A DNA stretch of 64,000 bases from Pullulanibacillus sp. KACC 23026 (GTDB taxonomy: Bacteria; Bacillota; Bacilli; Bacillales; Sporolactobacillaceae): assembly GCF_029094525.1 (NCBI RefSeq), contig NZ_CP119107.1:1612001-1676000 (forward strand), in the 5' to 3' direction. Shown one piece after another: positions 1 to 64,000 of this stretch (its first letter is position 1; each line of letters begins with the position of its first letter). Under the pieces are notes generated by a model. It searched no databases and was not told the origin of the DNA. It saw only the letters and a list, made by a program, of their open reading frames with translations. The translations under genes and the position numbers were made by a program.

Positions 1-2
1 AT

Positions 3-632
3 TTCACGGCCGGCACGATCACCCGAGAAAGTGATTATCAGACACCTCTGATGACCGAGAACAAGGTCCATGAGGATACACTTATTCTCACTCTCATAGG
101 GCTGCACAAGGCATTTGAATCGAGTGAAGTTGGTATAGTAACAAACCTACCAATAAATAACCATTCAAAGGATAAGAAACGTCTGAAGCAGCTACTCGAG
201 GGATTTCACGAGATCACTTTGAATGGTGTTAAGAAATCTTTCCACGTCCATTGTGAAGTGGCTCCAGAAGGATCAGGTATCTTTAAATATGCGGGACCTG
301 GCGTAATCCACGGATTAAATATCGGGTCAAGAACAGTGAATGCCATAACATTTGAAGATGGTGTTAAGATCGGACGCCTGTCAGACACCTTTGACTTTGG
401 AACTCTGACCAATAAAAGTAAAAACACATTAGGAATGGGAAAAGAAATCGCGGGTCGTATTAGCCAATTGAAGTGGCATGAAGAAGAACCTATCTATCTT
501 TGTGGCGGAGGAGCTTCCGAGGTAGTTAGCGAACTGATGCGTTATTATCGCATGATTAGAATTACTCCTGATCCAATGTTTACGGATGCAGAAGCGTTTT
601 ACAAGATAGCGAGGGAAGTTTATGAGCTCTAA
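3..632 (+). CDS. parM: ParM/StbA-type actin-like segregation ATPase (5' end outside window)
   Basis: An actin-fold ATPase that would polymerise into filaments and push DNA copies apart. The frame is open from base 3, and the 16 codons before the first internal ATG (position 51) read as ParM-like protein. The gene therefore starts left of the window and only about 209 C-terminal residues are seen. A glycine-rich CGGGA motif about 50 residues before the end fits the nucleotide-binding segment of the actin-like family. The stop overlaps the next small gene by 11 bases, as in parM-parR operons. Assignment to the ParM/Alp group is confident; the exact subfamily is not. In a chromosomal element this suggests a circular, partitioned stage. 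Confidence 0.8.
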   Translation, partial: FTAGTITRESDYQTPLMTENKVHEDTLILTLIGLHKAFESSEVGIVTNLPINNHSKDKKRLKQLLEGFHEITLNGVKKSFHVHCEVAPEGSGIFKYAGPGVIHGLNIGSRTVNAITFEDGVKIGRLSDTFDFGTLTNKSKNTLGMGKEIAGRISQLKWHEEEPIYLCGGGASEVVSELMRYYRMIRITPDPMFTDAEAFYKIAREVYEL

Positions 633-852
633 ATACGTCAGCAAGAGTGTGACCTTTAATAAGCACAGCGAGCAACAAATGAAGATCTGGAAATGGTGTA
701 AGGATGAAACAAACGATTTTAAGAATCAGAACTTTGCCGATTTCATCAGAGAAAAACTTGAATGGTGTATTAACCATGAAGGTGGTGGCTCATTCGTACC
801 CGTTGAGCAGCCAAAACATCAAACAGGTTGGAGCTCATTGTTAGGGGGATAG
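622..852 (+). CDS. parR: Small ParR-like partition adaptor
   Basis: A 76-residue basic protein whose start overlaps the end of the parM-like gene. ParR proteins bind centromere-like repeats and cap the ParM filament. The call rests on position, size and translational coupling, with an N-terminal stretch (residues 6-13) that could pair as a ribbon-helix-helix strand before a helical segment. The C-terminal 20 residues are Gly/Pro/Gln-rich and look disordered, suitable for contacting the filament. Sequence similarity alone would not prove the function. No obvious parC iterons are seen next to it; they may lie upstream of parM, outside the window. Confidence 0.55.
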   Translation: MSSKYVSKSVTFNKHSEQQMKIWKWCKDETNDFKNQNFADFIREKLEWCINHEGGGSFVPVEQPKHQTGWSSLLGG

Positions 853-855
853 AAA

Positions 856-993
856 GTGTTTAATATCGCGAAGTCCATTACCATTGCCGCGGCTAAAAAA
901 GCGGTGAAGATTGATCCACAGGACTTTATCACTCAAGACAATGTAACGACGGCTGTTAAGATTGCTGGGCACGTTATTAAATGGCTATTTTGA
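856..993 (+). CDS. Small alanine/lysine-rich protein of unknown function
   Basis: A 45-codon gene starting with GTG at 856. An AGGGGGAT ribosome site lies 7 bases upstream and overlaps the end of the parR-like gene. The product begins VFNIAKSITIAAAKKAVKI and ends in a hydrophobic WLF. It looks like one or two amphipathic helices. The stop (TGA, 991-993) overlaps the ribosome site of the next gene, so the run is tightly coupled. I do not recognise the family. A role alongside the partition cassette is only a guess. Confidence 0.5.
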   Translation: MFNIAKSITIAAAKKAVKIDPQDFITQDNVTTAVKIAGHVIKWLF

Positions 994-1007
994 GGAGGAA
1001 TGTTGCG

Positions 1008-1175
1008 ATGGAAGATCAGGTTCAATTTATTATGGATAAAATTTATAACCGCTATATTGACGACAAAAAAGTAAGTCAAGATATATGTCTTTTGTGCGCT
1101 ATAATTCAAATCCAACAAAAAACAATCGAGGATACAATGAATCTTATCCTTAGTTTGGAGGATGAAAATGATTAA
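1008..1175 (+). CDS. Small acidic protein of unknown function
   Basis: A 55-residue product. An upstream ATG at 981 is in frame, but the GAGGAGG ribosome site at 992-998 sits about 9 bases before the ATG at 1008, which sets the start there. The sequence is helical and acidic at its end (LSLEDEND). It overlaps the next gene through an ATGATTAA junction. No recognised family. Confidence 0.5.
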   Translation: MEDQVQFIMDKIYNRYIDDKKVSQDICLLCAIIQIQQKTIEDTMNLILSLEDEND

Positions 1176-1275
1176 AACTGCGATTATCACGGCTTATGTC
1201 ATCCACAAGATTTACTGGAAAGCCACTCACAAGGAACGCAGGATCACATGGGTTAAGTTCTTCGAGGTTAAGTGA
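1168..1275 (+). CDS. Very small basic protein of unknown function
   Basis: A 35-codon gene starting with ATG at 1168, with a GGAGGA site at 1157-1162. It overlaps the preceding gene by 8 bases. The product starts with a hydrophobic stretch and ends with Lys/Arg-rich residues around two Trp, which could allow membrane or nucleic-acid contact. Not recognised. The support is the well-spaced ribosome site and the coupled overlap. Confidence 0.45.
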   Translation: MIKTAIITAYVIHKIYWKATHKERRITWVKFFEVK

Positions 1276-1295
1276 TTTTAATGATGAGGAGTTGA

Positions 1296-1520
1296 ATGTT
1301 TTTGATACACCAAATAACCGAAGTAAAATTCAACCACCTAGTCGAACATTATGTGTTTCATCTAGATAATAACGACATTGTTCTTCTTAGCCAAAAACAG
1401 TTAAAAGATAACCACACAGCGTATAGATCCATCGGTGGTAAAATTTATATTCCAATTTTTAAAGATTTTGAGCTTGATGACAGGCATGAAGAAATCACAG
1501 CTTTTGAATTAATGGAGTAA
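1296..1520 (+). CDS. Hypothetical 74-residue protein
   Basis: ATG at 1296 follows a GAGGAG site. The product is a mixed alpha/beta sequence with several His and Asp residues and no membrane segment. It continues the plus-strand run of small element genes. No family recognised. Confidence 0.5.
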   Translation: MFLIHQITEVKFNHLVEHYVFHLDNNDIVLLSQKQLKDNHTAYRSIGGKIYIPIFKDFELDDRHEEITAFELME

Positions 1521-1613
1521 CTAACTCCCTATTTAACGCTGCTAGGTATGTAGATGGGAGGAGGGATAATATGATTGAAAAATTGCTTATTATGTTGGGA
1601 AAGAAGATCGGTA

Positions 1614-1621
1614 CCTCAACC
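1614..1621 (+). repeat. Target-site duplication of the IS66-family element, left copy
   Basis: CCTCAACC lies directly before the left terminal GTAAGCCCG. The same 8 bases lie directly after the right terminus at 3990-3997. Eight bases is the usual IS66-family duplication length. Confidence 0.92.
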
Positions 1622-1707
1622 GTAAGCCCGAAATATAGAAAAAAGCGCACCTTTACGGTACGCATTACAAATAGCCGTATATTCTTGATTTTTTATCAAA
1701 AATACGG

Positions 1708-3288
1708 CTATTTGCCACATTCTAATTGGATATTCTGTGACCAAGGCATATATTGTTTTAGAATTTCTGGATCTCTATGAATATCTAAATTTGGCAGATC
1801 AGTTAGTAACTTTACAAGATACTGATAGAAATCGACGCCATTTGCTTGAGCGGTTTCTGCGAGGCTCAAACAAACGGCATTTGCTTGAGCACCAGCTTCA
1901 CTTACGGAGTGAAGCCAATTTTTCCGACCAATAACACTTGGCCGAATGGCATTTTCAGCCGGATTATTATCAATTTCAATCCGGCCATCATTTAAGAATG
2001 CTTTTAAGCCATCCATCCGGTTAAACGTGTACTGAACAGCTTTTGCGATGGCGCTTTTCCCCAAGAATGGTAAGCCTTCAATCCACGCCAGTAATTTATC
2101 AACGATTGGCTTTGAATATTTTTGCCGTTGCTTGCGTCTTTTACTCGGAGGTAAGTGCTTGAATTGTCTTTCTAACCGATATAAATCATCACAAAATTTC
2201 ACACCGGTTTTCCCATTCTTACTTTCTACTTTCAACCAATAACGTCGGACGTGGGCCCAACAATTCGCAAAGGTTACGCCTTTAATTTTGTCATAGGCGG
2301 AATAGCCATCGCAGATAATGGTTCCAGAAAAATCACCTAGAAAGTTTTCAAGAACAGAGCGAGAGCGCGATAACGAACTTTGGAACAAAATAATCGTGGG
2401 GCCTTGACTAGGGACACTTCGATAGACCCAATTGTAGGCGTTAGTCTGTCCGGATTTACCATCAGATCGGTTAATAATTTGTCCGTAAGTTTCATCAACA
2501 TGTAAAAGAGATTTAGTCATTACGGCTTGTTTCATTTGTTCGTAAATAAGCAATAACCAATCCTGAGAAACACGGATAACCCAATTTGAAAGATTTTTAT
2601 CATTGGTTTTTAGACCATATCGTTCCCATTCCTTTACCTGACGATAAAGGGGCAAGTATTGTATGAATTTATCATAGATCACTTTGGCAAGGACACTAGG
2701 ACTTGCGAGACTCCGTTGAATGGGAGGTTGCGGGGATTTTCCGCGTTTAATCTGTGCTTTTTGATGTAAATCAGTTTTACATTCCTTACATTCATAGGCA
2801 TGTTCAATGTGTTGAATTTTCTTCATTCTTGCTGGAACAAACTCTGCTTCTTCACGCGTAACGGTGCTACCAATTTCAATCATTTGCCCTTGACAACAGT
2901 CACAGACCAAATTTTCAGGGTGATGATGAACAGCTTCTATTTCAATACCGTCGTCCAGTGAATCGTTCCGTTTTTTATTTTGAGCTTTTCGTACAACAGT
3001 GTAAGAAATCGTCTGTTGGCTTTGTTCTTCTGTATGCTCAGGTTCGCTAAAAGATGGGTCATCCTCAAATAATGAAAATTGTCCCTCTGGACCGTTATAT
3101 TTAGATTTCTCGGTTTTTGAACCATATAAACGCTTTGTTAAATGGCGAATTTGCTCGGTTAATGCTTCAATCTGTTTAGTTGATTGATCTAGCTTTTTTG
3201 ATAGATCCTTGTTTTGTTGATTGGAATGATCCAATTGCTCTTCGAGAAGTCGTATTAACTTCTCGTTATTGTTAGAAGCATTACCCAT
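1708..3288 (-). CDS. tnpC: IS66 family transposase TnpC
   Basis: A 526-residue DDE transposase that cuts and joins the element ends. The N-terminal 60 residues form a Gln/Leu-rich coiled coil (residues about 8-55) typical of IS66 TnpC. A zinc-binding segment with CDCCQG and CKECK follows near residues 130-170. The catalytic core includes HVDETYGQI near residue 265, a CDGYSAYDK segment near 325, and the C-terminal EIDNNPAENAIRP motif near 440, which supplies the glutamate region. Length is normal for the family. It is the last gene of the minus-strand tnpABC set. Confidence 0.95.
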   Translation of the reverse strand: MGNASNNNEKLIRLLEEQLDHSNQQNKDLSKKLDQSTKQIEALTEQIRHLTKRLYGSKTEKSKYNGPEGQFSLFEDDPSFSEPEHTEEQSQQTISYTVVRKAQNKKRNDSLDDGIEIEAVHHHPENLVCDCCQGQMIEIGSTVTREEAEFVPARMKKIQHIEHAYECKECKTDLHQKAQIKRGKSPQPPIQRSLASPSVLAKVIYDKFIQYLPLYRQVKEWERYGLKTNDKNLSNWVIRVSQDWLLLIYEQMKQAVMTKSLLHVDETYGQIINRSDGKSGQTNAYNWVYRSVPSQGPTIILFQSSLSRSRSVLENFLGDFSGTIICDGYSAYDKIKGVTFANCWAHVRRYWLKVESKNGKTGVKFCDDLYRLERQFKHLPPSKRRKQRQKYSKPIVDKLLAWIEGLPFLGKSAIAKAVQYTFNRMDGLKAFLNDGRIEIDNNPAENAIRPSVIGRKNWLHSVSEAGAQANAVCLSLAETAQANGVDFYQYLVKLLTDLPNLDIHRDPEILKQYMPWSQNIQLECGK

Positions 3289-3366
3289 ACTATCACCACT
3301 TTTCCGATCGTGTCAGTTCTTCCTATTATACCATCTCGAATAGCGGTTGAAAGATAAAAATCTAAT

Positions 3367-3720
3367 TTAAAATGCACTTGCCTGCGATCTTTGAATGGCT
3401 TTGGGTTGCTGGAGCGATAAACCTTCTAACAACCAGCGAAGCTCTTGTTGTGTTAGGTTACGTACTTCCTTTTCATCTTTCGGCCATTGAAGTTTTCCGT
3501 TATCCAATCGCTTATAAAGCATGGCAAATCCATTGCCATCAAAATACAAACACTTATATCGATCTTTACTTCGACCAGAGAACAGAAAGATGGAATCCCC
3601 ATAAAGGTCAAGTTCGAAAGAATCTTGAATCAAAGTTGCGAGACCATCGATCCCTTTTCTCATGTCAGTCTTACCGCAAATAATATAAATGTTTTCCACA
3701 TTTGTATAATCGTGTTTCAT
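3367..3720 (-). CDS. tnpB: IS66 family accessory protein TnpB
   Basis: A 117-residue protein with the IS66 Orf2 signature: a GKTDMRKGIDGLA segment at residues 16-28, then SIFLFSGRSKDRYKCLYFDGNGFAMLYKRL split over the middle. TnpB is needed for efficient IS66 transposition, but its molecular role is not settled. Its start overlaps the tnpA stop, so the two are translationally coupled. Confidence 0.95.
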   Translation of the reverse strand: MKHDYTNVENIYIICGKTDMRKGIDGLATLIQDSFELDLYGDSIFLFSGRSKDRYKCLYFDGNGFAMLYKRLDNGKLQWPKDEKEVRNLTQQELRWLLEGLSLQQPKAIQRSQASAF

Positions 3721-3905
3721 CGATTTTTCAGCTCCCTCATGACCGTTCGGATGATGTGCTCCTCAATGCCGTTATGGAAGGTAATTTCTGTAGTTGCCGT
3801 TTTGATCATGCACGTGGGACTTGAGGATAGAGCTAATGATTTTGCTGCTGCAGTACATTCGTTATGTAAAGTAACGGGGACGATAGTCAGTTTTTTCTCT
3901 AGCAT
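3717..3905 (-). CDS. tnpA: Short IS66 TnpA-like protein
   Basis: A 62-residue product upstream of and overlapping tnpB. A perfect AAGGAGGTG ribosome site precedes its ATG at 3905. It resembles the C-terminal part of IS66 TnpA proteins (a beta-rich segment, then an IRTVMREL helix). The N-terminal helix-turn-helix half of longer TnpA proteins is absent. Only 84 bases separate the start from the terminus, so no longer version fits inside the element. Confidence 0.65.
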   Translation of the reverse strand: MLEKKLTIVPVTLHNECTAAAKSLALSSSPTCMIKTATTEITFHNGIEEHIIRTVMRELKNR

Positions 3906-3989
3906 ATTAAAAGCACCTCCTTAAATTAATACATCAATCGTACCAGGAGGTGCTGCTGTTTTATATGCGTGATTTGAATTCGGGCTTAC

Positions 3990-3997
3990 CCTCAACC
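3990..3997 (+). repeat. Target-site duplication of the IS66-family element, right copy
   Basis: CCTCAACC abuts the right terminus GGGCTTAC. It matches the left copy at 1614-1621 in all 8 positions. Confidence 0.92.
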
Positions 3998-4303
3998 GGA
4001 TCGATGGGGCGCATTGTGGCCAGTAGATCAACGTCTAAGATATCGGATGATGTAAATGAATTGGCGCATGATGAATTAGTAAGCCACGACTATCTCAGAG
4101 GATTAATTGCCAGGTCTCGAGATAAGGAACAGTTAGGACGCATACTCCACTATCTGGACCATAACAACACTGCTAATCTCTCACACAATCAATTTATGGA
4201 ATTGCGATCTTTAGTCTTTGACCGATTCAAAGATATGAAACTTGCTGAATTGCTAAGTCACTTGGACTTAATCATCATGCACTTTTTCTGAGGGGGATTA
4301 TTG

Positions 4304-4726
4304 ATGAAAGACTATCGGAATTGGTGCAGTAAATTCCTGTCTGCTGAATGCCCGAATAACTGCCATTATGCCACCTGGTGTAAATATCGAGAGGAGTTGG
4401 AGCAATTGGTATCGGCAACTAAGAAAAATTGCATTAAATGCGGATCAATCATGTTTTCTAGTCAAGAAGTGTGTTCGTCATGCCGAGAAAAAGAACGTGT
4501 TTTAAAAACTTATGGGTGTTTTAAACCAGAACCTTTACCGTCTCACTTCATCCGTTGTCCAAAATGCAACTCAGCTAACATATTTTCCAGAGGATACGCA
4601 ATTTCGTGGGTAGATTTTAATGTTAATTATAACGAAATCACAGACATTTTTGAGACCGAACCACCGGAAGAAATCGAGTATTATCAATGCAAAGATTGTA
4701 GGCATGAATGGAGACCTGATAAATGA
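4304..4726 (+). CDS. Zinc-ribbon protein of unknown function
   Basis: A 140-residue cysteine-rich protein. Cysteine pairs suggest two or three zinc sites: CPNNC near residue 17, CIKCG with CSSC near 45-63, and CPKC with CKDC near 87-133. The last pair is a classical zinc-ribbon layout. A TTG lies one codon upstream, but the AGGGGGAT site at 4291-4298 favours the ATG at 4304. Its stop overlaps the next start (ATGA). Probably nucleic-acid binding, by analogy with zinc ribbons only. Confidence 0.6.
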   Translation: MKDYRNWCSKFLSAECPNNCHYATWCKYREELEQLVSATKKNCIKCGSIMFSSQEVCSSCREKERVLKTYGCFKPEPLPSHFIRCPKCNSANIFSRGYAISWVDFNVNYNEITDIFETEPPEEIEYYQCKDCRHEWRPDK

Positions 4727-4896
4727 AAGAGGAATTTGCACAATTCTTGCTTAAACGGATTGGCAAAAAGCTAGACGATGTAATTAACACTCCTGACTAC
4801 AACGGAGAAGAGATAATAACCCATGTTGAAGATATTCGAGACTATTTAACCCAATTGACCCATCTTATGGCCGAATGTATTACTTGGTTTTTCTAG
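4723..4896 (+). CDS. Small acidic helical protein, unknown function
   Basis: A 57-residue product starting inside the stop of the zinc-ribbon gene (ATGA overlap). The composition suggests a helical, acidic protein (KLDDVINTPDY, HVEDIRDYL) ending in WFF. It is followed at once by the AGGAGG site of the next gene. The coupling at both ends is the main support. No family recognised. Confidence 0.5.
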   Translation: MKEEFAQFLLKRIGKKLDDVINTPDYNGEEIITHVEDIRDYLTQLTHLMAECITWFF

Positions 4897-4906
4897 GAGG
4901 TGTAAG

Positions 4907-5062
4907 ATGCTAACCATATCACTCATTGGAGGATGTCTTTTTATAACTTCTGAATTGTTAAAAAATAGAGGATATACTCAATTATCAAAAGGAATTTACC
5001 CAATAGGAACAGGATTAGGATTAATAACATTATTGTGGAAAATAAAAGGATTATTAATATAA
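4907..5062 (+). CDS. Small hydrophobic membrane protein, unknown function
   Basis: A 51-residue product with ATG at 4907 behind AGGAGGTG. Two hydrophobic segments (residues 1-14 and 30-45) are separated by a short polar turn, so it is probably a small two-helix membrane protein. It is very AT-rich compared with the core genome. Unrecognised. Confidence 0.5.
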   Translation: MLTISLIGGCLFITSELLKNRGYTQLSKGIYPIGTGLGLITLLWKIKGLLI

Positions 5063-5127
5063 TCTCCCAAACAAACGGAACAAAAATAGACAAAATAATA
5101 CCCTTTAAACATCAACAAAAATAACAC

Positions 5128-5188
5128 TTCCGACTTCTATTCATAGGAGGAATACCAAATGGAACACAACACGGAATAGAAGTCGGAA
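5128..5188 (+). promoter_or_regulatory. 15-bp perfect inverted repeat enclosing a ribosome site and leader peptide
   Basis: TTCCGACTTCTATTC (5128-5142) is exactly repeated in inverse at 5174-5188. The 31-base loop contains AGGAGG (5145-5150) and an ATG (5159). That ATG opens a six-codon peptide, MEHNTE, whose TAG (5177-5179) lies inside the right arm. A ribosome translating the leader would open the stem, the layout used by translational attenuators. The next gene starts about 24 bases after the stem. Function is inferred. Confidence 0.55.
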
Positions 5189-5211
5189 TAAAGAACGGAA
5201 GGATGAGCGGA

Positions 5212-5310
5212 ATGATTAAATGGTTAACAGGAATATTTTACTGTGGTTATTGCGGGAAGTATACTCCGCACGATCTAAACACTGACCGTTGCAAAAAATG
5301 TGGAGCTTAA
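5212..5310 (+). CDS. Tiny zinc-ribbon protein
   Basis: A 32-residue product starting MIKWLTGIFYCGYCGKY, with a second pair CKKCGA at the end. This is a minimal four-cysteine zinc ribbon. An in-frame ATG at 5203 touches the GGAAGGA site, so the ATG at 5212 is preferred. It lies just after the inverted repeat and leader peptide at 5128-5188, which may control it. Its last codons overlap the ribosome site of the next gene. Confidence 0.5.
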   Translation: MIKWLTGIFYCGYCGKYTPHDLNTDRCKKCGA

Positions 5311-5311
5311 A

Positions 5312-5581
5312 ATGATCTTGCTTACAGCATTAAAATTAACAGCAGTTTGGCTCACCTATGAAGTTGGGATAGTTGGTACACAAATTACTCGCGGCATTAT
5401 ACGTGAACAAAGGCGAGATCGGTGGCACGAACAATCGGATGAATGGCTTAAACCGGATCATAACCAGGCTGACTACCCTCAGTATTATAAAAAGCCTTAT
5501 GTACCACCGACCATTATCTTTAAACAATACCGTGAAGAATATTTGAAATGGGAAGAGTGGAAAGGTGATCGGTTTCAATGA
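5312..5581 (+). CDS. Small membrane-anchored protein upstream of the FtsK-like gene
   Basis: An 89-residue protein with one N-terminal hydrophobic segment (residues 1-22), then a basic and aromatic tail rich in Tyr, Trp and Lys. A GTG at 5300 is in frame, but the GGAG at 5302-5305 favours the ATG at 5312. The stop overlaps the start of the FtsK-like gene (ATGA), so it may be a membrane partner of that ATPase. This is inferred from context only. Confidence 0.55.
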   Translation: MILLTALKLTAVWLTYEVGIVGTQITRGIIREQRRDRWHEQSDEWLKPDHNQADYPQYYKKPYVPPTIIFKQYREEYLKWEEWKGDRFQ

Positions 5582-6729
5582 TCAATTTGATCGCGGGCAG
5601 CTGCTTAATTGCCCTAACCTACTACTGGATACGAAGTTATGATAAAAACGTATCTAAACTCAAAAAAGTATTTGAAAACTGTGGACTAAAAGCCGGTGAT
5701 CAGATACCAATGTTTTCTAAAAAACGTGGCAATGTTTACTTGTTTAGATTGCCTCCTGGACTAACAGCTGATGCAGTAAAAGATAAAAAGGCTGCGTTTG
5801 AGGATGCTTTTCCTGATAAAGCAATCGATATCAGTTTTAAAAAAGCGCTGCGGATCCTAATCACAGATCCCTTACCCGAATCAATACCTTACGATGAGTC
5901 CGAAGCTAAAGGCTGGTCAATCCCATTTGGTAAAGATTTAGAAAAAGTCATTAGACATAATTTCTCACACTACCCACACCTACTTGTGGCCGGCATGACG
6001 CGATATGGTAAATCAGTTTTGTTGAGTTTAATCATCTGCATGTTGCTTAAATTTAAGCCTAACAAAACTAAATTAGTTCTTATTGATCTAAAAGGCGGCC
6101 TCGAACTTAACCAGTATTCCAAATTAAAACAATGTAAAGCATTTGCGAAGAATGTGGATGAAGCTTACGAAGTGTTAAAACAATTAAAGAGAGAAGTGGA
6201 AACTCGCCAAAAGATATTCCTACAAAGAGGCTATAAGAAAATCGAGGAGGCAAAGGAACCTTTTGAGCGAGTGTTTATCATTATTGACGAAGCTGCACAA
6301 TTAAATTCACACGGTATAAAGGGCGACGAGGGTAAAATGCTCAAAGAGTGCGAACGGCTCCTGGCTTATTGTGCTCAGATCGGCGCCGGCATGGGTTATC
6401 ATCTCATCTATGCGACTCAGTATCCCACCATGCAGACCCTTCCACAGCAGGTTAAAAATAACTGTGATGCCAGGATTAGTTTTCAATTGGGTAGCGGTAC
6501 AGCAAGCCGAGTAGTATTTGATGAGACTGATAAAGCAGAAAAGCTTCCACACATTCGCGGGCGCGCTATTTATCGCACAGATAAAGATGTCGAGCTGCAG
6601 GTATTTAAGATGACGGATCAGCAGGTCATGGATATTATTGAAGCAAATAAACGAGAGGAGGATGATCCAATTGGACCGTCAGACTCTGAAGATAACGAGA
6701 GAGGAGCAGATACTTTTTACTTTGAATGA
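5578..6729 (+). CDS. FtsK/SpoIIIE-type DNA translocase domain protein
   Basis: A 383-residue membrane-anchored ATPase that likely moves DNA. One N-terminal hydrophobic segment (residues 3-18) is followed by a small soluble region. The FtsK-type motor then shows Walker A GMTRYGKS at 139-146 and Walker B RVFIIIDEA at 231-239. Such short FtsK-like proteins occur on plasmids and integrative conjugative elements as coupling or transfer proteins, commonly beside a replication-relaxation gene, as here. No relaxase is seen in the window, so conjugation cannot be claimed. It may act in plasmid-like DNA handling of the excised element. Confidence 0.85.
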   Translation: MINLIAGSCLIALTYYWIRSYDKNVSKLKKVFENCGLKAGDQIPMFSKKRGNVYLFRLPPGLTADAVKDKKAAFEDAFPDKAIDISFKKALRILITDPLPESIPYDESEAKGWSIPFGKDLEKVIRHNFSHYPHLLVAGMTRYGKSVLLSLIICMLLKFKPNKTKLVLIDLKGGLELNQYSKLKQCKAFAKNVDEAYEVLKQLKREVETRQKIFLQRGYKKIEEAKEPFERVFIIIDEAAQLNSHGIKGDEGKMLKECERLLAYCAQIGAGMGYHLIYATQYPTMQTLPQQVKNNCDARISFQLGSGTASRVVFDETDKAEKLPHIRGRAIYRTDKDVELQVFKMTDQQVMDIIEANKREEDDPIGPSDSEDNERGADTFYFE

Positions 6730-7282
6730 TTTAGGTTTTGCAACAAGGAGTCAGTTGCAGCGTATCCACGATCTAGGAGGAGATCGTAACGCTAGAAGGG
6801 TTTTAAACAACATGAGTGCATATTTAAACAGCTTTCAAGATAGAGAAAATGTTTATTATCTAAATAAAAAAGGAGCCGAAAGGATCGGCTCAGATAAAAT
6901 ACTAACTAGGAATCAGAAATACCAGCACACGTTAATGAGAAATGAGTTGTACATTCACCTTGGCCAGCCAAATACCTGGAAGCCAGAAGTAACGATTAAC
7001 GTCCCTGATAAGATAAAAATACGCATGGACGCATGTTTTAATGACGACAGAAACATACCCGTATTCGTCGAGATAGATAACCTCCAAAAAATGATTGAAA
7101 ACCATAAGAAGCTTGAACACTACAAACAACTCAAAGACCTTAAAGTTTTACAAAAGAAATACGGTGTTTTTCCACTTATCGTATGGTTAACGACCACTAA
7201 GCTTAGACGTGATAAGATATATAAAATATCCAAAGAGTATGGGTTAAAAACAGATATCTTTTTAAAGGATGAATTATTATAA
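6671..7282 (+). CDS. Replication-relaxation family protein
   Basis: A 203-residue protein with an N-terminal winged-helix-like segment (residues 8-45, ending TRSQLQRIHDLGGDR) and a central charged domain containing VFVEIDNLQKM. This fits the replication-relaxation family found on Gram-positive plasmids and elements next to FtsK-like genes. The gene overlaps the translocase gene. GAGAGGAGG (6653-6661) touches an ATG at 6662 but is properly spaced from the TTG at 6671, which I prefer. A hairpin at 7299 ends the unit. Confidence 0.75.
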   Translation: MDRQTLKITREEQILFTLNDLGFATRSQLQRIHDLGGDRNARRVLNNMSAYLNSFQDRENVYYLNKKGAERIGSDKILTRNQKYQHTLMRNELYIHLGQPNTWKPEVTINVPDKIKIRMDACFNDDRNIPVFVEIDNLQKMIENHKKLEHYKQLKDLKVLQKKYGVFPLIVWLTTTKLRRDKIYKISKEYGLKTDIFLKDELL

Positions 7283-7298
7283 AAACTTATAACAAGCT

Positions 7299-7327
7299 GC
7301 CTAGGAATTGATCCTGGGCCTTATTTT
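7299..7327 (+). terminator. Terminator-like hairpin after the replication-relaxation gene
   Basis: GCCTAGGA and TCCTGGGC pair (one G-T pair) around a 5-base loop, followed by CTTATTTTTA. It would end the long plus-strand unit of the element before the recombinase promoter region. Confidence 0.6.
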
Positions 7328-7355
7328 TATAATTTGCGCTTTGTAAACTGTACAA

Positions 7356-7390
7356 GCGGTCATCTCATATACATTACTCGAGGTGACCGC
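7356..7390 (+). promoter_or_regulatory. Inverted repeat covering the ribosome site of the small gene before the recombinase
   Basis: GCGGTCATCT (7356-7365) and AGGTGACCGC (7381-7390) form a 9-of-10 inverted repeat. The right arm contains the GAGGTGA ribosome site of the ATG at 7393. It could be an operator or an RNA stem that hides the ribosome site. A CATATACAT segment in the loop loosely resembles a sporulation sigma -10 region, but no convincing -35 is seen. Confidence 0.45.
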
Positions 7391-7392
7391 AT

Positions 7393-7590
7393 ATGCATAT
7401 TGAAATCATTGAAGGTAATTCTACTGACAAAGCAAGACGGGCCTGTTATGATTATTTGAGGGAGATATATCGGAGGGAGAAACTATATGATAGCCGTTTA
7501 TGCAAGGGTCAGCACAGAAGAGCAAGCGAAAAAAGGGTTCAGTCTCCAAGATCAAGTGAAAGAATGCCGAAAAAAGGCTCAGAGCAATGA
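7393..7590 (+). CDS. Small protein overlapping the recombinase start
   Basis: A 65-codon frame beginning MHIEIIEGNSTDKARRACYD, with GAGGTGA properly placed upstream. It overlaps the recombinase gene by 104 bases in another frame. The N-terminal 30 residues look like a genuine helical protein. The rest is Arg/Ser/Lys-rich and may simply reflect the shared coding. It may mainly serve translational coupling to the recombinase. No family recognised. Confidence 0.45.
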   Translation: MHIEIIEGNSTDKARRACYDYLREIYRREKLYDSRLCKGQHRRASEKRVQSPRSSERMPKKGSEQ

Positions 7591-8995
7591 TGTACTTGAG
7601 TATATAGACGAGGGTATAAGTGGCGAAATCCTAGACAGACCAGCTCTAACAAAACTTAGAAATGACGTGAAAGAAGGGTTAATTACTAAAGTGGTTTGCC
7701 TGGATCCGGACCGACTTTCTAGAAAGCTCATGAATCAATTGATTATTACAGATGAATTTGATAAGCGAGGCGTTGATCTAGTTTTTGTTAATGGAGAATA
7801 TGCTAAAACCCCAGAAGGTAATTTGTTTTACTCTATGCGGGGAGCCATTGCTGAGTTTGAGAAATCTAAAATCAATGAACGTATGAGCCGTGGTAGGAGA
7901 GAAAAAGCTAGACAAGGTAAAGTTTTAAGAGATTTTAAAATCTATGGTTATAGCTATGACAAAGAGACGGCAAAAATAATCATAAATGAATCAGAGGCTG
8001 AGATTGTTCGTTTAATATTCGACTTGTTCTTAAATCCGAATGGACGTGTCAAAGGTATTAATGGGATAGCCAATTATTTAACCGATAAGAGAATACCAAC
8101 TAAAACGGGAAAAAGTACTTGGCATCGCCAGGTTGTTAGACAGATCTTAATGAATGAAGCCTACACTGGAGTCTTTTATCAAAATAAGTGGAATACAGAG
8201 GGCATGTTAGGTAACAAACACAAACCTAAAGAAGAACGTGTCCCAATGACAATGCGACCAAAAGAAGAATGGATAAAAATTGATTGTCCTGCCATTATTG
8301 ATAAAGCAGCCTTTAATTATGCTCAAAGAATTCTTTCTCAGTCCAGGAGAAGGTGGGCAAAAGAATCCCGACATTCGTACTTACTTAGTGGTCTTTTAAG
8401 GTGTGGAGATTGTGGGAACACCATGACAGGCCGGCAGCATACTAATTGGGGTAAAAAAGTATTTTATTATTCAGACGAGAAAAATACAGCCGGAGCTCAG
8501 AACCGCGGTTGCGGTAGGAGAGTGAAGGTAGAAGATATTGACAATGAAATATGGGAGAAGGTCAGAGCCTGGCTAGATAATCCTGAGGAAATTGCAGCAG
8601 CTGCAGATCAATCAAACGATAAACAAAATCTAACTTTTGAAGAATCTGAAATAGCACGTTTAGAAAAGGAAATCGACAAAGCACAAACGGGTAGGAAAAG
8701 ATTATTGAAACTTTTTGCTGAAGGACTCGATATCTCTGAAAGCGAAATTAGAGAATCTATAAAAGAATTAAAGGAAAAAGAAGAATCATTAATTAAGCAG
8801 CTTGAGGAATTGAAACATTTACAAGATGAATTAAGCCAATCGGAATTTAATGTAAATATCCTTAGTAAAGCTTCTCAGTATTATCTTGAAAAGGGAAAGG
8901 ATAACATGACCTTCGTTGATAAAAGAGAGTTGATACGAAAAGCCATAAAGGAAATTCGGGTATACGAAGATAGGATTCGAATTTACACATTTTAA
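7487..8995 (+). CDS. spoIVCA: SpoIVCA-like large serine site-specific recombinase
   Basis: A 502-residue recombinase expected to excise the element and rebuild sigK in the mother cell. The resolvase domain starts MIAVYARVSTEEQA, with catalytic Ser9 and Arg7, and includes DPDRLSRKLMNQ (73-84) and RGAIAEFEKSKINERM near 118-133. The recombinase domain follows (HRQVVRQILMN, 213-223), then a zinc-ribbon region with CGDCG at 306-310. A coiled-coil segment occupies about 385-455. These motifs closely match my recollection of B. subtilis SpoIVCA. Where a third zinc cysteine is expected (near 330) the sequence reads YYSDEKN. The ATG at 7487 follows CGGAGGG. The gene lies directly against spoIIIC and points toward it. 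Confidence 0.93.
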   Translation: MIAVYARVSTEEQAKKGFSLQDQVKECRKKAQSNDVLEYIDEGISGEILDRPALTKLRNDVKEGLITKVVCLDPDRLSRKLMNQLIITDEFDKRGVDLVFVNGEYAKTPEGNLFYSMRGAIAEFEKSKINERMSRGRREKARQGKVLRDFKIYGYSYDKETAKIIINESEAEIVRLIFDLFLNPNGRVKGINGIANYLTDKRIPTKTGKSTWHRQVVRQILMNEAYTGVFYQNKWNTEGMLGNKHKPKEERVPMTMRPKEEWIKIDCPAIIDKAAFNYAQRILSQSRRRWAKESRHSYLLSGLLRCGDCGNTMTGRQHTNWGKKVFYYSDEKNTAGAQNRGCGRRVKVEDIDNEIWEKVRAWLDNPEEIAAAADQSNDKQNLTFEESEIARLEKEIDKAQTGRKRLLKLFAEGLDISESEIRESIKELKEKEESLIKQLEELKHLQDELSQSEFNVNILSKASQYYLEKGKDNMTFVDKRELIRKAIKEIRVYEDRIRIYTF

Positions 8996-9040
8996 CGCAC
9001 CGCTAATGACATTTAAATCGAGATATTAATGCATTTGCGC
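8996..9040 (+). other. Predicted attachment-site region at the element-sigK junction
   Basis: Between the recombinase stop (8993-8995) and the sigma-K fragment lies an imperfect dyad: CGCA at 8996 with TGCG at 9036, and TAAT at 9004 with ATTA at 9025. Its centre is near 9017. The sigma-K frame is blocked by TAA at 9014-9016 and open from 9017, so strand exchange must fall at or after 9017. Codons from 9020 read E-I-L-M-H-L-R, the expected sigma-K sequence at a skin junction. The exact crossover bases cannot be fixed without the other end. Confidence 0.6.
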
Positions 9041-9397
9041 GGCTTAAAGAAGACAAGTAAAGATGTATCCTTAAATGATCCGATTGGTCAAGATAAAGAA
9101 GGCAATGAAATTAGCCTTATAGATGTCTTAAAATCCAAAAATAAAGATATTATAGATGAAATTTCATTGAACATGGAAAAAGAAAAGATCTACCAGCATC
9201 TTCATATTTTGGATGACCGTGAGAAAGAGGTGGTCATTGCCCGTTTCGGTTTGGATCATAATGAAGAATTAACCCAAAGAGAAATTGCAAAGAAGCTGAA
9301 AATTTCAAGGAGCTATGTCTCTCGCATTGAAAAACGTGCCCTCATGAAGCTTTTCAATGAATTTTACCGCGAGCCCACCCGTGCAAAAGGGCATTAA
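9029..9397 (+). CDS. spoIIIC: C-terminal fragment of sporulation sigma factor K (spoIIIC)
   Basis: This is the 3' part of sigK, the late mother-cell sigma factor. From an internal Met it encodes 122 residues; the true fragment continues upstream to 9017-9020 without a start of its own. It holds the region 3 to region 4 part, with [18 protein letters not shown] near the start. The C-terminal promoter -35 recognition helix-turn-helix reads [20 protein letters not shown] (residues 81-100). It ends in a short basic tail. It cannot work alone; the promoter and region 2 lie on the spoIVCB half outside the window. A strong terminator follows at 9465. Confidence 0.95.
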
Positions 9398-9464
9398 ATA
9401 AATGAGTGAGAAGCATAGTTCTTGTTCCATCAGAAAAATCCGTTTGAACGATTAGGGATGTTTA

Positions 9465-9505
9465 AGGCCTCCGCCATTCTGAACTTGGCGGAGGCCTAAG
9501 TTTTT
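9465..9505 (+). terminator. Terminator of spoIIIC/sigK
   Basis: A perfect 12-bp stem (AGGCCTCCGCCA with its complement at 9486-9497), a 9-base loop, and the tail AAGTTTTTATC. Confidence 0.85.
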
Positions 9506-9510
9506 ATCAA

Positions 9511-9548
9511 AAGAAAAAGGGACTGAAAAGTGGAGATTCAGTCCCTTT
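9511..9548 (-). terminator. Terminator of the ABC-F gene
   Basis: AAAGGGACTGAA (9516-9527) pairs perfectly with 9537-9548. On the minus strand the stem is followed by TTCTTTTG, just after the ABC-F stop at 9561. Confidence 0.8.
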
Positions 9549-9560
9549 GTTACAAGATTA

Positions 9561-11159
9561 TTACACTGACAATTTCATATCCAGGTATTCATCATAGGTG
9601 ATTGACTTATCAAAGATCTTGCCGTCCTCTTGAATGTCGATTACGCGGTTGGCGATGGTTTGCACGAACTGGTGGTCATGTGACGCAAAGATCATGGAAC
9701 CTTTAAAGTTGATTAAGCCGTTATTCAGCGCTTGAATGGATTCCAAGTCTAAGTGGTTGGTCGGTTCATCGAGAAGGAGAACGTTGGCACCGCTAAGCAT
9801 CATTTTAGACAGCATGCAGCGCACTTTTTCGCCTCCAGATAACACGCTCACCTTTTTCAAAACTTCCTCTCCAGAGAAAAGCATTCTGCCTAAAAATCCG
9901 CGCAAGAAGCTTTCACTCTGTTCGTTCGGAGAAAATTGACGGAGCCAATCGACGAGATTGCTGTCATTCCCCTCGAAGTACTCGGAGTTATCTTTAGGGA
10001 AATAGCTTTGAGAGGTTGTAATCCCCCATTTATAAGTCCCGCTGTCAGGCTCGAGCTCACCCGCTAAGATTTTAAAGAGAGTGGTTTTGGCCACTTCGCT
10101 TGTTCCAACAAGGGCAATTTTATCCCCGCGATTCATGATAAAGGAGACATTATCTAATACTTTTATGCCGTCCACCGTTTTGGTAAGGCCTTGAACTTGT
10201 AACAAGTCATTTCCAATTTCTCTCTCAGGTGTAAAAGCGACATAGGGATATTTTCTAGAAGATGGCTTGATATCATCCAATGTGATCTTATCAAGCAGTT
10301 TCTTTCGGGAAGTCGCTTGACGAGATTTTGAAGCATTGGCGCTAAAACGCTGAATGAAAGTTTGCAGTTCTTTAATCTTTTCTTCTTTTTTCTTGTTGGC
10401 ATCCTGCATCATTTGCTGGGCAAATTGACTGGATTCGTACCAGAAGTCGTAGTTACCAACATAGATTTGAATCTTCCCGTAATCAAGATCCGCAATATGC
10501 GTACAAACATTATTTAAGAAGTGACGATCGTGACTCACCACGATAACGGTGTTTTCGAAGTTAATCAAAAACTCCTCAAGCCAATGAATCGCTTGGAGGT
10601 CTAAGTGGTTGGTCGGCTCGTCCAAAAGAAGCACATCCGGCTTACCAAACAGTGCTTGTGCGAGAAGCACCTTCACTTTTTCTGAACCGCTAAGCTCTGC
10701 CATCTTTTTCGTATGAAGGTCTTGGGTAATGCCGAGTCCTTGAAGCAGGATGGCCGCATCGGATTCAGCTTCCCAGCCGTTCAACTCGGCAAATTCGCCT
10801 TCCAGCTCAGCGGCTTTCATGCCATCTTCTTCTGTGAACTCGGATTTCATATAAATGGCGTCTTTTTCTTGCATAATCGTGTATAAACGCGCATGTCCCA
10901 TTATCACGGTTGTGATGACATCATAGTCCTCGTATTGGAAGTGATCTTGCTTAAGGACAGCAAGGCGTTCGTTGGGTGACATCGAAACGTCACCTTTTTG
11001 CGGTTCAATTTCTCCTGCCAAGATTTTTAAAAAGGTCGATTTTCCTGCGCCGTTTGCTCCGATCAGGCCGTAGCAGTTACCAGGTGTGAATTTTATATTA
11101 ACCTCTTCGAAGAGTTTCCGATCACCATATTGCAGGCTTACATTATTAACTGTAATCAC
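9561..11159 (-). CDS. ykpA: ABC-F family ATPase, YkpA/YbiT type
   Basis: A 532-residue soluble tandem ATPase without membrane domains. ABC-F proteins act on the ribosome or in translation-linked stress; the role of this subgroup is poorly known. The first domain has Walker A GANGAGKST (residues 34-42), signature LSGSEK near 156 and LLLDEPTNHLDL near 178. The second has LVGTSEVAKTT near 354, signature LSGGEK near 442 and another LLLDEPTNHLDL. The linker between them is helical and basic. The weak second Walker A (Ala before Lys) seems usual in this subgroup, since I recall B. subtilis YkpA also departing from consensus there. A GGGGGG-rich site precedes the ATG. Confidence 0.9.
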   Translation of the reverse strand: MITVNNVSLQYGDRKLFEEVNIKFTPGNCYGLIGANGAGKSTFLKILAGEIEPQKGDVSMSPNERLAVLKQDHFQYEDYDVITTVIMGHARLYTIMQEKDAIYMKSEFTEEDGMKAAELEGEFAELNGWEAESDAAILLQGLGITQDLHTKKMAELSGSEKVKVLLAQALFGKPDVLLLDEPTNHLDLQAIHWLEEFLINFENTVIVVSHDRHFLNNVCTHIADLDYGKIQIYVGNYDFWYESSQFAQQMMQDANKKKEEKIKELQTFIQRFSANASKSRQATSRKKLLDKITLDDIKPSSRKYPYVAFTPEREIGNDLLQVQGLTKTVDGIKVLDNVSFIMNRGDKIALVGTSEVAKTTLFKILAGELEPDSGTYKWGITTSQSYFPKDNSEYFEGNDSNLVDWLRQFSPNEQSESFLRGFLGRMLFSGEEVLKKVSVLSGGEKVRCMLSKMMLSGANVLLLDEPTNHLDLESIQALNNGLINFKGSMIFASHDHQFVQTIANRVIDIQEDGKIFDKSITYDEYLDMKLSV

Positions 11160-11506
11160 ATTTGGGTCCCCCCATCATAAAATACAACTTATTCATTATA
11201 ACATGTCCTTATCTAAAGAAGAAAGAGGGGAAGCCATAATGGAGAGAACCGTGAGCCTGAAAGTGTAAGAAAGTTTATACATGTAGTCGTAAAATGGAGT
11301 GGATTTTGCGGCCTCGGGGGGTGCCCACCAGATTGACGGTAGGATTTGAAAAAATGGTCTGTAAGAGGAGCTTTCCCACGAAATCGGAGGTTAGCATTCG
11401 AAAAAATGGTGGACAAGCAGACTTTGCCATACACCAATTTTGTTTGATGTGTCACGACGATCCGCATTTCCGCGCCTAGGCGCCATATGTTGGTTTGTTT
11501 TTATGT
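11160..11506. other. Intergenic stretch with no recognised gene
   Basis: It lies between the start of the ABC-F gene and the 3' end of the NhaC-type gene. Short frames exist on both strands but none has a convincing ribosome site or composition. Two similar segments, TTTGAAAAAATGGT near 11346 and TTCGAAAAAATGGT near 11398, may be remnants of a duplicated sequence. The part next to 11160 should hold the ABC-F promoter, which I could not place with certainty. Confidence 0.4.
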
Positions 11507-11541
11507 AATAGCCTCCGATGGTAAGACCATCGGAGGCTATT
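11507..11541 (-). terminator. Strong hairpin after the NhaC-type gene
   Basis: A perfect 16-bp stem (AATAGCCTCCGATGGT and its complement) with a 3-base loop lies 30 bases beyond the antiporter stop. No long T-run follows on the minus strand, so termination is likely but not textbook. Confidence 0.6.
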
Positions 11542-11570
11542 GGTTATTTTGAGAGGTTGCGATTAACCTG

Positions 11571-13301
11571 TTATAAGAAAAATGAGAAGCCTGTAAATAG
11601 GATTGTGGCGATCCCGACGGCAATCAGGGCCGGCACAAGCTTAGATCTCGAATAGTCGACTACAGGCAAGTCAAGGACGGTACATAAGGTGACGGTGTTG
11701 TCACTAAGCGGTGAGCAAAATGCTCCGAAAGTTCCGCTGGCAAAGACGGCACCAATTACAAGTAAAATATTAGCGCCTGAATTGTGGGCGACCATGATTC
11801 CAAGCGGCATGAGCAAGCCCCATGTTCCCCAAGAGGAGCCAATAAAATAGGAGATAAGACAGCCGAGTAAAAAAAGAATTGGAGCGACAAAGTGACTGGG
11901 AATCCAACTGACGTGGGACGTAATGAACTTGGAAAAGCCCAGGTCCTCTGAAACGGCTGAGACACCCCAAATTAGAGCAAGCAAGACGACAACGGACATC
12001 AATTGGTTTCCGCCGCTAATAAAATTCGAGACAATGCTTGTAAGTGGAATCTTTTGAATTAAGAAAAACACGATGCTCAGCACTAACGTAATAAAGAGAG
12101 ATTCCAACATGACCCCTAATGCATCTGATTTAATAAAAGCGCCCATAAAGTTATTGGCTTTTGCATGTCCATCCCACCAGCTTAAAAACAGGGTCAATAA
12201 AAGGACGGTTATAAGCGGTAGGATTAAGTTAAGCGGGCGCGATGGCAGCGAGTCATCAAAAGACTCTTTATCGCTTTTCTTTTTCTCTAATTTCTCTGGG
12301 TGTTTCACCAGGTCTTGAGCATCCATATGTCTGGCATATTCCTCGTTGTAATTAACGGCTTGATAATCGTCGGATACTCCCGTCGCGTCTTGATCAGCCA
12401 TGTTTGACACCTGTGGCATAAGAGACGGGTCATAGGTATCGCTTGAATTTTTGCTTTTTTTCTTAGCAGGTCGAAGGGTCGGGTCCGGAGCACCTGTGGC
12501 TGGATTAATGGGGGAGTCCCCATCGTGCGTTTGCATAAACGATTTTTTTTCAGCCATCGCCATTTCCGGAGTTCCAATTGAATTGAGACTTTGCTGTCGC
12601 TTCGACTCATCCGCTTGGCTATCTACGGCAGTCTTTTCATGCTTTTGATGCATGAAGAAGGTGTAATAGAGACCAACCGCAAGAATGGCAAATGAAAAGA
12701 AGTTAAAGGGGATGCTTTCTACATAAGTTAAATAGGCAGGACGATTGATATGAGAATGACCAAGCGCTGTATTGATGAGTCCCACCATATAACCGACAAA
12801 CCCCGTCGCAATAGGGACAAGAGCCACCACTGGATTGGACGTGATTTCTATGACTAAGCCGATACGTCTTGCCGACATGTTGAGTTTATCCTTTAGGGCT
12901 TTCATGATAGGGCCAATGGTTACAATTCGAAAGTCAGGGTCGCTAAAGGTGCCAAGCGTAGAAAGCCAGACTAAGACCATTGCCCCTTTTTGCGTTTTAA
13001 TTTTGCGGCTGACGAGTTCAACAAATCCTTTAATTCCCCCTGCGATGGTAATAAGGTTGACGAGACCTGCAAAGCCATAAAGGAAGATAATGATACGAAT
13101 GTTACTGGATTGAACGGTGGTAGACGTGATATAAGACAGAAATTTTTTAACACCGCCCATAATACTCGGCTCCACGAGAAAGCTTCCGACTAACAGAGAG
13201 ACAAATAAGGCTGGCTGTACTTGTTTAGTCCATATACTTATAGGAATTACAAGTAAAAAAGGGATCAGTGAGACCCATGATCCATGATCCATATCATCCA
13301 C
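11571..13301 (-). CDS. NhaC-family Na+/H+ antiporter with a large hydrophilic insert
   Basis: A 576-residue integral membrane antiporter of the NhaC/ion-transporter superfamily. Two blocks of membrane helices (about residues 10-215 and 365-575) are separated by about 140 highly charged residues rich in Asp, Lys, Ser and Pro. The first block holds FSDPDFRIVTIGPIMKAL; the second holds GSSWGTWGLLMPLGIM and the conserved FCSPLSDNTVTLC near 540. The family exchanges Na+ (or exchanges metabolites such as malate-lactate) for protons. The central insert is longer than the usual loop and probably cytoplasmic. Substrate is not certain. It is a single-gene minus-strand unit facing away from the yjcZ-type gene. 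Confidence 0.8.
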   Translation of the reverse strand: MDDMDHGSWVSLIPFLLVIPISIWTKQVQPALFVSLLVGSFLVEPSIMGGVKKFLSYITSTTVQSSNIRIIIFLYGFAGLVNLITIAGGIKGFVELVSRKIKTQKGAMVLVWLSTLGTFSDPDFRIVTIGPIMKALKDKLNMSARRIGLVIEITSNPVVALVPIATGFVGYMVGLINTALGHSHINRPAYLTYVESIPFNFFSFAILAVGLYYTFFMHQKHEKTAVDSQADESKRQQSLNSIGTPEMAMAEKKSFMQTHDGDSPINPATGAPDPTLRPAKKKSKNSSDTYDPSLMPQVSNMADQDATGVSDDYQAVNYNEEYARHMDAQDLVKHPEKLEKKKSDKESFDDSLPSRPLNLILPLITVLLLTLFLSWWDGHAKANNFMGAFIKSDALGVMLESLFITLVLSIVFFLIQKIPLTSIVSNFISGGNQLMSVVVLLALIWGVSAVSEDLGFSKFITSHVSWIPSHFVAPILFLLGCLISYFIGSSWGTWGLLMPLGIMVAHNSGANILLVIGAVFASGTFGAFCSPLSDNTVTLCTVLDLPVVDYSRSKLVPALIAVGIATILFTGFSFFL

Positions 13302-13385
13302 CTCTTTCTTAAAAAGTCATCATGCGCTTCTCTTAGTTTTAACTGGAGATTAACTTTTTATGAAGAAAGTGGTGAATCGGCCCAA

Positions 13386-13413
13386 ACGTTGGACGGGCGA
13401 TTGTCATATATTA
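13386..13413 (+). promoter_or_regulatory. Predicted sigma-K promoter of the yjcZ-type gene
   Basis: The sigma-K pattern AC-N17-CATAnnnTA is met exactly: AC at 13386-13387 (context AAACG), a 17-base spacer, and CATATATTA at 13405-13413. It lies about 40 bases before the ATG of a small YjcZ-type spore protein. This is a motif match, not proof of use. Confidence 0.65.
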
Positions 13414-13453
13414 TGGGTAGAAGCTTAAATAAAGGGCTGAAGGAGTGAATGAG

Positions 13454-13561
13454 ATGTCTGAAAAAGTAGGTGCTACAACAACTTACGGTGGCGGCGGATT
13501 CTTTCTAATCGTTGTGCTTTTCATTTTGCTTATTATCGTTGGAGCTTCATACATCTGTTAA
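13454..13561 (+). CDS. YjcZ-family sporulation protein
   Basis: A 35-residue protein with the typical layout: a short polar head with glycines (YGGGG) and then one hydrophobic helix, FFLIVVLFILLIIVGASYI. YjcZ-type proteins are tiny spore or spore-coat associated membrane proteins found in several copies in Bacillales; their function is unclear. An AAGGAGTG site precedes the ATG, and a sigma-K-like promoter lies upstream. The short length and simple composition make it easy to miss. Confidence 0.85.
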   Translation: MSEKVGATTTYGGGGFFLIVVLFILLIIVGASYIC

Positions 13562-13656
13562 GTGCTTATATAGAAAACTAGGCTCGCGCCAAGCCTTTAG
13601 GCTGAAACCGTGAGTCTGGTTGCACTTGTTCCTAAAAAAGTTTTACTGCGTTTAAT

Positions 13657-13692
13657 AAAAAAGGTTAGCCATATTATCTGGCTAACCTTTTC
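13657..13692. terminator. Bidirectional terminator
   Basis: AAAAGGTTAGCCA and TGGCTAACCTTTT form a 13-bp stem with A-run and T-run flanks. It serves the yjcZ-type gene from the left and the antiporter gene from the right. Confidence 0.8.
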
Positions 13693-13701
13693 GCATTATT
13701 G

Positions 13702-14952
13702 TTACTCTTGTGAGGATGAAGGTTTGACAATCAAGCCAAGCTTCTTGGCTACGATTCCTGTGGTGCTTGCCTGAATTAATATGGTGATCAGGATCGCCAT
13801 AAAGGTGACGGAAAAGATGAGATTTCCATATTTGACGCCAGAAACAAGGATCATCCCAGAGAGTGCTGCAGGAATAACGCCTGTTTCACGAACCCAGAAC
13901 ATAAATAATATTTCTTTCCATTCCCACTTAGCTTTTCGGTCAGGGAATGTACAGGCCATAACGGCAAGGGGGCGAGCAACAAACATAAAGACGAGTACAA
14001 TGATCAGTCCTTGCCACCAAAAATGGCTGAGTGACGAGAATTGAACTTGAGTGCCAAGCAGCATAAAGATCAGTGTTCGCATAATGAGTGTTGTCGTTTC
14101 ACCAAATTCAAAAAGATTCCGATTGGATCTTCTATGTAATTCCAAATTGAATAGTTGAGGATTTCCTGAAATAATGCCAGCTGTGAAGGTTGCCATAAAA
14201 CCACTTGCCCCAATTGATTCGGCTGCTAAATAAGCCCCAATAGCCATCATAGCTCCTACTATGTGGGAATACTCATGAAAAAAGCCTAGCCGGTGCTGGG
14301 ATTTCAGAAGAAGTCCAATATACCCAACGATGGCTCCCAGTAAAAGGCCGCCTCCAGCTTGTAAGACGAACTCGCCGACACCTGCCCCGATGGAAACCTT
14401 TGCCTGTGATAGAATAATGCCGAGCAAGGTAATGGTTAATATAGAGCCCGTTGCATCATTAAACGCAGATTCACTTTCGACTGTCTGTCTGACTTTATCA
14501 CGGATTTTGACTTGCTTGAAAACCGGAATCAATGTGGCGGGATCTGTTGGTGAAATAACGGCCGCAAGCAAGAGAGCGTAGACAATAGGAATGCCAACAA
14601 CCCAATGAGCCACTAGCCCAACGACCACGACCATGATGAGTACACCTAATATTGAAAGTAAGGATAAGGTTCTCCACACTTTTTTTAAGACACTCATATC
14701 TATGGCTCTGCCGCCATCAAACAAGATTAAAATAGACCCTAAATAGATTATAAATTGATAAGCAACAGAATTGCTTGGTTGAGAAATTAAATGAAGCCCT
14801 GGAGGTCCGATTAATATCCCTATAATTATAAAAAGCGCGATGTCCGGAACCTGAATTTTTTTGGCCACTTGCATCATGAATAGGCCAAAAGCAAAAATAA
14901 TAAAAATCATAAGCAGTTCACTTTGAACCATATCTGTAACACTCGATTGCAT
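13702..14952 (-). CDS. Cation/proton antiporter (CPA family, NhaP-like)
   Basis: A 416-residue membrane antiporter with about 12 hydrophobic segments. The core motifs are VISPTDPATLIPVF near residue 140 and SESAFNDATGSILT near 160. The latter carries the Asn-Asp pair used in ion exchange in NhaP-like proteins. It would exchange Na+ or K+ for H+. An ATG at 14967 is in frame, but it overlaps the GAGGAGGAAAG ribosome site, so translation should start at the ATG at 14952. No TrkA-type regulatory domain is present. Ion specificity is not determinable here. Confidence 0.85.
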   Translation of the reverse strand: MQSSVTDMVQSELLMIFIIFAFGLFMMQVAKKIQVPDIALFIIIGILIGPPGLHLISQPSNSVAYQFIIYLGSILILFDGGRAIDMSVLKKVWRTLSLLSILGVLIMVVVVGLVAHWVVGIPIVYALLLAAVISPTDPATLIPVFKQVKIRDKVRQTVESESAFNDATGSILTITLLGIILSQAKVSIGAGVGEFVLQAGGGLLLGAIVGYIGLLLKSQHRLGFFHEYSHIVGAMMAIGAYLAAESIGASGFMATFTAGIISGNPQLFNLELHRRSNRNLFEFGETTTLIMRTLIFMLLGTQVQFSSLSHFWWQGLIIVLVFMFVARPLAVMACTFPDRKAKWEWKEILFMFWVRETGVIPAALSGMILVSGVKYGNLIFSVTFMAILITILIQASTTGIVAKKLGLIVKPSSSQE

Positions 14953-15175
14953 GTCTTTCCTCCTCATTTGTAATTAAAGGAGATTAAGGATTCATCCCTC
15001 TCAAAAGCCATCTTCTAAATCTAAAGAGTTCTCATTCGTATTCGAATATGAGAGCGATTGAATCAGCAGCCTCCTACCTCTAATACGTTGCCCCACATTA
15101 AATGGTAACATTATTTCCTAATTTTTAAAATGATAGGGGCAGATAGGCGCATTGGATTCTTTGATCCCTTCCCTT

Positions 15176-15210
15176 TTTGCAAAAAAATAAAACGAGCAAA
15201 GCTGCTCGTT
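15176..15210 (-). terminator. Terminator of sda
   Basis: AACGAGCA and TGCTCGTT form a stem (15191-15210). On the minus strand it is followed by TTATTTTTTTG. Confidence 0.85.
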
Positions 15211-15228
15211 AGTTGTAAGGAGGTCCTT

Positions 15229-15387
15229 TTAATTGAGTTGAGAAGAAGTGAGATGTTTATCCAAAGCTCTTCTCGAAATTTCTTTTTCAATAAGTTGAAT
15301 AAAATCACGGCTAAGGCGAAGTTCTTTGGCTTTATAATAGGATTCAAGTAAAAGCTCATCAGATAAATGTTCCATGGGTACCCGCAT
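15229..15387 (-). CDS. sda: Sporulation checkpoint inhibitor Sda
   Basis: A 52-residue helical hairpin protein that binds sporulation kinases such as KinA and blocks their autophosphorylation while replication is active or damaged. The core [13 protein letters not shown] (residues 8-20) and [14 protein letters not shown] (27-40) match the Sda family. A longer frame from 15429 exists, but AAGGGAGGTGA upstream of 15387 sets the start there. The gene sits between upstream transporters and yqeG, as in B. subtilis, with DnaA boxes in the region upstream. In B. subtilis sda transcription responds to DnaA, and the same is likely here. Confidence 0.92.
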
Positions 15388-15487
15388 ACAAGCGGATTCA
15401 CCTCCCTTGGTTCTAGCTATCAAAAACACAACAGTTAAGTATCTATAAAAAATTTAACATGATTTAAAAGACAGAACAACCGTTCTG

Positions 15488-15588
15488 CTATCCACAGCTT
15501 GCGGTGGATAAACTGTGGGTGACTTGTTTATAAGTGTTGGAAGGTCTAGAGGTATTAAGGAGTTGAGTTGTGGGGAAAGTTATCCACA
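15488..15588. promoter_or_regulatory. DnaA-box cluster upstream of sda and yqeG
   Basis: One perfect box TTATCCACA lies at 15580-15588. CTATCCACA lies at 15488-15496, and GGTGGATAA (complement TTATCCACC) at 15503-15511; each differs at one base. A weaker TGTTTATAA lies at 15525-15533. The sda-yqeG region carries a DnaA cluster in B. subtilis too. It probably ties Sda levels and yqeG expression to DnaA activity. Confidence 0.8.
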
Positions 15589-15753
15589 ACGCTCTAGTAT
15601 TGTCGCGATTTGTCGAACGATTTTAGGGGATTTATTAACCGATTGTACATATATTTAAAATTTAATCTTTGGAAAAACGGTTTTAATTCGTAAAAAGGAA
15701 GAAGATGTGGGAAAATAAAACAAGATAAAAAGGATGAAGTTAGGAGCGAATGA

Positions 15754-16269
15754 ATGTTAAAACGTTTTTTACCTGACCAACATGTCTCAAACATTTATGA
15801 AATAACGCCTGAGACGCTTAAACTACGAGGGGTTAAAGGGATCATTACGGATCTTGATAATACTTTAGTTGCTTGGGACGAGCCTCATGCAACTCCAGAG
15901 CTTAAGGAGTGGGTGAATCGAATGCGTGAGGCTGGAATTCAGGTTACTATAGTTTCAAATAATAATGAACGAAGAGTTCGGGCGTTTTGTGAACCGATGC
16001 AATTACCGTTTGTCTCAAAGGCTCGTAAGCCCTTGACACGTGCTTTTCATAAAGCGGTGATGGAAATGGGTCTCGTAATAGATGATGTTGTCGTCATCGG
16101 TGACCAATTACTCACTGATATATTAGGCGGTAATCGTTTAGGGGTGCATACCATTTTAGTGGTGCCAGTGGCTCAATCAGACGCCTGGACAACACGATTT
16201 AATCGAAAAATGGAACGCTTCATACTTGGTTTATTAAGGAAAAATGGTCTGATTCATTGGGAGGAATAA
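15754..16269 (+). CDS. yqeG: YqeG family HAD IIIA-type phosphatase
   Basis: A 171-residue HAD-superfamily phosphatase. The nucleophile motif is DLDNTLVAW (Asp33, Asp35), followed by TIVSNN near 67 and GDQLLTDILGGNRLG near 118-132. The substrate is not established; relatives act on phosphatidylglycerophosphate-type or protein substrates. It is the first gene of the yqeG-yqeM operon, with an AGGAGCG site. Its end overlaps the ribosome site of yqeH. Confidence 0.9.
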   Translation: MLKRFLPDQHVSNIYEITPETLKLRGVKGIITDLDNTLVAWDEPHATPELKEWVNRMREAGIQVTIVSNNNERRVRAFCEPMQLPFVSKARKPLTRAFHKAVMEMGLVIDDVVVIGDQLLTDILGGNRLGVHTILVVPVAQSDAWTTRFNRKMERFILGLLRKNGLIHWEE

Positions 16270-16271
16270 GG

Positions 16272-17375
16272 GTGTCAGAGGTTATTACATGTGCGGGCTG
16301 CGGAATTCCGGTGCAAAGTGAGAATGAGTTACTGCCGGGGTACGTTCCAAAAGCTGCTTTATCGCGTGAAGTTATTACTTGTCAAAGATGCTTTCGATTG
16401 ACTCATTATAATGAAGTGCCGGATGTGCCTTATGATAATGAAGATTTTTTGAAGCTGTTAAAAACAATCGGAGAAAAGAAAGCCCTAGTGGTTTACTTGG
16501 TTGATGTTTTTGATTTTAATGGAAGTTGGGTACCGGGGATCAAAACGTATATTGGAAAAAACGATTGTCTGTTGGTTGGGAACAAATTAGACATTTTGCC
16601 TAAATCGACCAATCTTCATAAGCTTGAAATGTGGCTTGGAAAAATGTCTAAATCACTTGGGCTGAATCCAGTCGACATCTCATTAATAAGTGCAGAAAAA
16701 GGGACAGGCATCGAGGAATTAGCGGAGAAGATCGAGACTTATCGAAATGATAAAGATGTCTATGTGGTTGGGTGTACGAATGTAGGGAAATCATCGTTTA
16801 TTAATAAACTCATTGACTTGTTTGGCGGAAATGAGGCTCTTAAAATAACGACTTCACGATTTCCTGGTACAACACTTAACTTTATTGATATTCCGCTTGA
16901 TGAAACGAACACCTTATACGATACACCAGGCGTTATGAATCCTCATCAAATGGCTCATTTTATTGATAAAGAGGACCTGAAAGTGGTGATGCCTAAGAAG
17001 GAGCTCAAGCCAAAGGTTTATCAGCTTAATGAAGAGCAAACCCTTTTCTTTGGCGGACTTGTTCGTGTCGATTACCTTTCAGGAGGCCGGCGCTCATTAG
17101 TTTGTTATGTCTCCAATGAATTGTATATTCATCGAACGAAGCTTGAGCAGGCAGATGACCTTTTAGAGAGACAACTTGGTGACCTTCTAGTCCCTGCCTA
17201 TAATCAGGAAGTGGCAAAAGGGCTCGTGCCGCATTCCATATCGCTTGGGGAAGAAGGCATGGACCTTGTTATTTCCGGGCTTGGTTGGTTGACGGTAAAA
17301 GGTGATAAAGGGGCGAAGTTTGTTGTCCATGCACCAAAAGGGGTAGGGGTATCCAAACGGCCATCCATTATTTGA
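16272..17375 (+). CDS. yqeH: Circularly permuted GTPase YqeH, 30S assembly factor
   Basis: A 367-residue GTPase needed for small-subunit ribosome assembly. An N-terminal zinc finger has CAGCG and CQRCF (residues about 7-42). The GTPase motifs occur in permuted order: NKLDILPKS first, then the P-loop CTNVGKSSF, then DTPGV. A C-terminal RNA-binding region follows. A TTG at 16257 is in frame, but the GGGAGGAAT site lies between it and the GTG at 16272, so the latter is the start. Confidence 0.93.
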   Translation: MSEVITCAGCGIPVQSENELLPGYVPKAALSREVITCQRCFRLTHYNEVPDVPYDNEDFLKLLKTIGEKKALVVYLVDVFDFNGSWVPGIKTYIGKNDCLLVGNKLDILPKSTNLHKLEMWLGKMSKSLGLNPVDISLISAEKGTGIEELAEKIETYRNDKDVYVVGCTNVGKSSFINKLIDLFGGNEALKITTSRFPGTTLNFIDIPLDETNTLYDTPGVMNPHQMAHFIDKEDLKVVMPKKELKPKVYQLNEEQTLFFGGLVRVDYLSGGRRSLVCYVSNELYIHRTKLEQADDLLERQLGDLLVPAYNQEVAKGLVPHSISLGEEGMDLVISGLGWLTVKGDKGAKFVVHAPKGVGVSKRPSII

Positions 17376-17407
17376 TGACTTTAAGAAATAGAGAGGAGAA
17401 AAGAAGC

Positions 17408-18259
17408 GTGTCATTTTTGTTGGGAGTGTTAGGAGATCCGATTGGACATAGTCTATCTCCAATTATGCATAACCGGTGGTATAAAGAATGGAATTATCCT
17501 CATTATTATCATGCTTTTCGGCTTTCTAAAGAAAACCTTTCAGATGGTGTAAAGGGATTGAAGGCTCTTCAATTTAAAGGGTTTAATGTCACCATTCCAC
17601 ATAAGGTTGACATTCTTTCCTTATTAGATGAATTGGATGACGAAGCCTCCGAACTTGGAGCCGTGAACACGGTTGTTCAAGAAAAAGGTCGGCTAAAAGG
17701 GTATAATACGGATGGAAGAGGGCTGATTTCGGCGATCAACGAAAAATGGCCAACTGCCTTAGAGAAAGCAAAAGTCTTAATGATCGGTGCGGGCGGGGCT
17801 TCTCTAGGGGTTGCCCTCACCTTGGCCAAGTCAGGTGTTTCTCAAGTTGATGTCACTAATCGAACCATTGAAAAAGCGGAGGCGATTAGTCAAAAATGTT
17901 CGCCATTCGTTCAAACCAAAGCGCTCTCTCTAACTGAGGCAGAGGAAACGCTTGGAACCTATACCATGGTGATCCAATCCACCTCACTTGGAATGGGGCC
18001 GCACGGATTAGACCAAATGCCATTGGTCGTAAATCAATTGCAAAAAGGGACGTACTGTATCGACCTTATTTATAATCCGCTTCAAACACGATGGTTAAAA
18101 GAAGCAGAGGAAAAAGGGGCCTTGACAATGAATGGGCTTCCCATGCTGGTCCATCAAGGGGCCTTATCTTTTGAACATTGGTTTGGCGTCATGCCCGATA
18201 CGGCGTCTATGATTACTTTTTTAACTCAACATTTGGAGGAAACACATGCTAACAGGTAA
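17408..18259 (+). CDS. aroE: Shikimate dehydrogenase
   Basis: A 283-residue NADPH enzyme reducing 3-dehydroshikimate to shikimate in aromatic amino-acid synthesis. Motifs: the substrate site GHSLSPIMHNRW near the start, NVTIPHK with the catalytic Lys near 67, and the nucleotide-binding GAGGAS near 132. The longest frame starts at 17372, but GAGAGGAG (17391-17398) points to the GTG at 17408. The end overlaps yhbY by 14 bases, so the two are translationally coupled. Confidence 0.93.
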   Translation: MSFLLGVLGDPIGHSLSPIMHNRWYKEWNYPHYYHAFRLSKENLSDGVKGLKALQFKGFNVTIPHKVDILSLLDELDDEASELGAVNTVVQEKGRLKGYNTDGRGLISAINEKWPTALEKAKVLMIGAGGASLGVALTLAKSGVSQVDVTNRTIEKAEAISQKCSPFVQTKALSLTEAEETLGTYTMVIQSTSLGMGPHGLDQMPLVVNQLQKGTYCIDLIYNPLQTRWLKEAEEKGALTMNGLPMLVHQGALSFEHWFGVMPDTASMITFLTQHLEETHANR

Positions 18260-18536
18260 ACAAAAACGTTTTTTAAGAAAAGAAGCACATCACATTAAAC
18301 CCGTCTTTCAAATAGGCAAACAGGGGATCCACGACACCTTTCTCACGGAAATTAATGACGTGTTGGAAGCGCGAGAATTGATCAAAATTAGCGTCTTGCA
18401 AAATGCGGTTGAAGAGCCGAAAGAAGCAGGCACCTTGATTGCTGACAAGCTGGATGCTGAGCTTGTTCAGGTCATGGGCAGTGTCATCACCTTATATAAA
18501 CCGTCTGAGGAGAATCCGACGATTAAGCTCCCCTAA
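18246..18536 (+). CDS. yhbY: CRM-domain RNA-binding protein YhbY
   Basis: A 96-residue single CRM domain protein (YqeI in B. subtilis) that binds pre-ribosomal RNA of the large subunit. The GKQGIHD loop near residue 27 is the conserved GxxG-type RNA contact. It starts inside the end of aroE behind TGGAGGA. It sits in a ribosome-assembly gene cluster (yqeH, yhbY, rsfS). Confidence 0.92.
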   Translation: MLTGKQKRFLRKEAHHIKPVFQIGKQGIHDTFLTEINDVLEARELIKISVLQNAVEEPKEAGTLIADKLDAELVQVMGSVITLYKPSEENPTIKLP

Positions 18537-18559
18537 TAAAGTGGAAAGGAGCAAAGGAG

Positions 18560-19126
18560 ATGCGAATAGGCTTATTAGGAGGAACTTTTGATCCTCCTCA
18601 TTTTGGCCATTTAATCATGGCGGAAGAAGCAAGAGCTGCTTTCGAGTTAGATGAAGTGTGGTTCATGCCCACTTATCTTCCGCCGCACAAAGAACGCCGA
18701 GTGACCAAAGCAGAACAGCGTATTGATATGGTCAGACGTGCGATTTCCGGCAATCCTTATTTCAAACTTTCTCTTGTTGAATATGAGCGAAAAGGGCGGT
18801 CTTACACCTATGAGACGATTGAAATTTTAAAGGAACAGCATCCGGATGTCGCCTTCTATTTTATTATCGGGGGAGATATGGTCAATGATCTGCCCAATTG
18901 GTATCGTATTGAAGAGTTGAAAAAAGAAGTCTCATTCATCGGTGTGACGCGCTCACATGTGGAAATTGAGAAAGCCGAACAAAGCGCTCTGCAATTAATT
19001 AAGATGCCGGACATTGACATTTCTTCGACGATGATTCGAGAACGAATTCAAAACAAACAGCCGGTTCGCTATTTTTTGCCTGAAAACGTCAGAAATTATA
19101 TAGAGGAGAACCAGTTATATGACTAA
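18560..19126 (+). CDS. nadD: Nicotinate-nucleotide adenylyltransferase
   Basis: A 188-residue enzyme joining nicotinate mononucleotide and ATP to form deamido-NAD. The nucleotidyltransferase motif GGTFDPPHFGHL lies at residues 7-18 and ISSTMIRERI near 154-163. Length is normal. AAAGGAG precedes the ATG, and the end overlaps yqeK by 8 bases. Confidence 0.95.
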   Translation: MRIGLLGGTFDPPHFGHLIMAEEARAAFELDEVWFMPTYLPPHKERRVTKAEQRIDMVRRAISGNPYFKLSLVEYERKGRSYTYETIEILKEQHPDVAFYFIIGGDMVNDLPNWYRIEELKKEVSFIGVTRSHVEIEKAEQSALQLIKMPDIDISSTMIRERIQNKQPVRYFLPENVRNYIEENQLYD

Positions 19127-19688
19127 TCACGCAATAAGGCAGCAAGTGGAACAACTGTTGCCTGAAAAACGGTTTAATCATACGTTAAGGGTGGCTGAAA
19201 CAGCGGTCGCGTTAGCCGAGAAATATGGGGAATCCACTGAAAAAACGGAATGTGCTGCTCTTTTACATGACGTGGCTAAGTTTTTCGATAAAGACCGCAT
19301 GGAAGAGATCATTCTAAAGGAATCCAACATTCCTGATGATTATCTTAAATACCCTATTTCGATTTGGCATGCGCCAGTGGGTGCTGTCTATGCCCGTGAT
19401 CATTTTCAAATCACGGATCAGGATATACTAAATGCCATCTCTTATCACACAACAGGTCGCCCTGAAATGAGCTTGTTAGAAAAAATCATTTTTGTGGCGG
19501 ATTACATTGAACCTGGCCGCTCTTTTCCTGGAGTAGAAGAGACGAGGGAGGCTGCCCAAGAGGACTTGGACCGTGCGGTGGCACTTGCCTTAAGAAATAC
19601 CGTCGTCTTTCTTGCTTCTCGGGCGGCACGGATCTATCCAGATACGATTCATGCTTATAATGCTTTTTGTATAAAGTTGGGGGGATAA
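19119..19688 (+). CDS. yqeK: HD-domain hydrolase YqeK
   Basis: A 189-residue HD-superfamily metal hydrolase. YqeK proteins split diadenosine tetraphosphate symmetrically. The HD motif is seen as H in NHTLRV (residue 22), LLHDVAKFFD near 49-58, and ISYHTTGRPEMSLLEKIIFVADYIEP split over 107-135. The gene lies directly after nadD, as in B. subtilis. Confidence 0.92.
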   Translation: MTNHAIRQQVEQLLPEKRFNHTLRVAETAVALAEKYGESTEKTECAALLHDVAKFFDKDRMEEIILKESNIPDDYLKYPISIWHAPVGAVYARDHFQITDQDILNAISYHTTGRPEMSLLEKIIFVADYIEPGRSFPGVEETREAAQEDLDRAVALALRNTVVFLASRAARIYPDTIHAYNAFCIKLGG

Positions 19689-19693
19689 CAGAA

Positions 19694-20056
19694 ATGAACT
19701 CAGAAGCGCTCGCCGTTCATATGGCAGAAGTAGCCGATCAAAAGAATGCACAGGATATTGCCGTTTTAAATATGCAAGGAATTTCGGCGATGGCCGATTA
19801 TTTCATCATCTGTCAAGGGAATTCCGAAAGACAGGTAGAAGCGATTGCCCGCGACCTTAAGGAACAAGCTTCAAAAGAAGGGGTTGAGGTCAAGCGGATG
19901 GAGGGTGCGGATAAAGCCCGCTGGATTCTGATTGATTTGGGGGATGTGATCGTCCATGTTTTTCATCGAGAAGAAAGAGCTTATTACCAATTAGAGAAGC
20001 TCTGGGGAGATGCGCCTCGAGTTGAAGTCCCAGGTGTGACGAATTTGCATGTCTAA
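19694..20056 (+). CDS. rsfS: Ribosome silencing factor RsfS
   Basis: A 120-residue protein that binds ribosomal protein uL14 and blocks subunit joining when nutrients are scarce. It has the ADYFIICQGNSERQVEAIA block near residues 34-52 and GDVIVHVFH near 87. A longer frame from 19667 exists, but GGGGGATAA (19680-19688) sets the ATG at 19694. The end overlaps yqeM by 8 bases. Confidence 0.93.
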   Translation: MNSEALAVHMAEVADQKNAQDIAVLNMQGISAMADYFIICQGNSERQVEAIARDLKEQASKEGVEVKRMEGADKARWILIDLGDVIVHVFHREERAYYQLEKLWGDAPRVEVPGVTNLHV

Positions 20057-20798
20057 GAGTTATGAACAGTTTTCGTCTCTTTATGATGAACTGATGGCAG
20101 AGGCGCCTTATGACCGATGGCTGAGTTTAGTGGAGACTTTTTTTGCACCTGCTGAAGAGATGGAGCTTCTTGAGTTAGGGGCTGGAACGGGTACTTTGGC
20201 TTTATCTTTGGCACAAAAAGGCTATGTGATGACCGTGTCCGATTATTCATCAGAGATGTTAGCGATTGCTGAACAAAAATTCCGGAAAATCGGCTTTGAT
20301 GAGCATATCCCATTTTATTTATTAGACATGAGCGATTTTGACCTGGAAACGGAGTATGACGGGGTGTTAATATTTTGTGATGCCCTTAATTATCTTCCTG
20401 ATCAGGAGGCGGTGAAACAGACGTTTATAAACGCCTATCGCCATCTGAAGCCAGGAGGGTATCTGTTATTTGATGTTCATTCAACGGCTAAAATGGACTT
20501 TTTTTTAACACATGAGACGTTTGGTTCGAGCGATGAAGAATTAAGTTATCTATGGGAGTGCTTTCCAGGGGAGGCAGCTCATAGTGTGATTCACGACCTT
20601 ACTTTTTTTGTTCAGGAAGATGAGGGGCTGTACAGAAGAGTTGAAGAAACCCATGAACAGCGGACTTACCCGATTGAGGTTTACCGTTCCCTGCTTCATG
20701 AAGCAGGCTTCACCGACATTGAGATCATCGGAGACTTTCAATCGGAAGCCCCATTAGATGAAAGCGAACGCTGGATATTTGTTTCTAAGAAAAAATAA
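20049..20798 (+). CDS. yqeM: Class I SAM-dependent methyltransferase YqeM
   Basis: A 249-residue methyltransferase with the SAM-binding motif LLELGAGTGTLALSLA (residues 38-53). An acidic FCDALNYLP segment follows near 112. The substrate is unknown. It is the last gene of the yqeG operon, closed by the hairpin at 20801. Confidence 0.9.
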   Translation: MSKSYEQFSSLYDELMAEAPYDRWLSLVETFFAPAEEMELLELGAGTGTLALSLAQKGYVMTVSDYSSEMLAIAEQKFRKIGFDEHIPFYLLDMSDFDLETEYDGVLIFCDALNYLPDQEAVKQTFINAYRHLKPGGYLLFDVHSTAKMDFFLTHETFGSSDEELSYLWECFPGEAAHSVIHDLTFFVQEDEGLYRRVEETHEQRTYPIEVYRSLLHEAGFTDIEIIGDFQSEAPLDESERWIFVSKKK

Positions 20799-20800
20799 GA

Positions 20801-20824
20801 AGCGCCTGATTTAGGCGCTTTTTT
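20801..20824 (+). terminator. Terminator of the yqeG-yqeM operon
   Basis: AGCGCCT and AGGCGCT pair around TGATT, followed by TTTTTT. Confidence 0.88.
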
Positions 20825-20909
20825 GAATGGGTTCTTTTTTGAAGTAAAAAAAACGGATCTCCAATGCTGATTCGCAGGAAGGAATGAGTCCGTTAATGTC
20901 GAATATAGT

Positions 20910-21767
20910 CTATAACTCATTGGAGTTATCTTTACCCCCGTCTACTCCTACCCCAAATTGGGCATCCACCGTTTCATGATCCTTTATAAACTTCTCTTGT
21001 GTCTTTTCAAACATATGTTCAAAGACAGGACCTATTTCAGCTTCGAGTACTTTTAGCCCTTCACCCGTCACGCCGCCTTTAACCTGAACCTTCTCCCTCA
21101 ACGTTTCAAGAGTGTAAAAATCCTCTTTTATTAATTGTCCGAACCCAATCATCATGTTGGTGGCAAGGGTCGTAGCTTGTTCCTTTGTAATGGGAGTGAC
21201 TTTGACCGCTGCTTGAATCATTCGTTCCAATAAGTAACTTATAAAGGCAGGACCGCAGCTTGAGATGTCCGAAGCAACACGTGTAATGTCCTCGTTTATT
21301 TCCAAAGGAATGGAAATTTTTTTGAACAAGGAATAGAGGAAGTTTCTTTGTTCATGTTGGCAGCGGTCTCCGAAGGTTATTAACGTTGTACCAGCTAAGG
21401 CTCGATTCGTAATACTAGGTATGATGCGGGCGCACGCGCAATTGATGACAGATTCAAGCTGATGAACGGAAACGGGGCTTGTAATCGAAACAACCAATTT
21501 ATCTCTTGTCAAGAGCGGCTTTAACTCGGTTAATAATGGGTGAATTTGGTGAGGCTTTACACATAAAAAAATAAGGTCCGCTTGTTCGATGAGTGTTTCA
21601 TTGCATTCAGTAACCGTTATATCTGGGTAAGCCGCCTTCAGCGGTTGTGTTTTTGTAAGTGTTCGATTCGTAATTATAAAATCTGAGGAAGGAGCTGCCT
21701 GACCATCAATTAAAGAACTTGTTAAGATCGTCCCCATATTTCCTGTCCCAATCATTCCTATTTTCAA
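20910..21767 (-). CDS. comER: ComER, pyrroline-5-carboxylate reductase-like protein
   Basis: A 285-residue Rossmann-fold protein with the dinucleotide motif GMIGTGNMGTIL at residues 4-15 and a ProC-type C-terminal helical domain (SCGPAFISYLLERM near 167). It sits divergent to comEA, as comER does in B. subtilis. ComER is not required for DNA uptake and has been linked to sporulation and biofilm entry in some bacilli. Whether it still has reductase activity is open. Confidence 0.9.
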   Translation of the reverse strand: MKIGMIGTGNMGTILTSSLIDGQAAPSSDFIITNRTLTKTQPLKAAYPDITVTECNETLIEQADLIFLCVKPHQIHPLLTELKPLLTRDKLVVSITSPVSVHQLESVINCACARIIPSITNRALAGTTLITFGDRCQHEQRNFLYSLFKKISIPLEINEDITRVASDISSCGPAFISYLLERMIQAAVKVTPITKEQATTLATNMMIGFGQLIKEDFYTLETLREKVQVKGGVTGEGLKVLEAEIGPVFEHMFEKTQEKFIKDHETVDAQFGVGVDGGKDNSNEL

Positions 21768-21918
21768 AAAGTCCGCCTCCTTTTCCCAACATTAAACCAC
21801 CGATCATCCGACCGTTTTATCTCGTAGAACCCATGCCTTATTTTTAAAAAAAGAACTGTTCCTTTACACACCCTATGCCATTTTCTGTGAGATTATGATA
21901 CAGAAAGAAGGATTGTTG

Positions 21919-22620
21919 ATGAAAAGCATTCACAAAAAGCTCATGGTTGTCCTGACCAGTTTTCTCTTATTTATATGTTTCATTAGTTTTTTAGCCTTTA
22001 ACCATCACAAGAACACCGATAACTGGGGGGAGGTTCTGGATAGCAGAGAGACTAATACGGTATCAGGTTCATCCGAAACGCCCACCGCACCGCCTCCTAC
22101 TGAACCTTCAAAGGAGACAACGGAAAAAGAAGAAACGCCTAAGACGGTGACGATTATGATTGATGTGAAGGGAGCGGTCGTTCATCCAGGTGTTTATACG
22201 ATTTCAAATACGAGTCGAGTGGTGGATGCGATCGACATCGCAGGCGGCTTACAAAAGGACGCCGACTCAGCAAAATTGAATTTGGCAGAGCATTTGGCTG
22301 ATGAAATGGTGATTTATGTGCCAAAAAAAGGGGAAGAGCTTCCTGATGAATTTTCTTCTGGTACGGTGAGCCCTTCTGCTTCATCTCCCACCGCAAATAC
22401 GACCTCAAGTTCCTCAACAACTTCTACCCTTGTTCACCTGAACTCGGCAACTGAGGCCGACATTGAAACCATTCCGGGTATAGGACCCGCAAAGGCAAAG
22501 GCAATATTGGATTATCGGGAGCAGAACGGCCCATTTAAAACGATTGAGGATCTTGGCAATGTGTCAGGGATTGGTGACAAAACCATTGAGCGATTAAAGC
22601 CTTATCTAGATCTGAATTAA
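21919..22620 (+). CDS. comEA: Competence DNA receptor ComEA
   Basis: A 233-residue membrane-anchored DNA-binding protein used in transformation. One N-terminal membrane helix (residues about 6-25) is followed by a Thr/Pro/Glu-rich linker. An SLBB-type domain comes next (IDVKGAVVHPGVYTI near 85), then a Ser/Thr linker, and a C-terminal helix-hairpin-helix DNA-binding domain (IPGIGPAKAKAIL and VSGIGDKTIERL). The longest frame starts at 21895; AGAAGGAT before 21919 favours the later ATG. Confidence 0.93.
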   Translation: MKSIHKKLMVVLTSFLLFICFISFLAFNHHKNTDNWGEVLDSRETNTVSGSSETPTAPPPTEPSKETTEKEETPKTVTIMIDVKGAVVHPGVYTISNTSRVVDAIDIAGGLQKDADSAKLNLAEHLADEMVIYVPKKGEELPDEFSSGTVSPSASSPTANTTSSSSTTSTLVHLNSATEADIETIPGIGPAKAKAILDYREQNGPFKTIEDLGNVSGIGDKTIERLKPYLDLN

Positions 22621-22654
22621 AAATTGGGACATTATGGGTTTAGGGACCTAAGGA

Positions 22655-22684
22655 TTGACGCCCGGATTTAATGATCAGTAAAAT
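22655..22684 (+). promoter_or_regulatory. Predicted sigma-A promoter of comEB
   Basis: TTGACG (22655-22660), an 18-base spacer and TAAAAT (22679-22684) lie 70 bases before the comEB start. Confidence 0.55.
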
Positions 22685-22752
22685 AGTAAGAAGGGATCAT
22701 TTATTAAAAAAATGATGGTAGAGGCTAGAAAGTAGAAAGAGGGGAACTTAGT

Positions 22753-23331
22753 TTGGGACAAACACAACGACTATCATGGGATGATTATTTTATGGCTCAA
22801 AGCCATTTGCTAGCTAATAGAAGCACCTGTGCCCGTTTGGCGGTTGGGGCAACGATTGTAAGGGATAATCGCATTATTGCGGGCGGATACAATGGGTCGA
22901 TTGCAGGCGGCGTGCACTGTATTGATGAGGGCTGTTATGTTGTAGACGGTCACTGCATTCGGACTATCCATGCAGAAATGAATGCCCTTCTCCAATGTGC
23001 AAAATTCGGGGTTCCGACCCAGAATGCTGAAATCTATGTCACTCATTTTCCATGTCTCCAATGCTGTAAAGCCATTATTCAAGCGGGAATCAAGAAAGTT
23101 TATTACGCATCGGACTACAAAAACCATCCTTATGCGATTGAGCTTTTTAATAGCGCTGAAGTAGAGACCATCAAAGTGCCTTATGACAGTATCTTTGAGG
23201 AATCGATAGACGACAAGCAAACCCATTTTATTGCCGATCTACTCAAACGTCTAGAGAAAAAAGGGACAAGTCATGAAGAAATGAAAAGTCTCTATGAAAA
23301 TGCCCAAGCTCTTTTTTCTCGAGGAAACTAA
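22753..23331 (+). CDS. comEB: ComE operon protein 2, dCMP deaminase family
   Basis: A 192-residue zinc deaminase. Motifs: TIHAEMNALLQC near 74-85 (His and catalytic Glu) and HFPCLQCCKAI near 97-107 (zinc cysteines). It likely converts dCMP to dUMP. In B. subtilis comEB is not needed for uptake but helps place the competence machinery at the pole. The start is TTG at 22753 behind AGAGGGGA. Confidence 0.92.
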   Translation: MGQTQRLSWDDYFMAQSHLLANRSTCARLAVGATIVRDNRIIAGGYNGSIAGGVHCIDEGCYVVDGHCIRTIHAEMNALLQCAKFGVPTQNAEIYVTHFPCLQCCKAIIQAGIKKVYYASDYKNHPYAIELFNSAEVETIKVPYDSIFEESIDDKQTHFIADLLKRLEKKGTSHEEMKSLYENAQALFSRGN

Positions 23332-23358
23332 TCCCCAAAATAAGGAAGAAGAGATTGT

Positions 23359-25674
23359 ATGATGAGATGGGTTCGGTGGGATTGGCTTGGCGTATGCGCG
23401 GTTTTTGGCGTTCTGACAGGTACCGCTCATCACCGGTTTTGGCTGCTAAGTCTCCTTCTAATAAGCTTGCTCCTGATTGTCCGGTATCGCAGGCTCCTCC
23501 TTCTTAGTCTAATGGTTTTTCTGACCATTTATGGGCTAACCACGCTTACAAACCAGTCGATCAGCCAGTCATTGACAGGGGACAAAATGGTTCAAGGGCG
23601 TCTTCAAGGCGCTCCTGTCTTTGATGGTGATCATATCACCTTTATTTTTCAAACCGTTCTCGATCAAGAGATCATATACGGCAACTATTACGTTCAAACA
23701 CTCAGTGAGAAGGAAAAGCTTGAAAAGGCCTTATTACCTGGTGTGACGTGTTCGATCAGAGGTGATTTTGGTCAGGCTTCTCCCAATCGAAATCCTTATG
23801 GGTTTAATTTTAATGACTATCTCCAAAAAAAATCGGTTTCAGGTGTCAGTGATATTTCTTCGATTTCAGATTGTCAATCCCTCGCTCTTTCTCCTATGGA
23901 TAAGGTTCAACGAATAAGACTGAAGTGGATTGATTTTATACAATGGAAACTGCCAACTCCCCTCAATGGATACATCCTCGCATTAGTCTTTGGAACAAAA
24001 GATCTGCTTCCCGCCGATATCCTGTCCGCCTATCAAACCCTCGGGCTTAGTCACCTGCTTACGGTTTCTGGCCTGCATGTCGGGTTACTCAGTGCCTTTT
24101 TTCTGTATTTATTAAAAAGGTTGGGATGGTTAAGAGAGACGAGCTATCTTGTTTTTTTATGTGCCATTCTACCTTGTTATGTGCTTATAACAGGAAATGC
24201 CCCTTCAGTTCTGCGAGCGGGCCTGATGATCGCATTTGTCCTTGTTAACGAACTTAGAGGAAGGGCGCTACCTCCCATTCAAGTGATTGGCTTAATTGGA
24301 GCAGGCTTGCTATTTTTTTCCCCCGATATCCTTTACCAATTATCCTTTCAGCTGTCGTTTACTGTCACTTTAGTGATTCTCTATTCATGGCGTTTATTGA
24401 AATCCATGAAGAATCGCTGGCTCCTTCTGAGTTCTCTATCCGGCCTAGCCCAACTTGGAGCGCTCCCCCTCATTCTTTATCAATTTTTCCAATTTTCCTG
24501 GTTAAGTATTTTCATGAATCTTCTCTATGTCCCCTTTATTTGTTATGGGTTGCTGCCAATCAGTTTTCTTTTTGCTATTCTTTCTTGGCTTCCTTCTTCC
24601 GTTCTTTCCCTCATGCAGGCCCCTTTATTCCCCCTCATTCATAGCTCCGAGTGGCTGTTAGCTCAAGCGGCCAATTGGTCCTATTCAATGGTGACACTTG
24701 GCCGCCCTAATGGGATTGAACAGCTTCTTCTTGCGGGGAGTCTGATGGTTTGTTTCCGGTTTTGGGAAGCTTTAAGCCGTTATCGAATGAGTGTGTTGCT
24801 ACCCTATATAATGACAGGGATTCTCATAGTGGCTCATATTGGGTTGGCTGACTTGATGCCAACAGGTAAGGTTGTCTTCCTGGATGTGGGGCAAGGGGAC
24901 AGTATATTTATTCAATTGCCTCATAATGGGCAGACCATTCTCATTGATACAGGTGGGCAATTAGCGATTCCGAAAGAGGATTGGCAGAAAGAAAAGAGGC
25001 CGTTTGAAGTGGGGAGAGATGTTGTGCTTAATGAATTAAAAGGGATGGGGATTACGCATCTGGACCTGTTAGTTCTAACACATCGTGATGTGGATCATAT
25101 CGGTGGGGCAAAAGGGATTGTCGGGCATATTCCGATTAGAACGATAATGGTTAGTTCATATTTTGTCCCTTCTGATGCGGAAAAAATTTGGTTAAATCGT
25201 GCGAAACAACTAGGGACAAAGTTAATCATTGCGAAGGCAAAAGAACGTTGGCAGGTGGGGGATGCGCGCTTTCAAATTCTTTGGCCTGCTGAGCCAACGA
25301 CCACCTCTAATGGGACGTCTCTTGTGATAAAAGGTGATTTTGGCGGAAAGTCATGGCTTTTTACAGGGGATTTAGAGGCACCGGAAGAGAAAAAAGTCTT
25401 ATCCTTATTTCCTGACTTAAAAGTGGATCTTCTAAAGGTGGGGCATCATGGCAGTCAAACTTCCTCATCTGACCTATTTATTAAAAGCATTCAGCCTAAA
25501 CTTGCGATTATTTCTGTTGGGGCGAACAATCGCTACGGGCATCCAAACAGGGACGTATTGGACCGTCTGACTAAATATGGCATTCCTTACTTAAGAACCG
25601 ATGAAGCAGGCGGAATCACCATTCGATTTGACGATCATCGAATTCTATCTGTACAACCCACCATACAAAAGTAA
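23359..25674 (+). CDS. comEC: DNA internalization channel protein ComEC
   Basis: A 771-residue polytopic protein forming the DNA channel for transformation. An N-terminal OB-like extracellular part (near residues 60-180) is followed by the competence membrane domain with LGLSHLLTVSGLHVGLL near 235. The C-terminal metallo-beta-lactamase-like domain has THRDVDHIGGAKGI (574-587) and LKVGHHGSQTSS near 692, proposed to degrade the non-transported strand. Length matches B. subtilis ComEC and all domains look intact. Confidence 0.95.
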   Translation: MMRWVRWDWLGVCAVFGVLTGTAHHRFWLLSLLLISLLLIVRYRRLLLLSLMVFLTIYGLTTLTNQSISQSLTGDKMVQGRLQGAPVFDGDHITFIFQTVLDQEIIYGNYYVQTLSEKEKLEKALLPGVTCSIRGDFGQASPNRNPYGFNFNDYLQKKSVSGVSDISSISDCQSLALSPMDKVQRIRLKWIDFIQWKLPTPLNGYILALVFGTKDLLPADILSAYQTLGLSHLLTVSGLHVGLLSAFFLYLLKRLGWLRETSYLVFLCAILPCYVLITGNAPSVLRAGLMIAFVLVNELRGRALPPIQVIGLIGAGLLFFSPDILYQLSFQLSFTVTLVILYSWRLLKSMKNRWLLLSSLSGLAQLGALPLILYQFFQFSWLSIFMNLLYVPFICYGLLPISFLFAILSWLPSSVLSLMQAPLFPLIHSSEWLLAQAANWSYSMVTLGRPNGIEQLLLAGSLMVCFRFWEALSRYRMSVLLPYIMTGILIVAHIGLADLMPTGKVVFLDVGQGDSIFIQLPHNGQTILIDTGGQLAIPKEDWQKEKRPFEVGRDVVLNELKGMGITHLDLLVLTHRDVDHIGGAKGIVGHIPIRTIMVSSYFVPSDAEKIWLNRAKQLGTKLIIAKAKERWQVGDARFQILWPAEPTTTSNGTSLVIKGDFGGKSWLFTGDLEAPEEKKVLSLFPDLKVDLLKVGHHGSQTSSSDLFIKSIQPKLAIISVGANNRYGHPNRDVLDRLTKYGIPYLRTDEAGGITIRFDDHRILSVQPTIQK

Positions 25675-25822
25675 TGCTGGAAAACTCGCCTTGCCTTTTT
25701 GGGCTTGTTTAGAGGTTTAGTGTCAAAAAGAAGCGGGAAACTAATGGATACATCATCCTCTTTATGAAATAGGGCCCCATTAACCCCGAAAATAGCAATT
25801 ATCCTTTAAAATGGCCATAAAA

Positions 25823-25853
25823 AATAAAGAGACGTCCTAAGCGTCTCTTTATT
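25823..25853. terminator. Bidirectional terminator between comEC and yqzM
   Basis: AATAAAGAGACG and CGTCTCTTTATT pair perfectly around a 7-base loop, with A/T-rich flanks serving both strands. Confidence 0.88.
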
Positions 25854-25877
25854 ATGTCAAGTATGTAGTTCTTTTAA

Positions 25878-26012
25878 TTACGACATGATCTGTTTGATAA
25901 CAATGCCAATAATAAAAATAACAATGAAGAATAAAAAGGAATAATTAAAACCGGTCATAGCATCGACAAAGTCATTGCGTTTATCATGAACCTCTTTTTC
26001 AAATTCATTCAT
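25878..26012 (-). CDS. yqzM: Small membrane protein YqzM
   Basis: A 44-residue protein beginning MNEFEKEVHDKRNDFVD with one membrane helix (residues 25-40). Start, size and location beside comEC match B. subtilis YqzM, whose function is unknown. AAGGAGCGAT precedes the ATG at 26012. It was found by reading the minus strand of the gap. Confidence 0.82.
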   Translation of the reverse strand: MNEFEKEVHDKRNDFVDAMTGFNYSFLFFIVIFIIGIVIKQIMS

Positions 26013-26109
26013 GGCGATCGCTCCTTATCGAAGTATCTTTTCTTAATATTTAGTATAAAGGAAACGCTTTAAATTGCAACTACCAAAAATTATCATGGAT
26101 TGTCAAGTG

Positions 26110-26147
26110 TTGACACCCATACTTTTGAAGCGCATAGGATATCCTAT
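26110..26147 (+). promoter_or_regulatory. Promoter with a 14-bp palindromic operator
   Basis: A consensus -35 TTGACA (26110-26115) is followed after 19 bases by TAGGAT (26135-26140). The -10 lies inside the perfect palindrome ATAGGATATCCTAT (26134-26147), which looks like a repressor site. The downstream transcript would end at the hairpin at 26222, before the separate holA promoter. Confidence 0.5.
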
Positions 26148-26258
26148 TATTAAGAAAAAATCATCGCTTGCTTCAATCGACCTAGGCGGTTTGAAGGGGC
26201 GTTTATATAGATTTTCTTATGGAAGGACCCGCGCCCGCCGGTCCTTCTTCCTTTGTTT
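26148..26258 (+). ncRNA. Candidate small RNA or leader between yqzM and holA
   Basis: An approximately 110-base transcript is predicted from the promoter at 26110 to the hairpin at 26222-26247. One frame through it gives a poor 70-codon protein without a ribosome site, so an untranslated RNA seems likelier. No known RNA family is recognised. Confidence 0.35.
26222..26258 (+). terminator. Hairpin ending the candidate small RNA
   Basis: GAAGGACC (26222-26229) and GGTCCTTC (26240-26247) form a stem followed by TTCCTTTGTTTT. Confidence 0.6.
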
Positions 26259-26266
26259 TGGTGAAT

Positions 26267-26294
26267 TTGTCTGCGTACAAATTTAAAGTATAAT
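26267..26294 (+). promoter_or_regulatory. Predicted sigma-A promoter of holA
   Basis: TTGTCT (26267-26272), a 16-base spacer and a perfect TATAAT (26289-26294) lie 34 bases before the holA start. Confidence 0.65.
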
Positions 26295-26328
26295 GGAGGA
26301 TAGTTAAAAAAAGAGAGGGACTTGTGAC

Positions 26329-27354
26329 ATGGGGACTGTTATTAGTAAAGGCTGGACGATTAAGCCGCCATTTCAACCCGTATATTTATTTTACGGTACT
26401 CAAAGCTTTTTGATTAAACGTTTAAGGAAATCAATCGCAGATCAAGCGGTGGATCCAGCTGATCGAGATTTTAATTTATCTGTTTATGACTTAACAGAAA
26501 CACCAATTGAAGTAGCGATTGAAGATGCCATGACGCTGCCTTTTTTGGGGGAGAATCGTGTGATTGTTCTTGAAAATCCTATTTTTTTGACAGGTGATAC
26601 AAAAAAGACAAAAGTTGAGCATAATTTGGATGTGTTTTCGGAATACATAGAAAATCCTTCTCCGAGCACCATTCTCATTGTTGAAGCGCCTTATGAAAAA
26701 TTGGATAAACGCAAGAAGGTCGTAAAACTTCTTGAATCTAAAGGGGTGGTTTTAGAATTAAATCAAGTCGGTGAGAAAGAACTATACGATTTATTAAAGT
26801 CTGAAGCGGCTCAGTTTCAAGCGGTTTACACGGAAGCGGCCCATGAGCGATTAATGGCACTTGTAGGCTTTCACGTCGCTCAATTGATCAATGAGGTTCA
26901 AAAATTATCTCTATATGTGGGAGAGGACGGAGAAATTGATACCGCGGCTGTTGACTTACTTGCCACCCGTTCCATTGAAAGCAATGTTTTTGACATGGTT
27001 GATTTAATTATGAGAGGGAAAGGGGCAGAGGCGATTCAGCTTCTTGAAGAGTTGTTTAAACAAAAGGAAGAACCGATCCGTTTATTAGCCCTCATTATGC
27101 GACAAATTCGCATTTTGTTACAAACTATATTGCTGACGAAAGAAGGCTATTCTCAGAAACAGATTGCTTCTCGTTTGAAGCTCCATCCTTATGCCGTTAA
27201 GATCGCAAACGAACAAGGAAGACGCTTTGATATCGGCCAGCTTAAAAGGGCATTGGTGTGGTGTTCGGATACCGATTATGCGATGAAAACAGGGCAGGAA
27301 GAAAAGCAACTCAGCTTACAATTATTAATCCATCGCATTTCGACAATAAATTAG
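26329..27354 (+). CDS. holA: DNA polymerase III subunit delta
   Basis: A 341-residue clamp-loader subunit (YqeN) that opens the sliding clamp. The N-terminal P-loop-like fold has FYGTQSFLIKRL near residue 21 without a working nucleotide site, as usual for delta. The middle NVFDMVDLIM segment and the C-terminal helical collar also match the family. Length is normal. It stands alone between its own promoter and the ABC transporter promoter. Confidence 0.93.
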   Translation: MGTVISKGWTIKPPFQPVYLFYGTQSFLIKRLRKSIADQAVDPADRDFNLSVYDLTETPIEVAIEDAMTLPFLGENRVIVLENPIFLTGDTKKTKVEHNLDVFSEYIENPSPSTILIVEAPYEKLDKRKKVVKLLESKGVVLELNQVGEKELYDLLKSEAAQFQAVYTEAAHERLMALVGFHVAQLINEVQKLSLYVGEDGEIDTAAVDLLATRSIESNVFDMVDLIMRGKGAEAIQLLEELFKQKEEPIRLLALIMRQIRILLQTILLTKEGYSQKQIASRLKLHPYAVKIANEQGRRFDIGQLKRALVWCSDTDYAMKTGQEEKQLSLQLLIHRISTIN

Positions 27355-27373
27355 GGGAATTCTGACATTTCAT

Positions 27374-27402
27374 TTGAAAAAATTGGGATCAAATAGTAAA
27401 CT
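27374..27402 (+). promoter_or_regulatory. Predicted sigma-A promoter of the amino-acid ABC operon
   Basis: TTGAAA (27374-27379), a 17-base spacer and TAAACT (27397-27402) lie 36 bases before the binding-protein gene. Confidence 0.5.
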
Positions 27403-27437
27403 TAAAAGGCATGATAGAAAAATAGAGGAGGACTGAC

Positions 27438-28301
27438 ATGACAAAAAGGAGAATTTTAGGATTCTTAGTCGTGATCTTATGCCTATCTGCTTTTTTAGTA
27501 GGATGTGGATCAAGCAAGGGAACGAGTGATAAGAGTTCCGGCGGCGGATCAAGCAGCACTGGTGGAAACAAGTCAAGTAATACGATTCTTGTTGGGGCAG
27601 ATACGACCTTCCCGCCTTTTGAATCGGAGAAAAACGGGACGGTTACAGGGTTTGACATTGAGATGATCAAAGCCATTGCCAAAAAAGAGGGCCTGAAGGT
27701 GGAACAAATCAAAACCATGCCTTTTGATGGGATTATCCCAGCCTTACAAGGTGACCAAGTAGATGTTGCGGTTGCTGGGATTACGATCAAAACCTCTCGC
27801 ATGGAAACAGTTGATTTTTCAAATGCCTATTACAAATCAGGTCTCTCGATTTTAGTTAAGAAGGATTCTGGTATTAATTCCTTAGATGATCTCAAAGGGA
27901 AATTAGTCGCAACTAAGAAAGCGACATCATCAGTTGACTTCTTAAAAAGTCACGGCTTCAAGGATGCCAATATCAAGCAATATGATGATATTAACACAGC
28001 CTACCAAACGCTTGAAAGCGGTGGTGCAGATGCCGTAGTATTTGACAACCCAGTTAATATTAATTTTATGAATTCTCACGATGATGTACATATCGTTGGC
28101 GGATTGTTAACAGGGGAATATTACGGTATTGCCGTTACGAAAGATAAGCCTGAACTTCTTAAGAAGATTAACGACGGCCTAAAAGCCATCCAAGACGATG
28201 GGACCTATGCTAAGCTATTTGATAAATATCTTGGCGGCGATAAGAATGGGCTGGTTAATGATGTGAAGGCCCCAAAAGATGTTGCTCTTGATGATGAATG
28301 A
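27438..28301 (+). CDS. Polar amino-acid ABC transporter substrate-binding lipoprotein
   Basis: A 287-residue lipoprotein with a lipobox LVGC (Cys23) after a hydrophobic signal, then a Ser/Gly-rich tether. The binding domain opens with ADTTFPPFESEKNGTVTGFDIEM split over residues 55-77, the classic family-3 amino-acid pattern. DVAVAGITIKTSRMETVDFS segments at 110-130 also match. It captures a polar amino acid such as glutamine or arginine outside the membrane. It is first in the transporter operon; the set is not at this place in B. subtilis. Confidence 0.92.
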   Translation: MTKRRILGFLVVILCLSAFLVGCGSSKGTSDKSSGGGSSSTGGNKSSNTILVGADTTFPPFESEKNGTVTGFDIEMIKAIAKKEGLKVEQIKTMPFDGIIPALQGDQVDVAVAGITIKTSRMETVDFSNAYYKSGLSILVKKDSGINSLDDLKGKLVATKKATSSVDFLKSHGFKDANIKQYDDINTAYQTLESGGADAVVFDNPVNINFMNSHDDVHIVGGLLTGEYYGIAVTKDKPELLKKINDGLKAIQDDGTYAKLFDKYLGGDKNGLVNDVKAPKDVALDDE

Positions 28302-28329
28302 TCGTAACGTTTAACAGATAGACACTGAT

Positions 28330-28364
28330 AGCGCAGCACTCTCTTCTTCAGTGCTGCGCTTTCT
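28330..28364 (+). terminator. Hairpin after the binding-protein gene
   Basis: AGCGCAGCACT (28330-28340) and AGTGCTGCGCT (28350-28360) pair perfectly, followed by TTCTC. It may act as a partial terminator that keeps the binding protein in excess over the permease. Confidence 0.65.
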
Positions 28365-28430
28365 CATGACGGTCTATCAAAAAAGGTCGAATAGGATGAG
28401 GACTTTTTAAATGAAGGATAGACTCATTTA

Positions 28431-28490
28431 GCTTGATGGATTCATCCGACAAGACTAAGGCTTTTTCTTGGTCGCTTTAATCCATCAAGC
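28431..28490 (+). promoter_or_regulatory. Structured segment upstream of the permease gene
   Basis: GCTTGATGGATT (28431-28442) and AATCCATCAAGC (28479-28490) form a perfect 12-bp stem. CGACAAGA and TCTTGGTCG extend the pairing inside the loop. It could be an RNA-processing or attenuation element within the operon. It matches no riboswitch I recognise. Confidence 0.45.
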
Positions 28491-28584
28491 CATTCTATTT
28501 GCTTGAACCTAAAACGGTTGTTAATTTAAAATGAGCCTATAACAAACTGAAAATTTGTATGTTTTATTGAAAGGAGTGGTTATT

Positions 28585-29253
28585 CTGCAGGTTATTTGGA
28601 GTAGTTTACCTGTTGTTCTTAGCGGGCTATGGCTGACGATTGAATTTTCGCTGATCGCCATTGTACTAGAAGTGATCATCGGATTGATTGCCGCCCTTAT
28701 GCGCTTGTCTAATGTCGCGGTTTTACGATGGATTGCAACCGCATTTGTTGAACTTTTTCGCTCAACACCATTATTAGTTCAATTGTTTTTTATAGTTGTA
28801 GGATTGCCAAGTATTCTGCCTCTTAACCATATATTTGGACCGCGATTTTACCCTATTTTAGGAGCTATTGTTACTTTAGGATTAAATGAAGGGGCTTACG
28901 TAACCGAAATCGTTCGAGCTGGTATTTTGGGCGTTGATCGCGGTCAAAAGGAAGCAGCTGCAAGTATTGGGATGAACGGGTTTCAAACGATGCGTTATAT
29001 CGTCCTTCCACAGGCTTTTAAACGCATGATTCCGCCTCTTGTCAACCAAGCCGCCCAAACGATTAAGGATACGACCTTGCTTGCGCCAATAGGAATTGTG
29101 GAAATGCTCTATAAAAGCCAAACTGTCATTGCTGAGACATTCAAGGCGTTTCAGATCTACAGTTTAGTTGCGGTTCTTTACTTCATAATTATTTTCGCTG
29201 TGTCTAAATTAGCCGCCTATACGGAGAGGAGGCTGCAAGTTGATAAACGTTAA
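28585..29253 (+). CDS. Amino-acid ABC transporter permease
   Basis: A 222-residue permease of the His/Glu/Gln/Arg type with five membrane helices. The EAA loop, which contacts the ATPase, is visible as [20 protein letters not shown] near residues 125-145. The longest frame begins with TTG at 28555, but AAAGGAG at 28570-28575 falls inside it. The only well-spaced downstream candidates are ATT at 28582 and CTG at 28585, so a rare start codon is likely. It overlaps the ATPase gene by 14 bases. Confidence 0.85.
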
Positions 29254-29968
29254 AGATCTGCATAAATATTATGGTGCAAATGAAGTTTTAAAAGGGATTT
29301 CCAATCACGTTGAAGAAAAGGAAGTTGTGGTTGTGATCGGTCCTTCTGGCTCAGGGAAAAGCACCTTTCTTCGCTGTTTGAATGGTCTTGAAGAAGTGAC
29401 GAGCGGAACCATTGAAATCAATGGAATGGAATTAACCAATCCAAAGACGAACATCCATAAATTACGTCAACACGTTGGCATGGTTTTCCAGCAATTTAAT
29501 CTGTTTAAACACTTGACTATAATGGAGAATATCACCATCGGACCTCGAAAAGTATTGGGACGAGGGGTAAAAGAAAGCGAAGAAATAGCGCGAAAGTTAT
29601 TGGCTAAAGTTGGATTGAACGATAAGGACACAAGCTACCCCGATGAACTGTCAGGCGGACAGCAGCAGAGGGTCGCCATTGCTCGAGCACTTGCTATGGA
29701 ACCCAAGGTCATGCTCTTTGATGAACCGACTTCCGCACTTGACCCTGAAATGGTCGGAGAGGTGCTGCAGGTTATGAAGGACCTTGCGAGAGATGGCATG
29801 ACAATGGTAGTCGTCACGCATGAAATGGGGTTTGCAAGAGAGGTAGGAGACCGAGTGCTGTTTATGGATGGCGGATATCTCGTTGAAGAAGGGCCGCCCT
29901 CCGAAATTTTTGATCATCCTAAGGAACCGCGTACACAAAGCTTCTTAGCGAAAGTTTTAAAGCACTGA
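29240..29968 (+). CDS. Amino-acid ABC transporter ATPase (GlnQ-type)
   Basis: A 242-residue ABC ATPase powering the polar amino-acid importer. Walker [10 protein letters not shown] lies at 34-42, the Q-loop at FQQFNLF near 83, the signature [16 protein letters not shown] near 136 and Walker [16 protein letters not shown] near 156. It starts with TTG at 29240 behind GAGAGGAGG and overlaps the permease. The bidirectional terminator at 30049 ends the operon. Confidence 0.93.
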
Positions 29969-30048
29969 TTAGGTCATGGTAACGAGGTCGCATTGCTAGT
30001 TTAACTTTAGCAAGAGGCCACTCGTTTTGCAAAAACTAACTGAAGTAA

Positions 30049-30081
30049 AAAGGACTAAAGCCATTGGCTTTAGTCCTTTAT
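30049..30081. terminator. Bidirectional terminator between the ABC operon and rpsT
   Basis: AAAGGACTAAAGCCA and TGGCTTTAGTCCTTT form a perfect 15-bp stem around one base, with A- and T-rich flanks. Confidence 0.88.
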
Positions 30082-30100
30082 TAGTGCTTAACGTTGTTCA

Positions 30101-30367
30101 TTACGCGGAAACACTGTTCAATTTCTTTGACAAACGTGATTTTTCACGAGCTGCTTTATTTTTATGAATTAAGCCTTTTGTAACAGCTTTGTCAATCTTC
30201 TTAGTGGCGTTTAAGAAAGCTTCTTGAGCGCCAGCTGCATCATTTTGTTCAACTTTTACATTGAATGATTTGATTGATGTACGCATAGCAGCTTTAATCG
30301 CATGGTTATGTGCGCGATTGTCTTCGCTTTTGTTTACACGCTTAATAGCAGATTTGATGTTTGGCAT
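30101..30367 (-). CDS. rpsT: 30S ribosomal protein S20
   Basis: An 88-residue basic helical primary 16S rRNA-binding protein. The [11 protein letters not shown] start and Lys/Ala-rich helices are typical. AAGGGGGTGACACC precedes the ATG. It is oriented against gpr, as in B. subtilis. A leader of about 160 bases lies between the predicted promoter and the ATG. Confidence 0.97.
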
Positions 30368-30531
30368 GGTGTCACCCCCTTAAAACTGATCCGAACTCTA
30401 TAAAAGACGCTTTTGAAAAAACAAAAAAGACGCAGTGCCCAAACGATGCATTGCCGATTAAAATAGGCAAATGATAACAGGTGCACAGCCTGTCTTTCCA
30501 ATAACGCCGAAAGAGCCACTTACCAAATTGT

Positions 30532-30560
30532 ATTGTATCAAAGCTCAAGGGGATTTGCAA
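30532..30560 (-). promoter_or_regulatory. Predicted sigma-A promoter of rpsT
   Basis: On the minus strand TTGCAA (30560-30555), a 17-base spacer and TACAAT (30537-30532) are seen. The long untranslated leader could carry regulation of S20, but I see no named motif. Confidence 0.6.
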
Positions 30561-30625
30561 TATGCATGAAAGGAATCGATTTCGGTCACTTTAACTATTA
30601 GACGATAATCGGAGGGATGACGAGG

Positions 30626-31723
30626 ATGGCAAACAATGTCGATTTAGAAAAATTTAGTGTAAGGACGGATTTGGCGGTTGAAGCCAGAGAGATGGTTCAA
30701 GAGCAAGAAGCACCGCCTTTAAGAGGGATTGAATCACACGAGGAAAATCGGGATGGTATTGAGATCTCCTGGTTAACTATTAATGATGAGGCAAGCCAAA
30801 GAATTGGAAAAAAAGCCGGCCATTACCTCACGTTTGAAGTTCAAGGAATTCGCAACCAAGACCAAGAACTCCAAAAAACGGTAGAACGCATTTTCGCAGA
30901 GGAATTTGCTCGATTTTTAGATGAGCATGGGATTAAGGATAATGCGAGCTGTCTTGTGGTTGGTCTTGGGAATTGGAATGTGACGCCGGACGCCCTTGGC
31001 CCAAAAGCAGTCGAAAACCTTCTTGTCACAAAACATCTTTTTGACTTACAGCCTTACCGAGTCAAAGATGGTTTTCGACCAGTAAGTGCGCTTGCTCCTG
31101 GTGTCATGGGGATTACTGGAATTGAGACAAGTGACATTATATACGGTGTTATTGAGAAAACAAAGCCGGACTTTGTGATTGCAATAGATGCGCTTGCTTC
31201 TAGGTCGATCGAACGCGTTAACACAACGATTCAGGTATCAGATACGGGGATTCATCCAGGGTCAGGGGTTGGAAATAAGCGGAAGGAACTCTCGAAGGAA
31301 GCACTGGGCATTCCTGTCTTTGCAATCGGTATCCCAACGGTTGTAGACGCTGTGTCGATCACAAGTGACGCTTTAGACTATATACTTAAGCATTTTGGAA
31401 GAGAAATAAGAGAACAGAATAAGCCTGCGAAGTCCTTGCTGCCTTCAGGTCTTATGTTTGGAGAACGAAAAGTGTACAAAGAAGATGATTTGCCATCTGA
31501 GGAACAACGCTCTTCCTTTTTAGGGCTTGTTGGAACATTGTCAGAAGATGAAAAACGGAGCTTAATTCGGGAAGTTCTTGGCCCGACCGGTCATAACTTA
31601 ATGGTTACCCCAAAAGAAGTGGATGTTTTTATAGAAGATATGGCGAATGTTATTGCAAGCGGATTGAATGCCGCACTGCACCGAAATGTCTCTCAAGAAA
31701 ATTTAGACGCCTTTACACACTAA
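30626..31723 (+). CDS. gpr: Germination protease GPR
   Basis: A 365-residue aspartic-type protease, made as a zymogen in the forespore, that degrades small acid-soluble spore proteins on germination. The N-terminal [14 protein letters not shown] segment holds the region of autoprocessing. The conserved [21 protein letters not shown] stretch lies near 110-130 and [15 protein letters not shown] near 180-195. An ATG at 30617 touches the CGGAGGG site, so 30626 is the start. Its terminator hairpin overlaps the stop. The usual next gene, spoIIP, is absent. Confidence 0.94.
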
Positions 31724-31747
31724 GTGTATAGGCGTTTCTTTTTTTGA
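31707..31747 (+). terminator. Terminator overlapping the gpr stop codon
   Basis: ACGCCTTTACAC and GTGTATAGGCGT form a stem whose loop contains the gpr stop TAA (31721-31723). TTTCTTTTTTT follows. Confidence 0.85.
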
Positions 31748-31864
31748 CCATTCTATTAATGACAAATTAGTATAAACAAATCTATCGAATCAGTTCTATT
31801 TCATTTATTAGCTTAATAGTTTAGAACATAGGAATCAAACAAAATCCCAAAAGGATGGGTGACA

Positions 31865-32293
31865 ATGAAGCCTTTTGTAATAAAAACGACTCTATTAATG
31901 ATCGCCTTATTGGTGTGTGTGTTATATGGGATGGAAGTGGCCAAGCACAACATGCTGAATATGGTCGGCCAAACCTCCAAGCAATCTGGAGTGGTTTCAC
32001 AGCTTAAAGAGCCACTTCCAAAGCCAACCTTGTCGGGAACATCAGACTCATCGGCTAAGCAAACGAATTCAACGGATGGAAACACGGCTGTCGCAAAGAA
32101 GCAGGAAACCACGCAAGCTTCATCTTCTTCAGATGAGCTTTCGGAACGTATAAAGAAGCTCAATACGATCCAAACCTTTAATCCTTATGGCTCATTAGGT
32201 CAAAGCTTGTCGAATGGCTTACAGACGTCTTTCTCACATGGAATGACGGCCGCCACATCCCTTTTTAATCAACTTATTGATCATGTTTTTTAA
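31865..32293 (+). CDS. yqxA: YqxA-like single-pass membrane protein (DUF3679)
   Basis: A 142-residue protein with one N-terminal membrane helix (residues 5-22) ending in YGMEVA, then a Ser/Thr/Lys-rich extracytoplasmic region and a helical tail. Position between gpr and lepA and the N-terminal pattern match YqxA, whose function is unknown. A GTG at 31859 is in frame, but AAGGATGGG favours the ATG at 31865. In B. subtilis it follows spoIIP, which is missing here. Confidence 0.75.
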   Translation: MKPFVIKTTLLMIALLVCVLYGMEVAKHNMLNMVGQTSKQSGVVSQLKEPLPKPTLSGTSDSSAKQTNSTDGNTAVAKKQETTQASSSSDELSERIKKLNTIQTFNPYGSLGQSLSNGLQTSFSHGMTAATSLFNQLIDHVF

Positions 32294-32366
32294 TCTGATT
32301 CTCTTTCTGAAAAAAAGGGGATTGGTGTCCTAAAATGATCTTTTGTCGATTATTCGTTCTTTTCCA

Positions 32367-32396
32367 TTGTTTGCTGATCCGTTTTTCGTGTATAAT
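32367..32396 (+). promoter_or_regulatory. Predicted sigma-A promoter of lepA
   Basis: TTGTTT (32367-32372), an 18-base spacer and a perfect TATAAT (32391-32396) lie 38 bases before the lepA ATG. Confidence 0.55.
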
Positions 32397-32433
32397 TTGA
32401 AACAGTATGGTTTGGATTTGGAGTTGAACTATA

Positions 32434-34254
32434 ATGGCAAACGATCGCAAGGCTAGACAGCAGCGGATTCGCAACTTTTCCATTATCGCACATATTGATC
32501 ATGGAAAATCGACGCTTGCAGACCGTATATTGGAACAGACAAGTGCGCTGACGAAACGAGAAATGAAAGAACAAATGCTAGACGCCATGGATTTAGAGCG
32601 TGAGCGAGGTATTACAATTAAGTTAAATGCTGTTCAATTAAAGTATAAAGCGAAGGATGGCGAAACTTACATCTTTCATTTAATTGATACGCCCGGACAC
32701 GTCGATTTTACCTATGAGGTCTCTCGAAGCCTTGCTGCTTGTGAGGGTGCGCTCTTAATTGTTGATGCCGCACAAGGTATTGAGGCCCAGACACTCGCAA
32801 ATGTTTATTTAGCCTTGGAGAATGATTTAGAGATCATTCCTATTATAAATAAAATTGATTTGCCGAATGCGGACCCAGAGCGGGTTAAGCAAGAAGTTGA
32901 GGACGTAATTGGTCTTGACGCATCAGAGGCGGTTTTGACTTCGGCTAAAGCAGGAATTGGTATTGAAGAAGTTTTGGAAGCGATCGTTGAAAAAGTGCCG
33001 GCTCCGTCCGGTGATCCAGACGGTCCGCTGCAAGCTTTGATTTTTGATTCCTTGTATGATCCTTATAGGGGAGTTGTCGCTTATATAAGGGTGGTTGAAG
33101 GTACCGTTAAAGTCGGCGACCGGATTAAAATGATGGCGACGAATAAAGTATTTGAAGTGACTGAACTGGGTGTTTTTACACCAAAGCCTGTTGCTCAAGA
33201 AGAATTAACCGTTGGAGATGTTGGCTTCTTAGCGGGAGCTATTAAAAATGTGGGCGATACACGCGTCGGGGACACCATTACGAGCGCCGAACGCCCGGCA
33301 AGCGAGGCATTGCCGGGTTACCGGAAAATGAACCCCATGGTGTTCTGTGGACTTTATCCGATTGATTCCAGCGACTACAATGATCTGCGTGAGGCTTTGG
33401 AAAAGCTTGAACTCAATGATTCCTCGCTTCAATATGAGGCGGAAACGTCAGAGGCTTTGGGCTTTGGTTTCCGCTGCGGTTTCTTGGGACTTCTTCATAT
33501 GGAAATTATCCAAGAGCGTATCGAACGTGAATTTGGCATTGACCTCATTACGACAGCGCCGAGTGTTATTTATCGTATAACGGATCTTAAAGGGGTTATG
33601 ACCGAAATTCATAATCCATCCGAAATGCCGGACAAGAAGCTCATTGAAAAAGTGGAAGAGCCTTACGTTAAAGCGACGATTATGACGCCGAATGATTATG
33701 TCGGTCAGGTCATGGAGCTTTGTCAGAAGAAACGCGGTGACTTTATCGATATGGTTTATCTCGATGAAAATCGGGTTAACATTACCTATCATATCCCGCT
33801 TTCGGAAATTGTTTATGACTTTTTCGATCATCTGAAATCTAATACAAAGGGCTATGCTTCCTTTGATTATGAAATGTTAGGGTACAGAGAGTCAGATTTA
33901 GTTAAGATGGATATTCTGCTTAACGGTGAACAAATTGATGCGTTATCCATTATTGTTCATAAGGATTTTGCTTATGACAGAGGGAAGGCTATTGTTGAAA
34001 AGTTAAAGGAATTGATTCCGCGTCAACAATTTGAAGTCCCTATTCAGGCTGCGATTGGATTAAAAATCATTGCGCGAACAAATATTAAAGCATTGCGAAA
34101 GAATGTATTGGCAAAGTGTTATGGCGGGGATATTTCCCGGAAAAGAAAGCTTCTTGAAAAACAAAAAGAAGGTAAGAAGCGAATGAAGACAGTCGGACGT
34201 GTTGAAGTACCGCAGGAAGCCTTCATGGCAGTTCTTCGCCTCGACCAAGATTAA
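32434..34254 (+). CDS. lepA: Elongation factor 4 (LepA)
   Basis: A 606-residue translational GTPase acting on stalled or initiating ribosomes. G motifs: [13 protein letters not shown] near 20, RERGITI near 58, [12 protein letters not shown] near 83, [11 protein letters not shown] near 137 and SAKAGIGI near 173. The LepA-specific C-terminal domain is present ([16 protein letters not shown] near 572). Length is normal. It is followed by hemW, as in B. subtilis. Confidence 0.97.
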
Positions 34255-34279
34255 TTCGAAAAACTGTGTGAAACCAGAT

Positions 34280-34317
34280 GGGGATGACGAGCTGTTGGTC
34301 ACCCCCTTTAATTTTGA
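34280..34317 (+). terminator. Terminator-like hairpin after lepA
   Basis: GGGGATGAC and GTCACCCCC pair with one mismatch around a 9-base loop, followed by CTTTAATTTT. It may reduce read-through into hemW. Confidence 0.55.
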
Positions 34318-34336
34318 GTAAAGGAGGAGTGAGACA

Positions 34337-35500
34337 GTGATCAAAGCGGCCTATCTCCACATTCCATTTTGTGATCATATTTGCTATTATTGCGATTTTA
34401 ATAAGTATTTAATAAAGAACCAACCGGTAGACGACTATCTGAAAGCGATGGACAAAGAAATACGAACGATGATGACGAGTCATAACCGTTTGGATCTGCA
34501 AACACTCTTTGTTGGCGGAGGAACACCGACTGCGCTAACCCCTGATCAGTTATCTTTCTTTTTAAAAATAGTCAAACAAGCGCTTTGGCATGAGGGGATT
34601 CAAGAGTATACCTTTGAAGCTAATCCAGAAAATATGACAGAAGAAAAATTAAGTCGGATGTATGAAGAAGGGGTTAATCGTCTGAGCATTGGTGTGCAGA
34701 CCTTTAATTCTACCGGCCTCAAAGAAATTGGCCGTCTTCATAGCGTTGAAGAGGTTTATCGCGGTCTTGAACTTGCACGCCACATTGGTTTTGAAAATGT
34801 TTCTATTGATCTGATGTTTGGATTGCCGGGGCAAACGGAGTCGGATCTCGATCGGTCCATTGATGAAGCTCTGAAGCTTCAGCCTGATCACCTTTCAATT
34901 TACGCTCTACAAGTCGAGCCGAAGACGATTTTTTATAATCGGATGAGAAAAGGTGAGCTTCATTTGCCGGGACCCGACCGTGAAGCGGACATGTATGATC
35001 AATTGATTGAACGGTTAGAGGAAAAAGGTTATTTACAATATGAAATCAGTAATTTTGCGAAACCGGGCTATGAAAGTAAACATAATCTCCTGTATTGGCA
35101 AAATGAAATGTATTTTGGTTTTGGTGCTGGAGCACATGGGTACGTTGATGATGAGCGAGTAGTCAATGCAGGTGCGGTAAAAGGTTATATTCGCCGAGTC
35201 GAGGAAACCGGATCGGCGGTTATTTCCACCCATCCTGTCCCGTTAGTTGAACAAATTGAAGAAGAGCTCTTTTTGGGTTTGCGCACTCGGTTTGGAGTGT
35301 CGAAGGAGCGGTTTAAAGAGAAATTCCACAGAGAGATTGAAACGGTTTATGGCGAGGTCATCAGCCGTCTTAAAGAGAAACAGCTGCTCATTGAAGAGGG
35401 TGACCGCCTTATTTTGTCTCAAGAAGGCTTGTTTATCAGCAATGAGGTTTTATCTTACTTTTTACAGCCGACAATCATTGACAAATCCAAAGAAGATTGA
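34337..35500 (+). CDS. hemW: HemW, radical SAM heme chaperone
   Basis: A 387-residue radical SAM protein. The cluster motif CDHICYYCDF (three Cys, then Asp-Phe) is the HemW form; true HemN coproporphyrinogen dehydrogenase has an additional Cys right after. GGGTPTAL near residue 62 and SIGVQTF near 117 are conserved. It likely binds and delivers heme rather than making it. It lies between lepA and hrcA, as in B. subtilis. Confidence 0.92.
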   Translation: MIKAAYLHIPFCDHICYYCDFNKYLIKNQPVDDYLKAMDKEIRTMMTSHNRLDLQTLFVGGGTPTALTPDQLSFFLKIVKQALWHEGIQEYTFEANPENMTEEKLSRMYEEGVNRLSIGVQTFNSTGLKEIGRLHSVEEVYRGLELARHIGFENVSIDLMFGLPGQTESDLDRSIDEALKLQPDHLSIYALQVEPKTIFYNRMRKGELHLPGPDREADMYDQLIERLEEKGYLQYEISNFAKPGYESKHNLLYWQNEMYFGFGAGAHGYVDDERVVNAGAVKGYIRRVEETGSAVISTHPVPLVEQIEEELFLGLRTRFGVSKERFKEKFHREIETVYGEVISRLKEKQLLIEEGDRLILSQEGLFISNEVLSYFLQPTIIDKSKED

Positions 35501-35506
35501 TAAATT
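35478..35506 (+). promoter_or_regulatory. Sigma-A promoter of the hrcA-grpE-dnaK operon
   Basis: Consensus TTGACA (35478-35483), a 17-base spacer and TAAATT (35501-35506) overlap the end of hemW. The predicted start site is just before the CIRCE operator. Confidence 0.85.
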
Positions 35507-35516
35507 TTACTTAGTA

Positions 35517-35543
35517 TTAGCACTCGTTGACACAGAGTGCTAA
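35517..35543 (+). promoter_or_regulatory. CIRCE operator
   Basis: TTAGCACTC, 9 bases, then GAGTGCTAA: a perfect CIRCE element, the binding site of HrcA. It lies between the promoter and hrcA, so the operon is repressed at normal temperature and autoregulated. Confidence 0.97.
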
Positions 35544-35558
35544 CAGGGGTGATAGAAC

Positions 35559-36593
35559 ATGCTAACGGATCGCCAGTTGTTTTTATTTCAATTATTGGTA
35601 GATGACTATATTCGTTCAGCAGAACCAATTGGCTCAAGAACGATATCGAAACGTGACGATGTAACAATCAGTTCGGCTACGATTCGAAACGAATTGGCAG
35701 ATCTCGAGGAAATGGGGTATCTTGAAAAGCCGCATAGTTCTTCTGGGAGAGTGCCTTCGGAAAAAGGGTATCGTTTTTACGTTGATCATTTATTATCCCC
35801 AGAACTTTTAACGAACATTGAATTGACGAATATCCGAAAGGCATTTAAAGACCGTTACTATGAAGTCGAGAAACTGATTCAAGAAACGGCCACATTGCTT
35901 TCTGAATTCACGAATTACACGTCAATTGTTGTAGGACCTGAAGTCTTGGAAACGAAGCTGAAGCAGTTGCAAATTATTCCGCTTAGTTACGAGACGGCCG
36001 TTCTCATTATAGTAACGAACACGGGACATGTGGAAAATCGTACCGTTTCATTCCCAAGCGGAGTAAGTACGGGAGATATTGAGAAGCTGGTTCGAATCGT
36101 TAATGAAAAGTTGCAGGGCGTCCCTTTGTATGCTCTGAAAAACGCGCTTCAAACAGAACTTAACAATCTGCTTAGAGCGCACATTAAAAACTATTCAAAT
36201 GCGATTCGTTTCCTTGATCAAGCTTTTACTTATTCGCCCATCGATTCTATTTTCTTTGGCGGCAAGACGAACATGCTGTCTCAACCCGAGTTCAAGGATA
36301 TTGACAAAGTGCTTCCTCTTTTAAATGTTCTTGAGAAAAAAGAACGTGTGTACGAGCTTTTAAGGAATACTTCGGCTAATGGCATACAAATTAAAATTGG
36401 TCATGAAAATGAACTGTTAGAGGCAAGGGATTGCAGTTTAATCACAGCGACTTATTCAATTGGCGGAGAGCATATGGGGACTTTGGCTGTAATAGGGCCG
36501 ACTCGAATGATGTATCCGCGAGTTGTTTCACTGATGGACCAGGTTTCCAAAGGTTTATCTAAATTTCTTACAGAACGGTATCAAAAAGATTGA
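35559..36593 (+). CDS. hrcA: Heat-inducible transcription repressor HrcA
   Basis: A 344-residue repressor of class I heat-shock genes. A winged-helix N-terminus (RQLFLFQLLVDDY, then SSATIRNELADLEEMGYL split over residues 41-58) is followed by a GAF-like domain and an inserted segment. GroE assists its folding, so repression eases under heat stress. The first gene after CIRCE, as expected. Confidence 0.96.
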   Translation: MLTDRQLFLFQLLVDDYIRSAEPIGSRTISKRDDVTISSATIRNELADLEEMGYLEKPHSSSGRVPSEKGYRFYVDHLLSPELLTNIELTNIRKAFKDRYYEVEKLIQETATLLSEFTNYTSIVVGPEVLETKLKQLQIIPLSYETAVLIIVTNTGHVENRTVSFPSGVSTGDIEKLVRIVNEKLQGVPLYALKNALQTELNNLLRAHIKNYSNAIRFLDQAFTYSPIDSIFFGGKTNMLSQPEFKDIDKVLPLLNVLEKKERVYELLRNTSANGIQIKIGHENELLEARDCSLITATYSIGGEHMGTLAVIGPTRMMYPRVVSLMDQVSKGLSKFLTERYQKD

Positions 36594-36704
36594 TCGAGGA
36601 CATAGTGTTTAAAGAAGATTTAAAGAGAATCTAGGGGTATAATAAATGGTTGTCTGTTCAAGCAGGTGCGTAAAGGTCTAAATCTTGGCCTTTTCTTAAG
36701 GCCG

Positions 36705-36860
36705 GAATTTGCCATCAAGGCAAAACGGTCGCTTACGCTTTTCTATGTCTAGCTTCACCGACCAGCCTTTCGGACAAATCTGACCCCCACTGCGGCGGCG
36801 ACAGCCTCCTCGGGGGGGCAGAATTTGCCATCAAGGCAAAACGGTCGCTTACGCTTTTCT
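36705..36860 (+). repeat. Pair of 40-bp direct repeats between hrcA and grpE
   Basis: The 40 bases at 36705-36744 (starting GAATTTGCCATCAAGGC, ending TACGCTTTTCT) recur without change at 36821-36860. The intervening 76 bases are GC-rich and include CTCCTCGGGGGG. The look is that of a dispersed intergenic repeat element. The right copy ends directly before the grpE ribosome site. Confidence 0.85.
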
Positions 36861-36878
36861 TAAAAGGAGGTGAGTGGG

Positions 36879-37520
36879 ATGAGTGAGAAACCATTAGAAG
36901 AAAAAGAGACTGAACAAACGTTGGATTCGGCTGAAACAGAGGGTCTCGATCAACAGGATAACGTTCTTCAAGATGAGGAGTCGAATTCTGAAGCGGGTAC
37001 TGAATCAGAAGATGTTGAAGCAGAGTCCGCGAGTGATGTGGAGTCTTCTTTTGATGGAGAAGAATTGGCTGCAAAACTAAACCAGTTGGAAGAGAAATTG
37101 AAAGAATCGGCTAACCGGTACCTTCGCCTTCAGGCTGATTATGATAATTTTAGACGTCGTACACGTGAAGAGAAGAGTCAAGAGCGAAAGCTGCGGGCCC
37201 AGGAGCTCGTAACAGATTTGCTTCCAGTACTTGATAATTTTAAACGCGCGCTAGATATTGAAACTACTAGTGAAGAAGCCAAGAGCTTAAAACAAGGCAT
37301 GGAAATGGTCTATCGTCAATTGCAGGATGCCCTTACGAAAGAGGGGGTTGAAGAAGTTGATGCGCTTAATCAGCCATTTGATCCAAATCTTCACCAAGCC
37401 GTCATGCAAGAAGCGGTTGAGGGTGTCCAACCAAACACCGTGCTAGATGTCTTTCAAGCAGGTTATTCACTAAATGGACGAATTATTCGCCCGGCTATGG
37501 TGAAGGTAAGCTCTGAATAA
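36879..37520 (+). CDS. grpE: Nucleotide exchange factor GrpE
   Basis: A 213-residue cochaperone that releases ADP from DnaK. A long acidic N-terminus (residues 1-65) is followed by a dimeric coiled coil (about 66-125, containing RLQADYDNFRRRT) and a beta domain with NPFD-like NQPFDPNLHQAV near 168. A GTG at 36870 overlaps the AAAAGGAGGTGAG site; the ATG at 36879 is the better start. Confidence 0.95.
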   Translation: MSEKPLEEKETEQTLDSAETEGLDQQDNVLQDEESNSEAGTESEDVEAESASDVESSFDGEELAAKLNQLEEKLKESANRYLRLQADYDNFRRRTREEKSQERKLRAQELVTDLLPVLDNFKRALDIETTSEEAKSLKQGMEMVYRQLQDALTKEGVEEVDALNQPFDPNLHQAVMQEAVEGVQPNTVLDVFQAGYSLNGRIIRPAMVKVSSE

Positions 37521-37562
37521 TGAGTGTTTAGAAGTCTAATAAGGCCTTGATTTACATAATGA

Positions 37563-39407
<1,845 letters not shown>

Positions 39408-39461
39408 TCGTTGAAAGCTTCCTTCTAAATATCATCAAACATGTATAGGTAACAAATTGGG

Positions 39462-39512
39462 GAAGAAAGTCAGTTCAAGCAACGCTTGATACCGGCTTTC
39501 TTCTCACCCTTT
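39462..39512 (+). terminator. Terminator between dnaK and dnaJ
   Basis: GAAGAAAGTC and GGCTTTCTTC pair, with AAGC and GCTT extending the inner stem. CACCCTTTTC follows. It separates the CIRCE operon from dnaJ. Confidence 0.6.
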
Positions 39513-39580
39513 TCTAGGTCTTGACCGCTTGCATGGTTGCTTTTTAAATAAGCTGAAAAGTTTTATTAGGGATAATCGGC

Positions 39581-39610
39581 TTGCAACAAGCTTGTTACGG
39601 GTGATAAGAT
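39581..39610 (+). promoter_or_regulatory. Predicted promoter of dnaJ
   Basis: TTGCAA (39581-39586), an 18-base spacer and TAAGAT (39605-39610) lie about 105 bases before dnaJ. No CIRCE element is seen here. Confidence 0.5.
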
Positions 39611-39714
39611 AAGGTGACTTATTTAGGGTCCTTAAGCATTTATTCTTAATAGAATAAGGATGCGGGGGACAAGTGAGACAAATTGAGAGGGACTCTAACC
39701 GGAGGTGAAACCTA

Positions 39715-40833
39715 TTGGCGAAGAGAGATTATTATGAAATCCTAGGTGTGGATCGCAATGCATCTAAGGAAGAAATAAAGAAAGCGTATCGAAAACTAGC
39801 GCGTCAATACCATCCAGATGTAAATAAAGATGATCCAAGCGCGACAGATAAATTCAAAGAAGCAAAAGAAGCGTATGAAACCTTAAGTGATGATCAGAAG
39901 AAAGCGCACTATGATCAATTTGGTCACACGGATCCAAACCAAGGATTTGGCGGCGATGCTGATTTTGGCGGCGGTTTTGGTGATATCTTTGATATGTTCT
40001 TTGGCGGTGGCGGTGCTCGCAGACGGGATCCAAATGCACCTAGACAAGGGGCGGATCTCCAATACACGATGACACTGACATTTGAGGAAGCGGCGTTCGG
40101 TCTTGAGAAGGATATTGAAATTCCAAGAGAAGAAACCTGTAAAACCTGTAATGGTTCTGGGGCAAAGCCGGGTACAACCCCAGACACTTGTTCACATTGT
40201 AATGGAACAGGTCAGTTAAATGTAGAGCAATCCACTCCGTTTGGCCGCATCGTTAATCGCCGTGTCTGCCATTATTGTCAAGGAACCGGTAAAATCATTA
40301 AAGAGAAATGCCAAACTTGCGGGGGGGACGGCCGCGTTAAGACTCGCAAAAAGATTCATATTAAGATTCCAGCAGGTGTTGATGAAGGCCAACAAATTCG
40401 TGTCTCTGGTCAAGGTGAGGCAGGGATTAATGGCGGACCTTCTGGGGATTTGTATGTAGTCTTTACGATCAAGCCACATAAGTTTTTCGAACGAGATGGC
40501 GATGATGTCTTTTGCGAAGTGCCGTTAAACTTTGCACAAGCTACTCTAGGGGATGAAATTGAAGTTCCGACACTCTATGGAAAAGTGAAACTTAAAATTC
40601 CAGCGGGTACTCAGACCGGAACCCATTTCCGACTCAAAGGAAAAGGAATCAAAAATGTAAGGGGCTATGGGCAAGGTGACCAGCATGTTACGGTGACACT
40701 TGTCACGCCAAAGCAATTGTCTGATCGTGAGAGAGAGCTTTTCCGTGAGCTTTCCGAAATTAGCGGTAAACCATTAGCAGAAGAAAACGGTTCTTTTTTT
40801 TCAAGAGTGAAACGCGCTTTTAAGACCGATTGA
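39715..40833 (+). CDS. dnaJ: Co-chaperone DnaJ
   Basis: A 372-residue Hsp40 that delivers substrates to DnaK and stimulates its ATPase. It has a J domain with HPD (residues 33-35), a Gly/Phe region (74-100), and four CxxCxGxG zinc repeats starting with CKTCNGSG near 143. Two C-terminal beta domains follow. The start is TTG at 39715 behind GGAGGTGAAA. Confidence 0.97.
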
Positions 40834-40895
40834 GGACATGTCCCAGGAAGTTTATGAAAGTTTATTTTAGAGTTGGGTAAAGAAGGTGAAGAGGG

Positions 40896-41831
40896 TTGAA
40901 GTGGGTCGAAATCTGCATTCATACCTCTCAACAAGCTGTTGATCCTGTTTCAAACATTTTATATGAAGCAGGATCTTCAGGTGTTGTGATAGAGGATCCC
41001 GAAGTGTTAACGAGAGAGTGGACGGATCAATATGGGGAAATCTATGATCTTAGTCCTAGTGATTATCCCGAAACAGGCGTTTATGTCAAAGGGTATCTGC
41101 CTGAGACGGTCTTTCTTCCTGATACGGTCGAACAAATCAGAGAAGCGGTGGATCATCTTGTCGAATATGAGATTGATGTCCAGCCTAATCAGATTTATGT
41201 CGGTGAGGTAAAGGAAGAAGATTGGGCAACGGCATGGAAGAAATATTATAAACCGGTTCGCGTTACGGATTCTTTAGTGATTTCTCCAACATGGGAAGAA
41301 GTGGACAAGTCTAATCCGAATGAGGTTTTGATTGAATTAGATCCAGGGATGGCGTTTGGGACAGGGACGCACCCAACGACCGTTCTTTGCTTAAGAGCAT
41401 TGGAAGGGATCGTCAAAACGGGTGACACTGTGCTGGATGTCGGAACGGGTTCCGGTGTCTTGAGTATTGCGGCCGCCAAATGGGGGGCAAGCCGTGTCTT
41501 AGCTTTAGATTTGGATGACGTGGCAGTCAGATCTGCGCGGGAGAACGTCGAACTGAACCAGGTCGAAAGTCGTGTAGAAGTTCGTCAAAACAATCTTGTT
41601 CAATCAATCCAAGGTCAATATGACGTGATTGTTGCTAATATTTTAGCTGAAATCGTTTTGAAATTAATTGATGATGCCACTCAATTAATGAAACCAAATG
41701 GCTTTCTTGTGCTTTCTGGCATCATTAAAAAGAAGCAGGAAGTAGTCGAACAGGCGCTTCTAAAGGCCGGCCTTACGATTAATGAGGTCTTAGTTGAAGA
41801 AGACTGGGTAGCGATTATCGCTCAGAAATAA
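40896..41831 (+). CDS. prmA: Ribosomal protein L11 methyltransferase
   Basis: A 311-residue SAM enzyme that trimethylates L11. An N-terminal substrate-binding domain is followed by the SAM motif VLDVGTGSGVLSIAAAK near 176-192 and NILAEIV near 246. Start TTG at 40896 with GGTGAAGAGG upstream. It follows dnaJ, as in many bacilli. Confidence 0.95.
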   Translation: MKWVEICIHTSQQAVDPVSNILYEAGSSGVVIEDPEVLTREWTDQYGEIYDLSPSDYPETGVYVKGYLPETVFLPDTVEQIREAVDHLVEYEIDVQPNQIYVGEVKEEDWATAWKKYYKPVRVTDSLVISPTWEEVDKSNPNEVLIELDPGMAFGTGTHPTTVLCLRALEGIVKTGDTVLDVGTGSGVLSIAAAKWGASRVLALDLDDVAVRSARENVELNQVESRVEVRQNNLVQSIQGQYDVIVANILAEIVLKLIDDATQLMKPNGFLVLSGIIKKKQEVVEQALLKAGLTINEVLVEEDWVAIIAQK

Positions 41832-41907
41832 GAGTCACGTTAAGACGGATTCACTTGGAAAAGTTTAGTGAATGTCGGCTTTGTTTAATGAAAGGAGTTC
41901 CCTAATC

Positions 41908-42666
41908 GTGCAGCGTTACTTTGTCAAAGATGATCAGATCCAAGAAGACCAAGTCACTATAAAAGCAGAAGATGCTCATCATATCATGAATGTCATGCGC
42001 ATGAAAGAAGGCGACAAGATTGAAGTGTGTGATGAATCTAACCATGCTTATGTGTGTCAAATCGAGGCCAATCAGAATCTTCAAGTGATTGCTAAACTTA
42101 TACAGCCAATTGAAGAGTCAACCGAATTGCCGATAAGAGTAACGATTGCACAGGGACTTCCAAAAGGAGATAAATTTGAACTTATTGTTCAAAAAGCCAC
42201 TGAGTTAGGAGTCACGGCGGTCCTCCCATTTGCTTCTGAACGGTCAATTGTAAAATGGGATCAAGGACAAAAGGTGCAAAAAAAGCTAGAGCGGCTTCGG
42301 AAAATTGCCAAAGAAGCAGCCGAACAATCTCATCGTGCCTCGCTCCCAACGATTGAAGAGCCCGTTAACTTAAAGGGCCTTATAAGTTTAAAAGAAGCTT
42401 ATACCCATAAGCTCGTTGCTTTTGAAGAGAGCGCGAAACGGGGAGAGCGCCATGGCTTTGCTAACTTGCTTGATACGATCAAGCCCGGAGAGTCATTATT
42501 AGTTGTGATTGGGCCAGAGGGAGGACTTTCCTCTAATGAAGTTAATGAACTGACCCAAAACGGGTTCAGCTGCGCCGGTCTTGGTCCCCGGATATTGAGA
42601 ACAGAGACAGCTTCCTTATATGTTCTTGCTGCTCTTTCCTATCATTTTGAATTAGCTATGAGGTGA
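41908..42666 (+). CDS. rsmE: 16S rRNA m3U1498 methyltransferase RsmE
   Basis: A 252-residue SPOUT methyltransferase. An N-terminal PUA-like domain is followed by the knotted SAM site with IGPEGGLSSNE near 205 and LGPRILRTETA near 228. The longest frame starts at 41872, but GAAAGGAG lies between it and the GTG at 41908, the more likely start. Confidence 0.94.
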   Translation: MQRYFVKDDQIQEDQVTIKAEDAHHIMNVMRMKEGDKIEVCDESNHAYVCQIEANQNLQVIAKLIQPIEESTELPIRVTIAQGLPKGDKFELIVQKATELGVTAVLPFASERSIVKWDQGQKVQKKLERLRKIAKEAAEQSHRASLPTIEEPVNLKGLISLKEAYTHKLVAFEESAKRGERHGFANLLDTIKPGESLLVVIGPEGGLSSNEVNELTQNGFSCAGLGPRILRTETASLYVLAALSYHFELAMR

Positions 42667-42672
42667 TTAATA

Positions 42673-44034
42673 GTGCCATCAGTTGCATTCCATACGTTAG
42701 GCTGCAAAGTGAATCATTATGAAACAGAAGCGATTTGGCAGCTCTTTCAAGCAAATGGATACGAAAGAAAAGAGTTTGAATCCGCATCCGATGTTTATGT
42801 CATTAATACGTGTACCGTAACCAACACAGGGGATAAGAAAAGCCGTCAAGTTATACGTCGTGCGATTCGCCAAAACCCAAATGCGGTTATTTGTGTAACG
42901 GGGTGTTATGCGCAAACGTCGCCAGCAGAGGTCATGGCCATTCCTGGTGTGGATATTGTCGTAGGAACACAGGACCGTGAAAAAATGCTTGAATATATTG
43001 AGCAATATAAAACAGAGCGTGAGCCGATTAACGGTGTCAGTAACATTATGAAGGCACGTGTCTATGAAGAATTGGAAGTTCCAGCCTTCACAGACCGTAC
43101 GCGAGCGTCTTTGAAGATTCAAGAAGGCTGTAACAATTTCTGTACATTTTGTATTATTCCATGGGCGCGCGGCTTGCTTCGTTCACGCGATCCAAAAGCA
43201 GTCCTTGAGCAAGCTCAAAAACTAGTCGATGCTGGCTATAAAGAGATTGTTTTAACGGGAATCCATACAGCAGGCTATGGCGAAGATATGAAAGATTATA
43301 ATTTTGCCCAGTTACTTCGTGATCTTGAATCAAAAGTTGTCGGCATTAAACGGATTCGTATTTCTTCAATTGAGGCAAGCCAAGTGACAGATGAAGTGAT
43401 CGACGTGATTGACCGCTCAACGATCGTGGCGCGTCACCTTCATATTCCGCTTCAATCCGGTTCAGATACTGTTCTGAAACGAATGAGAAGAAAGTATTCC
43501 ACCTCTTTTTATGCGGAAAAAATTGAGAAGTTAAGAAAAGCACTTCCTGATTTTGCATTAACATCAGATGTTATTGTCGGATTCCCAGGAGAGACAGACG
43601 AAGAATTCCAAGAAACGTATAATTTTATTAAAGAGCTTGGGTTTGCTGAGCTTCATGTCTTCCCTTATTCTCAAAGAACGGGGACTCCTGCCGCACGGAT
43701 GCCTGACCAAGTACCTGATGATGTGAAGCATGACCGTGTTCGAAAATTGATTTCTTTGTCGACTCAATTAGCTAAGCAGTATGCATCGCGCTATGAAAAC
43801 GAAGTGCTAGAGGTCATTCCAGAAGAACCGTTCAACAAGGATGCTTCTACAGGACTTTGGGTGGGCTATACAGACAATTATTTGAAAGTCAGATTTCCGG
43901 CTTCCCCTGAACTTGAAGGGAAATTAGTAAGAGTTAAAATTTCACAAGCGGGTTATCCTTATAATCAAGGGCAATTTGTGCGAGTACTTGATGCAACTGC
44001 AGAGAGTCTGGACCAAAAAGCAGCATCACTTTAG
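42673..44034 (+). CDS. mtaB: tRNA t6A37 methylthiotransferase MtaB
   Basis: A 453-residue radical SAM enzyme that converts t6A to ms2t6A at tRNA position 37. The N-terminal UPF0004 domain binds the second cluster (LGCKVNHYETE near 8, CTVTNTGDKKSRQ near 48, TGCYAQ near 80). The radical SAM motif CNNFCTFC lies near 152-159. A C-terminal TRAM domain follows. Start GTG at 42673. Confidence 0.95.
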   Translation: MPSVAFHTLGCKVNHYETEAIWQLFQANGYERKEFESASDVYVINTCTVTNTGDKKSRQVIRRAIRQNPNAVICVTGCYAQTSPAEVMAIPGVDIVVGTQDREKMLEYIEQYKTEREPINGVSNIMKARVYEELEVPAFTDRTRASLKIQEGCNNFCTFCIIPWARGLLRSRDPKAVLEQAQKLVDAGYKEIVLTGIHTAGYGEDMKDYNFAQLLRDLESKVVGIKRIRISSIEASQVTDEVIDVIDRSTIVARHLHIPLQSGSDTVLKRMRRKYSTSFYAEKIEKLRKALPDFALTSDVIVGFPGETDEEFQETYNFIKELGFAELHVFPYSQRTGTPAARMPDQVPDDVKHDRVRKLISLSTQLAKQYASRYENEVLEVIPEEPFNKDASTGLWVGYTDNYLKVRFPASPELEGKLVRVKISQAGYPYNQGQFVRVLDATAESLDQKAASL

Positions 44035-44043
44035 GAGGCTGAC

Positions 44044-44700
44044 ATGGTAGATTCATTAGCTAAGGTGATTGATCACACGGCGTTAAAGCCAGACGTTAGC
44101 AGGGAAACGATTAAAACTCTCTGTGAGGAAGCCAAAACATATGGATTTGCCTCTGTTTGTGTGAATCCATACTGGGTTCCTTATTGCGCTGAACTATTGA
44201 AGGATACGGATGTCATGGTGTGTACGGTAATCGGGTTTCCATTAGGTGCCACATTGACAGAAGTGAAGGCTTTTGAAACGCGTCAATCCATTGATCAAGG
44301 TGCAGGAGAAGTGGATATGGTGATTAATATTGGCGCGATGAAGGACGGAGATGAGACAACCGTTCTGGAAGATATCGCGGCTGTTGTGAAGGCCGCAAAA
44401 GGTCGTGCAGCGGTAAAGGTGATCTTAGAGACCTGCCTATTAACAGATGATGAAATAGAAAAGGCTTCTCTGCTTGCCAAAAAAGCTGGGGCTGATTTCG
44501 TCAAAACCTCAACAGGATTTTCTACTGGCGGTGCTACTGTGGACGCTGTCAAGCGCATGCGTAGCGTCGTTGGCCAAGAGATGGGTGTAAAAGCATCTGG
44601 AGGCATCCGCACACGTGAAACAGCAGAAGCCATGATCCAGGCTGGTGCCTCTCGTATAGGGGCAAGTGCAAGTGTAGCGATTGTGACCAATCAAGAATGA
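44044..44700 (+). CDS. deoC: Deoxyribose-phosphate aldolase
   Basis: A 218-residue class I aldolase splitting deoxyribose 5-phosphate to acetaldehyde and glyceraldehyde 3-phosphate. The Schiff-base lysine lies in [10 protein letters not shown] near residue 151, with KASGGIRT near 182. AGGAGG precedes the ATG. In B. subtilis deoC is elsewhere, beside nucleoside genes; here it follows mtaB. Confidence 0.95.
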
Positions 44701-44707
44701 AACAGCA

Positions 44708-44738
44708 AAAGGGAGTCCGTTAACGGGCTCCCTTTGCG
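44708..44738. terminator. Bidirectional terminator between deoC and yqeW
   Basis: AAAGGGAGTCCG and CGGGCTCCCTTT form a 12-bp stem with a TTAA loop. The loop carries the yqeW stop codon on the minus strand. Confidence 0.8.
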
Positions 44739-45649
44739 CGTTTTTCTACCCATCGCCCATACTTGTCGATAAAGGGTAAGAATAATAAAGCTGAGACGGC
44801 ATTAAATAGAATACCAGAATAGGCCAAAGCGGTATCGGGCGCCAGATGAAGACTCTCCAGCCAACCGGCAGACAACTTTAAGAATGGAAGAGCCAGGAGA
44901 GCACCGCCTATATTAAAAACCAAATGCGTGTAAGATACCCAACGTGCTTGCCAATTCGAGCCAATCGAAGCCAAAATAGCGGTGACACAGGTTCCGACGT
45001 TTGCTCCAATTACAATGGTAATAGATGCAAGAAGCGTTAAAAATCCATTGTTTAGAAATCCCATGGCAATCATCGTTGTGGCTGAACTCGATTGGATGAT
45101 TGCTGTAAATAAGGCCCCGCTGGTTAAAGCCATCCAGAGCGAGTGATTAGCAGCGGTTAAGATGTATTTAACTGGAGCCAGCTCACGCAAAGGAATACTT
45201 AAAGTATTAAAGCCATCCATGGATAAGAAAAGACAGCCAAGCCCAATGAGAAAGGTTCCAAGACAAAAGATTGCGGATTTTCTAGTAAACAGCAACAGAA
45301 ATCCGATTAAAATCAAAACGATATGGATTCGGCCCAATGAAAAGGTGGCTAGGAGACCAGTAAAGGTTGTTCCAATATTAGCCCCAATAATCACACCAAT
45401 CGTGTTGGAAAAACGGATCAGTCCTGCTGCTGCTAATCCCACAGTAATAACGGTCACAGCTGAGCTGCTTTGCAGGATCGCGGTCAGAAGTGTACCAATT
45501 AACAAACCTTTTAAAGGTGAGCTTGTACTCTTCTGAATGATGGTTCGAATTTTTTCGTCACCCATTGCGCGAAAGCCTATCTTCATCACAGTCATTCCAA
45601 ATAGGAATATCATAATATAAATAAAAAATGCTGAGATTAATCGATCCAT
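44720..45649 (-). CDS. yqeW: Na/Pi-cotransporter family protein YqeW
   Basis: A 309-residue membrane protein with two related halves, each holding an inverted-repeat signature: LLTAILQSSSAVTVITVG near 57 and LFTAIIQSSSATTMIAMG near 180. This is the PF02690 Na+/phosphate cotransporter pattern. It lacks the cytoplasmic PhoU-like tail of longer relatives. It matches B. subtilis YqeW in place (after mtaB/yqeV) and orientation. Substrate is presumed phosphate. Confidence 0.9.
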   Translation of the reverse strand: MDRLISAFFIYIMIFLFGMTVMKIGFRAMGDEKIRTIIQKSTSSPLKGLLIGTLLTAILQSSSAVTVITVGLAAAGLIRFSNTIGVIIGANIGTTFTGLLATFSLGRIHIVLILIGFLLLFTRKSAIFCLGTFLIGLGCLFLSMDGFNTLSIPLRELAPVKYILTAANHSLWMALTSGALFTAIIQSSSATTMIAMGFLNNGFLTLLASITIVIGANVGTCVTAILASIGSNWQARWVSYTHLVFNIGGALLALPFLKLSAGWLESLHLAPDTALAYSGILFNAVSALLFLPFIDKYGRWVEKRAKGAR

Positions 45650-45959
45650 AAGTGAACCCCCTACCTTAGTCTATTGGACAAGTGGTTAGAGCATGACACT
45701 TACTTGAACCATTTTGAGTGTATAGGAGTTCACGGGAATTAAGTGCCCTGTCAGCTTCGGTGAGCAAATTCTGTGCTTATTTCTAATCATTACTTATTCC
45801 AAATTGCCCCAATTTAACGCCATGCTTTTTGAGATAGGGAGAATGGTTTTTATTGAAACAACAGATGATGAGGAGTAAATAGAACTGAAAATGGAGAGTG
45901 GCTGCCAGGGGTAATTCTTGCATCACTTAAATAATTAACGAAGATACTAGATATGAATG
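45650..45959. other. Intergenic stretch between yqeW and the rpsU promoter
   Basis: About 310 bases without a convincing gene. It should hold the yqeW promoter on the minus strand, which I could not place. No repeats or strong hairpins are evident. Confidence 0.5.
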
Positions 45960-45988
45960 TTGACCAGAACGGCGTATTCGTATATAAT
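45960..45988 (+). promoter_or_regulatory. Sigma-A promoter of rpsU-yqeY
   Basis: TTGACC (45960-45965), a 17-base spacer and a perfect TATAAT (45983-45988) lie about 170 bases before rpsU. The long leader could take part in ribosomal-protein control. Confidence 0.75.
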
Positions 45989-46158
45989 TGCATCGACATC
46001 TTCTTTTTAAAACTTTCATTTTTGTTGGATTTGCTTTCCTTTTATATTGAAAAGTGAACATTGGTCAATGATGAAAGCAACAAAGAGATGAGACAGGGCG
46101 GATGAAGGTTTTCCAGGCCCTTTTAGAGCGTTTGCAAGTTGGAGGGAGGGAAACACAG

Positions 46159-46338
46159 ATGGTTGAAACGAAAGTTCGCAAGAATGAGTCCATTGAGGAT
46201 GCGCTTCGTCGCTTCAAACGTTCCGTTGCGAAATCAGGTACTTTAGCGGAAATCAAAAAGCGTCGACACTATGAAAAACCAAGTGTCAAGAAGAAAAACA
46301 AGCGCGCTGAGGCTTCACGTAAAAAGCGTAAATTCTAA
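46159..46338 (+). CDS. rpsU: 30S ribosomal protein S21
   Basis: A 59-residue basic protein of the small subunit. The ATG at 46159 follows GGAGGGAGGG; an upstream in-frame ATG at 46102 lacks support and would add a non-homologous tail. [13 protein letters not shown] and the Lys/Arg-rich C-terminus are typical. Co-transcribed with yqeY. Confidence 0.97.
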
Positions 46339-46352
46339 GAAAGGGTGTTCTG

Positions 46353-46796
46353 ATGAGCTTTTTGGATCAGCTTACCCAAGATATGAAAGAGGCTATGAAA
46401 GCTAAGGATAAAGAACGGTTATCTGTCATCCGGATGCTGAAGGCCTCCCTGCAAAACGAATCGATCAAGCTCGGCAAAGACCTTTCTGAGGATGAGGCCT
46501 TAACTGTCCTTTCACGGGAACTCAAGCAGAGGAACGACTCCCTCCAAGAGTTTGAGCAAGCGGGTCGAGAAGATTTGGCTGAGAAGACTAGAAGTGAAAT
46601 TTTGGTTGTCAAGACTTATTTACCAGAACCATTAACTGATGATCAATTAGAAAACGTGGTTAAGGAAACGATTCAAGAAGTTGGTGCATCATCAAAAGCC
46701 GATATGGGTAAAGTGATGCAAGCCCTTATGCCTAAGGTAAAGGGACGTGCTGACGGAGGAAAAGTTAGCCGCCTCGTTCAAGAACATTTATCTTAA
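46353..46796 (+). CDS. yqeY: GatB/YqeY domain protein
   Basis: A 147-residue protein related to the tRNA-binding tail domain of GatB amidotransferase, with [19 protein letters not shown] and a C-terminal YLPEPL...[17 protein letters not shown] pattern. The exact role is unknown; a tRNA-linked function is inferred from the fold. It follows rpsU by 14 bases and is closed by a terminator. Confidence 0.93.
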
Positions 46797-46812
46797 TAGA
46801 TTTTATACATGT

Positions 46813-46848
46813 AAAAGCGAAACCTTTTTTTGAGGTTTCGCTTTTTAG
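46813..46848 (+). terminator. Terminator of rpsU-yqeY
   Basis: AAAAGCGAAACCT and AGGTTTCGCTTTT form a perfect 13-bp stem with a T-rich loop and tail. Confidence 0.88.
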
Positions 46849-46897
46849 TTACGGTTAAACGGCTTAACTTGTGGCGGCCCCATCGTACGCAATGGGC

Positions 46898-47780
46898 CGT
46901 TCATCGAAGGGATGAACGCCAAAAAGAGTGAGTGTAGCATCCGAAAAGTCGTTCATCGAGGGTATGAACGCCAAAAACAGCGGGTGTAGCATCCGAAAAG
47001 TCGTTCATCGAGGGTATGAACGCCAAAAAGAGCGAGTGCGGCAGTCGAAAGGGCGTTCATCGGGTGTATGAACGCCAAAAAGAGCAAGTGCAGCATCCGA
47101 AAAGGCGTTCATCGAAGGGATGAACGCAAAAATAAGCGAATGGAGCATCCGAAAAGGCGTTCATCAAGTGGATGAACGCCAAAAAGAGCGAGTGCGGCAT
47201 CCGAAAAGGCGTTCATCGGGTGTATGAACGCCAAAAAGAGCAAGTGCAGCATCCGAAAAGTCGTTCATCGAAGGGATGAACGCAAAAATAAGCGAATGGA
47301 GCATCCGAAAAGGCGTTCATCAAAGGTATGAACGCCAAAAACAGCGAGTGGAGCATCCGAAAAGGCGTTCATCGAGGGTATGAACGCCAAAAAGAGTGAG
47401 TGTAGCATCCGAAAAGTCGTTCATCGAGGGTATGAACGCCAAAAAAAGCGGGTGGAGCATCCGAAAAGGCGTTCATTGGATGTATGAACGCCAAAAAAGC
47501 GAGTGGAGCATCCGAAAAGTCGTTCATCGGGTGTATGAACGCCAAAAAGAGCGAGTGGAGCATCCGAAAAGTCGTTCATCGGGTGTATGAACGCCAAAAA
47601 GAGCGAGTGAGGCAGTCGAAAGGGCGTTCATCAAGGGGATGAACGCCAAAAAAAGCGGGTGGAGCATCCGAAAAGTCGTTCATCGGTTGTATGAACGCCA
47701 AAAAAAGCGAGTGGAGCATCCGAAAAGTCGTTCATCGAGGGTATGAACGCCAAAAAAAGCGGGTGGAGCATCCGAAAAGG
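46898..47780 (+). repeat. Array of 17 tandem 52-bp units, each with GTTCAT-N7-ATGAAC
   Basis: I count 17 consecutive units starting at 46898, 46950, 47002, 47054, 47106, 47158, 47210, 47262, 47314, 47366, 47418, 47470, 47521, 47573, 47625, 47677 and 47729. All are 52 bp except the one at 47470 (51 bp). Every unit keeps GTTCAT, seven variable bases, then ATGAAC, followed by CGCCAAAAA (CGCAAAAATA in two), a GAGTG-like block and GCATCCGAAAAG (CAGTCGAAAGG in two). It lies between yqeY and floA. Because 52 is not a multiple of three, frames through it are repeat artefacts. It is not CRISPR: no unique spacers separate the repeats. Confidence 0.96.
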
Positions 47781-47784
47781 CGTT

Positions 47785-47940
47785 CATCCCACGAAAACGC
47801 CTCCACACACGCCACGAATTGGTGTAATGGAGCCTCCATCCCACGAAAACGCCTCCGCACACGCCACGAATTGGTGTAATGGAGCCTCCATTCCACGAAA
47901 AGGCCTCCATCCTACGTCGCGACTATGTGTATTGGGCTCC
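47785..47940 (+). repeat. Second repeat type, three units with the same 52-bp period
   Basis: Directly after the 17-unit array, a different sequence repeats at the same period: units begin CATCCCACGAAAACG at 47785 and 47837, and a degenerate CATTCCACGAAAAGG at 47889. The first two are nearly identical; the third has diverged in its second half. The 18th GTTCAT (47782) runs straight into this repeat. Confidence 0.88.
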
Positions 47941-48052
47941 GTACAGCCCTCTAGACTTTTAGCACTAATTTTAGAATTTAGGCTTTAGTTGAAACTTATT
48001 AGTTCTTTTGCCGTATAGTTAATTAGTTGGGATTAATAAAGGGGGAAGGAAA

Positions 48053-49036
48053 TTGGATCTTAATACTTTGTTGATTTTATTTATTGCGGTAATTGTTATC
48101 GTGGTTATTGCCGTGTTCTTATCATTCGTACCTGTTATGCTGTGGATTTCAGCATTAGCTGCAGGAGTACGAATCGGAATTTTCACATTGGTAGGGATGC
48201 GACTTAGAAGAGTCGTGCCTAGGCGTGTGATCAACCCTTTGATTAAAGCGGTGAAAGCGGGCATTCAGCTCAGCACCAATCAGCTGGAAAGCCATTACCT
48301 TGCAGGGGGGAATGTCGACAGAGTCGTGAATGCTTTAATTGCGGCTCATCGCGCGAACATTGAGCTTAGCTTTGAACGCTGTGCGGCAATCGATCTTGCT
48401 GGCCGAAATGTTTTGGAAGCTGTTCAAATGAGTGTGAATCCAAAAGTGATTGAAACACCGTTTATTTCCGGGGTAGCTATGAACGGGATCGAAGTCAAAG
48501 CGAAGGCGCGAATTACGGTTAGAGCGAATATTGATCGGTTAGTTGGGGGAGCGGGTGAAGAAACAATTATTGCTCGTGTCGGTGAAGGGATTGTCTCAAC
48601 CATTGGATCTTCTGAAAGCCATAATCAAGTGTTAGAAAATCCCGATCTCATCTCTCAGACTGTTTTGAAAAAAGGGCTAGATTCAGGAACCGCCTTTGAA
48701 ATTCTCTCGATTGATATTGCGGATGTCGACATCGGTAAAAATATTGGGGCTCATTTGCAAACCGAACAGGCTGAAGCCGATAAAAAAATAGCTCAGGCCA
48801 AAGCAGAGGAACGCCGCGCTATGGCAGTTGCGACTGAGCAGGAAATGAAGGCTCGGGTACAGGAAATGCGTGCCAAAGTGGTTGAATCAGAAGCTGAAGT
48901 ACCACTTGCGATGGCAAAAGCTCTTCGGGAGGGGAATTTAGGGGTGATGGATTATATGAATTATAACAACATCAAAGCCGATACGGAAATGCGCCGATCA
49001 GTAGGCGATATGAATGATCCTCAAAATGAAGAGTAA
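48053..49036 (+). CDS. floA: Flotillin-like protein FloA
   Basis: A 327-residue membrane scaffold protein (YqfA) that organises fluid-ordered membrane domains. An N-terminal hydrophobic hairpin region (residues 3-35) is followed by a PHB domain and a long Glu/Ala/Lys-rich helical region (about 245-300, [17 protein letters not shown]). Start TTG at 48053 behind GGGGGAAGGA. In B. subtilis it is co-transcribed after yqeZ, an NfeD-type gene; here that place is taken by the 52-bp array. Confidence 0.95.
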
Positions 49037-49049
49037 GGATTGATGCAAC

Positions 49050-49529
49050 ATGAGTTTTTTTACACTTTTTATAATCATATCAGTTATAGCCGCCATTGCC
49101 AAAGCGGTCAAACGCTCTGATTCGTCAGTTAATAGGGGTAGGTTTGGAAGCAGCCTCACCCAACGCTTTATCGGTTCTCAATCAGAAGAAAGGGGCGGGG
49201 AACCGGAACAGAACGCCTTTTATGAAGAAGAAATTCTCACCTCGCCAACGCAAACTAGTGAAACAACCGGGGGGCTATTGAGGCGCGAGGATTTGCAGAC
49301 GGATTTTGGCGATCAGAATAAACCGAAACCGGCAACTAGGGAACGTTCCAAAAGAACGGAGATCCTGTTTGAAGTCCAGACGCCGATCGCGCAACAACAG
49401 CCTCCTCTAAATCGTCTTAATCTTACACCTACAAGAAAAAAATTAGCGGAGAGCTTTATTCTATCTGAATGCTTTAGTGAACCTCGAGCACGAAAACCCT
49501 ATCAGCCGAGAATTTATAATAAAAGATGA
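49050..49529 (+). CDS. Hypothetical single-pass protein downstream of floA
   Basis: A 159-residue protein with an N-terminal membrane helix (residues 3-18), then a long polar, probably disordered region rich in Glu, Thr, Arg and Pro. A conserved-looking C-terminal block reads RKKLAESFILSECFSEPRA. It lies 13 bases after floA and before a terminator, so it is probably made together with FloA. It occupies the yqfB position, but I cannot confirm homology. Confidence 0.6.
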   Translation: MSFFTLFIIISVIAAIAKAVKRSDSSVNRGRFGSSLTQRFIGSQSEERGGEPEQNAFYEEEILTSPTQTSETTGGLLRREDLQTDFGDQNKPKPATRERSKRTEILFEVQTPIAQQQPPLNRLNLTPTRKKLAESFILSECFSEPRARKPYQPRIYNKR

Positions 49530-49536
49530 TGGGGAT

Positions 49537-49580
49537 GACTTCCTAGAAGAGTCTATTGATTCTTCCGGGAGGTCTTTTTT
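49537..49580 (+). terminator. Terminator of the floA unit
   Basis: GACTTCCTAGAAGA and TCTTCCGGGAGGTC form a long stem with a small internal mismatch, followed by TTTTTTT. Confidence 0.85.
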
Positions 49581-49652
49581 TATACACTTCACCTTTTCTT
49601 TGGTGATAGTCCTCTATCTTGTTTCATAAAGATGTAAATAGAGGTGGTGACG

Positions 49653-49934
49653 TTGGCAAACAAATGGCGCGATCAATTCAAAAAATTATTTGTGAACTAC
49701 TCGGAGTTGCCTGCCGATGTTGTAATGGATTTACCGCGTATTACACTTATTGGCCAATTACATATATATATTGAAAATCACAAAGGGGTATTAGCTTTTT
49801 CCAAAACAGAACTGCGACTTGCTTTAAGCCAAGGTCAACTGCTTATAACGGGAAATCAATTTGTTTTGAAAACCATTTTACCCGAAGAAATTTTATTAGA
49901 GGGAACGATTGATAAAGTTCAATTTATAGATTGA
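49653..49934 (+). CDS. yqfC: Sporulation protein YqfC
   Basis: A 93-residue member of the YabP/YqfC family, produced in the mother cell under sigma-E in B. subtilis. It carries DLPRITLIGQLHIYIENHKGV (split over residues 25-45) typical of the family. A GTG at 49644 is in frame, but AGAGGTGGTGA favours the TTG at 49653. It pairs with yqfD, as in other spore formers. Precise role unknown. Confidence 0.88.
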   Translation: MANKWRDQFKKLFVNYSELPADVVMDLPRITLIGQLHIYIENHKGVLAFSKTELRLALSQGQLLITGNQFVLKTILPEEILLEGTIDKVQFID

Positions 49935-49955
49935 TTGAGAAAATAGGTGAAGCTT

Positions 49956-51194
49956 ATGAAGACAAAAAATTGGAGCGAAAATTTACAAGGCCATGTCATT
50001 GCAACGGTTAGAGGCCGATTGGTTGAACCGTTTATCAATCGATGTATTCGAGAACAAATTAGAATTTGGGATATCAAGCGGATTGAAGAGGATCGGATCC
50101 AATGCTCGATCCTCTTAAGCGATATTAAACGGATTAAGCCAATCTTAAAACAAACCGATTGCCGAATCCATTTTGACGAACGAGTTGGCCTCCCTTTTTG
50201 GACAAGGCGCCTGCTTGGGCGTTTTGGAATGATAGGTGGATTCATCCTTTTCTTTTTTATCATTTTTTTCATGTCAAACATGGTTTGGCAGATCGATATT
50301 CACGGGGCAGATCCTGTGCTTGAAGATGAAATTAGAACCATACTCGCAAAACAAGATATTCATGTTGGCGCGATCGAGTTTCTCTTACCTTCTCTTGGGG
50401 AAATCGAGGATCAATTGAACAGTCAATTAAAGGAAACAACATGGGTAGGAGTGTCTCGAGATGGGACAACTTATCGGGTTGATGTGGTTCAAAAGGAACT
50501 TCCTAAGAAGGAAAAAGAGATTGGCCCTAGAGACTTGATCGCCTCTAAGACCGCGACCATCAAAAAAGTTTACGCTGAACAAGGGCAGGCTGTGGTTCAG
50601 CAGAATGATGTCGTGAAGAAAGGGCAGCTTCTCATTTCCGGTATGATGGGGGATGAGGCCCATCATAAGTTCGTCCCAGCAAAAGGAACCGTGTTGGGGG
50701 AGACTTGGTATACTTCAAATACAGAAGTCCCTTTAAATACAAGCTATCACACTTATACGGGGAGAACGTATACGAAGCGTCAAATCAAGGTTTGGTCCCT
50801 GACCATTCCGATATGGGGGTTTAACGCTAAACCGTTCCAAAAGCAAGTGACGGAAACAGTCACCCATCCGTTCCACTTCTTATTGTGGGATATCCCCATT
50901 AAGTTTCAGACGGTGACGATCCGTGAAGCTAGTCAATTGAAGAATCGATTAACTAAAGATCAAGCGAAAAAGATGGGGGAAGAACTGGCGCGACAGCAGT
51001 TAACGAGGGAGCTCTCATCTGATGCAAAAATTCTCTCAGCAAAGATCCAAAAAGACAAGGTGGAAAAAGGTGTGATGCATCTTCAAGTCTTTTTTACGGT
51101 TGAAGAGAATATTGCCAAGCCCCGCCCCTTCTCACCGAAGGACCGCCAAAAAGATTTAAAAGAGAAGATGGACAAACAAGAACAAGGGAACTAG
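49956..51194 (+). CDS. yqfD: Sporulation protein YqfD
   Basis: A 412-residue membrane protein of the YqfD family, made in the mother cell in sporulating bacilli. A cytoplasmic N-terminal part is followed by a membrane helix (about residues 88-110, IGGFILFFFIIFFMSNMVW) and a large outer domain. A GTG at 49947 overlaps the AATAGGTGA site, so the ATG at 49956 is preferred. The stop lies inside the terminator hairpin at 51178. Confidence 0.9.
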   Translation: MKTKNWSENLQGHVIATVRGRLVEPFINRCIREQIRIWDIKRIEEDRIQCSILLSDIKRIKPILKQTDCRIHFDERVGLPFWTRRLLGRFGMIGGFILFFFIIFFMSNMVWQIDIHGADPVLEDEIRTILAKQDIHVGAIEFLLPSLGEIEDQLNSQLKETTWVGVSRDGTTYRVDVVQKELPKKEKEIGPRDLIASKTATIKKVYAEQGQAVVQQNDVVKKGQLLISGMMGDEAHHKFVPAKGTVLGETWYTSNTEVPLNTSYHTYTGRTYTKRQIKVWSLTIPIWGFNAKPFQKQVTETVTHPFHFLLWDIPIKFQTVTIREASQLKNRLTKDQAKKMGEELARQQLTRELSSDAKILSAKIQKDKVEKGVMHLQVFFTVEENIAKPRPFSPKDRQKDLKEKMDKQEQGN

Positions 51195-51209
51195 ACCCTT
51201 GTTCTTATT
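51178..51209 (+). terminator. Terminator overlapping the yqfD stop
   Basis: AAGAACAAGGG and CCCTTGTTCTT pair around a loop with the stop TAG (51192-51194), followed by ATTTGTTTT. Confidence 0.85.
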
Positions 51210-51353
51210 TGTTTTAATTGATACAGGTCAAAAAGACCATTGGAATTGAAACTCTTGGTTATGGTAAACTAATAAAAACAAAAACTGTTTTCTCTGTTAA
51301 AATATACTAAAGATGTGGAGGCAAGAAAACAGTTCCAAGGAGATTGAGGCCAT

Positions 51354-52313
51354 TTGTCTGAAAGACTTCTACATACAATTGAACTGCATTTAAATGAACA
51401 ACATGATGTCATCACCTTATTTGGACCAAAAGATGCTCATTTGAAGCTTATAGAAGACCGCCTAGGGTGTTCGATAGTGACAAGAGGAGAAGGTGTGGCT
51501 GTAGGTGGAACTGAAGCACAAGCTGAGTTGGTTGAGATCATCCTGAATGGGCTTCTGAAACTTGTGCGTCAAAAGGTCGCCATTTCTGAGCGTGATGTCG
51601 TCTATGCGATTCAGTTGGCGGAAACCGGTCAAATTGACGTCCTAGATGAATTGTATGAGGAAGCGATTACGTTTAACTCGAAAGGAAAGCCGATCCGAAT
51701 CAAGACATTGGGCCAGAAGCATTATGTGCAAGCCATGAAGAAAAATGACATGGTTTTTGGCATCGGGCCTGCTGGAACAGGTAAAACCTATCTAGCGGTT
51801 GTCATGGCTGTTACCGCCCTAAAAGCAGGGTCGATCAAAAAAATTCTTTTAACAAGACCTGCTGTTGAAGCCGGTGAAAGCCTAGGCTTTTTACCAGGGG
51901 ATTTAAAGGAAAAAGTAGATCCTTATTTGAGACCGTTATATGATGCTTTGCATGATATTCTCGGTCAAGAGCATACACAGCGTTTAATCGAACGCGGGAC
52001 CATTGAGATCGCGCCTCTTGCTTATATGAGAGGAAGAACGCTTGAGGATGCCTTTGTTATCTTGGATGAAGCGCAAAATACGACACAAGAGCAAATGAAG
52101 ATGTTTTTGACACGGCTTGGATTTGGTTCGAAGATGGTCATTACAGGGGATATTACCCAGGTTGACTTGCCAAAAGGCAAAACATCCGGACTAAAGATGG
52201 CTGAAACAACATTGAGCCATGTCAAAGGGATTTCCGTTATTCGTTTGCAGCGTGTGGATGTGGTACGTCATCCGCTTGTGCAAAAAATAATAGAGGCTTA
52301 TGAAACTGTCTAA
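51354..52313 (+). CDS. phoH: PhoH family ATPase
   Basis: A 319-residue protein with an N-terminal KH-like region (YqfA/PhoH type, residues 15-70) and a P-loop ATPase domain: GIGPAGTGKTYLAV near 133-146, RPAVEAGESLGFLPGD near 168 and Walker B FVILDEAQNTT near 231. PhoH is linked to RNA metabolism and sits next to ybeY across bacteria. Start TTG at 51354 behind AAGGAG. Confidence 0.93.
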   Translation: MSERLLHTIELHLNEQHDVITLFGPKDAHLKLIEDRLGCSIVTRGEGVAVGGTEAQAELVEIILNGLLKLVRQKVAISERDVVYAIQLAETGQIDVLDELYEEAITFNSKGKPIRIKTLGQKHYVQAMKKNDMVFGIGPAGTGKTYLAVVMAVTALKAGSIKKILLTRPAVEAGESLGFLPGDLKEKVDPYLRPLYDALHDILGQEHTQRLIERGTIEIAPLAYMRGRTLEDAFVILDEAQNTTQEQMKMFLTRLGFGSKMVITGDITQVDLPKGKTSGLKMAETTLSHVKGISVIRLQRVDVVRHPLVQKIIEAYETV

Positions 52314-52384
52314 TTGGTGATTAGAATTCATAGAGTGTGGGTTTGGGGATGAAATACGAATAGGGTGAGGAGAAATGAAATGAA

Positions 52385-54586
52385 ATGAAAAAGCTTGAGT
52401 GGCAGACGTTCATCAATCGTTTCAAAGCACAAGTCGCTTTTTCTTGGCTGGTCTATTTCGCCATCGGAGTCGTTATGTTCGTTGCGACGATCAATACGGC
52501 CATGCCTGCCAAACTTCATATTCAACTGCACCAAATTGCAACACAGGATATTCAGTCGCCTGTTGAGGTCGTCGATGAAGTCGCAACAAAGGTAGCCCAA
52601 GAGCAGGCCTCTGCTGATACGCCAACTTCTTATGTATATCAGAAAGACCTGGCCATGATTCAAGTTGAAAAGGCAAGTGATATCTTTAGTGCGATTACAG
52701 AGGAGCGGAACAAGGTCAATTCTATCGTGACGAATACCTCTGATCAGGCTGACAGCGAAGGTGAGAGTCAAGATCAAGAAGAGGCAGGCACATCTATTCC
52801 TTCTATCGATCAGCAGATAAAAGATGTAAGGAATAAGCTGACCGATTCCGCCAGTCAGCAAATTTCAGATAGTACTTTGAAAACGTTGCTGACGACGTCT
52901 GAACACAATTTCGGTCTTGCCAGTGAGATTGTCAGCTCATCGATTTATGAATCCATGAGTAATAAGATAAAATGGGATGATCTGGATAAAGTTCAACAGG
53001 CAGCACTGAATTCGATCCCTACAACTGTCGATTCCCAAGAACTGCATCAGGCGATCGGTGATTTGCTCAATTTCCTCATTGTTCCCAATTACGTGTTCGA
53101 TGCGGCAGGGACTAAGCAAAATAAGGCAGAGGCTGCAAAAGCGGTTGATCCCGTCGTTATCCATCAAGGTGAGGTTATTGTAAAAAAAGGGGAATTGGTC
53201 ACCACTGATGTGATGAGAAAGCTAAAAGCCGTGGGATTATTGAATGAAACCTTTAATATCTTACCGTTTATAGGGCTTGCGATCTTTGTTACCTTTTTAA
53301 CGATTTTAATTGGAATGGAACTTATCCAAATACAGCGTTCCAAGAAATCCACTAAAAATCTCCTATTGGTGTATTTCTGCTTATTTTTTATCACGTTTGT
53401 CTTTATTAAGCTTGATGCCCTCCTCAGGCATACTCATTTAACAGGGATTGAATTTATTATCCCGGTTTCTAGCGGTACGCTTTTGATGGCTATCCTGATT
53501 AATAAGCGAATAGCGGCAGTGTCCTCCATCGCTTTTGCACTTTGTTCCGGTTTTATATTCGGAAGCTCTGAAGGGACATCCGGGATTTTTGATTATCAAA
53601 TGGCCATCTATATTTTGTTCTCGACTCTTGCCGGTTCGACGGTTTTAAGAGGCAGTCATTCACGGCCAAGGATCTTGCAAACTGGGTTAATAATTTCAGT
53701 TGTAAACGTCATGACGGTGCTCAGTCTAATGTTAATGAAAAGCGGCGGGCTGCATCTGCCATCACTTGGACTCGAATTGGGCTATACCGTCCTATCCGGC
53801 TTTTTATCAACCATACTAACATCTGGTCTCTTACCTTTCTTTGAAACGGTATTTGGCATCTTGTCAGCGCTTCGGTTAATCGATCTATCAAATCCCAATC
53901 ACCCATTGTTAAAGAAAATTTTAATGGAGGCACCTGGCACTTACCACCATAGTATTATGGTGGCCAATCTTGCGGAGAGTGCTTGTGAAGCGATTGGAGC
54001 AAACGGTCTTTTGGCAAGAGTCGCTGCTTATTATCATGATATCGGAAAGACAAAACGCCCTCATTTTTTTATTGAGAACCTGATGGATGAGGAAAACCCT
54101 CATGACAAAATATCGCCGCAGCTTTCTAAAACGATCATTATCTCACATCCCTATGACGGGGCTAAGATCTTGCGTGAGCATCGATTGCCTAAAGAAATTA
54201 TTGATATTTGTGAGCAGCACCATGGAACAACCCTGTTAAAATTCTTCCATCACAAAGCTCAGGAAGAAATGGGGCAAGCGATTGATGAGAGCGAATTTCG
54301 TTATCCGGGACCAAAGGCCCAAACTAAAGAAGCGGCAGTGGTTGAACTTTGTGACAGTGTGGAGGCAGCGGTTCGGTCTATGAAAAAGCCGAATCCTGTT
54401 AAAATCCAAAATCTCGTGCAAAAAATTTTTAAGGACCGATTGCAGGATGGCCAGTTTGATGAATGCGATATTACGATGCAAGAGCTTCATGAGGTCCAAA
54501 CGTCCATTTTTGAAACCTTAAATGGTATTTTCCATCAAAGAATTGAGTATCCCGAAGAAGGGGATAAGAAAGCGGTGAGCGAATGA
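52385..54586 (+). CDS. pgpH: Cyclic-di-AMP phosphodiesterase PgpH (YqfF), 7TM-HD family
   Basis: A 733-residue membrane phosphodiesterase that degrades c-di-AMP. One N-terminal membrane helix (residues 18-38) is followed by a large extracytoplasmic 7TMR-HDED domain (about 40-285) and seven membrane helices (290-500). The cytoplasmic HD domain has [11 protein letters not shown] near 520 and [17 protein letters not shown] near 550. An acidic low-complexity loop ([17 protein letters not shown] near 120) is unusual but within the outer domain. Its stop overlaps ybeY (ATGA). Confidence 0.93.
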
Positions 54587-55059
54587 CACTTGAAATTGAT
54601 TTTGAAGATGAAGGCCAAGAGGTAAGTGCCCAAACGATTGAAATGCTCGATAAGCTTTTGAAGCATTGTGCCAAGGAATTAGATGTCCAAAACGCGGAAT
54701 TATCGGTCATGTTTGTGGATAATGACCGGATCCAAGAGATCAACGCTATGTATCGAGATAAAGATCAGCCAACAGACGTGATCTCCTTTGCATTAGAAGA
54801 GGAGGGAGAGGGAGAAGTGGTGATTGTCGGAGAAGCCGATCTTCCAAGGGTGCTTGGTGATATTGTCATTTCCGTTCCGAAAGCTGTGGAACAGGCGGCC
54901 GACTATGGTCACTCGTTTGAACGTGAAATAGGGTTCTTAGCAGTTCACGGATTATTGCATTTGTTAGGGTATGATCACATGACAGAAGCTGACGAATCTG
55001 AGATGTTTGGCCTGCAGGAAAAACTGCTCGACTCCTTTGGACTTACGAGGTCTTCGTAA
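54583..55059 (+). CDS. ybeY: Endoribonuclease YbeY
   Basis: A 158-residue zinc endonuclease for 16S rRNA 3' maturation and ribosome quality control. The zinc motif [11 protein letters not shown] lies at residues 126-136. [10 protein letters not shown] near 64 and LGDIVISV near 90 are conserved. It overlaps pgpH by 4 bases and dgkA by 1. Confidence 0.95.
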
Positions 55060-55427
55060 TGACTGGTGACCGGCGAAAGCCCGGACCTTTTTTAAAAAGC
55101 TTTGTCTGGGCATTTTCAGGGATCGGTCAGGCTTTTAAATCAGAAAGAAATTTACATGTCCAAAGCAGTGTCGGCTTCATCGTCATCGTCGTGTCCATTT
55201 ATTTACATATTTCGCTTTCAGATTGGATTCATGTTAGCTTACTTATTGGTGGTGTGATAAGCTTAGAGCTAGTGAATACGGCCATTGAAAGGGTGGTTGA
55301 TCTCGTGACAGAGGACAAGCATCCGCTTGCTAAGGCGGCAAAGGATATCGCAGCAGGAGCGGTGCTCTTTTTCTCAATCACCTCCGTTGTGATTAGTTTT
55401 CTTATTTTTCTTAAATACATCCTGTAA
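55059..55427 (+). CDS. dgkA: Undecaprenol kinase / diacylglycerol kinase DgkA
   Basis: A 122-residue membrane kinase with three helices. The catalytic VNTAIERVVDLV segment lies near residue 73 (Glu-Asp region). In Gram-positive bacteria it recycles undecaprenol to undecaprenyl phosphate. Start ATG shares its first base with the ybeY stop. Confidence 0.93.
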   Translation: MTGDRRKPGPFLKSFVWAFSGIGQAFKSERNLHVQSSVGFIVIVVSIYLHISLSDWIHVSLLIGGVISLELVNTAIERVVDLVTEDKHPLAKAAKDIAAGAVLFFSITSVVISFLIFLKYIL

Positions 55428-55440
55428 AAGGTGGTAGCGT

Positions 55441-55845
55441 ATGACGACTCAAGAACAATTAGTAGAAGCAGCCAAGCGGGCAAGGGAACTGGCCTATGTT
55501 CCCTATTCTAACTTTCAGGTAGGGGCGGCACTGCTTACCGACCAAGATGAGATCATCTTAGGAGGAAACATTGAAAATGCTGCTTATTCTGTAACAAACT
55601 GTGCAGAAAGAACCGCTTTATTTAAAGCCTTCTCAGACGGCAAGAAAACGTACAAGATGATGGCGGTTGTCGCTGACAGCAACCGGCCGGTTCCGCCATG
55701 TGGCGCTTGCAGACAAGTCATGGCAGAGCTTTGTCCGGAAGACATGGTTGTCATCTTAGCTAATTTAAAAGGAGACACTGAAGTGACAAGTGTCAAAGAG
55801 CTTCTTCCAGGAGCATTTCAAGCAAAGGATATGAATGAAGAATGA
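55441..55845 (+). CDS. cdd: Cytidine deaminase
   Basis: A 134-residue zinc enzyme converting cytidine and deoxycytidine to uridine forms. Zinc and catalytic residues lie in [11 protein letters not shown] (Cys53, Glu55) and [12 protein letters not shown] (Cys86, Cys89). The short tetrameric form is typical of Bacillus. It overlaps era by 4 bases (ATGA). Confidence 0.96.
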
Positions 55846-56747
55846 CAGATGGATTTAAATCGGGGTTTGTTGCCTTAATTGGCCGTCCAAATGTGGGCAA
55901 ATCCACTTTACTAAATGAACTTGTTGGTCAGAAGGTGGCCATCATGAGCAATAAACCTCAGACAACAAGAAATAAAATTCAAGGGGTCTATACAACGGAT
56001 GATGCTCAAATCATCTTTATTGATACTCCAGGCATTCACAAACCTAAGCATCGACTCGGTGAATTTATGACTCAAATTGCTGAGCAGACCTTAAGAGAAG
56101 TGGACCTTATTTTATTTATGGTAGACGTGGAAGCGGGAATGGGACGCGGTGACCAATACATTATGGAGCGATTGAAGAAGTCCTCTACACCGGTGTTTCT
56201 TATTTTAAATAAAATAGATCTAGTTCACCCAGAACAGCTTTTACCTGTCATTGATACGTATCGAAAAGAGATGGATTTTAAAGAGGTCGTTCCGATTTCA
56301 GCACGTCTTGGCAGCAATGTGAATACGATGTTAGAGGAGATCAAACATTACTTAGAAGAAGGTCCCAAATATTATCCAGATGACCAAGTGACCGATCACC
56401 CTGAGCGCTTTATTATCTCTGAATTAATTCGAGAGAAAATTCTCCAATTAACTGAGGAAGAAGTGCCTCATTCGGTTGCGGTCGTCATCGAAAACATAGA
56501 GCCCCCATCTAATGGTGACAAGATGACTGTTCAAGCCGCCATTATCGTGGAACGTGATTCTCAAAAAGGGATTATTATTGGAAAAGGCGGCAAAATGCTC
56601 AAAGAGATTGGTTCACGGGCACGGCGTGATATTGAAGCACTTCTTGGCTCTCGCATTTACCTTGAACTCTGGGTTAAGGTGCAAAAAAATTGGCGAGACA
56701 AGGCTTTTTATCTGCGTGACTTTGGCTTTGATCAAGATGAGTATTAA
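55842..56747 (+). CDS. era: GTPase Era
   Basis: A 301-residue GTPase for 30S maturation. G motifs: [12 protein letters not shown] near 13-24, QTTRNKIQG near 42, DTPGIHKP near 62 and LNKIDLV near 121. A C-terminal KH domain ([20 protein letters not shown] split over residues 241-262) binds the 16S 3' end. It matches the cooperation with ybeY upstream. Confidence 0.97.
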
Positions 56748-56874
56748 AAAAGAATGGGTCCTCTTGGGATGGAGAGGCTTCAATTAATGAGAGGAAAAAA
56801 TTCCTTCTCATGGTTTAGGCAAAAATCGTGAATCCTATAAGTAGTTCTATAAAAGCATGAAAGGTGGTTGACGC

Positions 56875-57012
56875 ATGTTAGACTTCACATGGAAAGTCTT
56901 TTGCATGACAGGAAACATTGACACCTATCTTCTTTACAAGGAACTTACAGATGAAGGAGACGAAATCGAGGAAACCGACCAGGAGCACTTTTCTGACCAG
57001 CCCATTCATTAA
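56875..57012 (+). CDS. yqzL: YqzL family small protein
   Basis: A 45-residue protein starting MLDFTWKVFCMTGNIDTYL, the YqzL pattern, with an acidic tail. It sits between era and recO, exactly as in B. subtilis. Function unknown. AAAGGTGG precedes the ATG. Confidence 0.88.
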   Translation: MLDFTWKVFCMTGNIDTYLLYKELTDEGDEIEETDQEHFSDQPIH

Positions 57013-57030
57013 TAGTGGGTGATAAGTGCA

Positions 57031-57771
57031 ATGAATTCAGATGAAGCACTTGTGATACGTTCAACAAACTACGGTGAAACGAATAAAATAATTACTCTTT
57101 TAACAAAAGAAAAAGGAAAAATTGGGGTTATGGCCAGGGGGGCGAAACGACCAAAAAGCCCGCTGCATTCGGGCTCACAGCTCCTCACCCATGGCCTCTA
57201 TTTGTATCAAAAATCAAGGGGTTTAGGGACGCTCTATCAAGCAGATAGTATTGAGGGATTTCGATACATAAAATCAGATCTCGTTGCTATGGCGCACGCT
57301 GCTTACATAATTGAGATGGTGGATAAGCTTGTTGAGGAAAATCAACCGTCTCCTTCACTCTTTTCATTTATTTTAAAGCTGCTGGAGCTTCTTGAAGACA
57401 AGCGTCCCCCCCAAGTACTGAGATTGATTTTTGATCTGCGCATGCTCGGTCTTGCCGGGATTCAACCAGAATTATCAAGCTGTGCCGCGTGCGGGGGGAG
57501 AAGCGGACCTTATTCCTTCTCGTTTTCTACGGGCGGGTTGCTGTGCACCGAATGCCGAAACCAGGATCCGACAGCCGTTCCTTTACCAGATCCTGTTACA
57601 CGCCTTTTTTACTTGTTCCAAAAAATTGATCCAAATAAGATTGGTGATATCTCACTTAAACCTGAAACGGTTCAGCTAATGAGCGCTATTCTCGACCAAT
57701 ACTTTGATCAATATTCAGGGCTTCGACTCAAGTCCAAGCAATTTCTCAAACAACTTGATAAATTGGATTAA
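57031..57771 (+). CDS. recO: DNA repair protein RecO
   Basis: A 246-residue recombination mediator that helps load RecA. An N-terminal OB fold (EALVIRSTNYGETNKII at residues 4-20) is followed by a helical domain and a zinc site with CAACGG and CTEC (near 150-178). A GTG at 57019 is in frame, but GGTGATAAG favours the ATG at 57031. The glyQ/glyS genes that follow in B. subtilis are absent. Confidence 0.94.
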   Translation: MNSDEALVIRSTNYGETNKIITLLTKEKGKIGVMARGAKRPKSPLHSGSQLLTHGLYLYQKSRGLGTLYQADSIEGFRYIKSDLVAMAHAAYIIEMVDKLVEENQPSPSLFSFILKLLELLEDKRPPQVLRLIFDLRMLGLAGIQPELSSCAACGGRSGPYSFSFSTGGLLCTECRNQDPTAVPLPDPVTRLFYLFQKIDPNKIGDISLKPETVQLMSAILDQYFDQYSGLRLKSKQFLKQLDKLD

Positions 57772-57800
57772 AACTTTCTTAAATTAAGAAAGTTTTTTTT
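57772..57800 (+). terminator. Terminator after recO
   Basis: AACTTTCTT and AAGAAAGTT pair around a short loop, followed by TTTTTTT. Confidence 0.85.
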
Positions 57801-58061
57801 CATGCTTTAAGTGCCTGGTTTAATAAAAGAGGTTTAATTCGAGTGAAATTCGCGGATGATAGGTAAATGTGACTAAGTCGTGACAATTCAAAGGTTTTGA
57901 TGGGAAAAAGGAGGATTTTAGAACGGGAGATAGAAATACAATTAAGTAATATAAAGTAATGGCTTTGATTTTTAGTGAAGGCACTTTTTCTAAATGTTTG
58001 AAAAATCGCTTTTGCGAAACCTTATCTGTTTGTGAACGGTTCATGAAGGTGGTGAGCAGGA

Positions 58062-58688
58062 TTGGAGTTAAACGAACGTCAAAACAAGATCCTACAAATT
58101 GTGAAAGAGCAAGAACCGATTACGGGTGACAAAATCGCGGATCAGTTAAACGTGACACGGGCGACGCTTCGTCCTGATCTTGCCATACTCACAATGTCCG
58201 GATTTTTGGATGCAAGACCAAGAGTCGGTTATTTTTTTACTGGAAAATCATCTTCGCAGTTGTTGATGGAAAAGGTTATTCAACTGACGGTAAAGGATTA
58301 CCAGTCTATCCCTGTTGTTGTCCAAGAGGCCACCTCGGCCTACGATGCCGTTTGTACGATGTTTTTAGAAGATGTCGGAACTCTATTTGTCGTCAACAAA
58401 GAGGGGTATTTGACCGGGGCACTTTCGCGAAAGGATTTACTGCGGGCAAGTTTAGGCAATCAGGATTTAACATCTATTCCCGTTAGCATTATCATGTCTC
58501 GAATGCCTAATCTTGCCGTTTGTGAACAGACTGATTTGATTATCGACATTGCGAAGAGACTAATTGATCATCAAATAGATGGGCTTCCTGTTGTACGAAA
58601 AAAAGAAAAAGGATATGAAGTCATCGGGCGAATTACGAAAACCAATATAACGCGTGCTTTTACTGAGATGGTTCGGGATCATGACTAA
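58062..58688 (+). CDS. ccpN: CcpN, repressor of gluconeogenic genes
   Basis: A 208-residue regulator (YqzB): an N-terminal helix-turn-helix (GDKIADQLNVTRATLRPDLA, residues 22-41) followed by two CBS domains (about 80-140 and 145-205). In B. subtilis CcpN represses gapB and pckA in glycolytic growth, independently of CcpA, and is co-transcribed with yqfL, as the layout here suggests. Start TTG at 58062. Confidence 0.92.
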   Translation: MELNERQNKILQIVKEQEPITGDKIADQLNVTRATLRPDLAILTMSGFLDARPRVGYFFTGKSSSQLLMEKVIQLTVKDYQSIPVVVQEATSAYDAVCTMFLEDVGTLFVVNKEGYLTGALSRKDLLRASLGNQDLTSIPVSIIMSRMPNLAVCEQTDLIIDIAKRLIDHQIDGLPVVRKKEKGYEVIGRITKTNITRAFTEMVRDHD

Positions 58689-58703
58689 TTGGGGAGGAAC
58701 AAA

Positions 58704-59513
58704 ATGAATAAGAATCGCCTCATATATGTTGTTTCAGATTCAGTTGGGGAGACGGCTGAATTAGTCGTTCAAGCCTCTAAAAGTCAATTTCAGCAAAAAA
58801 AAATTAACACGCTGCGTTTTCCGTATGTTAATGATCAAGAGACAGTGGATGAAATTATCGCTTCAGCAAAAGAAAATCATGCCCTCATTGCATTTACCAT
58901 TGTCATTCAATCGATTAAAGCTTATCTTGTCGATCAGGCAGAACTTCATCACGTTCCCTATATTGATATTCTCGGCCCTTCTATTCAAAAGATGCGCCAG
59001 TTTTTCGAAGAGGAGCCAAAGTTCGAGCCTGGGCTGATTCACAAATTGGACGAGGCCTATTTTAGACGAGTAGAAGCGATTGAATTTGCCGTTAAATACG
59101 ACGATGCCCGTGATCCAAGGGGAATTATGAGAGCAGATATTGTTTTAATTGGTGTATCCCGCACCTCCAAGACCCCGCTCTCACAATATCTGGCTTTGAA
59201 AAGATATAAGGTAGCAAATGTTCCGGTTGTACCGGAAGTAGAACCTCCGGAGGAACTCTTTAAAATTAATCCAAAAAAGTGTTTTGGTCTGCGTATCTCG
59301 CCAAAACAATTGAACGATATTCGTAAAGAACGGCTTAAGGCTCTCGGACTCGCACAGGATGCCAATTATGCGAAGCTCGACCGGATCGAAAAGGAACTCA
59401 ATCATTTTGAACAGGTCATTAGCAGGATTGGCTGTAAAGTGATTGATGTGTCTAATCGAGCCGTTGAAGAGACGGCCAATGTCATCATTAATACCTATAA
59501 AGATCAATCTTAA
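58704..59513 (+). CDS. yqfL: PPDK regulatory protein YqfL (bifunctional kinase/pyrophosphorylase family)
   Basis: A 269-residue DUF299 protein with [13 protein letters not shown] (residues 9-21) and a P-loop-like [15 protein letters not shown] near 151. The family controls pyruvate phosphate dikinase or PEP synthase by ADP-dependent phosphorylation and its reversal. In B. subtilis it counteracts CcpN. A TTG at 58689 overlaps the GGGGAGG site, so the ATG at 58704 is chosen. No ppdK is seen in the window. Confidence 0.92.
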
Positions 59514-59837
59514 GGACTAATCGGGCAAAACAAAATCGGCTTAATAAGTGGAATGAATGGATGAATTTAGAGAAACACAAAAATTCCTATCAAGATAACT
59601 TGACTTTTTCAATGCTTTTTACTTGTCCAAATGAATTTAAATGTATTATAATACATTTTTGTGATAAAAATAGTGGATACATGGCTTGACTTATGGTAAT
59701 CGACAACTTTCGAAAAATTAAAACATAGATTTGATGGGAGGAGTTTTAAGATTCGACCTCGAATATATTAAAATAGAGAAATTTGATGAAAGATGCACCT
59801 TTTTTTATTGACCTAAATCTAAGGGTGATCACATATC
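59514..59837 (+). other. Promoter region of the yaiI-dnaG-rpoD operon
   Basis: An AT-rich gap of 324 bases with no credible gene. It contains the promoter and palindrome at 59623-59658, a GGGAGGAG that leads to no open frame (near 59736), and the yaiI ribosome site at 59821. In B. subtilis the corresponding region carries several promoters. Confidence 0.6.
59623..59658 (+). promoter_or_regulatory. Promoter whose -10 lies in a 20-bp perfect palindrome
   Basis: TTGTCC (59623-59628), an 18-base spacer and TATAAT (59647-59652). The -10 sits in a perfect 20-base palindrome (59639-59658, centre TATTATAATA). This is positioned to act as a repressor operator for the dnaG-rpoD operon, though AT-richness makes chance palindromes likelier. 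Confidence 0.5.
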
Positions 59838-60308
59838 ATAAGTTATAAAAAGAGACCGTCTCAAATTTTCGTCGATGCGGATGCTTGTCCCGTCAAAGAA
59901 GAGATATTAGTGGTAGCCAATCACTACCGCATTCAAGTGCTATTCGTAGCCTCTTATCAGCACCATTCAACAAAAGTAAGTGGACAATGGGTCTACGTGG
60001 ATCCGGATCGGGAAGCCGCGGACTTGTATATTGTCAATCATGTTTCAACCGGTGATTTGGTTGTCACTCAAGACATGGGGCTTGCTGGACTTCTGACACA
60101 AAGAGGAGTTTACATATTAACTCCGCGAGGTAAGTCCATCCATGAAGGCAATATCTCTAGTCTTTTAGACCAACGCTATATCTCGAAGAAGTTAAGAGAA
60201 AAGGGACACCGTACTAAGGGTCCAAAGGCGATGAGTTCTGAGGATAAAGCTGTCTTCAAAAACGCTCTTATAGAATGGGTGCAAATGTACCATCATGGGG
60301 ATGATTAG
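59838..60308 (+). CDS. yaiI: YaiI/YqxD family DUF188 protein with a non-standard start codon
   Basis: A protein of about 156 residues of the PIN-like DUF188 family; molecular role unknown. The family hallmark IFVDADACPVK is encoded at 59865-59897, upstream of the first GTG (59910). The frame is closed by TGA at 59826-59828, and no ATG, GTG or TTG occurs between. AAGGGTGATC (59821-59830) is a strong ribosome site, so translation should begin at ATC 59835 or ATA 59838. A start mutation or sequencing error is possible. It is the first gene before dnaG, as in B. subtilis. Confidence 0.82.
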   Translation: MSYKKRPSQIFVDADACPVKEEILVVANHYRIQVLFVASYQHHSTKVSGQWVYVDPDREAADLYIVNHVSTGDLVVTQDMGLAGLLTQRGVYILTPRGKSIHEGNISSLLDQRYISKKLREKGHRTKGPKAMSSEDKAVFKNALIEWVQMYHHGDD

Positions 60309-60309
60309 C

Positions 60310-62103
60310 TTGAGGATTGAGGAAGAAACGATTGAAAAGGTTCGAACAGCTTTGGATATCGTTGAGGTTGTCGGGGAATATGTCCATCTCAAAAAATCAG
60401 GGCGTAATTATTTTGGACTATGTCCGTTTCATCAAGAACATACGCCTTCTTTTTCAGTCTCTCCAGACAAACAGATCTTTCACTGCTTTGGCTGTGGAAT
60501 GGGAGGCAATGTCTTTACTTTCTTGATGGAGCTTGAAGGATACAATTTTCCCGAGGCAGTCAGGGTATTAGCGGAGAAGGCCCATATCCCAGTACCTGAG
60601 AGTGAGACAAGAGAAGAGGGACAAAGACAGGATGATTTAAATCCATTATATCATGGGATGGAACTGTTAACCAAATTATTTCATTATCTTTTAGTGGAGA
60701 CCGACTATGGAAAGCCGGCCCTTCAGTATCTTAAGGAGAGAGGATTCTCTGATGAAACCATCGCTCAGTATAAGATCGGGTACGCTCTTGACGATTGGGA
60801 TACACAAACCAAATTCCTAGAGCGGCGCCAATTACCCTTACACTTATTTGAGCAGGTGGGGATGCTGGATAAACGATCGTTTGACGGCAAGCGATTTGAT
60901 CGATTTCGCAATCGGGTCATGTTCCCAATTTGGGATACACGAGGGAGAACGGTGGCTTTTGCTGGAAGAGTTCTTAATGATCAAAAGCCAAAGTATCTCA
61001 ACACACCGGAATCGCCCATTTTTCATAAAGGCCGCCTTCTATATGGGTACCATTTAGCGAGGCAGGTTATTAAACAACGAAATGAAGTGGTGTTGTTTGA
61101 AGGCTATATGGATGTGGTAAAAGCCTCTCAAGCAGGTGTGACAAATGGCGTGGCCTCAATGGGAACGTCATTAACGGAAGAACAAGCAGGACTTTTGACC
61201 CGCGGTGCCGAAAAGATAATAATATGCTATGATGCCGACCAAGCAGGTGTAGACGCCGCCTTTCGAGCTGCTTCTCTTTTGGAGAAATACGGAAGAACGA
61301 TAAAGATTGCGCGAATGATTGATGGACTTGACCCCGATGACTACATTACCCGTTATGGTGCTGAACGCTTTAGGACAGATGTAATAGGGGCCAGCATGAC
61401 GATCACAGCATTCAGGCTTTATTACTTAAGGAAAAATCGGAATCTAAACGATGAAGGCGATCGGCTTCGGTATATTGATGATGTATTGGGCGTCTTATCC
61501 GAATTGCCTAAGGCTGTTGAGCGAGATCATTATTTAAGGCAGTTGGCAGATGAATTTTCGCTTTCATTGGATGCCTTAAAACAACAGCAATACTTGATCT
61601 TTCGTCGGAAGAAACGAGCTGATAAAGCCGAACCGCCTGTTGGCAGACGTTTACCCGTTAAGAAATCGTCGCTTCTTCCTGCCTATTTAAGTGCTGAACG
61701 TCACCTCATCGCTTATATGCTTCGTCATGAGGATGTCGCAAATAAAGTGAGAACAGAAATTGGAGGCTCTTTTTATGACGATCTTCACCAGGCGATAGTG
61801 GCTTATCTTTATGCTTTCTATGAAGAAGGGTTGGAACCAGATATCAGTGCTTTTATTCAGAAATTGCCAGATCCTGATTTGAGAGCGCGTGTTACTGATA
61901 TTGCTATGATTGATATTGATGAGGATGTGGATGAACAAGTCATCCAGGATTATATCGATCAAATGATCAAGCATCATCAAGTGCTTGTGATTGAAGAAAA
62001 ACTTGCAGCCAAAAATGAGGCTGAAAAACAGCAGGATCTTGATACAGCAACTAAGCTCCTCGCCGAAATTATTGAATTAAAGAAAGACTTGCAAAACCGT
62101 TAA
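60310..62103 (+). CDS. dnaG: DNA primase
   Basis: A 597-residue primase (602 if the ATG at 60295 is used). The N-terminal CHC2 zinc domain has CPFHQEHTPSF and HCFGCGMGGN near 35-70. The TOPRIM catalytic domain has VVLFEGYMDVV near 260 and IICYDADQAGVDAA near 305. The C-terminal helical domain binds DnaB helicase. GGGGATGAT is well spaced from the TTG at 60310, but upstream ATGs at 60295 and 60301 cannot be excluded. Core gene of the macromolecular synthesis operon. Confidence 0.96.
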   Translation: MRIEEETIEKVRTALDIVEVVGEYVHLKKSGRNYFGLCPFHQEHTPSFSVSPDKQIFHCFGCGMGGNVFTFLMELEGYNFPEAVRVLAEKAHIPVPESETREEGQRQDDLNPLYHGMELLTKLFHYLLVETDYGKPALQYLKERGFSDETIAQYKIGYALDDWDTQTKFLERRQLPLHLFEQVGMLDKRSFDGKRFDRFRNRVMFPIWDTRGRTVAFAGRVLNDQKPKYLNTPESPIFHKGRLLYGYHLARQVIKQRNEVVLFEGYMDVVKASQAGVTNGVASMGTSLTEEQAGLLTRGAEKIIICYDADQAGVDAAFRAASLLEKYGRTIKIARMIDGLDPDDYITRYGAERFRTDVIGASMTITAFRLYYLRKNRNLNDEGDRLRYIDDVLGVLSELPKAVERDHYLRQLADEFSLSLDALKQQQYLIFRRKKRADKAEPPVGRRLPVKKSSLLPAYLSAERHLIAYMLRHEDVANKVRTEIGGSFYDDLHQAIVAYLYAFYEEGLEPDISAFIQKLPDPDLRARVTDIAMIDIDEDVDEQVIQDYIDQMIKHHQVLVIEEKLAAKNEAEKQQDLDTATKLLAEIIELKKDLQNR

Positions 62104-62133
62104 GAAATTTGAGCTTTGGAAGGAGGGGATCAA

Positions 62134-63249
62134 ATGGCTGAGAAACAGAGCAAGCCAAAGATAGACCCTGAAGTGACACTTGACCAAATGAAAGAAAAAT
62201 TGGTTGAATTAGGAAAAAAACGAGGGGTATTATCCTACAGCGAAATTGCTGAGCGCCTTGCGCCATTTGATCAAGACTCGGAGCAAATGGATGAGTTCTA
62301 CGACTTTCTTGGAGAACAAGGCATCGATGTTCTTGAAGATGCTGGAGAAGAAGTCGAGGAATCAACTGAGGAAAAAGACGAAGAGTTTGATCTTAATGAT
62401 TTAAGCGTACCACCAGGGGTTAAAATCAATGACCCAGTTAGAATGTACTTAAAAGAAATAGGCCGAGTGGATCTTCTTTCTGCAGAAGATGAGATTTCAC
62501 TTGCACAGCGCATTGAAGAAGGCGATGAAGAAGCTAAACGCCGATTAGCAGAAGCTAATTTACGGCTTGTGGTCAGCATTGCCAAACGCTATGTCGGACG
62601 AGGCATGCTCTTCCTAGACTTGATCCAAGAAGGAAATATGGGACTAATCAAAGCCGTTGAGAAGTTTGATTACCGAAAAGGATACAAGTTCAGTACGTAC
62701 GCCACATGGTGGATTCGTCAGGCGATTACACGCGCCATTGCGGACCAGGCACGTACGATTCGGATCCCGGTCCACATGGTGGAAACCATTAATAAACTGA
62801 TTCGTGTACAGCGTCAAATGCTTCAAGACCTCGGGCGCGAACCAACACCAGAGGAAATCGGCAAAGAGATGGAGCTCCCATCTGATAAAGTCCGAGAAAT
62901 CTTGAAAATCGCACAGGAACCTGTTTCATTAGAAACGCCTATCGGTGAAGAAGACGATTCCCATTTAGGTGATTTTATTGAAGATCAAGATGCTCAGGCC
63001 CCTCAAGATGCCGCTGCCTATGAATTGCTTAAAGAACAATTAGAGGATGTCTTAGATACGCTAACAGACCGTGAAGAAAACGTTCTTCGCCTTCGTTTTG
63101 GTCTCGATGACGGACGCACCCGTACATTGGAAGAAGTAGGCAAAGTATTTGGCGTGACACGTGAGCGAATTCGTCAAATTGAAGCTAAGGCCCTCCGGAA
63201 ATTAAGACACCCAAGCCGCAGTAAACAACTAAAAGATTTTCTAGAATAA
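62134..63249 (+). CDS. rpoD: Primary sigma factor SigA (RpoD)
   Basis: A 371-residue housekeeping sigma factor, the same length as B. subtilis SigA. Region 1.1 lies at the acidic N-terminus and region 1.2 at [17 protein letters not shown]. Region 2 contains [17 protein letters not shown] for the -10 element, and region 4.2 contains [20 protein letters not shown] for the -35 element. A TTG at 62116 precedes the GGAAGGAGG site; the ATG at 62134 is the start. Confidence 0.98.
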
Positions 63250-63261
63250 GTATGTTTAATT

Positions 63262-63294
63262 AAGTTTACTTCTTTATGAAGTAAACTTTTTTCT
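63262..63294 (+). terminator. Terminator of the dnaG-rpoD operon
   Basis: AAGTTTACTTC and GAAGTAAACTT pair around a 5-base loop, followed by TTTTTC. Confidence 0.88.
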
Positions 63295-63479
63295 TTGCTT
63301 TTTTTTATGACTGATGCAGGTAAGAAGTTATTTCTATTTTACTGACTTTTTAAACGATTTGCAAACGCCCTAAAGTATTGAGTGATGTCGAAAGAAAGCT
63401 TGTGAAAAAAGATGCGATCCCCAACTATCTGTATTGACGGCATTTATCTGCGTGAAACTTGTCGAAAGGTTTTAAAGGA

Positions 63480-63509
63480 TTGAAAGCCTTTACTTTAATC
63501 ATTTATAAT
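63480..63509 (+). promoter_or_regulatory. Predicted promoter of the acyl-CoA dehydrogenase gene
   Basis: TTGAAA (63480-63485), an 18-base spacer and a perfect TATAAT (63504-63509). The cre-like site at 63514 covers the expected transcription start. Confidence 0.65.
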
Positions 63510-63513
63510 AATG

Positions 63514-63527
63514 TGTAAGCGTATACA
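63514..63527 (+). promoter_or_regulatory. CcpA catabolite-response element (cre)
   Basis: TGTAAGCGTATACA fits TGNNARCGNWWWCA. Its position over the start site predicts CcpA repression when glucose is plentiful, sensible for a fatty-acid or branched-chain degradation gene. Confidence 0.7.
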
Positions 63528-63551
63528 ATAGAGCGTTAGGAGGGAATCCAT

Positions 63552-64000
63552 TTGCATTTCGATTTAACGGAAGAACAGGCCATGTTAAAAAAATTGATGC
63601 GTGAATTTGCGGATGAAGAGGTGGCCCCTGGAGCGATTGAAAGAGACCGGTTGGGCACTTTTCCGAAAGAGGTGATGAAAAAGTTAGGGGATCTCGGGAT
63701 ATTGGGGCTTCCTTTTCCTGAGGAGTATGGCGGGGCAGGGGCCGACACCATCAGCTTTGCGATCGCAACAGAAGAACTTAGCCGTGTTTGTGCGTCAACC
63801 GGTATCACTTATTCGGCACACGTATCGCTTGGTGGAGCGCCTTTGCACTTATTTGGAACCCCTGACCAAAAGGAACGTTATTTGACGGCCGTTTGCTCTG
63901 GTGAAAGCTTAGGCGCTTTTGGTCTAACTGAACCGGGAGCTGGATCAGATGCAGGGGGGACAGAGACGAAGGCCATCGATGAAGGGGACCACTGGGTGAT
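63552..64000 (+). CDS. Acyl-CoA dehydrogenase (3' end outside window)
   Basis: The first about 149 residues of a FAD-dependent acyl-CoA dehydrogenase, running off the right edge. It starts MHFDLTEEQAMLKKLMREFA and contains LGILGLPFPEEYGGAGAD near 55. The FAD/substrate-binding FGLTEPGAGSDAGG lies near 123-136. The start is TTG at 63552 behind AGGAGGG. Chain-length specificity (short-chain or branched-chain) cannot be told from this part. The cre site upstream suggests catabolic use. Confidence 0.93.
   Translation, partial: MHFDLTEEQAMLKKLMREFADEEVAPGAIERDRLGTFPKEVMKKLGDLGILGLPFPEEYGGAGADTISFAIATEELSRVCASTGITYSAHVSLGGAPLHLFGTPDQKERYLTAVCSGESLGAFGLTEPGAGSDAGGTETKAIDEGDHWV

Follow-up and report, generated by a model that had tools for sequence, protein, structure and literature searches.

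RAYTs belong to the Y1 HUH transposases, and a REP is a short palindrome with a tag (PMC3116915, PMC3686654). The gene-repeat association described here, which pairs 52-bp tandem repeats with genes for NERD-domain proteins, resembles the REPIN-RAYT arrangement in that palindromic repeats flank a chromosomal nuclease-type gene that does not belong to a classical transposon (PMC3116915, PMC3686654), in that the repeat is also dispersed in intergenic gaps, and in that paralogues have repeat families of their own. It differs in its protein, which is NERD/PD-(D/E)xK-like with a zinc ribbon and without Y1/HUH, and in its repeats, which are long direct tandem 52-mers of fixed period without a GTAG/CGTC-type tag and without the REP-singlet or inverted-pair layout. 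Since the partner has no Y1/HUH domain, the NERD system is not a member of RAYT/REPIN.

Type III toxin-antitoxin systems (ToxIN, CptIN, TenpIN) likewise combine a single nuclease gene with an adjacent tandem array of fixed unit; their arrays lie 5' of the toxin gene, give rise to an RNA antitoxin and have no dispersed copies in trans, whereas the NERD arrays are mostly 3' and dispersed, which sets them apart from type III systems. The NERD protein itself has no detectable ToxN-type domain (Pfam recognises NERD only). Tandem parS-like, iteron or centromere arrays are similar in that sites for protein binding, palindromic or direct, recur with helical spacing, but no ParA/ParB-type or initiator partner was found here, the arrays being located beside NERD genes or scattered. 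CRISPR arrays are also tandem palindromic repeats with variable stretches in between; the present arrays are not CRISPR, as their spacers are a few recurrent, related types common to several arrays, their period is 52 bp and they have a partner other than a Cas protein. A search of the open-access PMC literature for 52-bp repeats, or for NERD together with repeats or intergenic sequences, returned nothing relevant, and judged by that literature a NERD gene-array partnership in Bacillus-type bacteria is previously unrecognised.

The array between yqeY and floA

The source genome, Pullulanibacillus sp. KACC 23026 (G000), consists of a single contig of 4.80 Mb, and the window is the 64,000-bp stretch at positions 1,612,001-1,676,000. 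The features of interest, in window coordinates, are the following:

46353..46796, + strand: yqeY, the upstream flank, located 5' of floA in 11 of the 11 relatives checked
46816..46848, + strand: inverted repeat AAAGCGAAACC..GGTTTCGCTTTTT, a likely yqeY terminator, upstream of the array and outside it
46898..47788, + strand: family-1 array (TRF period 52, 17.2 copies, 86% matches)
47785..47909, - strand: family-2 array, 2.4 units of 52 bp, reverse complement GTGGAGGCG...GATGGAGGCTCCA...ACAC (TRF and hand alignment of units)
48053..49036, + strand: floA, encoding flotillin-like FloA, the downstream flank (NCBIfam NF010186, E 8.7e-173)

The exact dyad GTTCAT-N7-ATGAAC occurs 17 times in the window, every time within the family-1 array, compared with a mean of 3.6 dyad matches in window shuffles with two mismatches permitted. 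Its central heptamer is found in eight versions (CGAAGGG, CGAGGGT, CGGGTGT, CAAGTGG, CAAAGGT, TGGATGT, CAAGGGG and CGGTTGT), the dyad is lengthened to GGCGTTCAT/ATGAACGCC in part of the units, and the sole 51-bp step runs from 47471 to 47522. TRF and motif counts thereby confirm what the first-pass annotation had described, namely 17 units, an invariant dyad, at least eight heptamers, one 51-bp exception and some longer dyads. No ORF of at least 80 aa passes through the array, which is thus non-coding.

The array is real, and its description had been an understatement, as a partner gene family and a second repeat family had been missed. The family-2 array, of different sequence, abuts the 3' end of the family-1 array in the same gap, and its units are, by hand alignment, degenerate relatives of a 14-copy array located 3' of a NERD gene elsewhere on the chromosome (NERD2). 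The window family-1 unit is the same unit as that of a 33-copy array 3' of a second such gene (NERD1).

The conservation between yqeY and floA that had been put forward as a check was not found: none of 11 same-family relatives carries an array there (0/11), the two genes still being neighbours, so that the array was most likely gained in the lineage of the source genome.

Repeat families in the source chromosome and across the order

The whole genome contains 413 exact CGTTCAT-N7-ATGAACG dyads. Nineteen family-1 arrays were located (16 via array ends, one behind a NERD gene and two via a second end-finding pattern). These arrays, plus a single dyad standing alone, comprise 398 of the 413; no family-1 array was located in the first 1.65 Mb of the chromosome. 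Twenty-one distinct 52-mers are present at two or more loci of the source genome, which indicates that units moved or were converted between loci. Family 2 is dispersed as well, in at least 12 clusters, and the clusters examined all have a 52-bp period. A third 52-bp family (TGCCCACCATATT...AATATGGTGGGCA) is found beside a family-2 array at L211 (G000:C1:1315982-1316127) and may be the repeat of either of the two weaker NERD matches in the source genome. A search for a dif site of the B. subtilis type gave no match.

In a first cross-genome search the gap between dyads was left free at 20-50 bp. The matches in named Bacillales genomes (Heyndrickxia, Scopulibacillus, Niallia, Ureibacillus, Lysinibacillus, Robertmurraya, Oceanobacillus and Bacillus pakistanensis) nearly all had a 52-bp period, with unrelated spacers. 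TTCAT-N7-ATGAA at this period was found in 56 of 397 genomes of the order and in 28 of 136 genera, while the reversed-motif control gave almost no pairs in the 397 genomes. Of the 774 steps between the 852 units of 78 arrays, 744 measure exactly 52 bp. Dyad matches outside the Bacillales (Sulfidibacter at 79 bp, two MAGs) look like unrelated satellites, as does a 41-bp repeat of Jeotgalicoccus. Transposase-like ORFs are located between two arrays at L035:2830-4035 (Niallia circulans) and L108:3539-4309 (G261), which looks like the landing of an insertion sequence within an array or in the gap between arrays; the ORFs at L113, L114 and L115 are repeat arrays in translation, and such frames may be annotated as hypothetical proteins.

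In the arrays of 25 genomes, information content is 1.67-2.0 bits in the TTCAT and ATGAA columns, where minority bases make up 0-2% within arrays; in the loop and spacer, most columns have 10-28%. The column statistics also reveal a G/C pair at +/-4 and flanking A-tracts at fixed places, the loop and spacer being variable. The earlier reading of the window array is in part upheld by these comparisons. Selection on the dyad arms, which it had argued from the single array, is supported, the arms being near-fixed in relatives rather than as variable as the rest of the unit; the array is likewise not an unconserved, recently expanded satellite. The proposal that 52 bp represents five helical turns and brings the dyads onto one DNA face gains strength from the period of 51-53 bp that is kept in arrays with unrelated sequences. 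The site itself, as stated above, is not conserved, and a transcribed hairpin, discussed below, is not favoured.

The spacing of five helical turns and the fixed A-tracts would also suit host sites for DNA architecture or regulation, at which NERD arrays anchor, silence or control forks to the gain of the host and without mobilisation. Such a role would agree with the orientation of the family-1 arrays, which are mostly on the leading strand (15 co-oriented and four anti-oriented among 19, p 0.019; dyad arrays of other genomes, 36 co vs 8 anti). This bias stood at 14:2 initially and came down to 15:4 once two missed arrays had been added, and the family-2 arrays listed are all on the + strand, in the same direction on both replichores, without leading-strand bias; replication-strand orientation, weaker at 15:4 and lacking in family 2, was dropped as support. 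As, in addition, the sites are not conserved and the active site of the nuclease is, we regard host sites for architecture or regulation without mobilisation as unlikely.

NERD genes and their adjoining arrays

An all-against-all comparison of ORFs near arrays, using gene calls predicted in this analysis, revealed that arrays in three genera have a NERD-domain protein at a distance of 63-87 bp (Pfam NERD, PF08378, on L037: 67.9 bits, with a gathering cut-off of 22.1). No recurrent Cas-type gene or integrase was found among the ORFs near arrays, and core sites of a tyrosine recombinase, with N7 as the overlap, were set aside because no integrase recurs next to arrays. NERD1 and NERD2 of the source genome are each followed by one of the window's repeat families:

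G000:C1:3394642-3395547: NERD1, followed by 33 units of the window (family-1) repeat
G000:C1:1247898-1248797: NERD2, followed by 14 units of the family-2 repeat

In a sample of 80 genomes, counted as array-positive when they have a TTCAT array, strong NERD matches (E<1e-60) are present in 49 of 52 array-positive vs 8 of 28 array-negative genomes (Fisher p 1e-9), and seven of the latter eight have 52-bp arrays of other sequence at the NERD gene. TTCAT-type 52-bp arrays without NERD were observed in G360, and with weak NERD matches only in G072 and G119; gene loss, another partner or a weakening of the NERD model may apply to these three genomes. Sufficient flank was available for 74 NERD genes; 65 of these have a tandem array of 51-53 bp period directly 3' and three more have one 5', a fraction that refers to NERD genes taken as best matches and holds for close members, of roughly at least 40% identity. 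For four of the six others, autocorrelation is highest at a lag of 51-52 bp. The arrays start from a few to about 200 bp past the NERD stop codon, and many are without TTCAT; of 68 that were analysed, 64 are 3' arrays. The background amounts to four arrays per 163 kb of NERD flanks. In the hold-out genomes G071, G105 and G108, which were found by NERD only, 52-bp arrays are present at all seven genes with adequate flank (7/7). In a phylum-wide sample, the source of these three genomes, the NERD family was found in this order only.

The proteins of this family, of about 300 aa, comprise the NERD domain, a C-x2-C...C-x2-C zinc ribbon and a conserved C-terminus. PD-(D/E)xK-like residues are conserved (E45 in 76/76, D77 in 75/76, E/D90 in 76/76 and K92 in 75/76), and the four cysteines are nearly invariant. 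Pfam NERD was recognised in 34 of 34 aligned partners (E 0.05 or better, best 1e-20) and Y1_Tnp in none of them, while the Pfam matches outside the NERD domain were weak and sub-threshold. The PDB contained no clear relative (one sub-threshold match, to the zinc ribbon), and single-sequence AlphaFold gave a pLDDT of 33. Since NERD domains are known in defence proteins, and weak matches to PglW and MAD6 were obtained, NERD could be imagined to attack DNA while the arrays titrate or tame it, in such a way that loss of an array is harmful or phage DNA is attacked. These matches, however, span the NERD domain alone and are far below curated cut-offs, and searches of plasmids, phages and viral contigs gave no member of the NERD family, which makes defence or addiction rather improbable. 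The family-1 array was not found in phages, plasmids or viral contigs either.

The repeats also vary together with the proteins. Similarity of array consensus follows NERD similarity (Mantel r 0.51, 0/5000 permutations), rising from 0.42 at <40% NERD identity to 0.73 at >80%. Between paralogues of the same genome the arrays are unrelated, with a mean similarity of 0.43 as compared with 0.41 after shuffling; the dyad and the 52-bp period are constant despite unrelated repeat sequences. With the C-terminal 60 residues alone the correlation is 0.504, vs 0.507 with the whole protein, a hint that these residues may set repeat specificity. A neutral satellite, produced by slippage or unequal crossing-over and without any partner, would fit the observations that units of one array are more alike than chance and that higher-order repeats are present; it is nonetheless contradicted by the linkage to NERD genes, the constancy of the period across unrelated repeats and the conservation of the arms, and is very improbable.

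A candidate nuclease-repeat partnership

We lean towards reading the window array as a trans copy of the cognate repeat of NERD1, in a RAYT/REPIN-like nuclease-repeat system built on NERD. The broader proposition, to which we give an even chance, is that NERD-family nucleases, each with its own double-stranded DNA palindrome at five-turn spacing, maintain and spread arrays in Bacillales chromosomes, as a new, non-HUH gene-repeat partnership and an independent counterpart of RAYT/REPIN. Each NERD gene would keep a 'home' array directly behind it, with further copies in intergenic gaps across the chromosome. A NERD dimer would most likely recognise the palindromic dyad in double-stranded DNA, and sites five helical turns apart would align the bound dimers on one face. 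The E...D...E-x-K active site, whose conservation suggests nicking or cutting, might act within or beside the arrays; repair or recombination could then lengthen the arrays and mobilise units by copying them to new intergenic sites, and the host may benefit. It counts against this model that ordinary recombination, too, can spread tandem units at such close spacing. The array boundaries display no clean insertion signature, in a phase analysis biased by spacer variability.

The constant dyad geometry and the five-turn period across unrelated sequences favour a symmetrical, phased protein that recognises double-stranded DNA. The partner of NERD might instead be RNA, transcribed repeat hairpins binding, guiding or inhibiting the protein as ToxI RNA does ToxN. 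Palindromic units adjoining a single nuclease-like gene are in line with such a role, as is the folding of single strands of the window array, which is better than that of shuffles (z -2.5 and -3.6, with DNA parameters). The substitution pattern argues otherwise, as stem mismatches of the G-T and A-C kinds are about equally frequent (71 vs 58 types) and only 27 cells are compensated, so that changes in the stem show no preference for G-U over A-C and seldom have a compensating partner; double-stranded DNA is favoured over an RNA hairpin on these grounds, and the hairpins that the first-pass annotation expected in the case of transcription are not. Within-genome covariation of the outer stem is weak and outer arms are consistently unpaired in some genomes, and a constrained RNA stem was for these reasons rejected as the main reading. 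An RNA partner moreover does not explain why unrelated families share a fixed 52-bp period, and it fits poorly with arrays that lie mostly 3' of the gene and are dispersed in trans. An Rfam scan gave sub-threshold matches only (SpF56, VrrA). We think an RNA partner unlikely.

Under the partnership of NERD nucleases with their own repeats, repeats numbering hundreds in many Bacillales genomes would thereby get a partner, and NERD, a widespread nuclease-like domain whose role in these proteins we found undescribed, would get a likely substrate. The fixed 52-bp period across unrelated repeats allows a direct and cheap test of helical-phase recognition. The system would represent a second, unrelated case of an enzyme and its own repeat population living long-term in bacterial chromosomes, and ideas derived from RAYT/REPIN would become independently testable.
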